Assembly: GCA_003285105.1 (NCBI GenBank)
Contig: CP030158.1
Coordinates: 3,892,449 to 3,956,448 of the forward strand
DNA from: Roseithermus sacchariphilus
GTDB lineage: Bacteria > Bacteroidota > Rhodothermia > Rhodothermales > MEBIC09517
Direction: 5' to 3'
Length of the DNA: 64,000 nt
Part shown: positions 1 through 64,000 of the stretch, piece by piece
How positions within the stretch are numbered: the stretch's first letter is position 1
How the letters are laid out: every line of letters starts with the position of its first letter
Translations under genes and position numbers: made by a program
The notes under the pieces: generated by a model
The model's database searches: none
Seen by the model: the letters and a program-made list of their open reading frames with translations, nothing else
What the model was told of the DNA's origin: nothing

Positions 1-300
1 CAACGCGACACCAACGATAAAAGCAAACAAGACCGCACAGCTTTAGGTAAGCTGCATTGCGGAGTTATACTGATATGCCCCCTACCACCTGGCGGCCATC
101 TTCTGCGATCGCCCTCCATCCCCGACCTCGCGTAGCTCATTTCCTTACGCGGAGTTGGGGATTCTGCTGTCAACGCACCGCGGCTGAGGTGGCGATACTG
201 TCGGTGAGGAACCGGCTGAGCAGCGCTTTGAGCAGCGCTTGACGTTGTTTCCACACCGCCGCGCTTCTCGCGTTATCATGACAGCATCGAGGACGCCGTT
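1..300. other. Intergenic region upstream of the usp gene
   Basis: No convincing gene is visible. The first 80 bases are noticeably richer in A+T than the rest of the window, and a 12-bp sequence is repeated in tandem just before the usp gene. A ribosome-binding-like GAGGA at 289-293 sits 7 bases before the ATG at 301. A TTGACG hexamer at 239-244 and TATCAT at 274-279 resemble -35 and -10 boxes but are 29 bp apart, too far for one sigma-70 promoter, so I do not call a promoter. Confidence 0.5.
218..241. repeat. Tandem 12-bp direct repeat (2 copies)
   Basis: GAGCAGCGCTTT at 218-229 is followed directly by GAGCAGCGCTTG at 230-241, differing only in the last base. It lies 60-83 bp upstream of the usp start codon. 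It could be a two-site operator for a regulator or a chance duplication. Nothing else in the window was seen to carry the same unit. Confidence 0.45.
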
Positions 301-1134
301 ATGAAGCCAATCCAGACGATTCTCGTCCCGACGGATCTGTCGGAGGATGCCATGGATGTGCTGGCCCTGGCCATCGACCTCGCCCGCCGGCACGGCGCCG
401 CCGTTCAGGTGATGTACATCCGCCGGGCGCTGGAGGACGATGCCTGGAGCCCGCTGCGGCTCTCTCCCGAGCAGGCCGTGCTACGGGAGTCGCCCGAAAA
501 GATGCTGCGGGATCTGATCGACCGCCAGCTCCGGGGCCTCCGCACCGACGAGGTGCAGGTCACGGTCGACGCACCCCACAGCCACTCGGTAAGCGCCGGC
601 ATCCTGCGCCAGGCCCGGGCGGGCGAGGTCGACCTCATCGTTATGGGCCTCCCGGGCCGGCGGGGCCCGACGCGGCGACGCCCGGGCCACACCGTGCTCG
701 CCGTCGTGCGAGAGGCCCCGTGTCCCGTGCTGGCCGTCCCCCCCGGCGGCCTCCCGCCGAGTGCCGCCTTCGAGCGCATCGTCGTCGTGGCCGACCCCGC
801 GGAGGCGCATGGACCGGCCGTGACGCTGGCGGAAGCCCTGGCGACGGCGTACGAGGCACGGCTGGCGGTGCTGCCCCCGGCCGAAGACACCCCGGTGGCC
901 GACCGCTACGGAGCTGGACCGGAGGCATGGCGGGAGGTCGCCCGCACGCAAGAAGCCGACCTGCTGGTCGTGCATCTGCCGGACGCCAGCGGAGACGACC
1001 CGACCACCGCCATCGCCTCCCTCCTGAGCGAGGCCTCCTGCCCGGTGCTGATCGTTGGCCCGACCGTCCAGCCCCATGCGGCGCCCACCGGGTCGTCCGT
1101 CGCGCGGGAGGCCGCCGGAACGGCCTCCGGCTGA
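301..1134 (+). CDS. Universal stress protein, tandem UspA domains
   Basis: 277 residues, about twice the length of a single UspA domain. The first domain (about 4-150) begins with the typical beta strand ILVPTDLSEDA and ends with a nucleotide-loop-like stretch, VMGLPGRRGPTRRRPGH, followed by VREAPCPVLAVP, the classic UspA C-terminal strand. The second domain (about 158-255) keeps the strands FERIVVVAD and EASCPVLIVG but lacks the G-x2-G-x9-G(S/T) ATP loop, so it is probably a degenerate partner domain. Members are cytoplasmic and bind ATP or act as stress-responsive adaptors; the target here is unknown. The ATG at 301 has GAGGA 7 bases upstream. The gene stands alone and is convergent with the next gene. 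Confidence 0.85.
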   Translation: MKPIQTILVPTDLSEDAMDVLALAIDLARRHGAAVQVMYIRRALEDDAWSPLRLSPEQAVLRESPEKMLRDLIDRQLRGLRTDEVQVTVDAPHSHSVSAGILRQARAGEVDLIVMGLPGRRGPTRRRPGHTVLAVVREAPCPVLAVPPGGLPPSAAFERIVVVADPAEAHGPAVTLAEALATAYEARLAVLPPAEDTPVADRYGAGPEAWREVARTQEADLLVVHLPDASGDDPTTAIASLLSEASCPVLIVGPTVQPHAAPTGSSVAREAAGTASG

Positions 1135-1279
1135 CGCACGCCGGCTTCGGGACGATCCGGGGCCGCTGCCGGCACCATCGCCCAGAGCAGCCCGACCCAG
1201 ATCGTCAGGCACAGCCGCAGCCGGGGCGGGGCCTCCCGGGGCGTCCGGGGTGGCTCGATGCGCCGTTGCATGTGCGCTC

Positions 1280-2098
1280 CTACAGGACGAGTCCCACCCG
1301 GAGGCTGTGCTGCCGGGCGCCCTGATCGACCGAGGCGGCGTGCAGTCCCCCGAAGGCATCCCGGACGGCCGACATCGAGCCGGCATACCACTGGTGCGCC
1401 CGGTACGTGTAGCCGGCGGCCAGCCCCAGCTCCGAGCCCAGCACCCGGTGGATCCGCACTTCCAGGTCGATGTCGGTCGTCCGCGTGAACCGCGTGGCGC
1501 TGAGCTCCTGCTCGGCGTCGCGGGTGCCCCCCAGGGTGGTCAGCCACGTGGCACGGACCTGCCCGCGACGCCCCACGAGGGGAAGCCCCGGCGGGCTCTG
1601 GAGCCGCACGCTGCCGCCGGCCCCGACGCCCGTATGGACCAGATGCAGCCCCCGCACCCGGCGGGCACCCGGACCCAGCGGCGAGGTATCCACCTGCAGG
1701 CCCTGGTACGCCAGATGCAACCGGAGCGGGACGGACACCTGCACCGGATCGTCCGAACGGGTGAGATACAGGTTGTCCCCCGTCAGCAGCGACAGATCGA
1801 GGTAGCGCTGCCCCGGCCGCTGCCGGGCGACGTCCGCCGCGCGGGTGCCGAACGACAACGTCGTCCGGCTTTTCTCCCCCCGCACCACCAGCGACGTCGC
1901 AGGGCCGGCATAGCCGTAGACGAAGTTCGAGTCGCCGCGGGCGAAGAAAAATTCCGCCTGATTCTGTCCGATGGTGATGCTCGTGAACGGACGAGGCGGC
2001 AGGGCGTCGGGCCGAACCTGCCCGGCATGGGCCGCCGGAGGGGCAAAAACGATCCAGAGAAGCACACTCGCTAGCATCTTGAACGGCATGGCCGGCAT
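1280..2098 (-). CDS. Secreted protein, probable outer-membrane beta-barrel
   Basis: 272 residues from the ATG at 2098 (an alternative ATG is at 2089). The N-terminus is a clear Sec signal peptide, KMLASVLLWIVFAPPAAHA, with an AHA-type cleavage site. The mature part has no long hydrophobic helix. It shows alternating polar and apolar strands with aromatic residues (for example FFFARGDSNFVYGYAG, GLAAGYTYRAHQWYAG) and ends in an amphipathic strand, HSLRVGLVL, as expected for a small outer-membrane barrel. I recognise no named family. It faces away from the TauE/SafE gene, with 171 bp between the two starts that must hold both promoters. No good Shine-Dalgarno is visible, so the exact start is uncertain. 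Confidence 0.6.
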   Translation of the reverse strand: MPAMPFKMLASVLLWIVFAPPAAHAGQVRPDALPPRPFTSITIGQNQAEFFFARGDSNFVYGYAGPATSLVVRGEKSRTTLSFGTRAADVARQRPGQRYLDLSLLTGDNLYLTRSDDPVQVSVPLRLHLAYQGLQVDTSPLGPGARRVRGLHLVHTGVGAGGSVRLQSPPGLPLVGRRGQVRATWLTTLGGTRDAEQELSATRFTRTTDIDLEVRIHRVLGSELGLAAGYTYRAHQWYAGSMSAVRDAFGGLHAASVDQGARQHSLRVGLVL

Positions 2099-2269
2099 CC
2101 ATGGGGTGATAGAGGAAGGTCGCTGCCCGGGCCTCCTGCCAACATGATGCCCGCGCCGTCGCCCCGCCGCCGGACCTCCGGCCCGGGTTGTACCTGTCGG
2201 GACCGGGCCGTATCGTCCCGCGGTGGCCTCCTTCCCGGTCCCCTCCTCCCCCGGCTCCCCACCGCGCAC

Positions 2270-3028
2270 ATGGACGATCTGTGGTTGTCTCCGTACGTGC
2301 TGGCGATCCTCTTTTTCGGGATCACGGTCGCGTACGCCTCCGTGGGGCTGGGTGGTGGCACGGCCTACACGGCGCTGCTCGCCATCGCCGGGGCAGACCA
2401 CCAGATGATCCCGACGCTGTCGCTGGCCCTCAACGTGATCGTCACCACGGTCGGCAGCGTTGCGTTCTTGCAGCAGGGGCATGGTCGCCTTCGCCTGATC
2501 CTCCCGTTTTTGCTGACGTCCGTGCCGGCATCGTACCTCGGCGGGCGGATCGAGCTGCCCGAGGAACCCTTCTACTGGCTGCTCGCGGGCACGCTGGCCG
2601 TCGTCGGGGTGCGCATTCTGTTGCGGGATCGGCTGACGCAGACGGCCGCGCTGACGCCCCGGCAACAGCTCGTCGTGTCGCTCGGGCTGGGGGTGGTTCT
2701 CGGGCTGATCGCCGGGCTCGTCGGGATCGGCGGCGGGATCTACGTGGTGCCGCTGATCATCATGCTCGGGCTCGGCACGGAGCGCGAGGCGGCGGCCTGC
2801 GGCGCGGTCTTCACCTGGGCCAATTCGGCCGCCGGCCTCACCGCGCACCTCCAGCAGCACCCCGTCCCCTGGGCGGACGTGCTTCCGCTCATCGCGGCCG
2901 TCCTCCTCGGCGGACTGCTCGGCGCCTACCTCGGCGCGCGGAAGCTCTCGCCCCGGGCCATGCAGAATGTGCTGGGCGGCATCATCCTGATCGCCCTGGT
3001 GCTCCTGCTGAAGCGGCTGCTGGCCTGA
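2270..3028 (+). CDS. TauE/SafE (DUF81) family membrane permease
   Basis: 252 residues, almost entirely hydrophobic, with about eight membrane segments. The two homologous halves typical of TauE/SafE are visible: each starts with a glycine-rich turn, YASVGLGGGTAYTALLA near residues 20-36 and AGLVGIGGGIYVVPLII near 145-161. Family members are thought to export sulfite, sulfoacetate or related organic anions; the substrate cannot be told from sequence. I chose the ATG at 2270 because the hydrophobic protein starts there. An in-frame extension upstream is a proline/arginine-rich stretch with no family match. Divergent from the barrel protein. Confidence 0.8.
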   Translation: MDDLWLSPYVLAILFFGITVAYASVGLGGGTAYTALLAIAGADHQMIPTLSLALNVIVTTVGSVAFLQQGHGRLRLILPFLLTSVPASYLGGRIELPEEPFYWLLAGTLAVVGVRILLRDRLTQTAALTPRQQLVVSLGLGVVLGLIAGLVGIGGGIYVVPLIIMLGLGTEREAAACGAVFTWANSAAGLTAHLQQHPVPWADVLPLIAAVLLGGLLGAYLGARKLSPRAMQNVLGGIILIALVLLLKRLLA

Positions 3029-3301
3029 GGAGGGAGTGGTGCCGCGGGCGCACGGGACGGAAGGACGCCGCCGGCAGAGCGCCGCGGGGGCAGCCGCTCC
3101 GTTCTCACCCGGCGGATCCGCCTCGCAGAACCCGAACCGCCTTCCCGGCATTTCATGGACGGTAGCCGCTCAATGGAGTCCTCCGGGCGTGCAACCTTCC
3201 GTTCATCGACCCGAAAGACGCCCCACCGGACGGCCTGGCGCCCACGGAGGGCGCTTCGGGCGCATCCCGGCCGCAACGCCGTCGGCATTCCAGGACGCAT
3301 C

Positions 3302-5668
3302 ATGGCCGAAACGATACGAACGCCCGTCTTTCAGCGCTACGAGGTGAAAGAGAAGATCGGGAGTGGCGGCATGGGCACGGTGTACCGGGCCCGGGACGTC
3401 AACCTCGACCGCTGGGTGGCGCTGAAGGTGCTCCCGCCGGGGCTCCAGGACCAGGACGAAGCCCTGGAGCGGTTCCGCCGGGAAGCCCGGGCGCTGGCTC
3501 GCCTGAAGCATCCGCACGTGGCGGCCGTCTACGATGCCCATGTGGAGCACGGCTTTCCGTACCTCGTCATGGAGTTCATCGAGGGCGAGACGCTGGAGCA
3601 GCGGCTGCAACGCCGCGGGCGGCTGAGCGTGGCCGAGGTCGTTCGCCTCGGCATCGAGCTGGCCGACGCGCTGGAGCACATCCACAGCCACCGGATCGTC
3701 CACCGCGACGTCAAGACCGCCAACGTCATCCTGGGCCCGGACGGTCGCGCGGTGCTGGCCGACTTCGGCATCGCGCTGGTTGCCACGCTGCCGCGCATCT
3801 CGCACGGCGGGATGGGCACGCCGGAATACATGAGCCCGGAGCAGGCCGAAGGGCGAGACCTCGACGGCCGCAGCGACCTCTACAGCCTCGGGGTGGTGCT
3901 CTACGAATGCCTGACGGGCACCGTCCCGTTCCAGCGGGCCGGGGCCAGCCTGGCCGACCTGACGGCGCTCATGCAGCACATCGTCGCCACCCCGATGCCG
4001 GACCCGCGGGAGGTCGCCACGGAGATCCCGGACGGGCTCGTGGAGATTCTCACTCGCTGCACCGCCAAGCGGCCCGAGGATCGGTTCCCCTCCGGGCGGG
4101 CGCTCGCCGAGGCCCTGCAGGCCCTGCACCCGGCTCCCGAGGCCGGCGGCCCCTCCGCTTCCGAGGCCGGCGTCCCGCCCACCGACGCGGCGCGGCCCGC
4201 TGCCCGTCCCCGCCCTGCGGCCGGGACGCCGGCGCCCGCCACGGCCCCGGCCCGGCTGTCCATCATCAGCCACCCGCAGCCGGTGGTGGCCGTGCGCTTC
4301 AGCCCGGACGGCCACCGCCTCGCCACGGCCGGCGCCGACCGCGTCGTGCGGCTCTGGGACGTGCCCACCGGCCGGCTGCTCCATGCCATCGAGGTCCCGG
4401 ACGAGAACGTGCTTTCGATCGCGTTCAGCCCCGACGGGCTGACGCTCGCCACCGGCGATGCCGGAGGCCACGTCCACCTCTGGGACGCCCGCACGGGAGC
4501 CCGCCGGAACACGCTGAAGGGCCATCCCGCCCTCGTGATGTCCGTCGCCTACGCCCCCGACGGGCACACGCTCATCTCGGGAGGGGCGGACGGCGTCGTC
4601 CGCCTGTGGGACGCCCGCACCGGCTCGCTCGTGCGCTCTCTGCTCAGCCACCGCGGCTACATCATGGCTGTGGCCTGCGCCGCCGACGGACACCGCCTCG
4701 CCTCGGCCGGGGCCGACGGCATCCTGCACCTCTGGGACCCGGTGACGGGCGAGCTGCTGCACACCCGCGAAGCCCACCGCACCTGGACCGTCGCCCTCGC
4801 CTTCAGCCCCGACGGCCAGTTGCTCGCCTCGGCCGGGGCCGACGGGCTGCTGCGCCTGTGGGAGCCCACCACGGGCGAACTCCGCCGCACGCTCGACGGC
4901 ACCAGCGCCTGGATCATGGACGTGGCCTTCAGCCCCGACGGTCGGCACCTGGCGGCCGCCGGGCAGGACCATCGCGTGCGGGTCTGGGACGCCGCGACCG
5001 GGCGGCTCGTGCAGACGCTGGACAGCCACACCGCCCCGGTCATGACGGTGGCCTACAGCCCGGACGGACGCTGCCTGGCCTCCGGCAGCAAGGACGGCAC
5101 CGTGCGACTGTGGCCGTCCAGGCCCGCCCGCCGGTCCCACACGCCGCGGCTCCGCCGGACGCTGACCTGGGCCGCGGCGGCTGCCGTCGTGGCTCTGCTC
5201 GTGTGGAACGAGGTCCCCCGCTCCCCCGGCCCTCAGCAGGCCGGCCTGACCCCGACGGCCGCCACCGAGCCGGCTACCCCCGCTCCCGCACGCTCACGCA
5301 CGGCAGCCTCGCCGCCACCGGCCCCCGCCGATGCCACCCGTCCTCCCTCCGTCGAGGCCACCCTCGCGCCGGCCCTCCAAGCCGCGCTCTATGGCCCGGC
5401 GCCGCTGAACCTCGACGCCGACGGCTGGACCCTCATCGTCGCCTCCCGTGCCGACCGGCGCGAAGCCGAGCAGATCGCCGCCGCGCTGCGCGCCGAGGGG
5501 TTCCGGTCCGGCATCGTGCCGGGCCGGGCCGAGGGGCAACCCCGCTACCGCGTCGCCGTCGGACACTTCGCCCGGCAGCCGGACGCCATGCAGGCCCGGC
5601 AGCGGCTGGCCGGCCATCGCCTGCCCCATGCCACCTGGGTCCTCCGCCTCCGCCCCACCGCCCGCTGA
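3302..5668 (+). CDS. Ser/Thr protein kinase with WD40 propeller and SPOR domain
   Basis: 788 residues. A PknB-type kinase domain occupies about 13-275: glycine loop GSGGMGTV (20-27), ATP-binding Lys42, catalytic HRDVKTAN with Asp136, Lys138 and Asn141, and DFG at 154-156. Seven WD40 repeats follow at about 320-612, each with a FSPDG-type strand and a RLWD-type end, enough for one closed seven-bladed propeller. One membrane segment (about 618-638) and a Pro/Ala linker lead to a SPOR domain (about 707-788), a fold that binds peptidoglycan with denuded glycan strands. So kinase and propeller should be cytoplasmic and SPOR periplasmic: a kinase that could sense septal or damaged wall. The ATG at 3302 is chosen because the kinase N-lobe begins within 12 residues; upstream in-frame sequence looks non-coding. 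The CARF-type activator starts 22 bp downstream, probably in one operon. Confidence 0.9.
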   Translation: MAETIRTPVFQRYEVKEKIGSGGMGTVYRARDVNLDRWVALKVLPPGLQDQDEALERFRREARALARLKHPHVAAVYDAHVEHGFPYLVMEFIEGETLEQRLQRRGRLSVAEVVRLGIELADALEHIHSHRIVHRDVKTANVILGPDGRAVLADFGIALVATLPRISHGGMGTPEYMSPEQAEGRDLDGRSDLYSLGVVLYECLTGTVPFQRAGASLADLTALMQHIVATPMPDPREVATEIPDGLVEILTRCTAKRPEDRFPSGRALAEALQALHPAPEAGGPSASEAGVPPTDAARPAARPRPAAGTPAPATAPARLSIISHPQPVVAVRFSPDGHRLATAGADRVVRLWDVPTGRLLHAIEVPDENVLSIAFSPDGLTLATGDAGGHVHLWDARTGARRNTLKGHPALVMSVAYAPDGHTLISGGADGVVRLWDARTGSLVRSLLSHRGYIMAVACAADGHRLASAGADGILHLWDPVTGELLHTREAHRTWTVALAFSPDGQLLASAGADGLLRLWEPTTGELRRTLDGTSAWIMDVAFSPDGRHLAAAGQDHRVRVWDAATGRLVQTLDSHTAPVMTVAYSPDGRCLASGSKDGTVRLWPSRPARRSHTPRLRRTLTWAAAAAVVALLVWNEVPRSPGPQQAGLTPTAATEPATPAPARSRTAASPPPAPADATRPPSVEATLAPALQAALYGPAPLNLDADGWTLIVASRADRREAEQIAAALRAEGFRSGIVPGRAEGQPRYRVAVGHFARQPDAMQARQRLAGHRLPHATWVLRLRPTAR

Positions 5669-5690
5669 TCCCCGCTGCACCCCCACCCAC

Positions 5691-7337
5691 ATGCCCGATT
5701 CGTCCCCGCCCGGTGTGCTGCTGTCCTGGGTCGACCTCCGCACCGACCCGTATGCCCGCAGCGGCGACCGCGACCGGGCCGAGCCCGGCCCCACGCTGAC
5801 CCTCCTGTTCGACCCGGAATCGCCCTATCGCCGGGCGATCCGGCACGTCGTGCTCTTCTACCGCAAACCCCGCCACGAGCCGCGCGGGCACGAAGATTTC
5901 GCCGTGGCCGAGGCCACGCGCAAGGAGATCGAGAAGCTCAGCGCCCACGACCCGATCCAGGTCGAACTGCGCCCCTGGCACGGGGAAGACCCGACCGACC
6001 ACCGCGGGCTGTTCGAATTCCTCGACCCGGCCGTTCAGGAGATCCGCGACCGGTTTCCCGGGGCACCGCTCGTCATCCACATCAGCCCCGGCACGCCGGC
6101 CATGCAGACCGTCTGGGTGCTCATGGCCGAGATGGGCCTGGTGCGGCCGCCGTTCGCCGTCGTCAAGAGCCTGCGCCGCGCCTTCCGCGCCGGGCGCCCG
6201 GCCGTCGTCCCGGTGAGCCTGGACATCCCGACGTTCTACAAAGCCTTCCAGCGGGCCCGCCCCCGGCAGGTCGCCTCCGCCGAGGAGACCGTCTTCATGG
6301 ACCCGCGCTACTTCGTCTCGGACGCCCTCAAGCGGCTCTACACCCGCGCCCGGCGCTTCGCCCAGCTCAACGTGCCCATCCTGATCCTCGGCGAACGCGG
6401 TACCGGGAAGACGACGCTGGCCTCCTGGATCCGTAGCAACAGCCCGTTTCGCCAGGAAGAAAAGGACGGCTCCTGGCCCTCGGTGCCGTGTAGCCAGTAC
6501 AGCCCGGAGACGATGCGCGCCGAGCTGTTCGGCTACGTCAAAGGTGCCTTCACCGACGCCCGGCAGGACACCGAAGGCCTCCTCCATGCCGCCGACAACG
6601 ACACCCTCTTCCTCGATGAGATCGGCGACATCTCGCGCGACCTGCAGCGGCTGCTGATCCGCGCCCTCGAAGAAAAACGCTTCACGCGAGTGGGGGCCCG
6701 CACGGCAGAGAAAAGCGACTTCCGGCTGCTCTCGGCCACGAACCTGCCCTGGGCGGCGCTTCAGGAACGCCTCGATCCCGACTTCCTCGACCGCATCAGC
6801 GTGCTCGTCCTGGAGGTGCCTGCCCTCCGCACCATCCGCGACGACCTCCCCTGGCTCTGGGATCACGTCTACCGCCAGGCCCTCCGGCGCAGCAAAGTCC
6901 CCCCGCAGCACGTCCGCCTCGACGACGCCCACCACCGCCGCATCGTCGACCACCTGCGGCAACACCCCCTGCCCGGCAACCTGCGCGACCTCTTTCGCGT
7001 GGCGTATCACCTCATCGCCGCGCTGTTCGACGAGCCCGGGGCGGAGCAGGACGTGGATGCGCTGGTGCAGGAAGCCCTCGCCGACGCCCTCTCCCGGGGC
7101 GAGGCGGCCACCGACCGGCGCGACCTGGCGAAAGCCGTTGCCGCGGCCTTCGCCGGCGGGGAAGCGCTGGACGGGCTGCTGCCCGACGGGGCGCTCCTGC
7201 CCACGAAGGAGGTGGAACGCGCCCTGCGCCGCTACATGGCCGAGGAGATCCGCCGGATCGCCCGCGCCCAGAGCCGCCGCCCCCAGGAGCTGTGCGACGT
7301 CACGGACCGTACCCTCCAGGAATGGGTGAAGCGGTAG
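5691..7337 (+). CDS. RtcR-like AAA+ transcription activator with CARF-type sensor domain
   Basis: 548 residues. The N-terminal third (about 1-185) looks like a CARF/Rossmann nucleotide-sensing domain as in RtcR. A strand IRHVVLFYRK is followed by a helix with a conserved-looking phosphate-loop region, LVIHISPGTPAMQTVW (PGT at 133-135). The central sigma-54 AAA+ domain has Walker A GERGTGKTT (234-242), Walker B LFLDEIGD and a GAFTDA loop (285-290). This is a variant of the GAFTGA loop that contacts sigma-54, with Asp for the second Gly. The C-terminus ends in a short possible helix-turn-helix, VTDRTLQEWVKR. RtcR-type activators respond to RNA-end or cyclic nucleotide ligands. Here there is no rtcBA or CRISPR nearby; the gene follows a wall-sensing kinase by 22 bp. 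Target promoters are unknown, and I saw no clear -24/-12 element in the larger gaps. Confidence 0.75.
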   Translation: MPDSSPPGVLLSWVDLRTDPYARSGDRDRAEPGPTLTLLFDPESPYRRAIRHVVLFYRKPRHEPRGHEDFAVAEATRKEIEKLSAHDPIQVELRPWHGEDPTDHRGLFEFLDPAVQEIRDRFPGAPLVIHISPGTPAMQTVWVLMAEMGLVRPPFAVVKSLRRAFRAGRPAVVPVSLDIPTFYKAFQRARPRQVASAEETVFMDPRYFVSDALKRLYTRARRFAQLNVPILILGERGTGKTTLASWIRSNSPFRQEEKDGSWPSVPCSQYSPETMRAELFGYVKGAFTDARQDTEGLLHAADNDTLFLDEIGDISRDLQRLLIRALEEKRFTRVGARTAEKSDFRLLSATNLPWAALQERLDPDFLDRISVLVLEVPALRTIRDDLPWLWDHVYRQALRRSKVPPQHVRLDDAHHRRIVDHLRQHPLPGNLRDLFRVAYHLIAALFDEPGAEQDVDALVQEALADALSRGEAATDRRDLAKAVAAAFAGGEALDGLLPDGALLPTKEVERALRRYMAEEIRRIARAQSRRPQELCDVTDRTLQEWVKR

Positions 7338-7559
7338 GCACGTCCCCGGACGGCGCAGGCTGCGACGAACCTTTCTTCGGCTCCGGCGCATGATCCTTCC
7401 CGCCGGATATCCCTCCCCGGCCTGGGATCCTCCCCTGAACCCTGCAAACGGCACGCATTCCGCGGTCTACGCTCCCGGGCGGGGTAGGCCGGGAATACGG
7501 TGCGGCGTTTGAACGTGGGCGAGACGGGTTGGATCATCCTCACCGTCACGCGCATCGTC

Positions 7560-9704
7560 ATGACACATCGTAGCGACATTGCATCGGAGGGGCGACGAGG
7601 TCGGCGCCCGGTGGGCCTGTGGATCATCTCGGCCCTGCTGCTGAGCCTGCCGGCGTGCACCGGGGCGTCCCGGGTGGCCGCGCCGCCGGAGGCGGGGCCG
7701 GAGACGAAGCCGGCGGCTTCATCCGCCACATCCCCTTCCTCCAACCCCCACGCCATCCAGGCCGACATCTACGACGCCATGGCGCGCATGAACCGCGCCC
7801 GGGCGCTGGGCGAGCCGGAGGCCGTCGAGCAGGCCCTTGAAGACGCCATGGAAGGGATTCGCCGGCTGGCCCGCGACGCCTCGGCCCTGGAGGACCCCGA
7901 ACTCCGGGAGCTGTACCGCTCCGTCATCACCGCCTACGAACAGTACTACGGCGTGTCGGACACGCTGACAACGGCCTACGGCGATATTTTCGCCTTTCGC
8001 GAGGCTGCCTTCGCCTCGCTCAACGCGCTCGACGAGCCGCTGCTGGAGAACGTCCGGCTGCCGGCGTTGAACCCGGTGGCCACCACCATCCCGCTGCCGA
8101 CCAACCACCTCGTCGAGCGCAGCATCCAGTACCTCCTGCGTTCGCCGGAGAAGCACCTGTATCGCTGGATGAGTCGCTCGGCCACGTATTTCCCGATGAT
8201 CGAGCAGATCCTGCGGGAGGAAGGGGTGCCGGACGAGCTGAAGTACCTCGCCATGATCGAGAGCGGGCTGAACCCCCGCGCCCGTAGCCACGCCGCGGCC
8301 GTGGGCATGTGGCAGTTCATCTCGGCCACGGGCCGGGCCTACGGGCTGCAGATCAACCACTGGATCGACGAGCGGCAGGACCCGGAGAAGGCCACCCGCG
8401 CCGCCGCCCGCCACCTGCGCGACCTCTACCACCAGTACGGCGGCGACTGGCACGTGGCCATCGCCGGCTACAACTGCAGCCCGCGCTGCATCCGCCGGGC
8501 CCGCGAACGCGCGCGCGCCGACAAGCCGGACGGCCCGCTCAGCTTCTGGGACCTGTATCCCTACCTGCCGCGCGAGACGCGCAATTACGTCCCCATGTTC
8601 ATCGCGACGACGCTCCTGCTCACTAACCCGGATGCCTTCGGGCTTCCGGCAGTAGACCCCGGCCCACGGTACCACTACGACGTGGCCCTGGTCGAGGGCA
8701 TGCTGGACCTCCGGCAGGCCGCCGAGCTGGCCGGCTCCTCCGTCGAGATGCTGCGGGCGCTGAACCCCGAGATCCGGCAATGGACCACGCCCCCGACCCG
8801 CACGCCGTACGCCCTGCGCCTGCCGCCGGGCACGCTCGACCGCTTCCGGCAGGCCTATGCCGCGCTTCCGCCCGAGCAGCGCCGCACGCAGACCGAGTAT
8901 CGCGTACGCCGCGGGGATACGCTGGGCAAGATCGCCGCCCGTTACGGCACCAGCGTACAGGCGCTGCGCGAGATGAATGGCCTCTCGGGCTCGTTGATCC
9001 GCGAGGGGCAGTCGCTCTACGTGCCCATCCGGTACGCGGCCTACACGCCACCGGCGACAGCGGAGCGGCCCGTGGTCCCGGCGACGACGGCCACGGCGCA
9101 GACGCCCCCGGCCACCGCGCCGGCGGCCTCCGGGGAGGCGCGCCCCTCCCGGACCGGAACGCCCCGCACCGGGGCCTCCGGCAGCCGCATCCGCTACCAG
9201 GTCCGCCGCGGGGATACGCTGGGCAAGATCGCCGCCCGCTACGGCGTCTCCGTCGCCGACCTGCGCCGCTGGAACGACCTCTCCGGCGACCACATCCGCG
9301 CCGGGCAGCACCTGACCCTCTACACCGGTGCGACCGCCTCGGCCACCCCGCCGGTCCGCACGGCCGCCGGGCATAGCGAGCGCGTCACGTACCGCGTGCG
9401 CCGCGGGGACACGCTCGGGCGCATCGCCGCCCGCCACGGCGTCTCCGTCGCCGACCTGCGCCGCTGGAACGACCTCTCCGGCGACCACATCCGCGCCGGG
9501 CAGCGGCTGACGGTGTATCCGGGCCGCTCCGCCGGCAGCACGCCGTCCAGGCGGTGGGTATCCTACCGCGTCCGGCCCGGCGACACGCTGACGGAAATCG
9601 CCCGCGCTCACGGGGCCACCGTGGCCCAGGTGCGCACCTGGAACGCCCTCCGCTCCGACCGCATCCGCGTCGGGCAGCGGCTGGCCCTCTACACCGACCG
9701 CTGA
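7560..9704 (+). CDS. mltD: MltD-type membrane-bound lytic transglycosylase with four LysM repeats
   Basis: 714 residues. The N-terminus is a lipoprotein signal: RRPVGLWIISALLLSLPACTG, lipobox Cys followed by a flexible Ala/Pro region. The SLT domain (about 215-355) carries catalytic Glu234 in LAMIESGLNP and the supporting motifs AVGMWQFI and AIAGYNCSPR. Four LysM modules follow (about 447-492, 545-588, 609-652 and 666-713), each with the (R/P)GDTL start. The enzyme should cleave glycan strands with 1,6-anhydro-muramic acid formation, anchored in a periplasm-facing membrane leaflet. The ATG at 7560 is used because the signal peptide follows it; an in-frame GTG at 7500 gives an implausible extension. 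LysM copies 2 and 3 share a 69-bp identical stretch. Confidence 0.92.
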   Translation: MTHRSDIASEGRRGRRPVGLWIISALLLSLPACTGASRVAAPPEAGPETKPAASSATSPSSNPHAIQADIYDAMARMNRARALGEPEAVEQALEDAMEGIRRLARDASALEDPELRELYRSVITAYEQYYGVSDTLTTAYGDIFAFREAAFASLNALDEPLLENVRLPALNPVATTIPLPTNHLVERSIQYLLRSPEKHLYRWMSRSATYFPMIEQILREEGVPDELKYLAMIESGLNPRARSHAAAVGMWQFISATGRAYGLQINHWIDERQDPEKATRAAARHLRDLYHQYGGDWHVAIAGYNCSPRCIRRARERARADKPDGPLSFWDLYPYLPRETRNYVPMFIATTLLLTNPDAFGLPAVDPGPRYHYDVALVEGMLDLRQAAELAGSSVEMLRALNPEIRQWTTPPTRTPYALRLPPGTLDRFRQAYAALPPEQRRTQTEYRVRRGDTLGKIAARYGTSVQALREMNGLSGSLIREGQSLYVPIRYAAYTPPATAERPVVPATTATAQTPPATAPAASGEARPSRTGTPRTGASGSRIRYQVRRGDTLGKIAARYGVSVADLRRWNDLSGDHIRAGQHLTLYTGATASATPPVRTAAGHSERVTYRVRRGDTLGRIAARHGVSVADLRRWNDLSGDHIRAGQRLTVYPGRSAGSTPSRRWVSYRVRPGDTLTEIARAHGATVAQVRTWNALRSDRIRVGQRLALYTDR
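9241..9504 (+). repeat. 69-bp exact direct repeat within the mltD LysM region
   Basis: Bases 9241-9309 and 9436-9504 are identical over 69 bp, 195 bp apart (65 codons, in frame). They encode the core of LysM modules 2 and 3. Such identity at synonymous sites indicates recent duplication or gene conversion, and the array could change length by recombination. Confidence 0.85.
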
Positions 9705-9793
9705 TCGACGCCCGGCGACCCGGGAACAACCGCCGGGGCCGTGCATGCCGCACCCCGTTGCCCCGCGTCCCTCTTGCCTTGCCCTCCGATGCC

Positions 9794-10714
9794 ATGACCC
9801 ACCGGGAGCGACCCACCGCCAGGAACATCCTCGATGGAATCCTGCAGGCCATGTACGACGCCCAGGAGCCGCTGGACGAGCATCTGGTGCTGGTCCCGGC
9901 CCAGTACGAGGTCTACGTCCACCCGGAGGCCTATCTGGCGCTCCAACCCCTGTTTCCCCGCATCAAAGCCCACGCAGAGACGCGTCTGGACGAGGAACTG
10001 GAGCGGCTGAACCAGCGCCGCGCCGACGGCCTGGAGGGCTGGATGCAGCGGCTCTGGCACGCCCTCGGGCGCCTGCTCTCGGCCGAACGCTATGCCCGGC
10101 GAACCCCGCAGGGGCGCGTCTTCGAACGCTCGGCGAGCCGCTGGCAGATCGAGTTCGCCGTCACCGCCGAACCCGGAGCCGAACCGAGCTACCTGGCCGT
10201 CGAAACCGACTTCGGCACCACCCCCCGCACCGCCTACCGCGGCCGACCCACCGTCCACATCCGGCGACGCACGACGATGCTGCCCGACGGGCGGTTCGAG
10301 ACGGTGCTCTCGGCCTCACGCCCGTCGGCTCCCTCACGGGCCACGGCGGACGTGCTGCCGCGGCGGGACGCCCTGGCACGGCTGCGCTACGAGGACCACC
10401 GCGGCGCACACGTCTACTACATGAAGAAGGAAGAGATCGTCATCGGCCGGCGGGATGACACCCCGCGGGACCTCGACATCGCCCTCGACACGCTGCCGGA
10501 CGTCTCCCGGGAGCACCTGCGGATCCGCTACGACCCCGAGCGCCGCGCCTTCGCCCTGCGGGACGTCAGCCAGTACGGGGTGACGATCAACGGAGCCCGG
10601 CTTCCCACCGACGGGAGCGAAACGGCCTCGACCGTGTGGCACCCCCTCCCCGGCTCGGCCGAGATCGGGCTGGCCGATGCCGTCTTCATCCAGTTCGACG
10701 CGCTCTCGCCATGA
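9794..10714 (+). CDS. FhaA-like protein: N-terminal DUF3662-like domain and C-terminal FHA domain
   Basis: 306 residues. The C-terminal FHA domain (about 213-295) shows the phosphothreonine-binding landmarks EIVIGRRDD, SREHLRIRY and YGVTING. The N-terminal part (about 15-130) resembles the DUF3662 domain of mycobacterial FhaA in layout: EVYVHPEAYLALQPLF followed by a long helix with two Leu/Glu-rich turns; this match is by eye and moderate. No signal peptide or membrane segment, so cytoplasmic. FhaA proteins bind phosphorylated wall-synthesis regulators such as MviN/MurJ. It is followed with a 4-bp ATGA overlap by a 30-codon membrane peptide and then the PP2C-RodA-PBP gene, which fits a role in controlling wall synthesis. 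Confidence 0.7.
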   Translation: MTHRERPTARNILDGILQAMYDAQEPLDEHLVLVPAQYEVYVHPEAYLALQPLFPRIKAHAETRLDEELERLNQRRADGLEGWMQRLWHALGRLLSAERYARRTPQGRVFERSASRWQIEFAVTAEPGAEPSYLAVETDFGTTPRTAYRGRPTVHIRRRTTMLPDGRFETVLSASRPSAPSRATADVLPRRDALARLRYEDHRGAHVYYMKKEEIVIGRRDDTPRDLDIALDTLPDVSREHLRIRYDPERRAFALRDVSQYGVTINGARLPTDGSETASTVWHPLPGSAEIGLADAVFIQFDALSP

Positions 10715-10803
10715 CGGACCTCGGGCACTACGGCTTCCTGGCGCTGCTGGTGGTCTTCACGCTCCGCCTCGCGCGGGCCATCCTCCGGCACCCCCTCGGC
10801 TGA
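10711..10803 (+). CDS. 30-residue single-pass membrane peptide
   Basis: The ATG at 10711 overlaps the TGA of the FHA gene in the arrangement ATGA, typical of translational coupling. The 30 residues contain one hydrophobic helix, GFLALLVVFTLRLARAIL, between a polar N-terminus (MTDLGHY) and a basic C-terminus. The next gene starts 9 bp after its stop. Both the helix and the gene position recall the N-terminal membrane anchor of mycobacterial FhaB, which lies between fhaA and pstP, but no FHA domain follows. Real expression is inferred from spacing, overlap and composition; it is too short for homology to prove it. Confidence 0.5.
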   Translation: MTDLGHYGFLALLVVFTLRLARAILRHPLG

Positions 10804-10812
10804 CACCCCGGC

Positions 10813-13800
10813 ATGACGCCCCCCTCCCCCCGCCTGCGCGCCTCGGGCGCGTCGGACCCCGGCTGCGTCCGCACCGGCAACGAGGACCGCGTCTTTGCGG
10901 ACGCCGCACACGGGCTGTTCCTCGTCATCGACGGGGTGGGGGGCCACGCCGCGGGCGACCTCGCGGCCGACCTGGCCCTGGCCGTCCTCCGCGACCGCCT
11001 GGCCTCGGCCGAGGGGCCGGCGGAAGCCCGCCTGCGGGCCGCCATCGCCGCGGCCAACAATGCCGTGTTCAAACGCAGCCATGCCGACCCGTCCCTGGCC
11101 GGCATGGGCTGCGTCCTCACCGTCGCCCTCGTCGGCGAGCGCAGCGTGACCGTCGGCCACGTGGGGGACACGCGGCTCTACGAGATCTCGGCGGACGGGC
11201 TGCGCAAGGTCACGCGGGACCACTCGGTGGTGGGCCGTCTGGAGGACGACGGCCTCCTGGACGAGGCGGCGGCGATGGCGCATCCCCGCCGCCACGAGAT
11301 CCTGCGCGACCTGGGCTCGGCCTGGCGCCACGGTGACGACACCGACTTCATCGACGTCTACCACCTGCCCTTCGCCGACGACCGGGCGCTGCTGCTGTGC
11401 TCGGACGGGCTGACGGACCTGGTGCCGGGCGCCGCGCTGCACGCCACCGTGCTGACGCACGCCGGCCGCCCCGAGGCCGCCGTCCGGGCGCTGATCGCGC
11501 AGGCCCGGGCCGCCGGCGGCTACGACAACATCACGGCCCTCGTCGTCGAGGGCCCCCGGTTCGCGGAGGCCGCCGCACGGGCTTCATCCACCAACCGCCC
11601 TGGAGCCATGCCACACTCGTTTCGGCACGACCCGGATGCCTGGGAGGGTATGCAACGCCGGATGCAGGAGCGCCGCTGGCTGCTGGCCGCCTCGCTGATC
11701 CTGCTGATGGGCCTGCTGCTCACCTACCGCGCCAAGACGCGCACCTTCGAGGAGACGGAGGCCCTGCTCGCGGCGGGAGACGTGGTCAACCTGAGCACCC
11801 TCACGCGCAGCGCACCGCTCGTCCCGGTCTTCGCCGCCCTCTACCCCGACCCCCGTGACCAGGCGCTGGCGGCCGAGCACACGGTCGAGGTCCTGTCGCG
11901 GCTCCGGGCACAGCACCGGCTCCCGGGCTGGCACCTGCCCAACGTGGGGCGGCTCAACACGGCGGCCTTTGCGGTGCCCGTGGAGCAGGCCGCCCGCGGC
12001 GGACACGTCTTCCGCAGCCGCCTGGCGGACGCCGGATCGGCGACGACGGTGCCGCTGCTGGGCAGCATGACGGCCTTTCAGCGCCTGAAACCCCGCCTCG
12101 TGGTGCGCTCGCCGAGCCGCTACCGATGGACCTTCTGGATCCTCGCCGGGCTCTTCTTCCTCGGCTTCTACGCTGTCCATGCCTACGGCTTTGCGCGGCG
12201 GTTCCGGGGAGACCCCTTCCTGCTCCCCCTGCTCCATCTGCTGACGGGGCTGGGACTGCTGCTCATGTTCAGCCTCCCCGATCCGCTCCGGGATCTGATG
12301 CGGGCGCAGGGCTTCGTCGGCGGCGTGCTGGCCGGATGCCTGCTGCTCGGCCTCGTCAGCCGGGTGGACTTCCAGCAGGCCTTCTGGCGCCGGCGGGCCG
12401 GCTGGTGGCTCGGCCTGGGGCTCGGCCTGGCGGCGTTGCTGTTCGTCTTCGGCCGTGGCCCCACGGGCAGCACCGCCCGGGTGAACCTGACCCTCCCGGG
12501 GCTCGGCACGCTGCAGCCGGTCGAGTTCGTGAAGCTGTGCCTGCTGCTGTTCCTGGCCGGCTACTTCGCCCAGCACTGGCTCTGCCTGCGCGAGTTGCAC
12601 CAGCGCGACGGCCTGCCCCGCTGGCTCCAGCGGCTGCACCTGCCGCGGTACGACTACCTCGTGCCCGTCGCCGGGGGCGTGCTCGTGGCCCTGGGCGGAT
12701 TCTACCTGCTGCGGGACATGGGGCCGGCGCTCGTGATGGGCTGCACGTTCCTCGGCCTCTACGGCATCGCACGGCGGCGCTGGCTGGCCGTCGGGGCCGG
12801 CGTGCTGCTGCTGGCCGCCGCCTTCGCGCTGGCCTACACGACGCAGACCGTGCCGGTCGTCGCCGGGCGGGTCGAGATGATGCTCTCGCCGTGGGAGAAC
12901 TTCGTCGAGGGCGGGGAGCATCTGGCGCACGCCCACTGGGCCATGGCCGCCGGCGGCGCGACGGGCCAGGGGCTCGGCCGGGGTCATCCGCACTACATCC
13001 CGGCCGCCCACACCGACCTCGTCCTGCCGGCCCTCGGCGAGGAGCTGGGGCTGCTGGGGCTGCTGGCCGTCCTCGGGCTCTATGCCCTCCTGCTCCACCG
13101 CAGCCTCCACATCGCCCTGCACGCCGGCGGCGTCTTCAGCCTGTTCCTCGGCCTGGGCATCGCCCTGGTGCTGCTGTTCCAGATCGTCCTGATCGTCGGC
13201 GGCGGGCTCGGGCTGGTGCCGCTGTCCGGGGTGGTCACCCCGTTCCTGAGCTACGGCAAGTCGGCCATGATGGCGCACTGCGCGATGATGGGCGCGCTGC
13301 TGAGCCTGTCGGCGCGGCCCGGGGCGGACGTCCAGGCCGAGGCGCAGCGGCGGCACTTCCGCGGGCCGGTGCGGGTGCTCATGGGCAGCGGGCTGCTGCT
13401 GCTCGGCGTGCTGGCGGCCAAGAGCGCCTACGTGCAGGTCGTCGCCGCTGATGCGTGGACGATCCGCCCGGCGCTGGTGCTGCGCGGCGACGGCGCGCGG
13501 AGCTTCACCTACAACCCCCGCCTGCTCGACGCCCGCCGCCACCTCGTGCGCGGCACCATCACCGACCGCCACGGCCTCCCCCTCGCTTCGAGCCGCTGGG
13601 ACGAGCTGGAGCGATTCCGCGATGCGTACGCCGCGCTCGGGGTGTCCCTGGATTCGCTGGACCGGGCCGCCGAACGCTACTACCCGTTCGAGGCGCTGAC
13701 CTTCTACCTGCTGGGCGATGTGCGCTCCCGCGTGAAATGGGGCGCGGACAACAGCCTCTACGCCGAGCATCGCTTCCTCTCGCACCTGCGCGGCTACGAC

Positions 13801-14967
13801 AACACCCCCCGCCCGGTCCGCAAGCAACGCACCGCCGCGGCCGCCCCCGAACCGATCGTCCGCTACGACTACGCCGAGCTGGTGCCGCTGGTGCGGCACG
13901 GCCCGGACCACCCGGCCGCCCGTCGCCTGATCGCCCGCGACCGCACCCTCCGGCTGACCGTCGATGTGCGGCTGCAGGCGCGCGTGGCGGCGCTGCTCGA
14001 AGAACGGGTCCCCGACAGCCTGACCGCCTCGGCCCTCGTCCTCGATGCCGCCACCGGCGCGGTGCTGGCCTCGGTCACCACCCCCCTGCCCCGGACGGCC
14101 TTCACCGCGCCCTCGGCAGCCCACCGGGACCCGCAGGTCTTCGACCGGGGCTTCGGCGGCGGCGCCAAACCGCCGGGGTCCACCTTCAAGCTGGTCACGG
14201 CGATGGCCGCGCTGCGGCAGGACCCGGCGGTGCCGGAATGGACGGTCCGGGTACACGCCGGGGATCGCTATGCCCGGCGCGGCGAACCCACCGGCGAGGT
14301 GGACCTGGAGCGGGCGATCACGGGCTCCTCGAACGTCTACTTCGCCGCCCTGGCGCGCGAGGTGGTCGGGGCCGAGGCGCTGGTGCAGATGCTGGAGGCC
14401 TTCGGCTTCGGGCTGGGCCCGCCGGGCCTGACGCCGCGCGAGCGACGGGCGCTGCTCATGGAGCCGGACAACCTGCGGCAGGCCGGCTTCGGACAGGGGC
14501 CCGTCACCGCCAGCCCGCTGCCGGTGGCCCTGGTCGCCGCCACCATCGCCGGCGACGGGCGGCGGCCGCCGGTGCACTGGGTCGAGGCCGACACGGCGGG
14601 GGCGTCCGTCCGGCTGCTGACGCCCGGGCAGGCCCGGCTCCTGGCCCGTGCCATGCGGCGCGTGGTCACGGACCCGCAGGGCACGGCCTACCGGCTCCAC
14701 GACGCCGCCGTGCCCATCGCGGGCAAGACCGGCACCGCGGAGGAGCGCAAGGGGGGCGTCCGTGCGGGCCGGCGCAGCCTCGTCACCGTCAACCATGCCT
14801 GGTTCACCGGCTTTGCCCCGTACGGCCCGGTGCCCGACGGCACGCACCGCCTGGCGGTGGCCGTCCTCGTCGAAGAAGGGGGCACCGGCAGCCGGGTCGC
14901 CGCCCCCCTGGCCGGCGCCATCTTCGAGGCCGCCGCCGAGCTGGGGCTGATCGGGTGGGAGCCGTGA
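10813..14967 (+). CDS. Fusion of PP2C phosphatase, RodA/FtsW glycosyltransferase and class B penicillin-binding protein
   Basis: 1384 residues in one open frame. Residues 1-255 form a PP2C phosphatase: Asp40 in VIDGVGGH, GHVGDTRLY, CSDGLTDLV and GGYDNITALV supply the metal-binding aspartates. A membrane helix (about 293-312) and a 120-residue soluble stretch lead to a RodA/FtsW/SpoVE domain (about 437-836) with many helices, the TDLVLPALGEELG loop and the VTPFLSYGKSA signature. A penicillin-binding part follows (about 850-1384) with all three active-site motifs: STFK with Ser1123 and Lys1126, SSN at 1172-1174 and KTG at 1305-1307. Together these would dephosphorylate Ser/Thr-phosphoproteins, polymerise glycan and cross-link it. 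The order equals that of pstP-rodA-pbpA in actinobacteria. No stop or frameshift separates the parts. RodA-PBP fusions are known in some bacteria; the added PP2C is unusual to me. Confidence 0.93.
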   Translation: MTPPSPRLRASGASDPGCVRTGNEDRVFADAAHGLFLVIDGVGGHAAGDLAADLALAVLRDRLASAEGPAEARLRAAIAAANNAVFKRSHADPSLAGMGCVLTVALVGERSVTVGHVGDTRLYEISADGLRKVTRDHSVVGRLEDDGLLDEAAAMAHPRRHEILRDLGSAWRHGDDTDFIDVYHLPFADDRALLLCSDGLTDLVPGAALHATVLTHAGRPEAAVRALIAQARAAGGYDNITALVVEGPRFAEAAARASSTNRPGAMPHSFRHDPDAWEGMQRRMQERRWLLAASLILLMGLLLTYRAKTRTFEETEALLAAGDVVNLSTLTRSAPLVPVFAALYPDPRDQALAAEHTVEVLSRLRAQHRLPGWHLPNVGRLNTAAFAVPVEQAARGGHVFRSRLADAGSATTVPLLGSMTAFQRLKPRLVVRSPSRYRWTFWILAGLFFLGFYAVHAYGFARRFRGDPFLLPLLHLLTGLGLLLMFSLPDPLRDLMRAQGFVGGVLAGCLLLGLVSRVDFQQAFWRRRAGWWLGLGLGLAALLFVFGRGPTGSTARVNLTLPGLGTLQPVEFVKLCLLLFLAGYFAQHWLCLRELHQRDGLPRWLQRLHLPRYDYLVPVAGGVLVALGGFYLLRDMGPALVMGCTFLGLYGIARRRWLAVGAGVLLLAAAFALAYTTQTVPVVAGRVEMMLSPWENFVEGGEHLAHAHWAMAAGGATGQGLGRGHPHYIPAAHTDLVLPALGEELGLLGLLAVLGLYALLLHRSLHIALHAGGVFSLFLGLGIALVLLFQIVLIVGGGLGLVPLSGVVTPFLSYGKSAMMAHCAMMGALLSLSARPGADVQAEAQRRHFRGPVRVLMGSGLLLLGVLAAKSAYVQVVAADAWTIRPALVLRGDGARSFTYNPRLLDARRHLVRGTITDRHGLPLASSRWDELERFRDAYAALGVSLDSLDRAAERYYPFEALTFYLLGDVRSRVKWGADNSLYAEHRFLSHLRGYDNTPRPVRKQRTAAAAPEPIVRYDYAELVPLVRHGPDHPAARRLIARDRTLRLTVDVRLQARVAALLEERVPDSLTASALVLDAATGAVLASVTTPLPRTAFTAPSAAHRDPQVFDRGFGGGAKPPGSTFKLVTAMAALRQDPAVPEWTVRVHAGDRYARRGEPTGEVDLERAITGSSNVYFAALAREVVGAEALVQMLEAFGFGLGPPGLTPRERRALLMEPDNLRQAGFGQGPVTASPLPVALVAATIAGDGRRPPVHWVEADTAGASVRLLTPGQARLLARAMRRVVTDPQGTAYRLHDAAVPIAGKTGTAEERKGGVRAGRRSLVTVNHAWFTGFAPYGPVPDGTHRLAVAVLVEEGGTGSRVAAPLAGAIFEAAAELGLIGWEP

Positions 14968-15029
14968 GGGAACCCGGCAAGAGAGAAGGGCCGACGCCAA
15001 ACCCAACGCCGTCATCGACGTAACACGCC

Positions 15030-16304
15030 ATGCCTGAGTCCTCCCCCGAACCCACCGCCGCCCAGATGGCCACGCACCGCGCGCTCGTCGGCGATGCCCT
15101 CGATGTGCTGTACCGGGTCCTGCGCCCCTACGTGGAGCGCGAGATGCGGGCCGTGCACGGCGACCGGTGGGAGCGGGTGGCCCGCGGCATCCTCCACGGC
15201 CGCCCGCCCTCGACCTGGGACACGAGCGACCTGCTGGCGATCGTCTACGACCAGTTCTACAAGGTCTTCCGCGACCTGGGGCACGAGGGGCGGAGCCGGG
15301 TGAGCCTGCTCCGGGAGGTGCGCAAGACCTGGGCCCACCAGGGCGACCTGACGATGGCCGAGACGCGCCGGGCCCTGGAGACGGCCATCCTGCTGCTCCG
15401 CGCCATCGGGGCTCACGACGAAGCCGACCGCCTGGAGCCGCACGTCGTGGAGATGATGCAGCAGGAGGTGCACCTGAAGCGGGACGTCCTGCCCCCCGCC
15501 GAGCCGCCGACCCTGCTGGACCGGGGCCTCACCCGCGTGCGCACCCTGTTCCAGCGCGCACCGGCCGAGCCGCTGGAGTTCCGCCGGGCCATCCTCGACG
15601 ACGTCGAGCGCGCCGCCGAGCCGCACCGCCGGCACTTCGCCTTCAACCGCCTCACCATCCACCTGCTGGCCGAATCCAACCGCACCCGGCACCTGTTCGA
15701 GGCGGCCCTGGAAGGCCCGGACGAACCCTTCAGCGACGCCGTCCACCGCCGCCTGGCCGACGCCCGCATCCCGGTGCCGGAGCCGCTGCAGGTGCGCTGG
15801 CGCTTCTACCGGAGCATTCCCGAACGCCTCACCGGCTGCTTTGACGAACGGCCGTTTTACGTCGAGTTCGCCCGGCGGCGGACGGCCACCACCGCCACGC
15901 TGACCGTCCTCAAGGGCCGCACGCCGAAAACCCGCTACGTCGTCAAAAGCCGGCAGACCCTCACCATCGGGCGGCTGGAGGAGGTCGTCGACGAGCGCGG
16001 CCGGATCGTCCGGCGCAACACCCTCGCCTTTGCCGACTACGAAGACGAGGCGCTGCCGCCCGAGGAGCGGGCGATCCTCGAAACCGTCTCCCGCATCCAC
16101 GCCCGCATCGGCTTCGACGAGGCCGCCGGCGTCTTTCGCGTACACGACGACCAGAGCACCTGGGGCACCTCCGTCGTCCGCACGCACCTGCACGTCCCCA
16201 TCGCCGTCCGCCAGCAACCCGTTGCCCTCCAGGACGGCGACCTGATCTACTTCGGCAAGGCGTGCGTCCGGTTCAACACCGGCGGCCGGCGCAGAACGGG
16301 ATGA
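15030..16304 (+). CDS. FHA protein with N-terminal Swt1-type HEPN domain
   Basis: 424 residues. The N-terminal part (about 15-155) is helical and matches the Swt1-HEPN pattern: a first helix LVGDALDVLYRVLRPYVERE, a Trp-containing stretch, then the R-x4-H motif in VRKTWAH (Arg98, His103), the catalytic pair of HEPN ribonucleases. The middle (about 165-290) is of unknown fold. The C-terminal FHA domain (about 300-420) is spread around an acidic insert but keeps LTIGRLEE, VSRIHARIGF, STWGTSV and DGDLIYFG. Cytoplasmic. It starts 62 bp after the PP2C-RodA-PBP gene. An RNase-like domain on a phosphopeptide reader suggests phospho-controlled RNA cleavage or simply an oligomerising helical scaffold; the sequence does not decide. 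Swt1-HEPN assignment is by motif and helix layout. Confidence 0.65.
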   Translation: MPESSPEPTAAQMATHRALVGDALDVLYRVLRPYVEREMRAVHGDRWERVARGILHGRPPSTWDTSDLLAIVYDQFYKVFRDLGHEGRSRVSLLREVRKTWAHQGDLTMAETRRALETAILLLRAIGAHDEADRLEPHVVEMMQQEVHLKRDVLPPAEPPTLLDRGLTRVRTLFQRAPAEPLEFRRAILDDVERAAEPHRRHFAFNRLTIHLLAESNRTRHLFEAALEGPDEPFSDAVHRRLADARIPVPEPLQVRWRFYRSIPERLTGCFDERPFYVEFARRRTATTATLTVLKGRTPKTRYVVKSRQTLTIGRLEEVVDERGRIVRRNTLAFADYEDEALPPEERAILETVSRIHARIGFDEAAGVFRVHDDQSTWGTSVVRTHLHVPIAVRQQPVALQDGDLIYFGKACVRFNTGGRRRTG

Positions 16305-16307
16305 GCA

Positions 16308-16328
16308 GAAGGGCGACCTTCGCCCTTC
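16308..16328. terminator. Hairpin between convergent genes
   Basis: GAAGGGCGA (16308-16316) and its exact complement TCGCCCTTC (16320-16328) flank a 3-base loop, giving a 9-bp GC-rich stem in the 39-bp gap between the HEPN-FHA gene and the convergent aldo/keto reductase. There is no T tract on either side, so it may act as a weak bidirectional terminator or only protect 3' ends. Confidence 0.5.
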
Positions 16329-16343
16329 GCCCCGCCCCTGCCG

Positions 16344-17321
16344 CTACGCCAGCGCCGCGTCCCGTTCCGCCAGCAGCGCGTCGATCTCCGCGATGTCCTC
16401 CTCGCCGAGGCGCCAGTCGCCCGCCGGGGCGGTTTCCTCGATCTGCGCCGGGCGGCGCGCCCCGACAATGGCGGCCGTGACCTCGGGCCGGCGCAGCACC
16501 CACGCGATGGCGAGCTGCGGGAGCGTCCGGCCGTGGCGCTCGGCGATCGGGCGCAGCTTTTCGACCAGCGCCAGGTTGACGCTCAGTTGCGGTTCGGTGA
16601 AGAACGGCGAGCGCTTGCGCCAGTCGTCCTCGGGCAGGCGCTCGACGGTCGCCTTCGAGAACTTGCCCGTCAGCAGCCCGGCCTGCATCGGACTGTAGGC
16701 GATGACCCCGATCCCGTGGCGGGCGCAGTAGGGCAGCACCTCGGCCTCGACGTCCCGCCGCAGCATGCTGTAGGGCGGCTGGAGCGACGTGATGGGATGG
16801 ATCCTGCGCACGCGCTCCATCTGGTCGACGTTGAAGTTGGACACCCCGCCGTAGCGCACCTTGCCCTCCTCGATCAGCTCCGCGATGGTCGTCCAGGCTT
16901 CCTCGATGTCCGCCTCCGGGTCGGGCCAGTGGATCTGGTAGAGGTCGATGACGTCGATGCCGAGACGGCGGAGGCTGTCCTCGCACTCCCGGCGCACGCT
17001 GGCGGCGGTCAGCCGTCCGTAGGGCATCGGGTTGCCCTCGTCCCAGACGCGACCGCACTTGGTGGCCACGATGACCTCATGCCGGTCCGACCGCTCGCGG
17101 AGCGCCCGGCCCAGGACCGTCTCGGCATGGCCGAAGCCGTAGACGGCGGCGGTGTCGATCCAGTTGATCCCGAGGTCGAGCGCCCGGTGGATGGCGGCGA
17201 TGGATTCCCGGTCGTCCTGCGGCCCCCAGGCGAAGCGCCAACCGGAGCCGCCATGCGCCCACGTGCCGAGGCCGACCGTGGTGAGATGCAGATCGCTGGT
17301 GCCGAGTTGACGGGTGTGCAT
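16344..17321 (-). CDS. Aldo/keto reductase
   Basis: 325 residues, the usual size of an NADPH-dependent aldo/keto reductase barrel. The catalytic tetrad regions are visible: [14 protein letters not shown] (Asp and Tyr), VIVATKCG (Lys) and YQIHWPDP (His). The substrate-side loop [10 protein letters not shown] and the late [11 protein letters not shown] cofactor segment are also typical. The start at 17321 ([10 protein letters not shown]) gives the canonical N-terminal strand; an in-frame ATG six codons upstream is possible. It is divergent from the DUF1080 gene with 190 bp between. It most likely reduces or oxidises a carbonyl or sugar; the physiological substrate is unknown, although the DUF1080 neighbour fits a glycan context. 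Confidence 0.88.
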
Positions 17322-17511
17322 GATGGCGTGTGGGATCATGGATGGAAAGGGAACGGGAGGCTTCGATCCGGCGAGGCCGAAGAGGGTTCCGGCGGCATCG
17401 AGACGACGAATCGAACGGTGGCACATCACCCACCGGAATGCCTACTTTCCGTCAACCCGCCCGGAAGCGCTCCCGGCGCGCCGGTCCCCTCCACCCATCC
17501 CCCCACGACCC

Positions 17512-18912
17512 ATGCGCTCCTTGCTCTTTGCTACGACCCTGCTGCTCGTGGGCCTGACCGCCGGCTTCACCCGGCCGGACCCGCCCACACCCGACGACGC
17601 CAACGGCTGGACCCTGCTCTTCAACGGCGAAAACCTGGACGGCTGGATTCAGCGCAACGGCGAGGCCGAGTACCGCGTCGAGAACGGCACCATCGTCGGC
17701 ATCTCGAAGCTGAACACCCCGAACAGCTTCCTGTGCACCGAACAGAACTACGGCGACTTCATCCTGGAGTACGACGTGATGGTCGATCCGCGGCTGAACT
17801 CGGGCGTGCAGATCCGCAGCCTGTCCACGCCGGAGTACCGCAACGGCCGGGTCCACGGCTACCAGGTCGAGCTCGATCCGAGCCCGCGGGCCTACACGGG
17901 CGGCATCTACGACGAAGCCCGGCGGGGCTGGCTCTACCCGCTCTCGCGCAATCCCGAAGGGCAGACCGCCTTCCGTCAGGGCGAGTGGAACACCATCCGC
18001 GTCGAAGCCATCGGCCCGACGATCCGCACCTGGGTCAACGGACAGATGGCGGCCAACCTCGTCGACGACATGACCGCCGAGGGCTTCATCGCCCTGCAGG
18101 TCCACAGCATCGGCCGCCCCGAACAGGAAGGCACGACCGTCCGCTGGCGCAACATCCGCATCAAGACGACCGACCTGGAGCAGGAGCGCTGGCCCGTCGA
18201 CCCGGACGTGCCGGAGATCAGCTACCTGACGAACACGCTGACGGACTGGGAGAAACGCCACGGCTGGCGGCTGCTCTGGGACGGGCAGACGACGGAGGGC
18301 TGGCGCGGGGCGCGGCTGGACCACTTCCCCACGCGCGGCTGGCGCATCGAGGACGGCGTGCTCATCGTCGAGGCCGCCGACGGCGCGGAATCCGGCAACG
18401 GCGGCGACATCGTCACCGTCGACACCTACAGCGACTTCGAACTGGAGCTGGACTTCCGGATCACCGAGGGGGCCAACAGCGGCATCAAGTATTTCGTGCA
18501 GACCGATCTGAACCAGGGCCCCGGCTCGGCCATCGGGCTGGAGTACCAGATCCTCGACGACCAGAACCACCCGGATGCCGGGCAGGGCGTGGCGGGCAAC
18601 CGCACCGTCGCCTCGCTCTACGACCTGATCCCGGCGGAGAACCTGTCCGTCCCGAGCCGCGGTAAGCCGTTCAACGGCGTCGGCGCCTGGAACAAGGCCC
18701 GCATCGTCGTCCGCGGCGACCACGTCGAGCACTGGCTCAACAACTTCAAGGTGGTCGAGTACGAGCGGGGGACGCAGATGTACCGGGCGCTGGTGCAGAA
18801 CAGCAAGTATGCCCGGTGGGAAAACTTCGGCGAGTGGGAGCAGGGGCACATCCTGCTCCAGGATCACGGCAACGAAGTCCACTTCCGCAGCATCAAGATC
18901 CGCGAACTGTAG
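17512..18912 (+). CDS. Secreted protein with two DUF1080 (3-keto-disaccharide hydrolase) domains
   Basis: 466 residues. A Sec signal peptide ([19 protein letters not shown]) is followed by two DUF1080 jelly-roll domains at about 28-222 and 248-465. Each opens with the family signature ([13 protein letters not shown] and [13 protein letters not shown]), then an EDG- or ENG-type turn ([18 protein letters not shown]), and contains the S-G-I/V strand ([18 protein letters not shown]). Members bind or hydrolyse glycans, and some act on 3-keto-disaccharides. Duplicated DUF1080 proteins are common in polysaccharide-degrading Bacteroidota, Planctomycetes and relatives. The start is the ATG at the signal peptide. 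The convergent glutaredoxin-like gene lies 75 bp beyond, across an inverted repeat. Confidence 0.88.
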
Positions 18913-18918
18913 TTGCGT

Positions 18919-18984
18919 GACGAATGCCGAGTGTCGAGTGATCAAGAGAGCTATTCATTCGACATTCGGCGCTCGGCATTCGTC
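18919..18984. repeat. Intergenic inverted repeat, possible bidirectional terminator
   Basis: GACGAATGCCGAG (18919-18931) is exactly complementary to CTCGGCATTCGTC (18972-18984), with 40 bases between. The interior also carries related shorter blocks (GTGTCGAG, TTCGACATTCGGCG), so the whole stretch is built from variants of a CGAATG/CGAGTG unit. It fills the gap between two convergent genes. It may end transcription from both sides, but the unit style also resembles short intergenic repeat families seen in other bacteria. Confidence 0.6.
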
Positions 18985-18987
18985 CGA

Positions 18988-19275
18988 TCAGAGGCACGTC
19001 CCGGTGTCCGGGTCGAGGTAGCAGGCATCCCCCGAGACCTGGCGATCCATCATCACCTGGTGCTCGATCTCGTCCAGGAACGCCTCGATCGAGGCCCGGT
19101 CCGTGTAGGCCTGCCGTCCCTCTACCAGCACCGGAGGGCGGACGGAGGGCGGTAATCCCGGCACCGTTTCGGCCCCCTCCAGCGTGACGACCCGGTGCGC
19201 CAGCACGGCCGCACGCAACCGGTCGGCCACGTCGTCGCAGAAGCTACAGACGGCGGGTCGATACAGGGTGATCAT
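18988..19275 (-). CDS. Glutaredoxin-like thioredoxin-fold protein
   Basis: 95 residues. It begins with the strand MITLYRPAVCSFCDD, giving a CxxC redox motif (Cys10-Ser-Phe-Cys13) at the start of helix 1. The cis-proline loop is seen in VRPPVLVEG, followed by a C-terminal helix, TDRASIEAFLDEIEHQV. The last 15 residues add two more cysteines (GDACYLDPDTGTCL), absent from ordinary glutaredoxins, which could bind metal or form a second disulfide. Cytoplasmic; probably a dithiol reductase or electron carrier of unknown partner. The start at 19275 puts the first beta strand at residue 2; a longer in-frame version adds an unlikely basic leader. Divergent from the HiPIP gene. Confidence 0.75.
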   Translation of the reverse strand: MITLYRPAVCSFCDDVADRLRAAVLAHRVVTLEGAETVPGLPPSVRPPVLVEGRQAYTDRASIEAFLDEIEHQVMMDRQVSGDACYLDPDTGTCL

Positions 19276-19479
19276 GGTATTGACCGGATGGACTCGAAAT
19301 CGGTACGCTACAGACGCCCCATCCCACGCGCACGGTTCCCCTCTGTGGCTGCCCGGGAAGCGCACCGTGAGGCCGGACCTTCTTGCAGGTTTCACGAGAC
19401 GCCCGTTGAGCGTTCCCCGTCCCGGTCCGACCTTGTCATGTCAATCTTCCCCATCCCCCTATCCATCCGGCAACGAACC

Positions 19480-19887
19480 ATGAGCGATCGCATCCGTCTC
19501 GAGGACGAACAGAACGCAGAACCCCGGCTGTCGCGGCGAGCCTTTCTGGGCCGCGCGGCGGCGCTCGGCGGCGTGTCGGTCTTCCTGGCCGCCTGCGGCG
19601 GCGGGGAGTCGGGCAATCAGGCCGGCACCGAGTCCGGCGCGGCGGCCGGCGGTGAGTCCGGCGTCGTCGCGGCCGAGTGCGAGGGCTACGACCAGCTGAC
19701 GGAGCAGGCGCTGCAGACGCGCCAGACGCTGGGCTACGTCGACGTCAGCCCGCAGGAAGGCAAGTACTGCCACAACTGCCGCTTCTACAACCAGCCCGAG
19801 GGCGGAGCGGCCTGCGGCGGCTGCCAGCTCTTCCCTGGACCGGTGGCTCCGAACGGCTACTGCAACTCCTGGGCCGCCGTGGCCTGA
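19480..19887 (+). CDS. High-potential iron-sulfur protein (HiPIP), Tat-exported lipoprotein
   Basis: 135 residues. The N-terminus carries a twin-arginine motif, LSRRAFLGRAA, ahead of a hydrophobic stretch that ends in a lipobox, FLAACGG, so the protein should be folded before export and then lipid-anchored. A Gly/Ser linker leads to the HiPIP domain with C-x2-C-x11-C-x2-C-x12-C spacing in the last 45 residues (KYCHNC, CGGC, GYCNSW). Four of these five cysteines would hold a [4Fe-4S] cluster; the extra Cys next to the third ligand is unusual. HiPIPs carry electrons from the bc1-type or alternative complex to a terminal oxidase, as described in Rhodothermus marinus. It stands alone, ended by a strong terminator. 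Confidence 0.88.
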   Translation: MSDRIRLEDEQNAEPRLSRRAFLGRAAALGGVSVFLAACGGGESGNQAGTESGAAAGGESGVVAAECEGYDQLTEQALQTRQTLGYVDVSPQEGKYCHNCRFYNQPEGGAACGGCQLFPGPVAPNGYCNSWAAVA

Positions 19888-19916
19888 CCCCTCCGGGTTT
19901 GCACACCGGCTCTCTG

Positions 19917-19951
19917 CGGGGACGGACCTCCGGGTTCGTCCCCGTTTTTTT
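19917..19951 (+). terminator. Intrinsic terminator after the HiPIP gene
   Basis: CGGGGACG (19917-19924) pairs with CGTCCCCG (19937-19944) across a 12-base loop and is followed at once by seven T (19945-19951). It starts 30 bp after the HiPIP stop codon. This is the clearest rho-independent terminator in the window. Confidence 0.9.
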
Positions 19952-20043
19952 GTGGCTTCCGGCCTTCAGCCCATCGAGCGCTTGCACCGGGGCGGCCGAT
20001 GAGGGATACTGACGACGTCCCTCCCCGTCACCCCGCGCCTCCC

Positions 20044-21378
20044 ATGCACCGCGCCGCCCTCTCGCTGCTGCTCCTCGCCACCGTCCTCCCCGCACGGGCC
20101 CAGGACGAAGCGCCCTTCCTGGACATCACCGCGCTCTTTCCCCTGACCGAAGACCACGTCCACGGCTCGACGATCGCCGAGTTGCCGAACGGCGACTTGC
20201 TGGCGGCCTGGTTCCAGGGCTCCGGCGAGCGGTGGGCCGACGACGTAGCCATCCTCGGTGCCCGCCGGCCGGCCGGGGCCGCCTCCTGGAGCGAACCGTT
20301 CACGCTGGCCGACACCCCCGGCTTCCCCGACATCAACCCCGTGCTGTTCGTCGACCCGGACGGACGGCTCTGGCTCTTCTGGTATACCGTCCTCGCCAAT
20401 CTCTGGGAGACCTCGCTGCTGAAGGTCCGCACCAGCACCGACTACGGCCACGACGGCCCGCCCGTGTGGCAGCGTCAGGACGTGATCCACGTCAAGCCCG
20501 GCGGCTCGACCGAGCGCGGCATCCAGCCGGACGATCCGTTCGTGGCGTCCGTGGCGGCTCAACTCGAACGCTACACGGCCTACCTGACCGAGCAGGGCGT
20601 CTTCGACGCGCCCGGCCTCTGGGCCCGCTGGATCGACCGCACCGCCGAGATCCTGGCCGACGCCGGCGGCGAGGACCTCCAGCGCCGAGGCCGACGCTAT
20701 CTTCCCGACGGCAGCTACGAAAACGCGGACATGGGGTACCCCCTCGCCCGCCGCCTCGGCTGGCAGACCCGCAACAAGCCCGTCGCCCTCCCCGGCGGCC
20801 GCCTGATCCTCCCCCTCTACTCCGACCGGTTCTCGTTCTCGCTCATGGCCCTCACCGACGACGGCGGCCAGACGTGGTCGTTCAGCACCCCGCTCGTGGG
20901 CGCCGGCAACGTCCAGCCGGCCATCGCCCGACGCACGGACGGCACGCTGGTCGCCTACATGCGCGACAACGGGCCTCCCCCTCAGCGCCTGCACGTGAGC
21001 ACCTCGACCGACGACGGCGCGACCTGGAGCGACGTGCGTGACAGCGACCACGTCAACTCCGGCACCGCCGCCGACGTGGTGGTCCTCGCCAACGGACACT
21101 GGGCAATGGTCAACAACGACACGGAGACGGGTCGCCACCGCCTCACGGTGTCCCTCTCCGTGGACGAAGGCCGCACGTGGCCCTGGTCGCGGGCGCTGGC
21201 AGATGACGACCGGGGCGACGAAGCCACCCGCAGCCACTACCCCGCCATCATCCAGACGCGCGACGGCACCCTCCACGTGATCTACAGCGTCCACCACGAA
21301 GACCGCACCGGACCGCGCAAAACCATCCACCACGCCCGGTTCAACGAAGCCTGGGTGCGAGGTGAAGGGTCGGATTGA
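20044..21378 (+). CDS. Secreted sialidase-like (BNR/Asp-box) glycan hydrolase
   Basis: 444 residues with a Sec signal peptide (HRAALSLLLLATVLPARAQ). The rest is a six-bladed-propeller type sequence with Asp-box motifs: TDDGGQTWSF, STDDGATWSD and SVDEGRTWPW. Other blades show the repeated pattern of a strand, a D/N-G turn and W-F/Y (LPNGDLLAAWFQG, DPDGRLWLFWYT). It falls in the exo-sialidase-like superfamily (GH33-like or the related neuraminidase group of Bacteroidota). I cannot identify the Arg triad with certainty, so the sugar removed is unknown. Periplasmic or secreted. Start chosen at the signal peptide ATG; an upstream in-frame ATG at 19999 gives a proline-rich leader. Confidence 0.78.
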   Translation: MHRAALSLLLLATVLPARAQDEAPFLDITALFPLTEDHVHGSTIAELPNGDLLAAWFQGSGERWADDVAILGARRPAGAASWSEPFTLADTPGFPDINPVLFVDPDGRLWLFWYTVLANLWETSLLKVRTSTDYGHDGPPVWQRQDVIHVKPGGSTERGIQPDDPFVASVAAQLERYTAYLTEQGVFDAPGLWARWIDRTAEILADAGGEDLQRRGRRYLPDGSYENADMGYPLARRLGWQTRNKPVALPGGRLILPLYSDRFSFSLMALTDDGGQTWSFSTPLVGAGNVQPAIARRTDGTLVAYMRDNGPPPQRLHVSTSTDDGATWSDVRDSDHVNSGTAADVVVLANGHWAMVNNDTETGRHRLTVSLSVDEGRTWPWSRALADDDRGDEATRSHYPAIIQTRDGTLHVIYSVHHEDRTGPRKTIHHARFNEAWVRGEGSD

Positions 21379-21422
21379 CGATTGCCGATGTTCGTTTTGC
21401 GCATAGGTCTAGCTCGCACACA

Positions 21423-21464
21423 TCGACCCTCGCCTTTCGACCCTCGCCATTCGACCCTCGACCA
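21423..21464. repeat. Three 14-bp tandem repeats upstream of the LigD phosphoesterase gene
   Basis: Three successive 14-base units begin at 21423, 21437 and 21451, all starting TCGACCCTCG and ending CCTT, CCAT or ACCA. They sit directly before the ATG at 21469. They share TCGA/TCG style with the inverted repeat at 18919-18984, so may belong to one class of simple intergenic repeats. Confidence 0.7.
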
Positions 21465-21468
21465 TCCC

Positions 21469-22059
21469 ATGCCCGACGACCTCGCGGCCTATCGCCACAA
21501 GCGTGATCTCGCCGCCTCGGGAGAGCCCGATGGCGCCCCCGCCTCCTCGTCCGGCGAGCACCCCATCTTCGTGATTCAGAAGCACGATGCCCGCACGCTG
21601 CACTACGACGTGCGGCTGGAGGTGGACGGCGTGCTGAAGTCGTGGGCCGTGCCGAAGGGGCCGTCGACGGACCCCCGCGTGCGGCGGCTCGCCCAGCCGA
21701 CCGAAGATCACCCGCTCGACTATGCCCGCTTCGAGGGCGTCATCCCCGAGGGGCACTACGGCGCCGGCACGGTGCTCGTGTGGGACCTGGGCACGTACCG
21801 CAACCTGCGTGCGGAGAAGCCGGGCGACGGCGCTTCGATGCGGCAATCGCTGGAGGAAGGCAAGGTGGAGGTGTGGCTGGAGGGCCGGAAGCTGCGCGGG
21901 GGCTACGCCCTCATCCGCATGAAGGACCGCAACGGCTGGCTGCTCATCAAGATGGACGACGACGAGGCCGACGCCCGCCGCGACCCCGTCCGCACCGAAC
22001 CCGATTCCGTCCTGACCGGCCGCAGCCTCGATGAGATCCGCGCGCAGGAAGGCGACTGA
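21469..22059 (+). CDS. Stand-alone LigD-type 3'-phosphoesterase domain
   Basis: 196 residues covering just the phosphoesterase (PE) module of bacterial LigD. The active-site signature HDARTLHYDVRLE is complete (metal-binding His, His and Asp), followed by SWAVPKGPSTD and the late GGYALIRMKDR strand that supports the active site. The enzyme trims 3' phosphate and 3' ribonucleotide ends to leave clean 3'-OH ends for repair. Cytoplasmic. The 3-bp gap to the next gene, a LigD polymerase module, shows that both act together. The start is chosen at the ATG of MPDDLAAYRHKRD, the usual PE beginning; the upstream in-frame sequence is repeat DNA. Confidence 0.9.
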   Translation: MPDDLAAYRHKRDLAASGEPDGAPASSSGEHPIFVIQKHDARTLHYDVRLEVDGVLKSWAVPKGPSTDPRVRRLAQPTEDHPLDYARFEGVIPEGHYGAGTVLVWDLGTYRNLRAEKPGDGASMRQSLEEGKVEVWLEGRKLRGGYALIRMKDRNGWLLIKMDDDEADARRDPVRTEPDSVLTGRSLDEIRAQEGD

Positions 22060-22062
22060 TCC

Positions 22063-22974
22063 ATGGCGACCTACCGCTTCGGCCCGTATACCGTCGAGGC
22101 CTCGAACGAGGACAAGCTCCTCTTCCCCGACGACGGCCTCACCAAGGGCGATCTCATCGCCTACTACGATCGCATCGCCCCGATGATGCTGCCGCACCTG
22201 CGGGAGCGGCCGCTGGCGCTGCATCGCTACCCCGACGGCATCCATCGCGCCGGCTTCGTGCAGCAGGCCTGCCCGGACTACTTCCCCGCGTGGATCGCGC
22301 GTGCCACGGTGGATAAGGAAGGCGGTACGATCACCCATGCCGTCTGCAACCACCGCGCAGCGCTCGTCTACCTCGCCAACCAGGGCGTCGTCACCCCGCA
22401 CGTCTGGCTCAGCCGCACCGACCGCCCCCGCCACCCGGATCGGCTCGTCTTCGACCTCGACCCGCCGGACGATGACACCGGCCTGGTCCGCGACGCGGCG
22501 CGAGCCGTCCGGGCGCTGCTGGACGACCTGGGCCTGCCTGCTTACGTCATGACCACCGGCTCACGCGGCCTGCACGTCGTCACGCCCCTGGACCGCTCGG
22601 CGGACTACGACACGGTGCGTGCCTTCGCCCGCGACGCCGCCGACCTGCTGACGCACCGCCACCCGGACCTGCTCACCACCGAACCGCGCCGCGCCGACCG
22701 CCGGGGACGGCTGTACCTGGACACCCTGCGCAACGCCTATGGCCAGACCACCGTGCCCCCCTACGCCGTCCGCCCGCGCCCCGGGGCACCCGTCGCCACC
22801 CCGCTACACTGGGCCGAGGTGGACGATCCCACGCTGGCCTCCGATCGCTACACGATCCGGAATCTCTTCCGGCGACTCGCGCAGGTCGACGACCCGTGGG
22901 CCGGCCTCGCCCGGCACGCCCACGCCCTGAGGGCGCCACGCGAACGGCTCGACGCCCTCCGTGCCACCGACTGA
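22063..22974 (+). CDS. Stand-alone LigD-type polymerase (primase-polymerase) domain
   Basis: 303 residues, matching the POL module of LigD, an archaeo-eukaryotic primase-like polymerase. Seen are NEDKLLFPDDGLTKGDLI at the start, the RYPDG strand, the catalytic pair in VFDLDPPD (Asp-x-Asp), TTGSRGLHVVTPL and the late RDRR-like basic segment. It fills gaps with ribo- or deoxynucleotides during end joining. It begins 3 bp after the phosphoesterase stop, a two-gene unit. No ATP-dependent ligase module and no ku gene are in the window, so the LigD functions are split and the ligase must lie elsewhere or be replaced by another enzyme. Confidence 0.9.
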   Translation: MATYRFGPYTVEASNEDKLLFPDDGLTKGDLIAYYDRIAPMMLPHLRERPLALHRYPDGIHRAGFVQQACPDYFPAWIARATVDKEGGTITHAVCNHRAALVYLANQGVVTPHVWLSRTDRPRHPDRLVFDLDPPDDDTGLVRDAARAVRALLDDLGLPAYVMTTGSRGLHVVTPLDRSADYDTVRAFARDAADLLTHRHPDLLTTEPRRADRRGRLYLDTLRNAYGQTTVPPYAVRPRPGAPVATPLHWAEVDDPTLASDRYTIRNLFRRLAQVDDPWAGLARHAHALRAPRERLDALRATD

Positions 22975-22985
22975 GGCCGCCCCGG

Positions 22986-23255
22986 TCAATCCCCATCCCG
23001 CTTGAACGACACACCCAGGCGGCGGGCCTGTAGCATATGCAGCGCCGTGGAACGGCGTAGCTGCGCGATGTGGTGCCGCGCCTCCATCTGCGCCAGCCGT
23101 CGCTGCGCATCCGATCCGGGGTGCCGCCGCACCTCGTCCAGACAGGCCTGAAGCACGGCCCGAGCTTCGGCTTCTTCGATCCGGAGTTGCTCTACGAGCG
23201 CGTGGAGTTCGTCGACCGACAGCGTGGTCAGGTCAGCGTAGCGATCGTGCTGCAC
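22986..23255 (-). CDS. Small helical protein of unknown function
   Basis: 89 residues, almost all predicted helix and rich in Leu, Ala, Arg, Glu and Gln: a first helix around TLSVDELHALVEQLRIEEAE, a break near RHPGSD, then a second basic helix. It looks like a short antiparallel coiled coil and has no signal peptide or membrane segment. It is convergent with the LigD polymerase gene, only 11 bp away, and lies downstream of cydB on the same strand with 156 bp between. I recognise no family; expression is inferred from an uninterrupted frame of helical composition. Confidence 0.5.
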   Translation of the reverse strand: MQHDRYADLTTLSVDELHALVEQLRIEEAEARAVLQACLDEVRRHPGSDAQRRLAQMEARHHIAQLRRSTALHMLQARRLGVSFKRDGD

Positions 23256-23411
23256 GGGTATTCGTCGTCTCGGCTACGAAGATGAAGGTCAGGGCGGGTA
23301 TCGGCCTCCATTACCCGGTGATTAACCCCGGCCGCCGGCAACACCAGCAGCCTGCTCGCGGCCTACCTCCCCCCATCGCACGCCCTGAAGCCCCCGCATC
23401 GCCTTCCCGGA

Positions 23412-24434
23412 TCAGCCTGCCCGCTCGTCCGAATCGGCCGGCCCCTGCTTGAAGACCCAGAACAGGTAGCCGGTGGCGGGGAAGACCACGACGACGCCGA
23501 CCACCAGCGCCACGGCCAGCCACGCGAGCACGGCCGGTGGGGCCTGCGTGTTGAGCAGGGTCAACTCCGACCCGTCGCGCAGGCGGACGAGCGTGGGAAA
23601 CTCCACGGCGAAGAAGCCGCCCAGGATGGCCAGCAGCTGGAGCCCCACCAGCACGCGGCTCGTCCACACCCGGCGGCGGCGCAGGCTGAGCGCGATCAGC
23701 GGCAGCAGCAGCGTGGCCACCCCCAGCGCAGCCAGCGCCGCGGGCGTGGCCAGGAAGTGGCTCAGGAGCGGGTAGCCCGCCCGGTGGGCCGTCCAGAAGA
23801 CCACACCGCCGATCGGCACGGCGGCGGCCAGCAGCCCGGCACCCCACCGCGCGTAGTAGGTCTGATCGGAGGGCGCGGACACCTCGCCCACCATGAACAC
23901 CGCCGCCACGTAGGCGCACAGCACCACGGTGAACAGCCCCACCGCCGCCGCAAACGTGTTCAGCCAGGGCGCCACGAAACCGTCGACGAACGAGGCTGGG
24001 GCCGGGTCGATGCGGCCGAGGAACGCCGCGCCGAGCGTCATCCCGAGGAAGAAAGGCGTCCACACGCTCGAGATCCGGTAGCCCCAGGCATAGAGCCGGT
24101 GGGCCGGATCCACCCCCACGTCGTAGTGCCGGAAGGCGAAGAAGGCGCCCCGGAAGACGATGCCGAGCAGCGCCGCCAGCAACGGCAGGTGCAGGTAGTG
24201 CGTGAGCGTGCTGTAGACCGACGGGAAGCCGACGAACAGGATGACGATCACGAGCAGGATCCAGACGTGGTTGGCCTCCCAGACGGGGGCGATGGCGTCG
24301 GCCAGGCGACGCTGGTCGCGCCCGCGGGTGAGCCATTCCAGAATGCCGGCCCCGAAGTCGGCCCCGCCGAGCAGCAGGTAGAGCGCCAGCGAGACGGCCA
24401 GCACGAAGACGATGAACGCCAGCAGCGGGGTCAT
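23412..24434 (-). CDS. cydB: Cytochrome bd quinol oxidase subunit II
   Basis: 340 residues with about nine membrane helices. The N-terminus has the CydB hallmarks LYLLLGGADFGAG and APVWEANHVWILLVIV, and FRHYD follows the first helix pair. The C-terminus ends VFPATGYLFWVFK. With CydA it forms the membrane quinol oxidase that reduces oxygen to water without pumping protons and has high oxygen affinity. The ATG at 24434 overlaps the cydA stop as ATGA, so translation is probably coupled. I saw no small cydX-like open frame directly downstream, though I did not exclude one. Confidence 0.93.
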   Translation of the reverse strand: MTPLLAFIVFVLAVSLALYLLLGGADFGAGILEWLTRGRDQRRLADAIAPVWEANHVWILLVIVILFVGFPSVYSTLTHYLHLPLLAALLGIVFRGAFFAFRHYDVGVDPAHRLYAWGYRISSVWTPFFLGMTLGAAFLGRIDPAPASFVDGFVAPWLNTFAAAVGLFTVVLCAYVAAVFMVGEVSAPSDQTYYARWGAGLLAAAVPIGGVVFWTAHRAGYPLLSHFLATPAALAALGVATLLLPLIALSLRRRRVWTSRVLVGLQLLAILGGFFAVEFPTLVRLRDGSELTLLNTQAPPAVLAWLAVALVVGVVVVFPATGYLFWVFKQGPADSDERAG

Positions 24435-25774
24435 GACGCCGATCGTGGAGTAGTAAAGTCCGATACGGGGCGCGCGTGCAGGGCGCGGATCTGCCGCCGC
24501 ATGAGCCAGACGAGGAACACGGTCAGGAGGGCGTAGATGAGGCTTACGATCCCGAGCGAAACCCAGATGCCCGGCATGGTGGTCACGGCGTCCCGCGTGA
24601 GCAGGATCTGGTAGATGATCCACGGCTGGCGGCCCACCTCGGTCACGATCCACCCGGCCTCGACGGCCACGAAGCCCAGCGGCATCGTCAGCCCCAGGAG
24701 CCGGAGGAAGCGGGGGTGGTCCAGCCAGCCGGGGCGCTTCCAGCGGGCCCACAGGTAGAGCAGCGCCACGCCCATCAGGAAGAAGCCGATGCCGACCATC
24801 ACCTGGAAAGCCAGGTGGGTGACGACCACCGGCGGCCACAGCTCACGCGGGAAGGCGTCCAGCCCCTGCACCTCGGCGTCCACGTCGGCGAAGGCGAGGA
24901 AGCTCAGCAGGCCGGGTAGTTCGAGGGCGTAGCGCACCTCCCGCGCCTCCACGTCCGGCAGCCCGCCGATGAGCAGCGGGGCGCGGGTCTGCGTCTCGAA
25001 GAGCGCCTCCATGGCCGCCAGCTTCTCGGGCTGCCGCCGCGCCACGTCTTTGGCCGAGAGGTCGCCGCTGATGGGCTGCAGGAAGGCGGCCACCACGGCG
25101 AAGGGCAGGGCGATGCGCAGGGCGGCGCGGTGCAGCGGGTGCCCCGGCCGGCGCAACAGCAGCACCGCGTGCAACCCCGCCACCGCAAAGCCCGTCGCCA
25201 CGAAAGCCGCCAGCGTCATGTGCAGCGCCTGCCACGGCCACGCCGCGTTGAACATGGCCGCCACCGGGTCGATGTCCGTGGCCTGCCCGTCGACCCAGGC
25301 GAAGCCCGCCGGGCTGTTCATCCAGGCGTTGGCCGCCACGACGAAGATCCCCGAGAACACCCCGGCGATGCCCACGACGACGCCCGCCGCCCAGTGCACC
25401 CGCGGCGGGAGGCGGTCCCAGCCGTAGAGGTACAGCCCCAGCGCGATCGCCTCCAGGAAAAAGGCCGTGCCTTCGAGGGCGAACGGCAGCCCGAAGATGG
25501 GACCGGCGATGTCCATGAACCGGGGCCAGAGCATCCCCAGCTCGAACGAGAGCACCGTCCCGGAAACGGCCCCGACGGCGAAGAAGATGGCGACTCCGTA
25601 GGCCCAGCGCCGCGCCAGCTCGCGGTAAACGACCTCCCCCGTGCGGAGCCACCGCCGATGCGCCGCCGCCATGAAGAAGGGCATCACCATGCCGATGCAG
25701 GCGAAGACGATGTGGAAGCCCAGCGACACGGCCATCTGCCACCGGGCCGCCAGGAGCGAATCGAGCGGTTCCAT
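24431..25774 (-). CDS. cydA: Cytochrome bd quinol oxidase subunit I
   Basis: 447 residues. Haem-ligand regions are visible: LGFHIVFACIG in helix 1 (His for the high-spin haem), LHMTLAAFVATGF (His for b558) and GRQPWIIYQILLT near the end. The periplasmic Q loop (about 245-310, starting GDLSAKDVARRQPEK) is short, as in the short-loop CydA type rather than the long Escherichia coli type. The ATG at 25774 is chosen because GAGAGG lies 7-8 bases upstream. A GTG two codons earlier would be too close to that site. First gene of a two-gene cydAB unit. With the nearby HiPIP it indicates a branched respiratory chain. Confidence 0.94.
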   Translation of the reverse strand: MEPLDSLLAARWQMAVSLGFHIVFACIGMVMPFFMAAAHRRWLRTGEVVYRELARRWAYGVAIFFAVGAVSGTVLSFELGMLWPRFMDIAGPIFGLPFALEGTAFFLEAIALGLYLYGWDRLPPRVHWAAGVVVGIAGVFSGIFVVAANAWMNSPAGFAWVDGQATDIDPVAAMFNAAWPWQALHMTLAAFVATGFAVAGLHAVLLLRRPGHPLHRAALRIALPFAVVAAFLQPISGDLSAKDVARRQPEKLAAMEALFETQTRAPLLIGGLPDVEAREVRYALELPGLLSFLAFADVDAEVQGLDAFPRELWPPVVVTHLAFQVMVGIGFFLMGVALLYLWARWKRPGWLDHPRFLRLLGLTMPLGFVAVEAGWIVTEVGRQPWIIYQILLTRDAVTTMPGIWVSLGIVSLIYALLTVFLVWLMRRQIRALHARPVSDFTTPRSAS

Positions 25775-25910
25775 CGGCACACCTCTCCGTTGCCCATAGA
25801 CCGGGTAAGAAGGACCAATCCATGTATGGACCAGCCGCTGCCGGGTTCAGCCCAGACCGTTGAAGTGCCCGTGAAACCGGCCCGTGCCCGGCGGAAGCGT
25901 CAGGGACCCG

Positions 25911-27554
25911 TCAGGGCGTCCAGGCGGCGGGGGACGCCGGCGTACCCGACGGCGCCAGATAGGGCGCCAGCGGGTTGTCGAAGTCGAAGCCGAACAGGCG
26001 AGGATCCTCTCCGATGACGGCGGCGGCGAAGATGCGGACGACGTACTTCTTGGTTTCCTCCGGCATGCGGTCCTGGTACTCCGTGTAGAAGCGCCAGTAG
26101 GTCCGTTCCGCCACCTCGTCCGGAATGTCCTGGAAGAGCCGTTCCATGCGCGAGACGACGCGCCGCTCGCCCCAGTTGTAGGAGGCCATGGCGAGCAGCC
26201 CCGAGGCCCCGGCCAGCTGGCTGTGGATCTCCAGGAGATAGCGCGCCGCGGCGTCGGTGGCCGCCACCGGGTCGAAGCGTTCGTCGGCGGGGTCGTAGAT
26301 GGGGTCGTCCTGGCGCGGCCCGATCTTGAGGCCGTAGTTGGCGGCCGTCTCGGGGATGAACTGCCACATCCCCTTGGCGATGCCCCACCGCGTGCGGGGG
26401 CCGATGGCGCCGCGGTTGTCGAAATCGCTCTCGACCATGGACAGGTAGAAGAACTCCGGCGGCAGGTTGTATTTCAGCATCGTCTGCGCGATCAGCTGCG
26501 GGTAGCCCTCCTGCTGTGCCCGGCGGATGGCCTGCTCGTAGCGGTGACGGCCCGACGGCGTCAGCCAGTAGGTCTGCATCTCCTCCCGCACCCGGCGGAT
26601 GAACGAGGACGGGATGACGAACTCGCTTTCGTTGAAGACGCGGGCCACCTTGTGGATGACGCGTTCTTCGTCGGTGAGCCGGCGTCGGTAGCCCAGTTCC
26701 TCCACGTAGCCTTCGAGCAGGGCGATCTGCCGCTCGCGCTGGGCTTGCAGGCCTTCGAGCTGTTCTTCGAGCGAGGCGTCGCCCCGTTCGGCGATGAAGT
26801 GGCGAATCTTGAGGATCTCGGCATCGAGGGCGCGGACGCCGGCGTACACCTCGGAGAGCTGCGCTTCGAGGCGGTTGGCCCGGATCTGTTGCCAGACGGC
26901 ATAGCCTCCGGCCAGCACGACCAGGATCGCCATGGCCGCCCCGATCCCGATCCACCGCTGCTGTTGCCGCTGCTGCACGACGCGGTAGGCCTGCCGGATC
27001 AGCATCGTGTGCTCACCGGCCGGCTCGTCGGAGTCGCCGAAGTAGTGCGCCGCCACCTCGTCGAGCGAACGCTGCCGGGCTGGTACGCCGCCCGCCGACG
27101 GGACGGCCGGCTCACGCGGCGCACCGGACGGCGGCAGGGGCGGCGGCAAGGCCGCCGAGGCCGGCGTCGTGGGTGCCTCGTGCACGCGGGTGTGGGCATC
27201 CGGGCGTACCAGGGTAGGCGCCGCCGCCTCCGGGGCGTCCTCCACCTGCAGGGTCAGCACCGGGCCGCCGTGACCCAGCTGAACGGCACAGGTGCCTTCC
27301 AGCCGCGCCCGGCGGATCCGCTCCCCGTTGAGGTAGGTCCCGTTGGCGCTGTTGCAGTCTACGATCCACCATCCCCCCTCCTCATAGACGACCTCCGCAT
27401 GGTGGCGGCTGACCTTCGGGCGAAGCACCTGGAGGTCGCACCCCTCGCTCCGTCCGATGGCGAAGGCCCGGGTGAAGCGGCGTGGCGGCTGCGACGAGGG
27501 CGCATCGTCCACGCGAACATGGACAGCCGGGGGCGGTTCGGATGCGTCGGGCAT
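25911..27554 (-). CDS. FHA domain - membrane anchor - lytic transglycosylase fusion
   Basis: 547 residues. An FHA domain opens the protein (about 25-105): FAIGRSEGCD, VSRHHAEVVY and SANGTYLNGERI are complete phosphothreonine-binding landmarks. A Pro/Ala-rich linker leads to one membrane helix (IGIGAAMAILVVLAGGYAVW, about 203-222), then a coiled coil (about 225-295) and an SLT transglycosylase domain (about 340-500). The catalytic Glu is in FFYLSMVESDFD, with KGMWQFIPETA and LLAMASYNWGERR. So the reader domain is cytoplasmic and the wall-cutting domain periplasmic. It is the last gene of the T6SS block, 36 bp after the TssB-TssC fusion. A T6SS must pass the cell wall, so this is a good candidate for local wall opening, steered by a phosphorylated partner; that is inference. 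Confidence 0.85.
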   Translation of the reverse strand: MPDASEPPPAVHVRVDDAPSSQPPRRFTRAFAIGRSEGCDLQVLRPKVSRHHAEVVYEEGGWWIVDCNSANGTYLNGERIRRARLEGTCAVQLGHGGPVLTLQVEDAPEAAAPTLVRPDAHTRVHEAPTTPASAALPPPLPPSGAPREPAVPSAGGVPARQRSLDEVAAHYFGDSDEPAGEHTMLIRQAYRVVQQRQQQRWIGIGAAMAILVVLAGGYAVWQQIRANRLEAQLSEVYAGVRALDAEILKIRHFIAERGDASLEEQLEGLQAQRERQIALLEGYVEELGYRRRLTDEERVIHKVARVFNESEFVIPSSFIRRVREEMQTYWLTPSGRHRYEQAIRRAQQEGYPQLIAQTMLKYNLPPEFFYLSMVESDFDNRGAIGPRTRWGIAKGMWQFIPETAANYGLKIGPRQDDPIYDPADERFDPVAATDAAARYLLEIHSQLAGASGLLAMASYNWGERRVVSRMERLFQDIPDEVAERTYWRFYTEYQDRMPEETKKYVVRIFAAAVIGEDPRLFGFDFDNPLAPYLAPSGTPASPAAWTP

Positions 27555-27590
27555 GGTTCGAGTGCGCAGCGATGGAAACGTAACGTCGGG

Positions 27591-29498
27591 TCAGGCCTCG
27601 GCCCGGGGCACCTGCACGGCGAGCACGAGGCGTACGGGGTAGTCCAGCACCGCCGGCGGCGGCTGCAGGCGCACCGCCAGCACGTCGTAGGCGTCCGTGG
27701 CGGCTTCCGGGACGTACTCGACGTGGATGGCGTCGTCGGGCCATGCCGGGCCGGTGCCCTGCAGGAACCCCCGCAGGCGTCGCCGGAGCTCGACCTCGAC
27801 GTCAGCCAGGTCGGCCCCGGGAGTCTGCTCGTGCTGGAACCGAAGCAGGAACTGCGCCGCCCGTGCCGTGAAGAGCCGGCAGGCGAGGGAAGCATGCGCC
27901 CACGCCTCGCGGTTGGCCTCGGCGCTGTCGTAATGGGGCGGGCGCGCCACCGTCGGGGCCTGCGTCAGGTAGACGACGTCCCGGTCGGGCCGGCCGCCGA
28001 GCACGACGAAGCCGGCATCGCGCAGCTCTCCCTGCTTCTGCTCGGTCAGCAGCGCGGCGAGCGGGGTCTGGCCGGACGGGCTCGGCCAGGTCGGCAGGTT
28101 GTCGAGGTGGCGTTCGGCGGTGCCGGCCAGGTGCGTCGGCCAGCCGGTGTCGGCGAAGCTCCGGGCCATGGCGGCGGCCACGGCCAGCGCCCCGCTGCCC
28201 CACAGGTACCCCGTCTCGGCATACCGAAAGGCGCGGACGGGGTGCCGGTCGTCGTAGGCGGGGCGCAACAGGAGGGGCGGCACGGCGAGGGCCAGGTGCT
28301 GCGCCTCCGGGCGTTGCCGGAGCTTCTGCCACGGGATGTACGCCGGTCCGTCGAGGTGCTGCCAGACGACCGGCAGCTTGTTCAGCCCGGTCGGTGCGGC
28401 CACGCCGAAGAACGTCGCGTCCACCCCCGCGATGCAGGGCACCTGCAGGCTGGCGGCGGTTTCCGCGAGGTCGGCCAGCAGGTCGATCTCCGCCGGTTCG
28501 TGCCCGAAGAGGTGCCCGAGGACGAGGGCCGTGAGGGGCACGTGCGTCCGCTCGGTGGCGCGATGCTCGGGGAGGAGCACCTGATGGTAGAGGGCCTCGG
28601 AGAGCGCCGCCTTCGGCGCGGCGAGCACGTCGAGGCGCAGGCCCTTTCGCGGGTCGAAGCGCTCCACGAGGAAGTGCAGCCCCCGCCAGGCCGCTTCCAG
28701 CCGGCGGAAGTCGGGATGGGTGAGCAGGGCATCGACCTGCCGCGCGATCACGTCGTCGAGATCCGCCAGGAGTCGATCGGCGGCCGAGGCGCTGGCGCGG
28801 GGGCGGTCGCTCGAAGGCCCGGCCAGCGCCCCGATGAGGGCGTCCGCCAGGCCCGTGGGCCCCGCCGCTCCGGGGTCGTCGGCCGGGGCCGGGCCGGGCG
28901 CGGCCTCACCGGCATCCACCATGCCGAGGAGCCGGTCCAGCGCGTCCCCGCCCTCGCCGGAGGACGGGCGTGTGTTGGCCGGCCGGGGCGACGAAGCCGG
29001 CGGCGGTGCCGCCAGCGTCCGGTAGAGCCGGTCGACTTCGTCGGGCTCGACGCCCACCGCCTCCAGACGTGCCCGGAACGCCTCCAGATCCGTCCGGCCT
29101 TCCTTCACCTGCGCCACCAGGTCGCGCAGCTGCAGCAGACGGGCCAGCACCGGCACCTGCCGCGCCACCTCCGCCGGATGAAAGGCCTTCAGCCCGTCGA
29201 AGTGCAGGTCCACCTCCAGCCGCTTCGGCGTGTCGCTGAGGTGGTTGGGCACCTCCAGGCGAAGCTGCGGTGCCAGACTGCGAAACAGGTCGGGAAAGGT
29301 GTAGCGATCGACCGAGACGACGCGCGATCCGGCCGTCCAGTCGGGCTGTGCACGAGGGGTGAGGTCGGCCACGTAGAGCACCCGCAGCGGCAACGCCTCG
29401 ACCTCCCGGGCGGGCTCGGCCCGGGGCTGCTCGATGCGGGTGACGTCCGGATCCGACGAGATGCGTAAACCAATGGAGGGGCTGTGGGAATCCGCCAT
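27591..29498 (-). CDS. TssB-TssC fused T6SS sheath paralogue
   Basis: 635 residues. The first 150 residues match TssB: LRVLYVADLTP, then HFDGLKAFHPAEVARQVPVL, closely parallel to the canonical TssB of this locus (FENMNSFRPEEVARQVPQI). A Pro/Ala/Ser linker (about 155-235) leads to a TssC-like part (about 235-635): THPDFRRLEAAWRGLHFLVE against HHEKFQQLESAWRGVKHVVD in the true TssC, and RAFRYAETGYLWGSGALAVA near the middle. Because separate tssB and tssC genes exist here, this is an extra fused sheath-like protein. It could cap the sheath, start assembly or dock effectors. The start at 29498 gives a soluble N-terminus; the in-frame extension upstream is basic and unlikely. It lies between cargo-type genes and the FHA-transglycosylase gene. 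Confidence 0.85.
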   Translation of the reverse strand: MADSHSPSIGLRISSDPDVTRIEQPRAEPAREVEALPLRVLYVADLTPRAQPDWTAGSRVVSVDRYTFPDLFRSLAPQLRLEVPNHLSDTPKRLEVDLHFDGLKAFHPAEVARQVPVLARLLQLRDLVAQVKEGRTDLEAFRARLEAVGVEPDEVDRLYRTLAAPPPASSPRPANTRPSSGEGGDALDRLLGMVDAGEAAPGPAPADDPGAAGPTGLADALIGALAGPSSDRPRASASAADRLLADLDDVIARQVDALLTHPDFRRLEAAWRGLHFLVERFDPRKGLRLDVLAAPKAALSEALYHQVLLPEHRATERTHVPLTALVLGHLFGHEPAEIDLLADLAETAASLQVPCIAGVDATFFGVAAPTGLNKLPVVWQHLDGPAYIPWQKLRQRPEAQHLALAVPPLLLRPAYDDRHPVRAFRYAETGYLWGSGALAVAAAMARSFADTGWPTHLAGTAERHLDNLPTWPSPSGQTPLAALLTEQKQGELRDAGFVVLGGRPDRDVVYLTQAPTVARPPHYDSAEANREAWAHASLACRLFTARAAQFLLRFQHEQTPGADLADVEVELRRRLRGFLQGTGPAWPDDAIHVEYVPEAATDAYDVLAVRLQPPPAVLDYPVRLVLAVQVPRAEA

Positions 29499-29584
29499 GA
29501 CGGGGACCGATCGAGTGAAGGGGAAGAGGGTGTGGAACGACAGCGTGCGATCACGGCAGGGGCCATGACGAGCGAGGACGGGAC

Positions 29585-30733
29585 TCACTTCAGCCCCAGC
29601 TCGCAGCGCTGGATGAGGCCGGAGAAGGCCTCCAGGACATCCTCATGAATGCCGATGCAGTCGTGTTCGTTTTCTTTGGAGATCAATGCCGGTTCGTGCT
29701 CTCGCGAGGCGCGCCGGGCGGCCTCCCGGACGTCCTCGGCCAGGCCCACCAGGGCATCCCGCGCCCCGGCGACGACGGTAACGGTGACCTTGTACGGATG
29801 CGTGGCGCCATCTCCCGGATTGCCCCCTCCGTAATAGAACCATTTATATTTTTCGTACGAGCCGGCCTGATGGTTCTGCACGATCTTCCCCAGCGCTTCG
29901 ATCTCATCCCGCTCGCCCTTGCAGATCATCCGCAGCATCCGCTGGCTGTTACCGGCTCCCGGGGCAAGGGCCGCCACCTGATCCATCACCGGGCGCCGAT
30001 ACGCCATACGCGGCACGTTCTCGATCCAGTACTGCACCAGATCGGTCAGGTTCGTCCACGCCGCAGCGGTGACGTCGATGGCCCCATCGGCTTTCTCCAG
30101 CGCCTCCCAGCGCGCCCGCACCTTTTCGATGAGGTCGAGGGTGGAAGCGGCTTTGTCGAAGTGCGTCGTACGCCGGACGTACGTGTTCAGGGACTGCGAG
30201 ATGGGGGTGACGATGGAGGCGATGAAGGTCAGGTAGGCTTCGGCGTGATGCCGTGTGAGTAGCTGGCCGCGGTGCTCGTTGGCCCAGGGGTGCTTGCCGT
30301 ACGTCTCAAAGTCGGGCACGGTGGTGAGGGCGGTATGCCAGGGGGGGTCGAGCACCCCGAGCGGCCAGTGGTCGTCGCGGCCCTGCTGTTCGGTCTGGAG
30401 CTGCTGATCGGCGCGGGGCCGCAGCTGATCGTCCAGGGCTTCGTCCACCTGGCCGGCGAAGTGGGGCAGATCATACTGATGCGGGCCGGGCTGCCTGTAG
30501 GTTCGCCAGGGGCCATCGAGCGCGCCGTTCAGGTCCGCCCGGAGGCGATCCAGCGGCATGTCCGCATCGGCTGAGCGGACCCAGGCCTCGTGGCGTGTGC
30601 GCCAGTGGCGGCTTTCCAGGAAGGCCCGGAGCGCCGCCCCGAAATCCGCCCCTTTTCGGTAATGGGAATTGTGGGCCGGCGTCCAGCCGTCCGGCACCCA
30701 CCCGAAATCCTGGATGTAGTCGAAGAAGGCCAT
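29585..30733 (-). CDS. Conserved-looking protein of unknown function in the T6SS cargo block
   Basis: 382 residues, mainly helical, Trp- and His-rich, with no signal peptide, membrane segment or cysteine-metal motif that I can name. The N-terminus (MAFFDYIQDFGWVPDGW) is aromatic. The centre has long helices (TLDLIEKVRARWEALEKAD), and the C-terminal third contains a strand-rich stretch, PYKVTVTVVAGARDALVGL, then a charged helix. Both neighbours on the same strand, the large zincin-motif protein and the TssB-TssC fusion, belong to the T6SS block, with gaps of 42 and 86 bp. It could be an effector, an immunity protein or an adaptor; sequence alone does not decide. Confidence 0.55.
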   Translation of the reverse strand: MAFFDYIQDFGWVPDGWTPAHNSHYRKGADFGAALRAFLESRHWRTRHEAWVRSADADMPLDRLRADLNGALDGPWRTYRQPGPHQYDLPHFAGQVDEALDDQLRPRADQQLQTEQQGRDDHWPLGVLDPPWHTALTTVPDFETYGKHPWANEHRGQLLTRHHAEAYLTFIASIVTPISQSLNTYVRRTTHFDKAASTLDLIEKVRARWEALEKADGAIDVTAAAWTNLTDLVQYWIENVPRMAYRRPVMDQVAALAPGAGNSQRMLRMICKGERDEIEALGKIVQNHQAGSYEKYKWFYYGGGNPGDGATHPYKVTVTVVAGARDALVGLAEDVREAARRASREHEPALISKENEHDCIGIHEDVLEAFSGLIQRCELGLK

Positions 30734-30775
30734 GGCAGCAGGTCGGCAGCCGGAGGGGGTCGGTTGAAAGCGGGT

Positions 30776-33700
30776 TCACGCCCCGCCGTTGTGGGCCCAG
30801 TCGGCCACGTTCAGGCCGTCCCCGTCCGCGGCCGGGGCGGCCGGGAGGCGGGCATCCCAGGCGAAGGTGTCGAGCGGCGTCGGCGGACGGACTTCGACGA
30901 GGCCGGCGGCGGGCACGACGGACGGGTATCGGGTAAAGGGCTGCGAGATGTGGGCTACGAAGTCCACATAGGCGGCCACGGCGGGGCGGTTGAGCCATCC
31001 GTCCAGCGCCCGGATTCCGTCGGCATCCCGCCCGTGGAAATCGGCCGGCGGCCAGGTGACGTCCCAGGCACCCCGGATCGTCCATGCCACGTCGGCCGCC
31101 ACCCCGAAAAGCATCGCACCGGCGTTGGCCTCCCCCTGCTCCTGCCATCCCCCACCCTCCTGCCGGACCGAGGTGGTCCAGACACAGAGGTACGCCCGGA
31201 AATCGTGTTCGTACTGCGCGTGCGTGAGCAGCGCCCCGCGGTCGGACGGGTGGCTTGCGTGGAACTCGGTGCCGGGGCAATCGACCCCAAACGCATCGAG
31301 TTCGATGCCGCCGTCCACCTCCCGGCGCACCAGGTGGGTGGTTCCGAGGGTAGCGCTCGCCCCACCGAGGGTGGCATTGCGGCCGGTGTCCAGCAGCGGC
31401 CCCGGCGGGCCGAGCGGGTCGGGTTCATGGCCGTCCTGCTGCCGGAAGTACCAGTCGGCAATGGGCTGGACGGCACCGGGTTCGTTGATGCGAAGGAGAT
31501 GCGCCTCCCGCTGGTTCCGGACGAACAGCACCTCGGCGTGGCGGGGCGCGCCGTCGGGGACCTCGGCCATGTTGGTGTAGGTGCCGCGGATGGCCGTGTG
31601 GGTCTTGTTCTGAATCCACCCGGCACAGACCCGGTCGGCGCCGCGCCGCTTGTCCGGCCCCCCTCCGGTCACCCGCAGGCGTCCGGCGAGGACGGCACAG
31701 GCGTGTGCCCGTACGTGGTCGAGGGCGCCGGCGGGATCGGGGAAGGGCAGGTCACCCGTGCGGATCTTCAGGATGCCCTGCGGGGTGAAGCCCTGGAGCA
31801 GGATGGCCTGCTTGTGGGCGTCGACCAGAGCCACCTGAGGCTGCACGTCGCCGCCATCGACGGCCTCCACGCCGGCCAGCACCATGTTGGCCATGGCGAG
31901 GGTCGACTTCCCCACCGTCAGGCACAGATGGAAGGAGCCGACCCCGTCGATGGGGATCTTGAAGCCGCGTTCCTCACGGGGGCGGGTCGCCGCATCGCCC
32001 TGGTGCTGCACCCGATCCAGACACTCCAGCGGAGCCGTCTCGTCGAGGGCACTGGCCTGCGTCAGGTCGGCATGGTCGTCCTCGGCGCGGCGGATGTGCC
32101 ACTGCATGGGCACCATCATCGGCTGCATGGTCACACGCATGAGTGCCGGCTGCTCGGGGGCCACGCTGCCCCGCACGAGCACGAAGGGCGGATTGTCGTC
32201 GAAGTTGCGTGACGCGTACACCCCGGCGGCGTCCGACAGGTCGCCGGCCCGAAAGGCCTGGCAGGGCGGTGGCGCCGGCGGCGAATCGTCGGCCAGGATG
32301 CGGGGGGTCAGAGACGGCGTGACGGGCAGCTGCGCATGCAGATCGGTGAAGCTTACGACGGTTGCCGTGCAGGCGTCGTGCTCGGCAGGCACGACCCGCC
32401 GCCCCGCCCGTCGAGGTACCGAGATCAACTGGATCGTCGCATCCTGCGGGGCCAGGCTCAGGCGTTCACCCTGCACCCACAGCGTATACCGATCTCCGTT
32501 GGCAAAAGCGTTGCGAGGGAGTTCGAATTCGCGGTAGTACGTCTTCTCTCCATCCTGCCGCACCGATACGTTAGTGCCTTTCTCCCTTCCACCCTGCCGG
32601 GCCGCATACAGCCCCAGCGGCGACTTGTGGGCGTCTCCCAGTATGCGGCGTGTTTCGCGGATAGGCCGTCCCAGACGTACCTTGAGCCGGGCATTGAAGC
32701 CGGCAGGGCGGACCACGTCGACCCGGAAGCGCAGCCCCTCACGTCCTGCTTTCAACGGAATCACCGCGCCGAAGTCCGCCCGGTCGCTAGCATCCAGGAG
32801 CTGGGGCGGCTCGTTCGGATCGACGCTGACGCTGTAGACGTCCAGGTACGGTGCCGGAGGCTGCTGCACGGTCAGTTGCACGGCAGCGTCCTGCACCAGG
32901 CTGGTTGCGCTGTGCAGACGCAGGCGCAGGGTGGCGTCGGTCAGGTCGCCTTCGGCATAGACCGTCGTTCCCCGGGCGAGGTCCGCCGCGGAGAACGCGT
33001 GCCCTCCCAGATCCAGGGCGCCCCCGCCTTCTTGCTGCAGGAAGAAGCGCACGCCCGGGTCCGAGCAGGACAGCGTGCCGTGGCCCTCGAACAGGCCTGT
33101 GGACCGCAGACGTACGGCCTGCCGTACCGGGTTGGCCGGCGGATGCAGCAGCACGGTCCCGGCATCGGCCCGGTAGGCATCGGGCATCTCCACAACCGGC
33201 TGGATGCGCCGGGCCTGCCCGCAGGAGGCGACGTGCAGCCGCGTCCCGCCGGCCTCGCTGCCGACGGCCAGCAGCAGCCGGGTGTTTTCGTCCGGAATGT
33301 CGGCGGCCTCCGTGCCATCATTCGCCTGGAGCACCCGGATGTAACGCTCGGGCAGGTGATGGTGCTGCAGCCGCTGCTGCATGGCATCTTTGATGCGCTG
33401 GACGTCGGTGATTCCCTGATCCAGCAGCGCCACACCGGCCTGCACGGCCTCGGCGAGCGGCGCGAAGTCGGCATCCTCTCGGAGCGGCGGCATCGGGCCG
33501 GCCAGGTCCGGCGGATCGCCGATCTGATACCGCGCCGGATCCGGCCCGCCCTGCCGGAGCCCGACCACGGTGCGAACGGCTTCCAGGATCGTCAGATAAT
33601 ATCGCTTGTGGAAGTTCTCCCCGGCGTTCATCAGGTCTGCCGCGTGCCGCTCCCCTTCGTCCGGCAGCGGCGGCCAGTCGGGCACCCCCTCGGCGGCACA

Positions 33701-35020
33701 GAGGGCGCGGAGGCGGGGCTGGCTGGGGGCAGCCAGCCGGAACTGCCCCTCGTCCCGGTACTTGACGTACTCGTCGGGCAAGCCCAGAGCGTGACCGAAC
33801 TCGTGTACGGCAGCCCCGTAGCGCACCTCCTGCCCGAAGAAGTCGGCGGCCTGCTCGCCCGTGTGGTAGCCGAAGTACAGCCGCACCGCCCGGGCATCTT
33901 CCGGCGCCGCGTCTTCCGGTGCCGCGTCGGCCCCGGCCACGACGGGCGGCTCCTCCACGACGAGGTCGGCCGGCAGTCTCTGCCGCAGCACGGTGGCGAC
34001 GGCGTCGGCGCGCCGCTGCTCCAGCGGCGGATCGCCACCCGGGTCCTCATCCGCCGCCCGGGAGCCGACGACGAACACCTTCAGGGTGACGGCCCGGTTG
34101 CGCGTCTGCACGTCCTCGGCGACCCGCCGCAGCACGTCGGCCACGGGAGCCGGCAGGACATCGGATCCCGGACCGAACGCCACCGCCAGCATCGGGGCAT
34201 CCTGCATGGTGAAGCGCCGCACCGACAGCGCCGGCTCGTGCGGCGGGACCAGCGGCGGCGCCCCCGCGCCGTCCTCGTCCCCGGCCAGCGCCGTCGACAG
34301 ATGGCGCAACTCACCGTTCAGCACCGCCCCGGACAGCGCGGGCCCGTGCGTCTCGTCGAACGCTGCCTCGAACAGCACCACGTTGGCCGCCCGGGAGCCT
34401 TCCCGCAGGCTCAGGTGCGACTGATTGCGCCCCTTCTTGAGAATCACCAGGAAATGTGCTCCGGACGCCTCGAAGCGACGCAGCACCTCCGGCGGGCCAT
34501 CCTCGAGCGTCTCCATCCCGGAAACCGGCAGGGTGGCCTGCCCCACGACGTCGATCAGGAAGCGGACATCGAACGAACGCCCCGGACCGGTAAGCCGGTA
34601 CCGGTTGGACCAGGTGCGCGTGCAGCGCTCGGCGAAGGCCCGGGCATACGCCCCCATGGACTGGCGGAACGGCTCTTTGCGATCCACCTCCATGACGAAG
34701 AAGGCTTTTACGACGACCTTCACCACTCCGGCAGCAGGATCGAACTCGAGCCCGAAACGGCCGAGGGTGGTACTCGGCACGTAATGCAGGAGCTTGTACT
34801 TATGCGGAATAGCCGGTGCCTGGATTCTGTTGCGCCCACCCAGCCCGATGGGCACGCGCCGGCGCGGGGCTGCGGCTCCGGCCCCGCCGGGTGCCGCCCC
34901 CCCGCCCTGATCCACCTTCTCGAACTGCGTGGGCGTCTCCGCTCCGCACGACGTACAGTGCGTCGGGCGGTGGCGGTGCTCTTCACGATGGCCGCAGGAT
35001 CTGCATTGCCAGGTGCTCAT
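30776..35020 (-). CDS. Giant T6SS-linked protein: zinc ribbon, OmpA-like region and zincin metalloprotease motif
   Basis: 1414 residues, no signal peptide. A zinc ribbon opens it (Cys6, Cys9, Cys22, Cys25 in CRSCG and CTSCG). After a glycine linker comes an OmpA-like region around 290-370, with AFGPGSDVLPAPVADVL, VFVVGSRA and LEQRRADAVATVLRQ matching the peptidoglycan-binding fold. A zincin motif, HEFGHALGLPDEY, lies at 406-418: His406, Glu407 and His410 with a downstream Asp-Glu-Tyr. The C-terminal 900 residues look beta-rich with Ig-like and jelly-roll-like stretches and no named toxin domain. It is 29 bp from the LysM-adaptor gene on the same strand. Absence of a leader plus cargo context suggests a T6SS-delivered peptidase. 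The ATG at 35020 is chosen; a TTG two codons upstream is less likely. Confidence 0.7.
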   Translation of the reverse strand: MSTWQCRSCGHREEHRHRPTHCTSCGAETPTQFEKVDQGGGAAPGGAGAAAPRRRVPIGLGGRNRIQAPAIPHKYKLLHYVPSTTLGRFGLEFDPAAGVVKVVVKAFFVMEVDRKEPFRQSMGAYARAFAERCTRTWSNRYRLTGPGRSFDVRFLIDVVGQATLPVSGMETLEDGPPEVLRRFEASGAHFLVILKKGRNQSHLSLREGSRAANVVLFEAAFDETHGPALSGAVLNGELRHLSTALAGDEDGAGAPPLVPPHEPALSVRRFTMQDAPMLAVAFGPGSDVLPAPVADVLRRVAEDVQTRNRAVTLKVFVVGSRAADEDPGGDPPLEQRRADAVATVLRQRLPADLVVEEPPVVAGADAAPEDAAPEDARAVRLYFGYHTGEQAADFFGQEVRYGAAVHEFGHALGLPDEYVKYRDEGQFRLAAPSQPRLRALCAAEGVPDWPPLPDEGERHAADLMNAGENFHKRYYLTILEAVRTVVGLRQGGPDPARYQIGDPPDLAGPMPPLREDADFAPLAEAVQAGVALLDQGITDVQRIKDAMQQRLQHHHLPERYIRVLQANDGTEAADIPDENTRLLLAVGSEAGGTRLHVASCGQARRIQPVVEMPDAYRADAGTVLLHPPANPVRQAVRLRSTGLFEGHGTLSCSDPGVRFFLQQEGGGALDLGGHAFSAADLARGTTVYAEGDLTDATLRLRLHSATSLVQDAAVQLTVQQPPAPYLDVYSVSVDPNEPPQLLDASDRADFGAVIPLKAGREGLRFRVDVVRPAGFNARLKVRLGRPIRETRRILGDAHKSPLGLYAARQGGREKGTNVSVRQDGEKTYYREFELPRNAFANGDRYTLWVQGERLSLAPQDATIQLISVPRRAGRRVVPAEHDACTATVVSFTDLHAQLPVTPSLTPRILADDSPPAPPPCQAFRAGDLSDAAGVYASRNFDDNPPFVLVRGSVAPEQPALMRVTMQPMMVPMQWHIRRAEDDHADLTQASALDETAPLECLDRVQHQGDAATRPREERGFKIPIDGVGSFHLCLTVGKSTLAMANMVLAGVEAVDGGDVQPQVALVDAHKQAILLQGFTPQGILKIRTGDLPFPDPAGALDHVRAHACAVLAGRLRVTGGGPDKRRGADRVCAGWIQNKTHTAIRGTYTNMAEVPDGAPRHAEVLFVRNQREAHLLRINEPGAVQPIADWYFRQQDGHEPDPLGPPGPLLDTGRNATLGGASATLGTTHLVRREVDGGIELDAFGVDCPGTEFHASHPSDRGALLTHAQYEHDFRAYLCVWTTSVRQEGGGWQEQGEANAGAMLFGVAADVAWTIRGAWDVTWPPADFHGRDADGIRALDGWLNRPAVAAYVDFVAHISQPFTRYPSVVPAAGLVEVRPPTPLDTFAWDARLPAAPAADGDGLNVADWAHNGGA

Positions 35021-35049
35021 GAGCAAGGGGGATGGGTGAGCGGACGGAC

Positions 35050-35700
35050 CTACGACCCGTAAACCTCGACGAGCCGGTCGCGCGTGACGGCATCGACCTG
35101 CCCCGTGACTTCGAGCCCTTCGGCCTCCTGAAAAGCCGCCAGCGCCTGCTGCGTCGGCTCATCTAAGGTGCCCGTGCGCGCCAGGCGGTAGCCCAGGTTC
35201 GCCAGCCGCGCCTGCACCCCCGTCACCGTCTCGACGGGATCCAGATGGCCGACGTCGAGCACCCACTCCCAGGTCGCCTCGGGTTGCTCCGGATCGTGCC
35301 AGATGGTCAGGACGGCCTGGTCGGCGATGGCGGGGACCTCCTGCTCGACCAGGCCCGTCGATCCGGTGTTGCCGTGGAAGGTGAGGTTCCCGACCTGCAG
35401 GCGATAGTCCATGTGCGCAAACGGCTCGCCTTCCTCGTCTTCGAGGACGACGTGCACCTGCTCCATGCGGCGCTTCAACTGAAAGCGGTGTCGCTGCTCG
35501 GTGGCAACGGTGACGTACTTCTGCTCCTTGCCGGGGATGAACACCTGATCGCCGACGGCCAGCACATAGGGATTGGAGCGCTTCTGGCGAAGGTAATCGT
35601 TCTGTGCATGCTCGTAGACCGTCTTCCAGTCGGCAAAGCCATAACGTTCGGCGATGCTGGGAATCGACTCGCCTTGCCGGACGGTGTGCCAGTGCGCCAT
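35050..35700 (-). CDS. LysM and peptidoglycan-binding adaptor-like protein
   Basis: 216 residues. A LysM-type domain starts the protein (about 4-56): HTVRQGESIPSIAERYGF and LAVGDQVFIPG. The middle (about 80-140) carries a version of the beta-sandwich module seen in other proteins of this block (VHVVLEDEEGEPFAHMDYRL). The C-terminus is a PG_binding_1 domain (about 155-213): VQARLANLGYRLARTGTLDE followed by ALAAFQEAEGL. There is no signal peptide, so it is cytoplasmic until exported in some other way, as expected for an effector, a cargo adaptor or a spike accessory. It lies 29 bp before the zincin gene. LysM proteins of this kind also occur in contractile phage-tail-like machines, where they bind the tail tube or wall. 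Confidence 0.75.
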   Translation of the reverse strand: MAHWHTVRQGESIPSIAERYGFADWKTVYEHAQNDYLRQKRSNPYVLAVGDQVFIPGKEQKYVTVATEQRHRFQLKRRMEQVHVVLEDEEGEPFAHMDYRLQVGNLTFHGNTGSTGLVEQEVPAIADQAVLTIWHDPEQPEATWEWVLDVGHLDPVETVTGVQARLANLGYRLARTGTLDEPTQQALAAFQEAEGLEVTGQVDAVTRDRLVEVYGS

Positions 35701-35725
35701 GTCAGGATACCGCGATCGGGAAAGG

Positions 35726-36337
35726 TCAGACCTGCGCCCAGTCGGTGGCGTTCAGGTCGGGGAAGGTGATCTCACAGGGGCCGGGGTCGATGCCGCGGAC
35801 GCGGGCACGCCCCTGGCGGTCGAGCCGGCCGGTGATGGCTCTGCCGGAAGCGGTGCGGATCCAGTACGCCTCTCCCCCCACCGGCTCCCCCTTTTCGTCG
35901 ACCAGCTCGATCTCGACCCAGGTGGTCACGACGGATTCCGGCGGCGGGGCCTCCGCCGGGCCGCCGGGGGTCGACTGCTGCGCGGACGAGGTCGCCGCAG
36001 GCTCGCGTCCCGCCGCCGATCCTCCCTCTTCGGCCCCACCGGCCCCGCCCTCGCGCGAGGTCCCGGTTCGCACCCCCCGGACCGCCCGGAAGGACGGCGT
36101 GTACCCGGCACCGGCAATGCGCCCCCCGGCCATCAGCCGGGCCACCTGCCCGAGGACCTCCTGGTCGGTCAGACGGTCCACCCCCCGCAGGCCCATCTCT
36201 TCATCGAGCAATCGCCGCAGGGTCGCCATGTCCTGTGCATCGGCCCGATGCAGGCGGAGATGGGCCAGCGCCTCGGCTTCATCGGGCAAGACGAGCAGGT
36301 CCACCCGCTCAAATCCACCGTACAGGGTGCGGGACAT
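35726..36337 (-). CDS. Small adaptor-module protein of the T6SS block
   Basis: 203 residues. The N-terminal half (about 1-75) is a helical, acidic domain (LLVLPDEAEALAHLRLHRAD) with no family match. A Gly/Ser/Pro-rich linker separates it from a C-terminal module (about 137-203) that starts WVEIELVDEKGEPVGG and ends CEITFPDLNATDW. The same pattern recurs in the PAAR protein, the 311-residue Ig-like protein and the LysM protein of this block. No signal peptide. It is 25 bp from the LysM gene on the same strand. A bridging role between spike or tube and cargo is likely but inferred. The ATG at 36337 (MSRTLYGG) is chosen over an upstream TTG. Confidence 0.6.
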   Translation of the reverse strand: MSRTLYGGFERVDLLVLPDEAEALAHLRLHRADAQDMATLRRLLDEEMGLRGVDRLTDQEVLGQVARLMAGGRIAGAGYTPSFRAVRGVRTGTSREGGAGGAEEGGSAAGREPAATSSAQQSTPGGPAEAPPPESVVTTWVEIELVDEKGEPVGGEAYWIRTASGRAITGRLDRQGRARVRGIDPGPCEITFPDLNATDWAQV

Positions 36338-36476
36338 AGGCAACGCGTCCTTCCGTGGATCCGCACGACCCGCGTGCCCCCGGCAGCGCCGGACCCGTCC
36401 CGGAATGTGAGAGAAACGCCAGAGATGACGAAAGGATGGTACCCATTTCCAGCGCCGGGTGCAACCGCCGCGCCGT

Positions 36477-37151
36477 TCAATCCAGCGGCTGGAAGCTGCG
36501 CATCATGCGCTCGACCTGCGGCCCCAGGGTCTTGCGGGTTTTCCGGGTGAAGGTCGCCGTCAGGATATAGCCCCGGGTGCCGTGCAGGACGTAGATCTGT
36601 TCCTGGTACAGGCGTCGCTCCTCGGCGGGCCACCAGACGAAGATCGCCCGGTAAGCCGGCACGCCGCCGTCGAGGTGGATCGGCTCCCGGAGTAGCAGGC
36701 GGCATCCCTTCAACTGCTCCTCGAGCGCCTGCATCTGCAGATCCGCGAAATCCACGAGCGGCATCTCGGGCAGATCAGCACTCATGGTGACGGTGATGTT
36801 GTGCTGGATGCCGTCGGTTACGGGTCCGGCCAGCACGTGGATCGTCTGATCGCGCCAGTCCTCCCCGATCCCCATCACGAACGTGTGGCCGCGATAGACG
36901 AGCGGCGGCGGAGGCTCCGCCATCCGGGCCGCCGGTGCGCCCGTCGACGGTGCGCCCGTCGCCGGTGCCGGGCGCCCGGGCCCGCGCGGCGCCCCGGCCT
37001 GCGGGGCCGCCTTGCCGTCTTCGGGCGTCGCCTTGCCGCCTTCGGGTCCTGCATCCTCGCCTTCGGGCGGCCCCTTGCTGCCTTCGGGCGGCGGAGACGC
37101 CGGTTTGCGCTCGGCGAGGTGCCGGTAGTATTCGGGGATTTCAGGGGGCAT
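36477..37151 (-). CDS. DUF1795 (DcrB/Eag-like) T6SS chaperone candidate
   Basis: 224 residues. A Pro/Gly/Glu-rich low-complexity N-terminus (repeated PEG/PED units, about 20-75) is followed by a DUF1795-type domain (about 85-224): YRGHTFVMGIGEDWRDQTIHV at the start, then ITVTMSADL, and ending YILTATFTRKT...MMRSFQPLD. There is no signal peptide, unlike periplasmic DcrB lipoproteins. Soluble DUF1795 (Eag) proteins hold the membrane helices of T6SS effectors before secretion. The adjacent gene encodes a 997-residue protein with a hydrophobic helical region, an expected client. The ATG at 37151 is chosen because upstream in-frame starts are only TTG. Confidence 0.7.
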   Translation of the reverse strand: MPPEIPEYYRHLAERKPASPPPEGSKGPPEGEDAGPEGGKATPEDGKAAPQAGAPRGPGRPAPATGAPSTGAPAARMAEPPPPLVYRGHTFVMGIGEDWRDQTIHVLAGPVTDGIQHNITVTMSADLPEMPLVDFADLQMQALEEQLKGCRLLLREPIHLDGGVPAYRAIFVWWPAEERRLYQEQIYVLHGTRGYILTATFTRKTRKTLGPQVERMMRSFQPLD

Positions 37152-37236
37152 GTCGATCACCTGTGCCTGGTCTGCCGGAGGTCCCTGCAAAGCACCCGCA
37201 GGCCGTTTCGCATCGCCTGCCGAACGTCGTTACGGT

Positions 37237-40230
37237 TTAATCTACCGAGGTGCTGTCTTGTATGGAATAGATGCCGGGGCGAACCGTGGAGTTCGTGACG
37301 AAGGCCCCGCTGGCGGGCAGGTAGAGGCCGTGCTCCGGGTCGATGATCAACCGCACCCGCAGCTCATAGTCGACCAGCCGCACGCCGAGGCGTCGGGGCT
37401 CGGCCTGCACGGTGAACGAGGTAACGGCATCTCCCCGTGCCGGCGAGAACGAGACGTAGCTCCCGGAGCCCGGCGCCGGACCCAGCCAGGCGTACTCCCG
37501 GGCACGGGGCCAGACCACCGCCCGGTAGGACTCCCGGGGCGAGGTCTGCCCCTGGGGCATGACGTCCACCTTGACCTCGAAGGCCAGCCCGCCTTCCTGG
37601 TAGGTCGGGTAGACGATCCCGCCGCTGTAGGTGCTGGGGCCGATGTAGGTCTTGAAGCCGGCGATGAGGCGCAGCAGGGCCAGCCGCTGCCGCTGCCACC
37701 GCTCGGGGCTCTCGCGCCGTCCCGAGGCGTACCGCAACGCGGGCCAGGGCTGACCGGCCATCCAGGACTTGCCCGTCTGGTCGTCCCAGTCGCCCTCGCC
37801 GTAGGCCGGCCCGAGGAAGCAATGCCGTGCGAAGAGCTCCAGGTCGTTTTTGCTCCAGACGGCCAGCACGACGGAGCCGAGCAGCATGAACCCGGCGGCG
37901 ATCCAGCCCACGGGGCCGGCCCAGCTCGCCACGGCCGCGCCCGTGAGCAGCGCGGCGCATTCGGCCGCCGCCACGGCGATCACGAGCACACCGGCCACCG
38001 CCTGGATGCCGTGCCCCACGGCCGCCCCTGGATCGCTGGCCTCCCACGCATCGATGGTCTGCATCGACTGGGACACCATCTCGACCCCGCCGAGCACCAG
38101 CCCTACCGGGCCGGCCAGCACCCGCGCCCCGGTCCCCAGAAACTGGTACGCGCGCACCGAGCGCGACGCCACCAGCAACTCGTACTCGTCCGTACTCAAC
38201 GCGCCCACGATGCGCCTCCCTTCCTGGCTGAGGCGTTCGACGAGGTCGCGCTGCGCCGGGTTCATCCGGGCTTTTAGCACTTCACGCGTGTTGCGCGCCA
38301 GGAAGTCGGCCACCTTGATCGGCGTCTCGACGTAATCCCGCATCCGGGCAAATCGGTCGTAGCCGGTTTCGTAGGTGCGGCCCTCTTTGTGATAGTCCTT
38401 CAGGGCGATCAGCAGCGTGAGGGCCTTTTCCAGCTGGCTGACGTGGCCGTAGAGCGTCAGGCGCTCGGACCACGTGTTCAGCCCGGCGCGGCGATGGGCC
38501 AGCCGGTAGTTGGGGCCTTCGGGCAGGATCGACTGGTAATGCTCGATGAGGCCGGCCGAGACATCCAGCGCCAGATCGCGGGCGGCCAGCAGGTCGCTGG
38601 TGCCGAGGGACTGCGTCGGGATGTTGATGTTGCCCAGCTGCGCCCCCATGTCCCGGGCGGGGTGGCGACTCCGGGCGATGGTGCCGGGGGCGAGCGTGGT
38701 GCTGATGGTCAGCAGAATGCCGTCACCGACCCGCCGGGCGGCTTCGGTGGGGCCGCGGATGCCCTCGCCCTCGCGGACGTTGCGGATCGGGATGCGGGCG
38801 GCGGGGCGCAGGGGGTCGTCGGCATCGCCCCCGTCGCCGGTCAGCCAGGCGATGAAGCGCTGGCCTTCCTGGCAGCCCAGGAGGTCCCGCAGCACATGCG
38901 CCCAGTGCACCAGGCCGAGGCTCAGCAGGCGGTCGCCGCCCTCCTGGCAGGCCTGCTCCACGATGCGGTGGGCCAGGCTGTAGCGCAGGAGCATGACCAG
39001 GCGCAGGCCGGCCCGGTTGGTTTCCTCGCCCAGGTACTCCAGCGCCGCCCGGTATCGCCTCGTCCAGGCCTCCGCGATGTTGCTGCCCTCCGCACCGGAG
39101 GGGACGGGCAACGTGTCGTCGGCCACGTCCCAGCTATCCTCCTCCCAGGCGGGGGGATCCTCGGACACCATCCGGCGGCCGATGGCCTGCTGGAGCGTGG
39201 CGGCGACGAACGCCTTGGCCTGCTCATCGGCGTCGCGGACGAGCTTCTGCTGCGCCGCGAGGATCGGGAGGTAGTCGAAGTCGACGAGCTGCGCCGCCCA
39301 GGCGAAGGGATCGACCAGGGGGATGATCTCCACACGGCCCCGCGGCGCCCGCGCAAAGGAGCGCTTGACCGTCGTGGCCCAGGGCTGCAACCCCGCCGGC
39401 GTGGCCCAGTCGATCCCCTCGGGCAGGGCGCCTTCCCGGGCCGAGGCCAGGCGGCGGTCATGATCCGGCGAGGCCAGCAGCAGCCGCAGCGCCTCCGGGC
39501 CGAGCCGCACCGGGGAGAGGAAGAAGTGCCAGGGATGCTGTGTGGGATCGGGAAGCAGGTTGAGGTACCCCTCGAACGGCTGCGCCCCCTCGGACACGTA
39601 CCGCCCCTCGGCCATCTGCGTGTAGACCATCCCCCCGAACTGGACGCCCTCCGGCCCCTCGACGGGCGCGCGGGCGAAGACCTCGCAGTAGTGGTGCAGG
39701 CTCCCCCCTTCCTCCTTCAACACGTAGATCCACTTGTCCCGGATGGGCACCGCCGGCAGCAGGTAGACGCCCTGCCCGCAGGTGGGGCACGACTCGGGCA
39801 GGTCCTGCGGGCGCCCCTGTGCCAGGGCCTTCAGCGCCCCCCACTTCTCGCGGGGCGCCAGGAGGTTCACCATGTCCCGGTTCTCGGCCGTGATGCGGCC
39901 ATGCGTGCGGGCCGAGCAGGACGGGTTGACGCACGTCAGGAGGTAATCCGTGGTGTCGCGGGACTGCCGGCCCGAAACCTGCCCGTAGAAGAGCAGGCGG
40001 TTGTGCGCCTCACGCCAGCGGGCCTGCACGCCCGGCTCCCGATCCAGCGTCCCCTCCCGATCTCCGTCGACGCGTCTGACGTGTTCCTGCCACGTACCGT
40101 TGAACCACCGCGGTGCCCCGTCATAGAGCCGCTCGGCGAACCACACCTGAAACCGGGGCAGCCGATGCTGCACGCTCTGGCCGGAGGTGGCGCGCAGGCG
40201 CGCGGGGCGTTGCGTACGGGTTTCGCTCAT
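37237..40230 (-). CDS. Candidate VasX/BTH_I2691-like pore-forming T6SS effector
   Basis: 997 residues, no signal peptide. The N-terminal third has a zinc-knuckle-like pair of Cys motifs (CVNPSCSA near 87-95, CPTCGQG near 145-150). A strand KWIYVLKEEGGSLHHYCEVF follows, recalling the VasX/BTH_I2691 opening in which an LR.G.vYvy strand precedes a ligand region. The middle (about 250-690) is helical. A hydrophobic segment (about 745-790: AGVLVIAVAAAECAALLTGA, then WIAAGFMLLGSVVLAVW) could insert in a target membrane. The C-terminal 170 residues are beta-rich (ESYRAVVWPRAREYAW). The DUF1795 chaperone-like gene 85 bp downstream fits a membrane-active client. Family assignment is by pattern and moderate. 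Confidence 0.5.
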   Translation of the reverse strand: MSETRTQRPARLRATSGQSVQHRLPRFQVWFAERLYDGAPRWFNGTWQEHVRRVDGDREGTLDREPGVQARWREAHNRLLFYGQVSGRQSRDTTDYLLTCVNPSCSARTHGRITAENRDMVNLLAPREKWGALKALAQGRPQDLPESCPTCGQGVYLLPAVPIRDKWIYVLKEEGGSLHHYCEVFARAPVEGPEGVQFGGMVYTQMAEGRYVSEGAQPFEGYLNLLPDPTQHPWHFFLSPVRLGPEALRLLLASPDHDRRLASAREGALPEGIDWATPAGLQPWATTVKRSFARAPRGRVEIIPLVDPFAWAAQLVDFDYLPILAAQQKLVRDADEQAKAFVAATLQQAIGRRMVSEDPPAWEEDSWDVADDTLPVPSGAEGSNIAEAWTRRYRAALEYLGEETNRAGLRLVMLLRYSLAHRIVEQACQEGGDRLLSLGLVHWAHVLRDLLGCQEGQRFIAWLTGDGGDADDPLRPAARIPIRNVREGEGIRGPTEAARRVGDGILLTISTTLAPGTIARSRHPARDMGAQLGNINIPTQSLGTSDLLAARDLALDVSAGLIEHYQSILPEGPNYRLAHRRAGLNTWSERLTLYGHVSQLEKALTLLIALKDYHKEGRTYETGYDRFARMRDYVETPIKVADFLARNTREVLKARMNPAQRDLVERLSQEGRRIVGALSTDEYELLVASRSVRAYQFLGTGARVLAGPVGLVLGGVEMVSQSMQTIDAWEASDPGAAVGHGIQAVAGVLVIAVAAAECAALLTGAAVASWAGPVGWIAAGFMLLGSVVLAVWSKNDLELFARHCFLGPAYGEGDWDDQTGKSWMAGQPWPALRYASGRRESPERWQRQRLALLRLIAGFKTYIGPSTYSGGIVYPTYQEGGLAFEVKVDVMPQGQTSPRESYRAVVWPRAREYAWLGPAPGSGSYVSFSPARGDAVTSFTVQAEPRRLGVRLVDYELRVRLIIDPEHGLYLPASGAFVTNSTVRPGIYSIQDSTSVD

Positions 40231-40260
40231 GGCTCTCGGGATGAAGCGGCGGGAGACGGG

Positions 40261-41196
40261 CTACGATGAAGCCTCTCCGGAGGCCTGTTCCCCGTCTTCG
40301 GGGTCCGGACTCGGCAGCAGGAAGTCGGTCAGGGGGCCGCCGGCGTCGGCTTCGGACTCCGGGTACTCCACCCACAGCGGGCCGGGCGGCAGATCGTCCG
40401 CCTGCAACCGCCCCTCCGCATCGAGCCGGCCCTCGCGCGTGGAGCCGTCGGCCAGGTGCAGCACGTAGGGGTGCTCGGCGATGGGCGCACCCTGCTCATC
40501 CACCAGACGCACCTCCAGGCGATCCTGGAACGTCAGCTTCTCCGAATCCGCCATGACGCCGTGGACAGACACGCGGAAAAAATACTCGGGCGCCGTGTAA
40601 CCCTGTTCGAGTTCGTCGTCCGTCGGGATGTCGTCCGTATCCTCCACGTACTCGAAGGCCCATTCCGTCTCAACCTTGCCCTTCTGAACGAGGACCGGCA
40701 GCTTCGTGACCAGGTCGTGGGCCCCGTCGGCATCGTGCTCGAAGATGGTGATCTCCGCCTCGGTGCCGTCGGGCGGGCCTTTCACGTCGGCCGTCAGCGT
40801 CAGCAGGTCGCCCCGGCGGGCTTCCTTCGCGCTCCAGCGGGCGTTTTCGATGGTGATGGGCGGCATCAGCAACAGCGCGCCGGACTGCATGGTGAGGCCG
40901 TGACGGGGCAGTTTCACCTCGGCGAACAGGGCCGCCTCAGCCCGGGGCGGCACGAGGATCTGGGCGGCGAGGCGGTTGGCGTAGAGCTTGTCTTTGAAGG
41001 TGCCGTGCGTCTTGCCGCTCTGGTCGGTCAGCTTGATCTCGACGGGGGCGCCGTTGCCCACGTACTGCGTGAACACCATCAGGCCGACGCGGGCCCCGGG
41101 CGCGGCCATCAGCCGCGTCCACATGACGCGCTCCAGCTTCGAGGGCAGTTTGACCTCGGTCGTCTCGTTCGTCTGTCCCTTGTGCGTCTTGGCCAT
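40261..41196 (-). CDS. Ig-like domain and adaptor-module protein
   Basis: 311 residues, acidic, no signal peptide or membrane segment. The first 100 residues form beta strands (VGLMVFTQYVGNGAPVEIKL). The second domain (about 115-220) begins ARWSAKEARRGDLLTLTADV with a PDGTEAEITIFE strand. The same two-domain order, a W-S-K start, an E/A-V-I/T-I strand, then the adaptor module, appears in the C-terminal half of the PAAR protein. The adaptor module (about 225-285) reads LEVRLVDEQGAPIAEHPY then GRLDAEGRLQADDLPPG. So this gene looks like a free-standing paralogue of the PAAR extension. It lies 30 bp upstream of the VasX-like gene and could load it; that is inference. Confidence 0.6.
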   Translation of the reverse strand: MAKTHKGQTNETTEVKLPSKLERVMWTRLMAAPGARVGLMVFTQYVGNGAPVEIKLTDQSGKTHGTFKDKLYANRLAAQILVPPRAEAALFAEVKLPRHGLTMQSGALLLMPPITIENARWSAKEARRGDLLTLTADVKGPPDGTEAEITIFEHDADGAHDLVTKLPVLVQKGKVETEWAFEYVEDTDDIPTDDELEQGYTAPEYFFRVSVHGVMADSEKLTFQDRLEVRLVDEQGAPIAEHPYVLHLADGSTREGRLDAEGRLQADDLPPGPLWVEYPESEADAGGPLTDFLLPSPDPEDGEQASGEASS

Positions 41197-41228
41197 ATCC
41201 TTCCGGCGTTCGCGTGTGCAAGACAGCC

Positions 41229-42569
41229 CTATTCGTATTCCATCGGGGTGAGATCGAACAGCTGGCTGTCGGAGGCGACGACCAGCCGCTTGGGCGATAC
41301 CAGCACCGGCGGCGTCCGGAGCGTATCACCGGGCCCCTCGAACACCAGCCGCCGCTCGCCCGTCGCCGGGTCCAGCGCCAGGATGCGCGGCCCCGCGGTG
41401 ACGAGCACCTGGTGATTGGCGGTGACGACGGCACCGGCAATGGGGGCTCCCGCGTTCTGCTGCCAGCGCTGCGTGCCGTCCGGCTCGACCGCTACCACCT
41501 CGTGCTCCAGCACGACGTACACGGTCCGATCGTAGCCGACCATCGGAGGACGGTACGCATCGCCCGGCATAGCGGGAATGGGGACGTTCAGGAACCGCTG
41601 GCCGTCCGGCGTGAGTCCCCATAGCGCACGCGTTTCGACGCCCTCCTCCGCTTCGTCGGGGACTCGCACGATCAGGTACATCAAGCCGGCCTCGTCCAGG
41701 CTGATCGCCAGCGGTGTAAAAACGCTTTGCAGATCGGCGGTCACCTGCAGCGCCTCGTCCACCAGAAACAGGTGGTTGGGGGCGGTGAGCACCAGCCCTG
41801 AGGCGCCGACGGCCGTCAACATCGGCACGGGCCGCGTCATCAACGTCTCCAACCGGCGGTTCGAGAGCAGCATCTGCTCCTCGTCCGTCCGCAGTGGGTT
41901 GCCCAGGGTATGCAGTTCCAGAATCGTGTACTCCGGCGAGCGCGTCGCGCGGTGGGACATCACCGGCAGTTCCGTGCCGACGAGCCACAGACGCTCGCCG
42001 TTCGCCCGCAACACCGACCGATTGTACCCCTGCCCGAACATGGGAAAGAGGAGAAACTGTGGCTCACCGGTTGCCAGATCCCAGGCCTTGATGAAGCCAG
42101 TATGGTCGTTCGTGTAGAACCGTTCGTGCTCGGGATCCACGACCACCTCGCCGTCCTCCCGGCCACCCCGTGCCAGCGGCGTGCCGTCCCGGTCGACAAG
42201 CTGCCAGGCTTCGCTCTGCTGCACGAGTAGCCGCCTTTCCACGTGCAGGACGAACTCGGCGGCATAGGCGTTGTCGAGCGGCAGCGTGGCGGCCACCTCC
42301 CAGATCCCGTCAGGCAGGGCGGCGGGCAGCCGGCTGTTGCGCTGCCCGTTCGCGAACGGCCGTGTATACATCCCGTCCCCGTCGGCGGCGGCCGGCGGCG
42401 GCAGGACCCATTCGGCGTCGGCATCACGAATCACTGTCGGGGCCACGTCGAGCGCGATCGGCTTTTCTACGTCGGTGCGGTAGAATGAAATGTCCATCGT
42501 CGGATCCAAAGGCTGGGCCTGGCAACTCGCAAGGGCGATCAGGGTGACACTCAGCAGGTATGCACGCAT
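41229..42569 (-). CDS. Lipoprotein with beta-propeller repeats, candidate immunity or periplasmic factor
   Basis: 446 residues. The N-terminus is a lipoprotein signal, LLSVTLIALASCQ, with the modified Cys at 16. The mature part has repeated short beta blades with PQQ/BamB-like features: FIKAWDLATGEPQF, EVVAVEPDGTQRWQQ and RILALDPATGERRL, suggesting a seven- or eight-bladed propeller. It is the one clearly exported protein of the cargo block. It lies immediately downstream (33 bp) of the larger zincin-motif gene. An exported lipoprotein next to a putative periplasm-acting effector is a common layout for an immunity protein, but a structural role is equally possible. Confidence 0.65.
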   Translation of the reverse strand: MRAYLLSVTLIALASCQAQPLDPTMDISFYRTDVEKPIALDVAPTVIRDADAEWVLPPPAAADGDGMYTRPFANGQRNSRLPAALPDGIWEVAATLPLDNAYAAEFVLHVERRLLVQQSEAWQLVDRDGTPLARGGREDGEVVVDPEHERFYTNDHTGFIKAWDLATGEPQFLLFPMFGQGYNRSVLRANGERLWLVGTELPVMSHRATRSPEYTILELHTLGNPLRTDEEQMLLSNRRLETLMTRPVPMLTAVGASGLVLTAPNHLFLVDEALQVTADLQSVFTPLAISLDEAGLMYLIVRVPDEAEEGVETRALWGLTPDGQRFLNVPIPAMPGDAYRPPMVGYDRTVYVVLEHEVVAVEPDGTQRWQQNAGAPIAGAVVTANHQVLVTAGPRILALDPATGERRLVFEGPGDTLRTPPVLVSPKRLVVASDSQLFDLTPMEYE

Positions 42570-42602
42570 CTTATCACCTCCTGCACGGCCGTGCGCCGCG
42601 GG

Positions 42603-45600
42603 TCATAGGCTGTGGACGTTGGCCCCGGGGATGACGGCGCGCGCGATCGGGATGTAGCTGTTCGGGTTGGTGCGCACCGAGACCCCGTCGGCCAGCCCGA
42701 GCATGTGGGCGAAAAAGCGGGCGAACACGTGCGGCGGCTGGTTGCGGGGGAAGTGCAGCTTGAAATCGCTGGAGAACAGCCCGCTGTCCCACTCCGGCAC
42801 ACCGCTGTCCGGCACGTCCACCTTGATGTGCTCATCGTCATCTCGGGGATCCTCGGCTGAGTAGTCGTCCACCAGATACCGGGGCGAGAAGTGTAGCAGG
42901 CAGCGGTTGTACGTCTGCCCGCTCACCGACCCGGTCGCGTAGAATTTGTAGTTGAACCGGAGGTTGAGCTGCGCCTGGACCGCTGTAAGCCAGTTGTGGA
43001 TGGTCGTGTTATTGTCGACGTCGAAGTCGAACTCCATCTTGACGATGACGACGATGATGCCGTCGAAAGTGCCGGGCTTGCCGGCCCGCGTCGGCAGAAC
43101 GTTGGCACTGAAATGCTCCACGCCGAGCGGGTAGAAGAAGACGTCGTAGCGGCCGTGGTCGCCCCGCTCCTGATTGCGGGCGGCCCGCAGGGGAAAGTTG
43201 ACGTGGCTCTTGCGCGGCGCATCGGCATGATGCGGCAGGCGGTAGGTGTGGGCGCCATGCACCACGTCGAAGTCGGTGCTGCGGCCCTGCAGGTCCCACA
43301 TCCACTCGGAGAGATGCCAGAAGAAGCGCGCCCGGATCTGCAGGTTGCTCACCATCATCGCCCGGTGATCGATGACAAACGGCGCGCCGGGCGAGAAGCT
43401 GTCGAAGCCCGGCAACCACGGAACGGGCAGCGAGGTCGGGCTCGTCTGTTCCACGTACTCGTCGCCCAGGCTTCCTCCATGCCCGGTCTCATGCGCGAAG
43501 GTCGACACGTTGCTCAACGTGATGCCGTGCCCGAAGGTCGTCGTGGTCAGTTGGTTGTCGGTCTGCGACAGCGCTCCTTCGCCCCGGCTGGCGCTCATGT
43601 AGGCCCGGACGCTCTGGTAAATGCCCATTTCATAGTGGGAGATCGCTTTGGGCAGATCCTGAGCAAACCAGAGCGATCGCACGTGCAGCTTCAAGCTGGC
43701 GGCGGCCGCGGCCCGCAGTTCGGCCGGACCGGGGTTGCGCGAGCCGTCCGGGCCGTTCCACCGGGTCAGCAGGTTGCTGATGGCCGTTCCCACCCAGGCG
43801 CGCGCGGCGTTGCCGGACAGCCCGAGCGGCGTCGCACCGGACTCGAACGTGGCGTTGAAGTTGAAGAAAAACCGGAAGTAGTTGAGGCACTGCCCGATCT
43901 CGGTCACGTTGTCCGAGGCGATGTCGCAGCAGCGCAGCAGGACGAGATCGAAGCGTCCGATCCCGCGATCGTCCGACGTCGAGCCGGTCCACCACTTGCC
44001 GTGCCGCTGCTCGTAGAGCGGATGGATGGTGATGAAGGGCCGCTGCGAGGCAGGCGGCAGCCCCGGCCGCGTAGTGCCGGGTGTGACGAACGTGCTCGAT
44101 GAGGCGAACACGTCCAGGTACCGCACGCCGGCCCGCGCCCCGACGACGCCGTTCGGCGTATCCGGGAGGCGCTTGTCGAACACGTCGAACAGGTTGCCCT
44201 GCGTGATGACGAGCCGCGTCCAGTCGGGGTAGTCGGCGATGTAGTTGCGGTCCGTCTCCTCGCTGGGTCGCTGGGTGAAGTAGCTCTGGTTGTTGCCGGC
44301 GTCGGGCTTGTAGAGGCCGACGTTCGAGAGGTTGGCACTGCTGGGGCCGCTCTGGGCGAAGGTGTTGCAGAAGATCGCGACGCGGTTCTGCACCTGTGTG
44401 TCCGGTGTCCACGTGATCGGCTGGAGGCTCGCGTCGGTCAGCACGATGTCGTCCAGCGAGAACAGCAGCGGCTGCGCGTCGGTCGTCGTCTCGCCCGCCA
44501 GATCCTCAAAGCGGCCCGACCGAGCGGCCGGCGCCCCGGTCCCGCCCGAGAGCCGGGTGAAATAGGTGCGCGACTTCCACACAGGCGGCAGGTCGTAGTA
44601 CGCCAGCCGGTTGGCGTTCGGCTGGTCGAAGTTGGTGGTGACGGCATCGCCCCGGTTCAGGCCGACGTCCGAGGAGGCGGCTGCGCCGGACTTCGTCACC
44701 AGGCGGCGGGAAGGGCTGGACGAAGTGCCGGTGGACTCGATGTAGGTCTGCTCGATGGTGCGGAACTGGAGCAGCTTCTTGTTGTCCGGCACGCTCGGGG
44801 TCGTGAGGATCCAGGGCAGGCACTGGCACGCCTCGGCCGGGGTGACCCAGTTGCTGCAGGTGTCCGGCTGGCCGGTCGTCATGGCGTCCCGATCCCGAAA
44901 GCCTTCTACGACGAGCGCCGGCGTGCTGAGCTTCTGCTTGAGCCAGCGGTCGAAGTACAGCAGCTTGAAATAGAGCCAGCGGGGATCGAGCACCACCTGC
45001 ACCGGGCTGGCCGCCGACCCGATCCGGGCGATGCTCGTGTCGTCGAGGCGCTGGAAGGTGCTGGTGCCGTCATCGTAGGTGTCGGCCCCGGTGACAGCCC
45101 ATTCCGCATCGGCGAGGCGGAAATCCGGCGGCAGCAGAAAGAACGGCCCGAGGTGGCCCCGCACGGCGTCGGCGGCCAGCAGCCGCTCGGCGCCGCTCGT
45201 GCCGTGCTGGGGGCTGGCCATGTATGCTCCGCCGGGATACGTCGCCGCCGGAAACTGGAAGCGCAGCGTGAACCCCTGCCGCTCGCGCAGCGCGAAGAAC
45301 TCCAACAGCCCACCGGCGCCGATGATCTGCTGCTCGCTGTCGCCGTTCGCGTATTCGACCGTCACCGGGCAGCCCTCCGGGAAGGCGCGCTCGTTGCCCT
45401 CCGGGTCGATGTAGGTGATCGTCAGAAACACGTGGACGGCGACCCCGCTGGGCATTGGCAGCGGCTGGATAGGCACCGGGGTGACGCAGTACATCTTCTT
45501 CTCGTACAGCTCCACACAGGCCCCCCGCGGCGATCCGCAGTTCACTACCGGCTCCTCGCCCGGGTCGAAGAACAAGATCTCCACCCGGCGGTCGATGGGC

Positions 45601-46373
45601 GACTCGTAGTTCTCTTGCCGGTCCTCCGTGATCGGAAACTCCTCGCCGCAGCCGATGGCTTCGCAGTTCGTAAACTGCAGCGCCTGCTGAGCCGCCGCCA
45701 GCCCCGCCGCGTCCGTCCCCAGGGCGTGCTGTAGTTCCAGCATGTACACGTCGAAGAAGGCCCCCCACGTCTGCCGGCCCACCTGCCCGTCGACGTCGAT
45801 GTCGTTTGGGAAACGATCGTCGGCGTTGTACTGTGTCTGGAAAGCCTCGACGGCGGCGTGAGTCTGGGCATCGTGCACGTTGGTCTTCCCGCCCGGATCG
45901 CAGTTCCACCCGAGGCTGTGGGTGAGCCAGATGAGGATCTGCTGGTAGTCCTCGACCTTGCTTTTCTGCCGGCAGATGTCCACCCAGCCGTCGCGGTCCC
46001 CACGCAGCGCAGCACGTACGTTGTCGGCCCGCATCTCGGAGAGGACCTGGTTGTAGCCGGTGGCTCCGCTGCGGTCCGTATGCCCGACCACCAGGATTGA
46101 CTGCTCGGGGTGATCGCGGTGGTGCCGGTAGCAGGCGTAGAGCACCGCGAGGCCCGTAACGCGTTCCTGCTCCGCCGTCGTCCCCTCCTGCGGCGCCGCG
46201 ATACCGTAGTCGGGCAGCATGACGGCGCTGTCGTGATGGAAGTTGAGGTCTTCCACCTCCACCATGTGGCACGTAAAGCGGGTTTTGACCTGAATCTTGT
46301 GCGTCTGCCCGGTCAGCAGACGCGCCAGCTTTCCGAACTGCCGCCGTGTAATATCAATGATGTCGTCTCCCAT
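42603..46373 (-). CDS. Giant T6SS-linked protein: OmpA-like and peptidoglycan-binding regions with zincin motif
   Basis: 1256 residues without signal peptide. An OmpA-like region spans about 45-275: FHHDSAVMLPDYG, SILVVGHTDRSGATGYN, LSEMRADNVRAALRG, and the closing IDRRVEILFF. Into it is inserted a PG_binding-like segment (AVEAFQTQYNADDRFP near 175 and GQVGRQTWGAFFDVY). Residues about 330-400 carry a distant version of the adaptor module. The middle is unknown. A zincin motif, HETGHGGSLGDEYVE, lies at 961-975 (His961, Glu962, His965). The C-terminal quarter is beta-rich. It parallels the 1414-residue protein of the same block in joining OmpA-like and zincin motifs. It follows the PAAR gene by 24 bp, the usual place for an effector. 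Peptidase activity and target are inferred. Confidence 0.7.
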   Translation of the reverse strand: MGDDIIDITRRQFGKLARLLTGQTHKIQVKTRFTCHMVEVEDLNFHHDSAVMLPDYGIAAPQEGTTAEQERVTGLAVLYACYRHHRDHPEQSILVVGHTDRSGATGYNQVLSEMRADNVRAALRGDRDGWVDICRQKSKVEDYQQILIWLTHSLGWNCDPGGKTNVHDAQTHAAVEAFQTQYNADDRFPNDIDVDGQVGRQTWGAFFDVYMLELQHALGTDAAGLAAAQQALQFTNCEAIGCGEEFPITEDRQENYESPIDRRVEILFFDPGEEPVVNCGSPRGACVELYEKKMYCVTPVPIQPLPMPSGVAVHVFLTITYIDPEGNERAFPEGCPVTVEYANGDSEQQIIGAGGLLEFFALRERQGFTLRFQFPAATYPGGAYMASPQHGTSGAERLLAADAVRGHLGPFFLLPPDFRLADAEWAVTGADTYDDGTSTFQRLDDTSIARIGSAASPVQVVLDPRWLYFKLLYFDRWLKQKLSTPALVVEGFRDRDAMTTGQPDTCSNWVTPAEACQCLPWILTTPSVPDNKKLLQFRTIEQTYIESTGTSSSPSRRLVTKSGAAASSDVGLNRGDAVTTNFDQPNANRLAYYDLPPVWKSRTYFTRLSGGTGAPAARSGRFEDLAGETTTDAQPLLFSLDDIVLTDASLQPITWTPDTQVQNRVAIFCNTFAQSGPSSANLSNVGLYKPDAGNNQSYFTQRPSEETDRNYIADYPDWTRLVITQGNLFDVFDKRLPDTPNGVVGARAGVRYLDVFASSSTFVTPGTTRPGLPPASQRPFITIHPLYEQRHGKWWTGSTSDDRGIGRFDLVLLRCCDIASDNVTEIGQCLNYFRFFFNFNATFESGATPLGLSGNAARAWVGTAISNLLTRWNGPDGSRNPGPAELRAAAAASLKLHVRSLWFAQDLPKAISHYEMGIYQSVRAYMSASRGEGALSQTDNQLTTTTFGHGITLSNVSTFAHETGHGGSLGDEYVEQTSPTSLPVPWLPGFDSFSPGAPFVIDHRAMMVSNLQIRARFFWHLSEWMWDLQGRSTDFDVVHGAHTYRLPHHADAPRKSHVNFPLRAARNQERGDHGRYDVFFYPLGVEHFSANVLPTRAGKPGTFDGIIVVIVKMEFDFDVDNNTTIHNWLTAVQAQLNLRFNYKFYATGSVSGQTYNRCLLHFSPRYLVDDYSAEDPRDDDEHIKVDVPDSGVPEWDSGLFSSDFKLHFPRNQPPHVFARFFAHMLGLADGVSVRTNPNSYIPIARAVIPGANVHSL

Positions 46374-46397
46374 ACACCCTGGTCCCTATGTCTCGGT

Positions 46398-47531
46398 TTA
46401 CACGTCGGCCTCGTAATCCGGCAGGTTGGGCAGGCGGAGCTTGTGGAAGCCGGGCGGAATGCCCTCTTCACGCAGCTTCCCGCTGCCGTCCAGCGTCCCC
46501 TTGCGGATCTCCCCGTTGGAGAGGTACAGGATGTAGTCCTCCCCCGCCAGAGCGTTGCCGTCTTCGTCGACGACCTCGACTTCGATGTAGTCCTCGCAGT
46601 GCAGCAGCCCCGACCGGGCCTTGCAGGCGCCGACGATCACCTCGAAGTAGAAGTCCGGCGAGGCGTACGCCGTGGGCTCGTCCGGGCTGCTCATCGTTCC
46701 CTCCGGCGGGACGAGCACGCCGTCTTCGGCCTCCGGCGGTTCCGGCGTCCAGGTACCGCTCACCTTCCCCCCCTGCACCGTCTCCGTCCACTCGTCGACC
46801 AGGACGTCCGGGCCGCGCACGTCCCGCCGGAACACCTGGATCACCGCCTCCGTGCCGTCCTCGAACCCGTCCACCGTGGCCTCCAGGTCGACGGACTCCC
46901 CGACCTTCTCGGCCGTCTTGGACCATTTCGCGTCCGTCACGCTCATCAGCACGACCTCGCACGCGCCTTCCTTCGGCAGCGCGTCGCGGCGCACGCGGCC
47001 GTCGAGGCGCAGCACCCCTTCCGTGGCCTTTTTGTCCGGGTCCGTGAACCGGTAGGCCACGCCGCTGACCGGCAGCCCGGCCTTGTCGACGAACTTGAAC
47101 TCGACCCAGTGCGCTTCCTTCGTGACCGACTCCAGGTTGTTGAACGCCGCCGCCGCCGCGCTGGCCTGGGCGGCCGCCGCCCCACCGCCACCGCCGCCCC
47201 CGCCGGAGGAGGCCGAGCCGGCGCCCCCGGCCCCGAGGATCACCGTCGGCGCCCCCATCACCACCGAATCCGGCGGCCCGACGCACACGCAGATGCACCC
47301 CATGGTCGTCGCCGGCCGCCCGCCGATCAGCACGGTGGGCGCGCCCGGCATGGAGATGGGACCGCCCACGTGCGGGATCGGCGGCACGCCGGGCGTCACC
47401 ATCGGGCAGACGTGCATGTCGCCCAGAACGGACGCGGGCATCCCGCCGATCAGCACGGTCGGGACGCCGGGGCCGACGATCAGGCCTCCGTGGGCGCAGG
47501 TATCGGTCAGGCGAGCAGCGGGGCCGGGCAT
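46398..47531 (-). CDS. PAAR spike-tip protein with C-terminal adaptor extension
   Basis: 377 residues. Residues 1-99 form a PAAR domain: AARLTDTCAHGG, then two GVPTVLIGG / GAPTVLIGG turns, and Cys/His residues (CAHGG, MHVCPM, MGCICVCV) that would bind the tip zinc. A Gly/Ala linker (100-128) leads to an adaptor module (about 141-200, VEFKFVDKAGLPVSG), an Ig-like domain (about 200-310) and a second adaptor module (about 315-377, IEVEVVDEDGNALAG ending LRLPNLPDYEAD). It sharpens the VgrG tip and, through the extension, can carry cargo. It sits between vgrG (97 bp) and the zincin gene (24 bp). Confidence 0.9.
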   Translation of the reverse strand: MPGPAARLTDTCAHGGLIVGPGVPTVLIGGMPASVLGDMHVCPMVTPGVPPIPHVGGPISMPGAPTVLIGGRPATTMGCICVCVGPPDSVVMGAPTVILGAGGAGSASSGGGGGGGGAAAAQASAAAAAFNNLESVTKEAHWVEFKFVDKAGLPVSGVAYRFTDPDKKATEGVLRLDGRVRRDALPKEGACEVVLMSVTDAKWSKTAEKVGESVDLEATVDGFEDGTEAVIQVFRRDVRGPDVLVDEWTETVQGGKVSGTWTPEPPEAEDGVLVPPEGTMSSPDEPTAYASPDFYFEVIVGACKARSGLLHCEDYIEVEVVDEDGNALAGEDYILYLSNGEIRKGTLDGSGKLREEGIPPGFHKLRLPNLPDYEADV

Positions 47532-47628
47532 GGGATGAGGGAATGGGTTCCTGGGGAATGCGTTGCAGGGGTGAGGTCGCGAGAAGGGGCGCGGGCCGGC
47601 CGCCCACCGCCCGTTGCCCGGGGCGCGC

Positions 47629-49797
47629 CTAGTTGATCTTCACCAGCGCCCCCTGAATCGTGTTGATGGCCGACGCCTTGACGTTCACCAGCGTCCCGGC
47701 CACGTCGTTCTGGACGCTGCCCTCGGCTTTCACCATCAGCCCCTTGATCGTGTGGTTCATCGACGCCTCGGAGTCCAGGTTCATACCGGCCTTCTGCGTG
47801 TAGTTCATGCCCGCCTCGGCGCTGAAGTTCATGCCCGCCTCGGCCTTCAGATCCATCCCCGCCTTCGCCTCGTAGTTGGAGCCGGCTTCGGATTTGATGT
47901 TGCCGCCCGCCTTCACGGTGGTGTCGGCCGAGGACTCGATGTTGATCGTCGTCCCCTTGATGTCGATGACGCCGCTCTCGGCCAGCATCTCGATGTCCCC
48001 CTGCGCCGTCTTGATCGTGAGCTTCTTGTTGCCGATGTCGATCTGAAAGAGGTTGTCCCCGCTCTCATCGACCATCGTCATCAGCTTCTCCTTGTCGTCG
48101 ATGGTGAGGCGATGACCGGCCTCGCTCTGCACGTCGATCCGGCCTTCGCCGGCGTTCTTCCCGTCCTGCATCTTGACGAAGTGCCCGGCGGTGGTTTTGA
48201 CCTCGATGCGGGCGTTCTTGTCGTCGAGCGTGATCCGGTGCTTCTTCGTCGTCTCGATGAGGATAGCGTCCTTGTCGTCGTCGAAGAAGAGGCGGTGGTT
48301 GTCGGGGGTGTTGAGCGTGATCTGGGCCTTGTCTTTCGTGTCGTCGAGGATGAGCTGGTTGCCGCCGGCGGTGCGGATGATGTTCTGCATCTTGTTTTCC
48401 GACACCACGGGCGACTTGTTCGACGGGTTGGGGGCGGCGCCGACGATGACGGGGCGGTTGATGTCGCCGTTCTCGAAAGCCAGCAGCACCTCCGCGCCGG
48501 CCAGGCTGGTCAGATGGGTGCCGTAGTTCGGCCCGGCCGAGGGCTGGAGCAGGCGCACCGGCAGCGAGGCGTTGCCCTGGGCCGCGTCCCCCTTGTCGAA
48601 GGCGAACCGCACGCGGTAGCGGCCTTCCTCGTCGATGTAGGCGTAGTCCCCGCCGGCGCTTTCGAGGCGCGCCGTCGCCAGGCCCGGGATGGTGGGCACG
48701 GGGGTGACCCGCGGCGGCCGGTAGGGCACCGTGGCCGGCTGGGCGACGAAGCGGTTGTGGTAGCCCTGCTCGCTGGCACCGTCGAACCCGGCCCCTCCGC
48801 CCATAGCTTCCTGCTGGGAGCCCTCGTGGACGACCCGCGTGATCAGGTACTCGGCGTCCAGGTCTTTGCGGTAGTGCTCGTACAGCGTGAAGGTGAAGCC
48901 CGGACGAAAGGCGACGCAGTTGCCGCGGCCCCGCAGGAGGCGACGCCGGCACTCGAAGCGCTCGGCCTGCAGGCGCGCCAGGCGCTTGCTCTCGGCGGTG
49001 TCGGCGGCCCGATCGCCATACTCGTAATGCCGCCCGGGCATGTCCTTGTGCACCACCTCCGTCCCCTCGATCGTCGTCTCGGGCGTCATGTAGTTGTAGT
49101 CCTTGACCAGAACCTCCCCCGTCACGATCTGCTCGCGGTAGATGAGCTCGTTGATGTACTCGGCATCGCCCGTCTGCATCCCGGCGCCGTCGCGGAAGGG
49201 GATCTTGTCGTCCTCGATCCGCGGGTGCCCGGCGCGGTCGTCCGTGATGACCAGCACATCGACGTCCGTGTGGTCGAAGAAGTAGCAAAGGCCATCCCGT
49301 TCCATGAGCCGGCTGACGAAGTTGAAGTCCGTCTCGCGGTACTGGACGCAGTATTCGATCGGCGGGTAGGAGGCGTGCAGGTCCAGCCGGACGTCCGCCG
49401 CGCTCAGGCCGGCTTCCTCGAACACCGCCCCGAGGATGTCCGGCAGGGACTGGTGCTGGAAGATCCGGCTCTGGTACAGGAGGTTCAGGCGCCAGAGCCG
49501 GGGCACGAGCACCGCCCGGTAGAGGAAGAAATCCCCGGTGCGACCGGCTTGCTCCAGGTGCGAGACGATCCCGTAGCGCGGGACGCGCTCGGTGCCGCGC
49601 AGGAGCGTGAATGTCGCCGCGTGGTTGACCACCGCCGAGAAGTCGATGTCGGGGTCTTCCGACACCAGCGTCAGTTCGAACCGGAACGGTTGCGAGAGTT
49701 CTTCCAGCCCGGAGAACCGGACGACCTGGAAGGTGTCGGCAGGCAGCGATTCGGCTTCGAAGTAGAAGCGGGAGACGTTCGCGTCGAGTTCGGGCAT
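47629..49797 (-). CDS. vgrG: VgrG spike protein (TssI)
   Basis: 722 residues. The N-terminal half is the gp27-like base (RFSGLEELSQPFRFELTLVS, YCVQYRETDFNFVSRLMERDG), then a gp5-like OB domain (VRFAFDKGDAAQG, HLTSLAGAEVLLAFENGD) and a triple beta-prism needle (about 470-722). The needle ends in seven eight-residue repeats rich in Ala-Gly-Met-Asn and finishes with INTIQGALVKIN, a blunt end suited to bind the PAAR cone. There is no extra C-terminal effector domain. Three copies form the puncturing tip on the Hcp tube. It is 74 bp from clpV and 97 bp from the PAAR gene. Confidence 0.96.
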   Translation of the reverse strand: MPELDANVSRFYFEAESLPADTFQVVRFSGLEELSQPFRFELTLVSEDPDIDFSAVVNHAATFTLLRGTERVPRYGIVSHLEQAGRTGDFFLYRAVLVPRLWRLNLLYQSRIFQHQSLPDILGAVFEEAGLSAADVRLDLHASYPPIEYCVQYRETDFNFVSRLMERDGLCYFFDHTDVDVLVITDDRAGHPRIEDDKIPFRDGAGMQTGDAEYINELIYREQIVTGEVLVKDYNYMTPETTIEGTEVVHKDMPGRHYEYGDRAADTAESKRLARLQAERFECRRRLLRGRGNCVAFRPGFTFTLYEHYRKDLDAEYLITRVVHEGSQQEAMGGGAGFDGASEQGYHNRFVAQPATVPYRPPRVTPVPTIPGLATARLESAGGDYAYIDEEGRYRVRFAFDKGDAAQGNASLPVRLLQPSAGPNYGTHLTSLAGAEVLLAFENGDINRPVIVGAAPNPSNKSPVVSENKMQNIIRTAGGNQLILDDTKDKAQITLNTPDNHRLFFDDDKDAILIETTKKHRITLDDKNARIEVKTTAGHFVKMQDGKNAGEGRIDVQSEAGHRLTIDDKEKLMTMVDESGDNLFQIDIGNKKLTIKTAQGDIEMLAESGVIDIKGTTINIESSADTTVKAGGNIKSEAGSNYEAKAGMDLKAEAGMNFSAEAGMNYTQKAGMNLDSEASMNHTIKGLMVKAEGSVQNDVAGTLVNVKASAINTIQGALVKIN
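47740..47904 (-). repeat. Octad repeats in the VgrG needle
   Basis: Residues about 632-686 of VgrG consist of successive 8-residue units ending AG or AS: KSEAG, EAKAG, KAEAG, SAEAG, TQKAG, DSEAS, each followed by M-N, M-D or S-N. One unit is one face of a beta-prism, so repeat number sets needle length. The DNA is correspondingly repetitive and may change length by slippage. Confidence 0.8.
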
Positions 49798-49871
49798 GGC
49801 CTTGGAGCAGCGTCGGTCTTCAGGGATGCACTACACGGAGATCGGCGACTCCCCGGCATCGGGAGCCGGCA

Positions 49872-52529
49872 TCAGGCAAAGGTGTAGGTAAAGTTACCCT
49901 CCGCGTCGATGCCGAGTTCGAGGCGGCCGGGCTGGTGGCCTTCGACGAGGTTGGCGAGCAAGGCCCGGGACGCCTCCGGCAACACGTTGCGGTCGATGAT
50001 GAAGTCGACGTTCCGGGCGCCGGTATCGACCTGCGTGCACCGCTCGGCGATGCGCTCGACGACGTCGTCCTGGTAGTCAAAACGGATCCCGTGGGCGGCT
50101 TCGAGGCGGCGGGCGATCTTGCCCAGCTTGAGGCGCACGATGCCCTTCATCGTCTCCCGGTGGAGGGGATAGAAGGGGACGACCTTCATCCGCCCGAGCA
50201 GCGCCGGCTGGAAGTGCTCGGCCAGCGTCGGGTGGATGGCCTGGCGGATCTGATCCGGCGTGGGCCGCTCGCCCTCGGGGCTGACGTAGGTGATGATGTC
50301 GGAGGCGAGGTTGGAGGTCATGATGATGATGGTGTTGCGGAAGTTGATCTCCCGCCCCTCGCCGTCTCGCATGAAGCCTTTGTCGAAGACCTGATAGAAC
50401 AGGTTCATGACGTCCCGGTGCGCCTTTTCGACTTCATCCAGCAGGATGACCGAGTAGGGGCGCTGGCGCACCGCTTCGGTCAGCACCCCGCCCTCGCCGT
50501 AGCCGACGTAGCCGGGCGGCGACCCTTTGAGCTGGGAGACGGTGTGGCTCTCCTGGTATTCGGACATGTTGATCGTCGTCAGGAAGCGCTCCCCGCCGAA
50601 GAGCAGATCGGCCAGCCCCAGGGCCATCTCCGTCTTGCCGACCCCGCTCGGGCCGACGAAGAGGAACACGCCCAGCGGGGCGTCGGGGTTGCCGAGGCCG
50701 GCCTTGGCCGTTCGGATGCTGTCGGCCACCTGGGCGATGGCTTCTTCCTGGCCGAGGATGCGCGTGCCGAGTTGCTCCTCGATGGCGAGCAGCCGCGAGG
50801 CGGTATCCCGCACCATGTCGCCCACGGGGATGCCCGTCCAGTCGGCCACGACCTGGGCGGCCACGTGTTCGTTGACTTCGGCGTGCACCATGGGCTCGTC
50901 CTCCTGCAACGCCGCCAGCTCCTGTTGCAGCGCCGTCAGCTCTTCCCGGATCGCGCCCAGCTCCTCGGCCAGCGGCTCGGAGGCGCCGTCGCCGGCCACC
51001 ATCGTCTCCGGCCGGATCAGGCGGCTCCGCACGTCCAGGATGCGCCGCACCAGGTCTTTCTCACGTTCCCAGCGCGCCTCGACGGCCTCGCGCTTCGCCT
51101 CCAGCGCCTGCAGCTCCTCGCCGAGCGTCGCCAACTCCTCGGCTTCGGTCCGCAGCCCGGCGTCCAGGTCCCGCTGCACCGCCTGGATCTCGATGTTCAG
51201 GTGGGCGATCTGGCGATCCAGGTCCTCCAGCATCCCGGGCCGGGTGGACTGCGTCATGCGGACGCGGGCGCAGGCCGTGTCGAGCAGGTCCACGGCTTTG
51301 TCGGGCAATTGCCGGCCGGAGATGTAGCGGTCCGCCAGCTCGGCGGCCACCTGCACGGCGTCGTCGGTGATCTGCACGCCGTGGTGCTCTTCATACTTGC
51401 TCTTGATGCCGCGCAGCATGATGCCGGCCACCTTGACGGACGGCTCCTCGACCTTGACGAGCTGGAAGCGGCGCTCCAGGGCGGGGTCTTTTTCGATGTA
51501 CTTCTTGTACTCGGACCAGGTGGTGGCGGCCACGGTGCGCAGTTCGCCGCGCGCCAGGGGCGGTTTGAGGAGGTTGGCGGCGTCGCCCGTGCCGGCGCTC
51601 CCGCCCGCCCCGATGAGCGTGTGCGCCTCGTCGATGAACAGGATGATGGGCCGGGCCGCTTCCTTGACGCCCTGGATGACGCCTTTGAGGCGGTTTTCGA
51701 ACTCGCCCTTGACGCTCGCACCGGCCTGCAGCAACCCCAGATCCAGCGTGCGGATGGAGACTTCCTTGAGGCTGTCCGGCACGTCCCCCGCCGCGATGCG
51801 CAGCGCGAGCCCTTCCACGACGGCCGTCTTGCCGACCCCCGCCTCGCCCACGAGAATGGGGTTGTTCTTGCGACGCCGGCTCAGGATGTCGATCACCTGA
51901 CGGATCTCTTTGTCCCGCCCGGAGATGGGGTCGATGGCGCCCGAGCGCGCCCGCTCGGTGAGGTCGACGGTGTAGAGCGCCAGCTCCGGGCGCGTGCCGC
52001 CGGGCGCCGCGCCGGGGGCGGCTCCGGCCGGCGGCGTGCCCTGCGCAGCCCGCTGCTCCTCGACCGACCCGGCCACGATCTCCCGGAACTCCTCGCGCAA
52101 CGCATCCCGCCGCACCTTCGCCAGTCGTTCCATGTAGGGCGCCGCCTGCAGCGCCTCGCTCTCGAGCATCGCCTCGATCAGGTTGCCGGAGCGGATCTCG
52201 TGCTGGCCATGCTGCACGGACGCGATCAGCCAGGCCGCCTCGACCACCTGGAGCATGATCGGGGAGAACGTGGGGCGACCGGTGTTGCCGGTGCGGAACG
52301 CTTCCAGATGTTGCAGGATGGCATCCCGCAGGCGGCCCGGATCAACCTCGAAGTGCTCGCAGATGCGGGCGACGTCGTTGTCGTTCCGCTCGAGCAGTTT
52401 GACGAGCAGGTGCTCGATCGCCACCTCGTAGTGCCCGCGGTTGATGCAGAACCCCGCCGCTCCTTCGAGGGCGTGGGTGGTGTGTTCGTTGAGCTTGCTG
52501 AGCAGCTTCTTGAGGTCTCGGGTGATCAT
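49872..52529 (-). CDS. clpV: ClpV AAA+ ATPase (TssH)
   Basis: 885 residues. A Clp-N domain (about 1-150) is followed by two AAA+ modules: Walker A VGEAGVGKTAVVEG near 220-233 and GPSGVGKTEMALG near 622-635, each with a Walker B (FIDEAHTLIGAGG, LLDEVEKAH). Between them lies the ClpB/ClpV coiled-coil middle domain (about 400-520). The C-terminal ClpB-small domain is present (TQVDTGARNVDFIIDRNVLP). ClpV pulls apart contracted TssBC sheath in the cytoplasm so that subunits can be reused. Its presence marks a classical type i T6SS, since Bacteroidota type iii systems use a different ATPase arrangement. Between tssG and vgrG. Confidence 0.96.
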   Translation of the reverse strand: MITRDLKKLLSKLNEHTTHALEGAAGFCINRGHYEVAIEHLLVKLLERNDNDVARICEHFEVDPGRLRDAILQHLEAFRTGNTGRPTFSPIMLQVVEAAWLIASVQHGQHEIRSGNLIEAMLESEALQAAPYMERLAKVRRDALREEFREIVAGSVEEQRAAQGTPPAGAAPGAAPGGTRPELALYTVDLTERARSGAIDPISGRDKEIRQVIDILSRRRKNNPILVGEAGVGKTAVVEGLALRIAAGDVPDSLKEVSIRTLDLGLLQAGASVKGEFENRLKGVIQGVKEAARPIILFIDEAHTLIGAGGSAGTGDAANLLKPPLARGELRTVAATTWSEYKKYIEKDPALERRFQLVKVEEPSVKVAGIMLRGIKSKYEEHHGVQITDDAVQVAAELADRYISGRQLPDKAVDLLDTACARVRMTQSTRPGMLEDLDRQIAHLNIEIQAVQRDLDAGLRTEAEELATLGEELQALEAKREAVEARWEREKDLVRRILDVRSRLIRPETMVAGDGASEPLAEELGAIREELTALQQELAALQEDEPMVHAEVNEHVAAQVVADWTGIPVGDMVRDTASRLLAIEEQLGTRILGQEEAIAQVADSIRTAKAGLGNPDAPLGVFLFVGPSGVGKTEMALGLADLLFGGERFLTTINMSEYQESHTVSQLKGSPPGYVGYGEGGVLTEAVRQRPYSVILLDEVEKAHRDVMNLFYQVFDKGFMRDGEGREINFRNTIIIMTSNLASDIITYVSPEGERPTPDQIRQAIHPTLAEHFQPALLGRMKVVPFYPLHRETMKGIVRLKLGKIARRLEAAHGIRFDYQDDVVERIAERCTQVDTGARNVDFIIDRNVLPEASRALLANLVEGHQPGRLELGIDAEGNFTYTFA

Positions 52530-52637
52530 GGCACCAGCGGTTGGTTAGGCGGTTGCCGGAAGGCGCGGTGCCCCCGGAGGGACCGCCGCGATGGATACGA
52601 GGCGGGGCAAGCCGGCACTCGGCCCCACCGGCGGGCT

Positions 52638-53690
52638 TCAGGCCGCCCCGGTCGGGTACGACACGACGCGGTGCATCAGGCCGGCACGCGTGGCGCCCAG
52701 GCAGGTCGTCAGGCCCAGCCGGGCCCGCCGGTCGCCCAGGCGGAGCCGTGGCATCTCGGCCGCCCGGACGACGAGCTCGACGTCGTAGGCCAGCGTGTGG
52801 GCGGTGTACATGCAGACCAGATCCCGCAGCCGGCGGGCCTGTGTCCCACCCGGCAACAGCGACAGGTACGTCTCCAGACCGAGGGGGCCCAGCCGGATGC
52901 GAAACGTGCCGGCTACGTCGTAGACACGTTCACCGAGGAGGGCATCCTCGCCCAGACGCATTCCCACCCGGCGCCCCAGACGCCCGCGATGCGGGAGCGG
53001 CACCCAGGTGGGCACGAACTCCTGAATGTGCACCGGCACCGCCCCCAGCAGCGTCTGCACCAGGCTTCGGAGCCCCTCCGCATTGCGGGGCCGATGCGCG
53101 AGACGCGCCGCGAAGGCACTCAGGAGAAACGGCGACGTGGGCGGGGCGGCGGCGCCCGGTGTGCCCAGCCCGGCCACGGCCAGGAAGCGCCGCAGATCCG
53201 CCTGCTGCCCGGCATCCGGGTCGTGCAGGTGAGGACGGTACTTCTTCCAGGCCCGGTAGAAGTAGGCGTAGAAGCGCTGGTTGAAGAGGTCCAGGAACGC
53301 CTTCAGCGGCTCCGCCTCGGCCTGCTCCTGCGTGATCGGCTCGAAGAACGCGGGGGGCATGGGGGCGTCGATGCCGTAGAGGCCCAGGAAGGTCGCCACC
53401 ACCTCCACGTGCGGCACCGGGCCGTCGTGCCACGTCACCCGCCGGATATCGGCCGGGGGAAACACCATGGCGGGATCCGGCCGGAAGCGGATGCGCTCGG
53501 CCGGCCCGGCCCCGGACGTCCCCGGTTTCGGCGCCTCCGGGAACAGGCGCTCCAGCAGCCGGACGGCCTGGTAGAAATTGAACCGGTATCCCTCCCGCAG
53601 CAACCGCGCATAGAGGCTCTGCGGAGGAAACGGCACGCCGGCATCCGGGCCGCCTACAGAAGAGGTCTGTCGCCGCGCTGAGGGTTCCAT
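52638..53690 (-). CDS. tssG: T6SS baseplate protein TssG
   Basis: 350 residues. The N-terminus shows the TssG pattern LYARLLREGYRFNFYQAVRLLERLFP in outline (tyrosine-rich helix LREGYRFNFYQAVRLLE, followed by IRFRP and FPPADI). Later come LGLYGIDAPMPPAF and FLDLFNQRFYAYFYRAW, strong TssG/VasB hallmarks. It forms the wedge with TssF, TssE and TssK. The ATG at 53690 lies 37 bases inside the end of tssF, so the two genes overlap and are probably translated together. A longer in-frame reading further upstream lies wholly inside tssF and is not used. Confidence 0.92.
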   Translation of the reverse strand: MEPSARRQTSSVGGPDAGVPFPPQSLYARLLREGYRFNFYQAVRLLERLFPEAPKPGTSGAGPAERIRFRPDPAMVFPPADIRRVTWHDGPVPHVEVVATFLGLYGIDAPMPPAFFEPITQEQAEAEPLKAFLDLFNQRFYAYFYRAWKKYRPHLHDPDAGQQADLRRFLAVAGLGTPGAAAPPTSPFLLSAFAARLAHRPRNAEGLRSLVQTLLGAVPVHIQEFVPTWVPLPHRGRLGRRVGMRLGEDALLGERVYDVAGTFRIRLGPLGLETYLSLLPGGTQARRLRDLVCMYTAHTLAYDVELVVRAAEMPRLRLGDRRARLGLTTCLGATRAGLMHRVVSYPTGAA

Positions 53691-55429
53691 GTATACACGG
53701 TCCCCGAAGGGATCGTCAGAATGCGAAGGTCGACGAACGAATTGATGGTGGCATAGAGCGAGAAGAAGCGGCTCATCACCAGCCCGAACAGACACAGATC
53801 CCCTTCGTCGGCGAAGAAGTCTTCCCGGATCTGCATCGTCACCACGGCCCCCCGCACCACCCCGCCGCGATGGACCCGCACGCCGGGCGCCCAGGTGACG
53901 TCCTCGATGCCCTGCATACGCCGCAGATTCCGCCGCCGGCTGGCATCGCCCTCCGTCCAGTCGTACAGATCGATCAGCCCGACGACGGCCTCGCGGGTGG
54001 CTACCGAGAGGTAGTTGAAGGACCAGTGCGAGATCAGCTTCCAGAAGTAGTCCCGTTCGCGGTCGATGGGAGGGATCCAGCGGCGGGTGGGCCGGGTGAG
54101 GTTGGTGGGCCGCACGATCTGCGGCACGTCCGGCGCCAGCTGGCTGATCATGCCCTCCTGCAGCTTTTCGTGGGGGAGGTTGCCATTGGTGGCCTGCACG
54201 CTCACCGAGAGCGTCTCCGGCTTCAGCGCCGCCTCGCGGTCCTGCTCGGGCAGGCCGAGGGAGAGGTACACGTGCGGCCGCCGTCCGGCATCCAGGCGGC
54301 GGGTGGTCGTGTAATGGCGCCCCCCCGGGACGCCGGCCAGATGCCGGAAGGCGTAGAACGGCTCGTAGGTATGGCGCCGCCCCGTGGCATCTTCGATGCC
54401 GGTGACGGAGCGAACATCGTAGACCTCCAGGCTCTTGCGGTGGCGAGTGCTCGGCAACACGCGGTACTCGGCTTCGAACCCTTCCGACCGGATCGGCTCG
54501 GCATCTTCCTCGAAGAGGTTGACCACGGGCGTGCAGAAGAGCCGGATCTCCTCCGTGCCGAAGCGGCGTTCTTCGGGAAAGGCCCGGTCGAACCACACGT
54601 CTACGTCGAAGGCTTCCAGATCGCCGGAGAGCGGGAGACGGTCCAGGCCCTGCAGGTCCACGAACCAGAATTTACGCTGGAAGCACAGGTATTCCTGGAG
54701 GAGCCGGTACCCGGAGAAGGTGTGCGGGCCGGCCGGCAGCAGGGCTTCGTCGTCCTCGAAGCCCACGGGGCGCACCCACTCCTGCCCCGTCAGGCCCGGC
54801 ATCTGATCGGGCGGCGTATCCGGCGGTCCCGCGGCGAGGCGCCGCACGTGCCGCGTGAAGTGCAGATGCAGCGCCGAGGCCGTCCCGGGATCGGCGTGGA
54901 AATACAGACGCAGCGACCGCAGATCCAGGTTCTCCAGGGTGGCCCCGCGCTCCAGTTCGAAGCGGAGCCGCACCCGGCTCGTGCGGTCGGGCATCCAGTT
55001 CAGCGTGACCTCCCGCAGGTGCAGCGGCTGCAGCAGCACCTCCTGCGTGGTGCGGAACCGGCAGATGGTGTATTCGTCGCCCACCGGCACGGACCGCACT
55101 TCGGTGCCCCGGGGTAGCGGCGTGACCTCCTGCACCAGCCCCGGCTTCGGCTCGAGCTGCACGATGGCGCAGGCCGGCAGGGGCTTCAGAAACTGCGGCG
55201 CGATCAGGTGCAGCAGGCCCTCGGTATACTGCGGCAACTCATCGTCGAGCTGCTCGCGGATGCGGCCGGTGAGGAAGGCAAACCCCTCGAAGAGCCGCTC
55301 CACGTAGGGGTCCCGGTCCGTGAGGCTGTCGATGTTGAGGTAGCGCGCCACGTCCGGGTGCTCCTCCGCGAAGGCCTTGCCGGCCTCCTGGAGGTAGCGC
55401 ATCTCTTCATCGTAATACCGCCGGTTCAT
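53654..55429 (-). CDS. tssF: T6SS baseplate protein TssF
   Basis: 591 residues, the usual TssF length. It starts MNRRYYDEEMRYLQEAGKAF and continues with DPYVERLFEGFAFLTGRI, then YTEGLLHLIAPQFLKPLP, all strongly diagnostic. The C-terminus has FSLYATINSFVDLRILTIPSG. TssF is the larger wedge subunit of the cytoplasmic baseplate on which the sheath assembles. The ATG at 55429 is preferred to a GTG two codons upstream. It overlaps tssG by 37 bases at its 3' end. Confidence 0.94.
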   Translation of the reverse strand: MNRRYYDEEMRYLQEAGKAFAEEHPDVARYLNIDSLTDRDPYVERLFEGFAFLTGRIREQLDDELPQYTEGLLHLIAPQFLKPLPACAIVQLEPKPGLVQEVTPLPRGTEVRSVPVGDEYTICRFRTTQEVLLQPLHLREVTLNWMPDRTSRVRLRFELERGATLENLDLRSLRLYFHADPGTASALHLHFTRHVRRLAAGPPDTPPDQMPGLTGQEWVRPVGFEDDEALLPAGPHTFSGYRLLQEYLCFQRKFWFVDLQGLDRLPLSGDLEAFDVDVWFDRAFPEERRFGTEEIRLFCTPVVNLFEEDAEPIRSEGFEAEYRVLPSTRHRKSLEVYDVRSVTGIEDATGRRHTYEPFYAFRHLAGVPGGRHYTTTRRLDAGRRPHVYLSLGLPEQDREAALKPETLSVSVQATNGNLPHEKLQEGMISQLAPDVPQIVRPTNLTRPTRRWIPPIDRERDYFWKLISHWSFNYLSVATREAVVGLIDLYDWTEGDASRRRNLRRMQGIEDVTWAPGVRVHRGGVVRGAVVTMQIREDFFADEGDLCLFGLVMSRFFSLYATINSFVDLRILTIPSGTVYTWNPQRGDRPLL

Positions 55430-55530
55430 AACCACGCTGTGGAATCCGGGAGGGGGATGGCAACGGCAGGCGTCTGGCAGGCGTCCGGCCGGGGTGCAGA
55501 GCGGTTCCGCGCGCCCCGGAGCCGCAGAGG

Positions 55531-55950
55531 CTAATCCTGCCGCGTGTAGGGCATCACGTGTGCGGCCTCGATCGAGGAGAACGTCGTCTGGAAGCGCACC
55601 GGGGTGCGATCCACCAGCTCGGCCGAGAGCAGGAACTCCAGCCGCATGGCATACGGATCGATGGGCTGCGCCTTGATCCGAATGCGCCGGAGCCGCGGTT
55701 CGTACCGTTGCACGGCCTTCAGAAGGGCCTCGCGCAACTTCTCCACCGAGTCCGGGATGTCCCGGTAGATCTCCGTGATGTCCGGCAGGCCGTAATCGGG
55801 CAGGTGCCGGATGGACCCGCGCCGGGTGTTGAACAGGCGCTCCAGGTTGCCCAAGATGCTCGGCACCCGGTGATACGCCTCGTGGATCTCATCCACCCGG
55901 CGGCCGTCGGCAAAGCGCCCGCTGAGGACGTCGTAGAGGCTGGCTTGCAT
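55531..55950 (-). CDS. tssE: T6SS baseplate protein TssE (gp25-like)
   Basis: 139 residues of the phage gp25/TssE family. Visible signatures are SVEKLREALLKAVQRYEPRL and RIRIKAQPIDPYAMRLEF, preceded by SIRHLPDYGLPDITEIYRDI. The wall-side N-terminus MQASLYDVLSGRF is typical. TssE links the baseplate to the sheath and starts its polymerisation. It lies 101 bp after hcp and 101 bp before tssF. Confidence 0.94.
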   Translation of the reverse strand: MQASLYDVLSGRFADGRRVDEIHEAYHRVPSILGNLERLFNTRRGSIRHLPDYGLPDITEIYRDIPDSVEKLREALLKAVQRYEPRLRRIRIKAQPIDPYAMRLEFLLSAELVDRTPVRFQTTFSSIEAAHVMPYTRQD

Positions 55951-56051
55951 GCGACAGCGTCGTTCGTCCGCGTCATTGGCGGAACCTGAACGGAAAGGCC
56001 GCTCCGCCCGGACGGGACGGAACGGCCTTCCGCATCTTCGCGGCGGCGGTC

Positions 56052-56522
56052 CTAGGCCGCCACTTCGGCCCAGGCGTCCTCAAACTCATACCCCTCCTCG
56101 TGCCGCCAGTTGATCTTCTCATAGAGCAACTTGAGCCGCTCCAGATGCACGTATTGCTCCTTGCTCGGCTCCTTCGTGTTGGGCAGGATCTGCTCGACGG
56201 CAGCCACCTTCACGTTCGTCAGCGTGTGCGTGAAATAGAGCGTCTCCCGGCCGTCGACGATGCGGTACCACTCGATCTTGAGTTCATCGAGCGTCTCGCC
56301 CGTGCAACAGGCCTTATACATGTTCACCGAGGCCGTGTCGATCTCTTTGATGACCTCCACCGCACCGTGCACCCGAGCCCCGCTGACGCGGCCCATCTGC
56401 GTATCGATCGGGGAATAGACCTGATGGTGGAATTCGATCACGGCCGAGCTGCCTTCGCGACCGCCCTTGGTGTTGGCACCTTTGATGCCGTCCGAGTAGT
56501 ACAGAGCACCTTCGAGAGCCAT
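56052..56522 (-). CDS. hcp: Hcp tube protein (TssD)
   Basis: 156 residues of the Hcp family: an N-terminal strand, IEFHHQVYSPIDTQMGRVSG, the ARVHGAVEVIKEID core and the late strand KIEWYRIVDGRETLYFTHTL region with VAAVEQILPN. Six copies form rings that stack to the inner tube. A strong Shine-Dalgarno, GGAGG, lies 7 bases before the ATG, the best in the T6SS block, consistent with the large amount of Hcp needed. Two adjacent cysteines (KACCTG near residues 71-72) are unusual and could cross-link neighbouring subunits. Confidence 0.95.
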   Translation of the reverse strand: MALEGALYYSDGIKGANTKGGREGSSAVIEFHHQVYSPIDTQMGRVSGARVHGAVEVIKEIDTASVNMYKACCTGETLDELKIEWYRIVDGRETLYFTHTLTNVKVAAVEQILPNTKEPSKEQYVHLERLKLLYEKINWRHEEGYEFEDAWAEVAA

Positions 56523-56664
56523 GGTTGAGCCTCCAGATACGATTGGTTGGAAAAGTACGCGTGTGCTTGCGAGTCGCCGAACCGGAAGGGCCGACGGGAA
56601 AGGAAATCGGGAGGCACCTCTGCACGAAGGCGCCGGGCCGACGCCGGTATCGCCTCCCGGTACG

Positions 56665-58194
56665 TCAGCCCTGCTTCGGCATCTTGCCGACGAGCGACAG
56701 GTTGATGTCCATGCCCTCCACCTGGAAGTGCGGCTGAATCATCATGTCGACCCGGAAGAATCCGGGGTTTTCTTCGATCTCGCTGACCGTCACCTGCCCG
56801 TTCTTGAGCGGATACTTGGCGATCATGTCCTCCGACGGATTCGGCATCTTGGTAACGAGGCTGCTGAGCCAGCGGTTGAGCTCCTCCTGGATCTTCGTGG
56901 CATCCTTCGTTGTGCCGATATTCTCGCGCTGGAGAACCTTCAGGTAGTGCGCGATGCGCGAGGCCAGCATGATGTAGGGCAGGCGCGCGTTGACGCGGCT
57001 GTTGGCCGTCGCCGCCGGATCGTCGTACACCTTCGGCTTCTGCGCCGAGTTGGCCGAGAAGAAGCAGGCGTAATCGCGACCTTCGTAGATGCTCAACGGG
57101 ATGAAGCCCAGGTTGGCCGCCTGGAACTCCAGCGTCTCGCTGATGGGGACCTCCGTCGGAATCTTCATCTCCTTGCCCTTGCCGACGTCGTAGAGATGAA
57201 TCGGCAGGTCATCCACCCGGCCGCCGGACTGCGGCCCGCGGATCTGCACGCACCATCCGTCCTGCATGTGTGCCCGGATCATGTTGGCGGCAAACGCCCA
57301 TGAGGCATTGCCCCAGAGGTACTTCTCGTGGTCCGCTCCCTTGACGTCTTCGGTGTAATTGAAATTCTTCGTCGCCACGGTGTCGGGGCCGTAGGGCAGC
57401 CGCAGCATGAACCGCGGGAAAGTCAGCCCGACGTACCGGGCATCCTCCGACTCCCGGAAGGCATTCCACTTCATGTACTCCGCCGTCTGCATGTAGGCCT
57501 CCAGGTCGGGAATCTTCTTCCAGTCCTCGAAGGTCTCCTTCCCGAAGAAGCGGGGTCCCACATTCCCGATGAAGGGGCAATGCGAGGCCGCCGCCACCTG
57601 CGAGATCTGTTGCAACAGTGCAATGTCTTGCGGGGACGTGTCGAACTCGTAGTTCGACACCATCACGCTGTACGGATCCGCACCGGGCTGGTCGTAGGCG
57701 TTGGTGTAGACGTGCTTGTACAGGGCCGACTGAATCAACTCGGGGGCGTCCTCGAACGACTCCAGCAGCGCCGCTTTCGAGACGTTCAGCATCTCGATAC
57801 GCACGTTCTTGCGGAAGTCCGTCCGGTCCACGACGTGCTTGACGCCCCGCCAGGCGGATTCTAGCTGCTGGAACTTCTCGTGGTGCATGACGGCATCCAG
57901 CTGCTGGCTGATCTTCTGATCGAGCTGCGCCACGAGGCTGTCCAGCAGTTCCTTGTCGATGCGGTCGACGGGCGTTTCCTGCTCGCTGACGGCGTCGAAG
58001 AAGACCCGGAGCGCGGCGGCCATGAGCGCCCCCCGCGGCTTCTCCGAGTTGGTGAACGCATCATCGAACTCCTCGATGTCGACGGGGGCGGACGGTGCCG
58101 TGGCATCCACCTTCGCGAAGATACTGTCGAGGAGACTCCCCTCGGCAACGGCTTCGGCGGCCTGTGCCGCCGCTTCTTGTTTTGCTTCGGCCAT
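56665..58194 (-). CDS. tssC: T6SS sheath large subunit TssC
   Basis: 509 residues. Typical TssC signatures are LDAVMHHEKFQQLESAWRG, DRTDFRKNVRIEMLNVSK, HCPFIGNVGPRFFG and NASWAFAANMIRAHMQDGWC, ending with the helix-strand tail FRVDMMIQPHFQVEGMDINL. With TssB it forms the contractile sheath around the Hcp tube. It starts 80 bp after tssB and is followed by hcp after 142 bp. Confidence 0.96.
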   Translation of the reverse strand: MAEAKQEAAAQAAEAVAEGSLLDSIFAKVDATAPSAPVDIEEFDDAFTNSEKPRGALMAAALRVFFDAVSEQETPVDRIDKELLDSLVAQLDQKISQQLDAVMHHEKFQQLESAWRGVKHVVDRTDFRKNVRIEMLNVSKAALLESFEDAPELIQSALYKHVYTNAYDQPGADPYSVMVSNYEFDTSPQDIALLQQISQVAAASHCPFIGNVGPRFFGKETFEDWKKIPDLEAYMQTAEYMKWNAFRESEDARYVGLTFPRFMLRLPYGPDTVATKNFNYTEDVKGADHEKYLWGNASWAFAANMIRAHMQDGWCVQIRGPQSGGRVDDLPIHLYDVGKGKEMKIPTEVPISETLEFQAANLGFIPLSIYEGRDYACFFSANSAQKPKVYDDPAATANSRVNARLPYIMLASRIAHYLKVLQRENIGTTKDATKIQEELNRWLSSLVTKMPNPSEDMIAKYPLKNGQVTVSEIEENPGFFRVDMMIQPHFQVEGMDINLSLVGKMPKQG

Positions 58195-58274
58195 GTCTGA
58201 AACCTGGTTGTCTACGAAAATCCGGTGTGACCTCCGTACGGAAGTCCACCGCCACGTCGCGCTCCCGGCCCGCG

Positions 58275-58793
58275 TCAGCCGTCACCCCCTTCTTCCGGGG
58301 CCTCTTTCTTGACGACCTGGTCCAGCTCCTGCATCAGCTTCTCCATCTGCGCGGGATCCTGCACGATCGCTTCGAGCTGCTTCCGGAACTGGCTCAGGCT
58401 GACCACGCGGTTGCGCAGATCCTGCAGCAAATTCCGCATCGCGACCAGCCGGTTGATCTGCGGTACCTGCCGGGCCACTTCCTCGGGTCGGAAGGAGTTC
58501 ATGTTCTCGAACTTGAGATGGACGGGAATCTCTTCGTCCCCTCCCTTGAGCTTGTCCGGCACGGAATAGCTCAACTCCAGCTCCATCGACTTCATCACGG
58601 AGTCGAAGTTATCCTTGTTGATGTTGATGACCTCGCGATCCTCGACCGGGGTCTCCTCCTCCCGTCCTTTGAAATCCCCCATCAGCATCATCCGGTGGGG
58701 CAACTCCACCTTCTCTTTCGCATTGCCTTTCTGGACCTCCAGAAACAGGTTGATGCGGGCCGGGGGTTTTTCACGCTGGAAGCTTTTCGACAT
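58275..58793 (-). CDS. tssB: T6SS sheath small subunit TssB
   Basis: 172 residues. Signatures are a basic N-terminus with KPPARINLFLEVQKG, the strand RMMLMGDFKGREEETPVED, LSYSVPDKLKGG and the conserved FRPEEVARQVPQINRL helix, ending in a helix thought to be bound by ClpV. It interlocks with TssC. The ATG at 58793 has GAGGTG about 5 bases upstream. It is the first gene after the 439-bp regulatory gap and so may head the Hcp-sheath transcript. Confidence 0.95.
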   Translation of the reverse strand: MSKSFQREKPPARINLFLEVQKGNAKEKVELPHRMMLMGDFKGREEETPVEDREVININKDNFDSVMKSMELELSYSVPDKLKGGDEEIPVHLKFENMNSFRPEEVARQVPQINRLVAMRNLLQDLRNRVVSLSQFRKQLEAIVQDPAQMEKLMQELDQVVKKEAPEEGGDG

Positions 58794-58922
58794 GGGGGCA
58801 CCTCAGGGCTTCGACGAATGACGTCTGGATTCGATGGGTTGCGTCGGAAGAACGGCGTCTGGACAGGTCGGATGTGCAGGCTACCGGTGTAGCAGGAACA
58901 CGCTGGTCGTTGGGGCCGCTCA

Positions 58923-58946
58923 CTGAGACGGCACGCACCGTCTCAG
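58923..58946. promoter_or_regulatory. Perfect inverted repeat upstream of tssB
   Basis: CTGAGACGG (58923-58931), a 6-base loop and CCGTCTCAG (58938-58946) form a perfect 9-bp-stem palindrome 130 bp upstream of the tssB start. There is no T tract on either side, so it is more likely an operator for a dimeric regulator or an RNA hairpin in the tssB leader than a terminator. Confidence 0.55.
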
Positions 58947-59173
58947 GACGACCATCCGGGCCTCATGGCCTGGCACCGGCGTAGATCCCCGGGGCGCCTG
59001 GCGTCACCCCCCTATCTGGAGAAACGTACGACACCCACGCTACCGGTCACGCGTGGGGAAACGTGTTACAGAAGACTGGACGGGCGGTACCGGAAGACCG
59101 CAGAGCTGGCTGCAAATGACCCCGAGTTCACGAGAGCACGAGGCAGATGCCGTTGGGATGGTCGATCGTTGCT

Positions 59174-59201
59174 AACCTACGTAAAATTTCGGGAAAGTCA
59201 A
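59174..59201 (-). promoter_or_regulatory. Possible sigma-70-like promoter for tssB operon
   Basis: On the minus strand TTGACT (59201-59196) and TAGGTT (59179-59174) are separated by 16 bp in the A+T-rich part of the gap. This would place the tssB start about 375 bases downstream, a long leader that includes the inverted repeat. Score is by eye and only moderate. Confidence 0.35.
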
Positions 59202-59232
59202 GAATGGATAAAGAGCATTTATTGCCTCACTT

Positions 59233-60864
59233 CTACTCCAGACCGACCGCCGTGAGGGCATACCCGGCGTCGACCCGGCAGATTTTGTCGAACGTGGCGC
59301 GGGCGCGGCGTTCGTAGTCGGCCTTCGCCGCGTCGTCTTCAGCGCCGAGCTGCGTGTAACATCGGTGCAGATTGGCCCAGACACGCAGCGCGAGGGCGGG
59401 CTCCCAGGCCTCCAGGTGATGCCGTTCCACGTCGGCGTCGAGGGCTTCGAGCATGGAGCGGGCCACGGCCGGCTTGCCCCCGCGCACGCACAGCTCGGCG
59501 ACGTAGAGTTGCCGCACGAACCGGTCCTGCGCGGTGGTGTCGTGCTCCCGGCCTTCGAGCATGGCGGCGACGGCGGACTGCAGGTCACCCCGGCCGGCCT
59601 GTTTGCGCACGGCCTCGTACTGCTCTTCCAGGTGCGCGCTCCCGAGCCGCAGGGTAACGCCCCCCCCCTCGCCCCCGCCGAACAGGGGCCGGACGGTTTC
59701 CTGGATCCACTCCTGGGTCATCGCATCGGCGAAGGGGGTGCCGTCCTTGAAGGCGAGTCGTTCGATGCCGGGCACCTGATGCAGGAGCACGGCCATGTGG
59801 CGCAACAGGGTTTCATGCACGCCCCGATAGGGCTCGCCGAGGGCCTCCAGGGCGGTGGCCTGCAGGCGTTGCAGATCGAGCCAGAAGTGGAACGGGGGCT
59901 CGCGGAAGGAATCTTCCGCTTCCCGCACGAGGCGCTCGTAGGAGCCGGCGGGCAACAACCCCCGCAGGAACGATACCCGGGCCACCGGGGGCGGATCGAC
60001 CAGCGTCTTCCCGTTCTCGTGGGGCAGGTCATCCAGAGCACCCCACTGGGCGACCCGGGCCAGGGCATAGGCTTCCGGAGCCCGGGCGTCTTTCTCCCGG
60101 ATGAACGCAGCCAGCCGCAAGACGACCTGCCGGGCTTCCCGGGGCGACCGCACCTCGCCCACGGCGGCGGTGTCCTCCGGAGCCGAAGCCGGGGCTGCCG
60201 GGGGCGTCTTCGTCGTCGCCGTGGCCGGCGTGATCTTCTGAGGAGCCGACGGGGCCGGCTGAGCCGACGGGGCCGGCTTCGGGACACGGCGGAGCACGTC
60301 CTCCAGCGCCCGGGTCAGACCACTCAGCGCCGGCGCCTGATCCTCCATCGTTTCCATGCAGAACTGCTGGAGCGCCCGGGCCTCCTCCAGCGCTCGTTCC
60401 ACCAGCGGACCCTCCTCCCGGGTGGGTTTGTCGTCCGCCAGCCATTCTTTCAGGCGGTCGGAGAGCATCTGGTAGGCATTCCGGCGCGCGTTCATGCGCC
60501 GCACCGGCGGGAAGGCGTCCTCCCAGAACGTCACGGTCAGCAACCGCGTGGCGGCCAGCCCCTCGGCGGCCCCGGCCAGGCCGTGCTTGCGATACAGCGC
60601 CAGCGTCAGAAACACGGCGGCCCGTACGTCTTTGGCCTTGCGGCTCAGAATCGCCCGGCCGGCCTCGATGACCTGGTCGAAGTCCACCTGGTCGGCCGCC
60701 GCCGTAGCCAGCTTGTCGATCTCGGCCTTCATCTGCTGGAAGGCCTCGTCGTAGGTCACGTCCGTGCCACCGGGCGCCTCCGCGCTGATGGGCCGGGCGA
60801 CCTCGTCCAGAAAGGGAAAGGCAACCGCCTCACCGGCGTCCGTCGTGGTGTCGGGTTCGGCCAT
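59233..60864 (-). CDS. tssA: T6SS assembly protein TssA
   Basis: 543 residues. The N-terminal ImpA_N domain (about 15-150) has DEAFQQMKAEIDKLATAAAD, DFDQVIEAGRAILSRKAKD, LTLALYRKHGLAGAAEGL and the FWEDAFPPVRRMNARRNAY segment, the clearest TssA signature. A long Pro/Ala linker (about 215-250) leads to a helical C-terminal region with KQAGRGDLQSAVAAM, of the VasJ type. TssA primes and caps tube-sheath growth. It starts 60 bp after tagF and ends before the 439-bp gap. Confidence 0.92.
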   Translation of the reverse strand: MAEPDTTTDAGEAVAFPFLDEVARPISAEAPGGTDVTYDEAFQQMKAEIDKLATAAADQVDFDQVIEAGRAILSRKAKDVRAAVFLTLALYRKHGLAGAAEGLAATRLLTVTFWEDAFPPVRRMNARRNAYQMLSDRLKEWLADDKPTREEGPLVERALEEARALQQFCMETMEDQAPALSGLTRALEDVLRRVPKPAPSAQPAPSAPQKITPATATTKTPPAAPASAPEDTAAVGEVRSPREARQVVLRLAAFIREKDARAPEAYALARVAQWGALDDLPHENGKTLVDPPPVARVSFLRGLLPAGSYERLVREAEDSFREPPFHFWLDLQRLQATALEALGEPYRGVHETLLRHMAVLLHQVPGIERLAFKDGTPFADAMTQEWIQETVRPLFGGGEGGGVTLRLGSAHLEEQYEAVRKQAGRGDLQSAVAAMLEGREHDTTAQDRFVRQLYVAELCVRGGKPAVARSMLEALDADVERHHLEAWEPALALRVWANLHRCYTQLGAEDDAAKADYERRARATFDKICRVDAGYALTAVGLE

Positions 60865-60924
60865 GGGGTCGATGCGGGCTGTCTGATGAGCGGGCAGGGA
60901 GAAACGGGCGTGCCGGGCGCTGTG

Positions 60925-61926
60925 CTAGACGGCGAAGGAGGCCATCCGGTGCAGGACGTCGGCCAGAGTGGCCGACTCGGATTCGATGAGGGAGCCTACC
61001 TCCGGCGGGAGGGCCAGCACGGCGTCGCTGGCCGCGCCGTGTTCGATGCGCTCCAGTTCACACAGGGCGTCGTTGTCGCGTCGGAGGGGGTCGGCGGCGT
61101 CCAGGTCGAGCAGCCAGGCGAAGGCTCCGGGAGCCGGGGCGGGATAGAACAACGCCAGGCGGGGGTTGGCCGTCGCGGCGCCCGGAGCCGGCCAGAACGC
61201 CGTCGGCAGGGGAGCCGCCTCCGGCGGTACCAGGCGCCGGCAGAGCGCCCACCAGAACGCAGCCGCCTGCCCGCCCTCCGCACCGAGAGGAAAGACGAGG
61301 CCGTAACGCAGGCGAGGGCGATTCATCCGTCGCAGGGTATCCAGGATGTCCAGCAGGTTCTTGAAGAGCACGTACTTACCCCCATGCTCGAAATCGCCCC
61401 AGATCGACTCGGCGAACCTCTTGAACGGGGTTGCCCCGAGGGCGTCCGCGGTCGCTCCGGGGGGTGCGAGCAACCCGTCGGCGGCCCGGGCGACGGCCGG
61501 CAGGGCTTCGTCCAGCGCGCGGTAGTCCAGCGTGCCCTGTGCCGCCGCCTCGACGACCCGGGCGGCCTCCTCCAGGAACGGACGGGCCTGCCAGGGCAGC
61601 CAGTCGGCCCGATCTCGGAATGCCGGCGCGGGGACCTCGCAGGCGAGGCAGAACGGATAGAACCGGCCGGCCTGGTCCCGGCTCGGCCGCATCACGCCCA
61701 CCAGCACGGTATCCGTGCGCTCGGAAGCAAAAGCAAAGCTGACGGGCACGGCCCGGCGGGCCGCCTCCCGGAGCAGCGCACGGTGTGCCGTGGCGAAGCG
61801 CCGGATCCCCCGCTGTACCCACTCGTCCAGCGCCCTCCAGGCGGGCGACGTCGCCTGATAGCGGGCGAAATCGGCAAAGGTGGGCACTTTGCCGAAGTAA
61901 GCAATCGGCAGCGCATCGGCCTGCAT
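60925..61926 (-). CDS. tagF: TagF (ImpM-family) T6SS regulator
   Basis: 333 residues. The N-terminal TagF/SciT domain starts AYFGKVPTFADFARYQATS and contains ALDEWVQRGI, GVMRPSRDQAGRFYPF, all typical. The C-terminal half contains PFKRFAESIWGDFEHGG and a strand-rich tail. TagF represses T6SS firing after translation, in Pseudomonas aeruginosa by binding Fha and blocking the phosphorylation (PpkA-PppA-Fha) pathway. Here separate FHA proteins, a kinase and a PP2C occur in region 2 of the window. The ATG at 61926 is chosen for the MQADALPIAYFGK start. It lies 14 bp after tssM. Confidence 0.9.
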   Translation of the reverse strand: MQADALPIAYFGKVPTFADFARYQATSPAWRALDEWVQRGIRRFATAHRALLREAARRAVPVSFAFASERTDTVLVGVMRPSRDQAGRFYPFCLACEVPAPAFRDRADWLPWQARPFLEEAARVVEAAAQGTLDYRALDEALPAVARAADGLLAPPGATADALGATPFKRFAESIWGDFEHGGKYVLFKNLLDILDTLRRMNRPRLRYGLVFPLGAEGGQAAAFWWALCRRLVPPEAAPLPTAFWPAPGAATANPRLALFYPAPAPGAFAWLLDLDAADPLRRDNDALCELERIEHGAASDAVLALPPEVGSLIESESATLADVLHRMASFAV

Positions 61927-61940
61927 GACGAACGGCGACC

Positions 61941-64000
61941 TTACGGGGCGGCGGGTGGACGGAAACTGAAGAAGCGACCGGGGGTGAGCAGCATGGCCTC
62001 GCCGGCGCGGTCGACCTCGATCTCCAGAGGCTGCCGGTAGGTAAAGCTGCCCCCCGCTCCGGGCAGGATCCACACCCGTTCAAAGATGCCGGGCGAGGTC
62101 TCGCCCTCCCCCTGGGCCTGCTGCATGAACCGGAAGAGCGCCCAGATCCCGTCAGTCTGGAGGCGGGCCAGCGGCCCCGTGGGTCCGGCGACCTGGAGTT
62201 CCAGCCCGCGCTCGGTACCGGGCCACTGGAAGGCCCACCACTCGCGGAAGCGGCCCTGGTCGTACTGCCGACGCTGCCCGTGCAGGGTCAGGATCAGCGG
62301 TCCGGCCGGCGGCGCACCCTCCCCGCGAACCGTGCGGTCCGGTCGGATCCGGAAGGTGAGGTTGCCGCGGGCCAGCGCCTGCCCGATGGTTTCGGCCTGT
62401 TCGAGCGCCGGGCGGATGGCGTCGAGTTCGAGGCCGTAGCCCTGCCACCGGCGCGGCCGGCGCAGGTCGCCGCGCTCCAGGAACGGCTCCAGATCCCGCC
62501 GGAAGGCGGCGACACGTCCGATCCCCGGGTCCGGGTCGAAGTAGTCCCGGACGGCGCCGTAGTCGGCATCGGGCGCGGACGCATCCGGGGTGAAGGGGTA
62601 CTGCTCGGCCATGCGCTGGAAGGGGTCGTAGACCTCCCGGCGCCACCGTTCGGCGAAGCTGCGCCGGGCGGCGGCAATGACGGCCCCGCCGGCCTGCAGC
62701 ACCGGCGCCTCGAAGAGGTTGTCTCGCACGCGCCGGTCGAAGGACGCCCCCAGCGCCCGCTGGAGCTCCCGCAGCTTGCCGCCAATGCCGAACTGCTCGT
62801 CCTGCACCAACTGCTCGGCATACAGCACCGCATCCTCCCCGCTGCCGCTGACCTCGTCCAGGTCGGCTGCGATGTCCTCGAAGCTCCGCAGCAGCAAGTC
62901 GACGTCCGGCGAGCCGCTGCCGGACTCGGCGCGGTTGAAGCCAAAGGCATGCAGCCACTGGAAGCGGTCGTTGACGATCTGTCCGTCGCAGGTCATCACC
63001 TCCCCCACCTGCGCACTACCGGCATCGGCCAGCAGGCCGGAGACGCGGTTGCAGACGTCCGTCTCCACCGTGGCCACCCCCAGCAGACGCACCACGGGCG
63101 AGCGCTGAGCGCTGCTGAGGGTTTCGATGGCATCGCGCGCCTCCGGGATGGTCGTCAGACGGCGCAGGGTGACGCTGCGGAGGAAGGCACTCCAGGCCGT
63201 CGCATACGCCTCGTAATAGCGGGCCTTGAGCTTCTTTTCGAGGTCTTCGAGCTGTTCGGAGGAGCTTTGCTGCTGTCGCTGCCCCAGCACCCAGGCATCG
63301 CTGTAGGGGTTTTCGCTCTTCAGCCGGATCTCGTCCATCACGAGCTCGTGCGCCCCACGCGTGAAGACGCCGTCGACGCCGAGGGAGTCGTTCGTGAAGA
63401 AGCCGCTACCGGCGCGCACGATGTCGCGGAGTTCGAGGCGAGCGGCCTCGCCCTGAAGGCGGCTCTGCACGTTGTCAAGCACCTGGAGGTAATAGACCCC
63501 CTCGTCGATGTCACCGATGGCGGCGCGGGCCCGGTCGGCCCGGCTGGACTGGCCGGGGAACGGCTCCTGCTCGCCGCGGGCCAGGGCGTCGACGAAGGCC
63601 TGCAGGTGCACCCGCGCCGGGCCGTGCCCCGGTGCGGCGGTGGCGGCCCGGTGGCTGAGCCGCCGGACCAGGTCGTAGGTGTTGACGCGGATCAGGCTGT
63701 CGCGGCGTGGCGCCAGCTCCTGGTCGGCGTCGGTCAGCAGCAGGTAGGCCTTCAGGTCTTTGAAGAGCGTATCCTTCTCCGCCCGCTCCATCCCGCTGCG
63801 GGCCTGCGCCAGGTGCCGTTCCAGCTCCTGCAGCGGGTAGGCCGCGACGAAGGCCCGCAGGTTGGTCTGGTAGAGCGATCGCGCCGCCTCGACCACGGGT
63901 TGCCGGGGCCGCAGGCCGAGGCGCAGCCAGGACGGATCCTCCAGCGCATCCAGGCGCATCCGCAGCGAGTCGAGGGCCTGCAACTCGGCCTCCAGGGCCT
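61941..64000 (-). CDS. tssM: T6SS membrane complex protein TssM (IcmF), 3' part only
   Basis: About 686 C-terminal residues are visible; the frame stays open to the window edge and the N-terminal membrane and GTPase-like part lies outside. The visible part has TssM landmarks: the NDRFQWLHAFGFNRAESG region, YPFTPDASAPDADYGAVRDYFDP (the YPF...da..dF.p block), WRREVYDPF, then WWAFQWPGTERGLELQV and DGIWALFRFMQQAQG near the C-terminus. TssM spans the inner membrane and periplasm and joins TssL and TssJ. A typical TssM has about 1100-1200 residues. Confidence 0.9.
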   Translation of the reverse strand, partial: ALEAELQALDSLRMRLDALEDPSWLRLGLRPRQPVVEAARSLYQTNLRAFVAAYPLQELERHLAQARSGMERAEKDTLFKDLKAYLLLTDADQELAPRRDSLIRVNTYDLVRRLSHRAATAAPGHGPARVHLQAFVDALARGEQEPFPGQSSRADRARAAIGDIDEGVYYLQVLDNVQSRLQGEAARLELRDIVRAGSGFFTNDSLGVDGVFTRGAHELVMDEIRLKSENPYSDAWVLGQRQQQSSSEQLEDLEKKLKARYYEAYATAWSAFLRSVTLRRLTTIPEARDAIETLSSAQRSPVVRLLGVATVETDVCNRVSGLLADAGSAQVGEVMTCDGQIVNDRFQWLHAFGFNRAESGSGSPDVDLLLRSFEDIAADLDEVSGSGEDAVLYAEQLVQDEQFGIGGKLRELQRALGASFDRRVRDNLFEAPVLQAGGAVIAAARRSFAERWRREVYDPFQRMAEQYPFTPDASAPDADYGAVRDYFDPDPGIGRVAAFRRDLEPFLERGDLRRPRRWQGYGLELDAIRPALEQAETIGQALARGNLTFRIRPDRTVRGEGAPPAGPLILTLHGQRRQYDQGRFREWWAFQWPGTERGLELQVAGPTGPLARLQTDGIWALFRFMQQAQGEGETSPGIFERVWILPGAGGSFTYRQPLEIEVDRAGEAMLLTPGRFFSFRPPAAP

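Follow-up and report, generated by a model that had tools for sequence, protein, structure and literature searches.

A single gene of Roseithermus sacchariphilus is predicted to encode a PP2C protein phosphatase, a SEDS glycosyltransferase and a class B penicillin-binding protein (bPBP) in one 1384-residue chain, with the catalytic residues intact in all three parts. The gene lies within the 64,000-nucleotide stretch of contig CP030158.1 that was analysed (the window; Table 1). The reading that we favour, and judge reasonably likely, is that the protein is a third, accessory SEDS–bPBP peptidoglycan synthase of the pstP–rodA–pbpA lineage that has recently absorbed the phosphatase of its own operon, with the PP2C part acting at the synthase against the operon kinase. 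The three-part form, seen in one genome, would then be a recent and probably functional version of an operon already known from cell-wall control.

Table 1. Features of the fused gene and its operon (positions in the window)
Feature	Position	Strand	Basis
Ser/Thr kinase: WD40 repeats, a likely membrane helix, SPOR domain at the C terminus	3302..5668	+	profile search
Sigma-54 activator related to RtcR	5691..7337	+	profile search
MltD-like lytic transglycosylase with LysM repeats	7560..9704	+	profile search
FhaA-like protein, FhaA_N and FHA domains	9794..10714	+	profile search
Fused PP2C–SEDS–bPBP gene, 1384 aa	10813..14967	+	ORF, Pfam matches, GC3
PP2C phosphatase domain, residues 1–247, cytoplasmic (predicted)	10813..11553	+	Pfam, alignment, AlphaFold model
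Linker, residues 248–265, putatively left over from the PP2C tail and from once intergenic DNA	11554..11607	+	GC3, comparison with relatives, model
ATG of M266, position of ancestral SEDS start codon	11608..11610	+	relatives, mRNA folding
Lineage-specific SEDS N-terminal extension: TM1 (residues 289–307), periplasmic domain (308–442), TM2 (443–461)	11677..12195	+	hydropathy, alignment
SEDS glycosyltransferase, residues 467–836; D735 at 13015–13017	12211..13320	+	Pfam, alignment
bPBP membrane helix and pedestal region	13363..13944	+	hydropathy, profile search
bPBP transpeptidase domain, with the STFK serine at 14179 and the KTG motif at 14725	14029..14928	+	Pfam, alignment
HEPN_Swt1 and FHA domain protein	15030..16304	+	profile search

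Three enzymes in one reading frame

The frame runs from ATG to TGA with no internal stops (translation table 11), and each of its parts matches the expected Pfam family above the cut-off: PP2C_2 over residues 23–204 (33.8 bits against 24), SEDS (PF01098) over residues 504–834 (169.7 against 26.4) and Transpeptidase (PF00905) over residues 1073–1372 (127.6 against 22.1). The PP2C ligand motifs (D25, D40/G41, D119, D198 and D238/N239) are invariant in the homologue alignment, as are the SxxK (S1123/K1126), SxN (S1172/N1174) and KTG (K1305) motifs of the transpeptidase. D735, the SEDS catalytic aspartate, aligns with the aspartate found at position 262 in the solved chain of E. coli RodA and is invariant across 17 SEDS homologues. 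A preliminary description of this DNA had proposed one frame with three domains, and these matches and residues bear it out. The length of the frame is in itself weak evidence, since the antisense strand of this GC-rich DNA holds an open frame of 1143 aa over the same positions, which we take as a high-GC mirror frame rather than a gene; what makes the fused gene credible is that its three parts are homologous in one frame and that its GC3 is 0.94.

The SEDS part had also been called RodA on the strength of a signature. That signature holds for the SEDS family but is not specific to RodA, the RodA and FtsW equivalog models scoring 136.1 and 163.4 bits respectively, below their cut-offs of 336.7 and 337.5. 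The Stp1 equivalog model (NCBIfam) likewise gives the PP2C part 183 bits, under its cut-off of 230. The closest PDB match of the PP2C model is M. tuberculosis PstP (1txo; TM 0.90 by target). In the bPBP pedestal region there is no match to PBP_dimer (PF03717), a family that the FtsI and PBP2 of the same genome do match, and no Pfam family matches the periplasmic domain between TM1 and TM2. A model of residues 266–1384 (mean pLDDT 83.7) resembles class B PBPs (PBP3).

SEDS proteins start in the cytoplasm, as seen in RodA structures. Two helices precede the SEDS part here, an even number that would bring the chain back into the cytoplasm and thus place the PP2C part there.

Origin of the phosphatase join

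The closest view of the unfused state comes from a genome (G010) in which the operon is fully syntenic (kinase, RtcR, MltD, FhaA, PP2C, SEDS–bPBP and FHA) and PP2C and SEDS–bPBP are separate adjacent genes. Counted from the ATG, the PP2C there has 326 aa and a hydrophobic helix at its C terminus; the SEDS–bPBP has 1223 aa. Alignment finds no counterpart in the fused gene of either the G010 PP2C tail with its membrane helix or the intergenic spacer. Similarity to PP2C runs to VVEGPRF (residue 250), and 15 residues further on stands M266, from which 18 residues lead to MQERR, matching the start of SEDS–bPBP in a second relative (G022). The PP2C domain and the old SEDS start are thus separated by an in-frame linker of 18 residues. 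A C-terminal hydrophobic helix is present in the PP2C of 10 of 11 relatives tested, the eleventh having a shorter stretch below threshold; by hydropathy, the PP2C part of the fused protein has no C-terminal transmembrane anchor of its own of the PstP form, its next helix being TM1 of the SEDS extension. Compared with the relatives, the fused gene has lost the PP2C tail and the intergenic DNA, and its PP2C part continues without a frame break to the former start of the SEDS.

Two further observations concern the linker. GC3 of the fused gene falls to its minimum of 0.67 over codons 252–284, a region that takes in the linker, as would be expected of DNA that was non-coding or a start site until recently. 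In an AlphaFold model of residues 1–470, the PP2C is confident to about residue 260, the chain is uncertain at residues 262–274, with the linker end as a low-confidence coil, and much of the periplasmic domain is uncertain too. Off-frame runs of 20 codons in the fused gene are open by chance in 82% of cases, so that an in-frame join would not be improbable once the stop was lost, and could be neutral. The genome holds no second operon-type PP2C, its remaining PP2C matches being 31–41% identical.

A surviving start codon at M266

The old SEDS start raises the question of whether the frame gives two products, the 1384-aa fusion from codon 1 and a 1119-aa SEDS–bPBP, without phosphatase, for which initiation at M266 is possible. 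Stoichiometry would then be adjustable and the fusion would matter less. M266 is the ancestral start, it lies in the GC3 dip, and of the 24 ATGs in frame just two, codon 1 (−11.1 kcal/mol) and M266 (−10.9 kcal/mol), have the weak local mRNA structure of a start, the third-weakest being at −17.2 kcal/mol. Six operon gene starts span −4.4 to −15.5, where the background is −23.7 ± 5.7, and the value at M266 lies in that span. As the ancestral start has been kept in a start-like mRNA context, some phosphatase-free synthase could be made. Against this, M266 has no well-spaced Shine–Dalgarno sequence and no upstream stop for re-initiation, it ranks only 13th of 1360 codons by weakness of structure, with non-ATG positions equally weak, and the weak structure may be a mere relic of a recent fusion. 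On balance we consider two products unlikely, but with this start surviving, the ratio of phosphatase to synthase need not be strictly 1:1.

The operon and its lineage

The fused gene is the fifth of six in an operon ordered kinase, RtcR-like activator, MltD-like transglycosylase, FhaA-like protein, fused gene and HEPN–FHA protein. The likeness of this order to the actinobacterial pstP–rodA–pbpA order, already pointed out in the preliminary description, is confirmed, and two lines of evidence support a homology of the two operons beyond analogy. The first is FhaA_N, matched by 8 of 12 upstream FHA proteins (best 8.5e-9), the window's own FHA protein reaching 18–20 bits, under the curated cut-off of 25. 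The second is the SEDS phylogeny. In a tree whose Firmicutes rows were chosen by similarity to the query, and which includes several long branches and one Nocardia sequence, the Bacteroidota operon members form one clade (100/100) that groups with Firmicutes PP2C-adjacent SEDS and the Nocardia pstP-cluster RodA, and operon-type SEDS are split from canonical FtsW/RodA (100/99). No linked PASTA kinase was found; the operon kinase carries WD40 repeats and a SPOR domain, the latter matched at 1.2e-10 in the source genome and at 2.8e-9 in G010.

The preliminary description took the fusion to be the cell's elongation synthase, an elongasome RodA–PbpA under direct phosphatase control. This would suit the actinobacterial gene order, where RodA and PbpA influence cell length (PMC6554272), but we regard it as highly improbable. 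A canonical RodA adjoins a PBP2 with pedestal domain elsewhere in the source genome, and an FtsW lies in the dcw cluster with FtsI, MraY and FtsA; the operon SEDS falls in a clade of its own; and a SEDS–bPBP orthologue (E <= 1e-40) is present in only 7 of 114 Rhodothermales genomes. With a separate dcw FtsW and PBP2–RodA pair present, the fused gene would encode a third, accessory synthase rather than the elongasome core.

An old fusion and a new one

Two boundaries had been put forward, and they prove to differ in age: the one near 11580, between PP2C and SEDS, is new, whereas the one at about 13350, between SEDS and bPBP, is old and common to relatives. An orthologue of the fused gene that is 64% identical occurs in a Rhodothermales MAG. 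In G022 the PP2C stands at the end of one contig and SEDS–bPBP opens another with its own ATG; G005 has a kinase gene between the two; and in a group of three genomes (G003, G017 and G028) SEDS–bPBP lies between FHA genes without a PP2C. Beyond Rhodothermales, kinase, FHA, PP2C, SEDS–bPBP and FHA genes are found together in nine phylum-sample genomes and on a Spirosoma plasmid, with SEDS–bPBP proteins of about 1,320–1,380 aa. In all the Rhodothermales and other Bacteroidota members examined, PP2C is separate or there is none beside SEDS–bPBP. The SEDS–bPBP join, being common to the relatives, is thus ancestral to the lineage; among the genomes examined, the PP2C join occurs in that of the window alone.

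A search of about 1,000 genomes from three phyla, whose initial screen limits its sensitivity for distant genomes, turned up no second three-part fusion. No plasmid record, the sole source from which Actinomycetota were sampled, covers at least 80% of the fused protein, and in the phylum of a Gemmatimonadetes MAG the top matches listed are to PP2C only. Open frames of 806, 828, 974 and 1040 aa in Firmicutes that had looked like PP2C/SEDS fusions were set aside, being separate ORFs on reading with table 11 or a frame through an ambiguous base (G925). In line with the preliminary description, which knew of no characterised three-part protein, the literature searched, to which most subscription journals did not belong, yielded no description of a natural PP2C–SEDS–bPBP fusion.

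A sequence or assembly error, with a stop in the true genome between PP2C and SEDS–bPBP, would fit a three-part fusion seen in one genome only and the four single substitutions in the linker (at codons 252, 258 and 264) that would create a stop, but it is highly improbable, since the genome is finished (a single contig of 4.8 Mb, 99.98% complete), the neighbouring genes of the operon each match G010 in one unbroken alignment with no frame breaks, a 1-base indel anywhere in the linker would force a PP2C/SEDS gene overlap of 91 or 251 nt, as in no relative, and what is missing is the entire PP2C tail and spacer, not one base. The frameshift artefact that the preliminary description had allowed for is accordingly unlikely, and the fusion is probably real.

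A proposed role for the phosphatase at the synthase

In an accessory synthase that has absorbed its operon-mate phosphatase, TM1 of the SEDS extension would now stand in for the lost PP2C anchor. The fusion would hold the phosphatase at the cytoplasmic side of the synthase, much as the lost tail formerly anchored it in the membrane. From this position it would dephosphorylate substrates of the operon kinase, be they the kinase itself, the FHA partners or cytoplasmic regions of the synthase. The kinase, with its SPOR domain outside the cell membrane and its kinase domain inside, and the PP2C would be antagonists on their operon partners. The periplasmic SPOR of the kinase may sense denuded glycan, and M266 may add some synthase free of phosphatase. 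It is tempting to combine these into a phospho-switch that is complete in itself and acts on a single wall synthase, made up of the three-enzyme chain, a SPOR kinase reading denuded peptidoglycan and an internal start setting the ratio of phosphatase-bound to free enzyme; we regard this fuller scheme as doubtful.

The fusion can be read as a Rosetta-stone hint that the operon PP2C works at the synthase, and it offers one polypeptide in which to probe this; in actinobacteria, where pstP, rodA and pbpA are cotranscribed neighbours, direct phosphatase action on the synthase is hard to tell from global effects of the phosphatase. Comparison with the relatives shows further that the pstP–rodA–pbpA operon lineage, with its own third SEDS, extends into Bacteroidota, where a SPOR kinase here replaces the PASTA kinase.

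Comparison with known systems

Mycobacterial PstP is a membrane-bound protein whose gene is cotranscribed with rodA and pbpA (PMC6554272). The actinobacterial fhaA–fhaB–pstP–rodA–pbpA–pknA–pknB operon shares with that of Roseithermus the order FhaA-like, PP2C, SEDS and bPBP and a SEDS of the same clade, and its PP2C is membrane-anchored, as in the relatives. It differs in that Roseithermus has PP2C, SEDS and bPBP in one chain, a kinase with WD40 and SPOR rather than PASTA, and additional MltD, sigma-54 activator and HEPN–FHA genes. The two-part operons of other Bacteroidota (G010, G339, G452 and the Spirosoma oryzicola plasmid, WP_232563956.1) belong to the same family, with one SEDS–bPBP chain and the N-terminal TM and periplasmic extension of the SEDS, but their PP2C is separate with its own C-terminal TM, and most of their proteins carry a CarboxypepD_reg-like insert that the fused protein does not.

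The favoured reading gains support from an engineered E. coli RodA-(GGGS)3-PBP2 chain, which is functional with the SEDS N-terminal (PMC6207328); it has SEDS then bPBP in one chain, as here, but is artificial and has no phosphatase. A Rhodococcus plasmid FtsW/RodA–PBP fusion (WP_206004446.1) also joins SEDS and bPBP, but has no PP2C, and its SEDS falls with canonical FtsW/RodA on a long branch; it is probably an independent fusion.

The SPOR kinase and its neighbours

The Ser/Thr kinase of the operon carries seven WD40 repeats and a SPOR domain (PF05036, 1.2e-10) that is placed in the periplasm, a transmembrane segment being likely. It bears SPOR where a PASTA kinase bears PASTA. The SPOR domain is kept in the fully syntenic Rhodothermales relative G010 (2.8e-9), and the protein may possibly be a sensor of denuded glycan that replaces the PASTA kinase. 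A further PP2C gene lies directly 5' of a Ser/Thr kinase gene in the genome that holds the window, ~6 kb past the window's end.

The best-conserved gene of the operon is that of the RtcR-like sigma-54 activator (72-73% identity to its counterparts in G010 and a second relative, G022), in which a CARF-like match is a weak hint (E 0.0014). HEPN_Swt1 is fused to an FHA domain in the gene adjoining the wall-synthesis gene, and this gene too is kept in G010 (57% identity).

The fusion and fusions elsewhere

A CarboxypepD_reg-like insert found in G010 and most Bacteroidota members is missing from the periplasmic loop of the window's fusion, and Pfam gave zero matches on the remainder of this conserved domain. 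The long frame opposite the fusion is interpreted as a mirror frame of the GC-rich coding sequence.

The Rhodococcus plasmid CDS, with FtsW/RodA and PBP in one chain, probably arose as an independent SEDS-bPBP fusion; its SEDS portion falls outside the operon clade. The relative G028 has a divergent second SEDS-bPBP fusion on a separate contig, with a kinase close by.

Locations of the features discussed
Feature	Location	Strand	Basis
Ser/Thr kinase, WD40 + SPOR	window 3302-5668		domain matches
RtcR-like sigma-54 activator	window 5691-7337		RtcR model, 181 bits, under the 650-bit cut-off
1143-aa open frame opposite fusion	window 11584-15015	minus	
Periplasmic loop of fusion	window 11734-12138		homologue comparison, Pfam
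HEPN_Swt1 + FHA protein	window 15030-16304		domain matches
PP2C, then Ser/Thr kinase	L088:7368-9111		
Second SEDS-bPBP fusion of G028	L084:5156-9088		1310-aa frame
Rhodococcus plasmid CDS	L160:3249-6089
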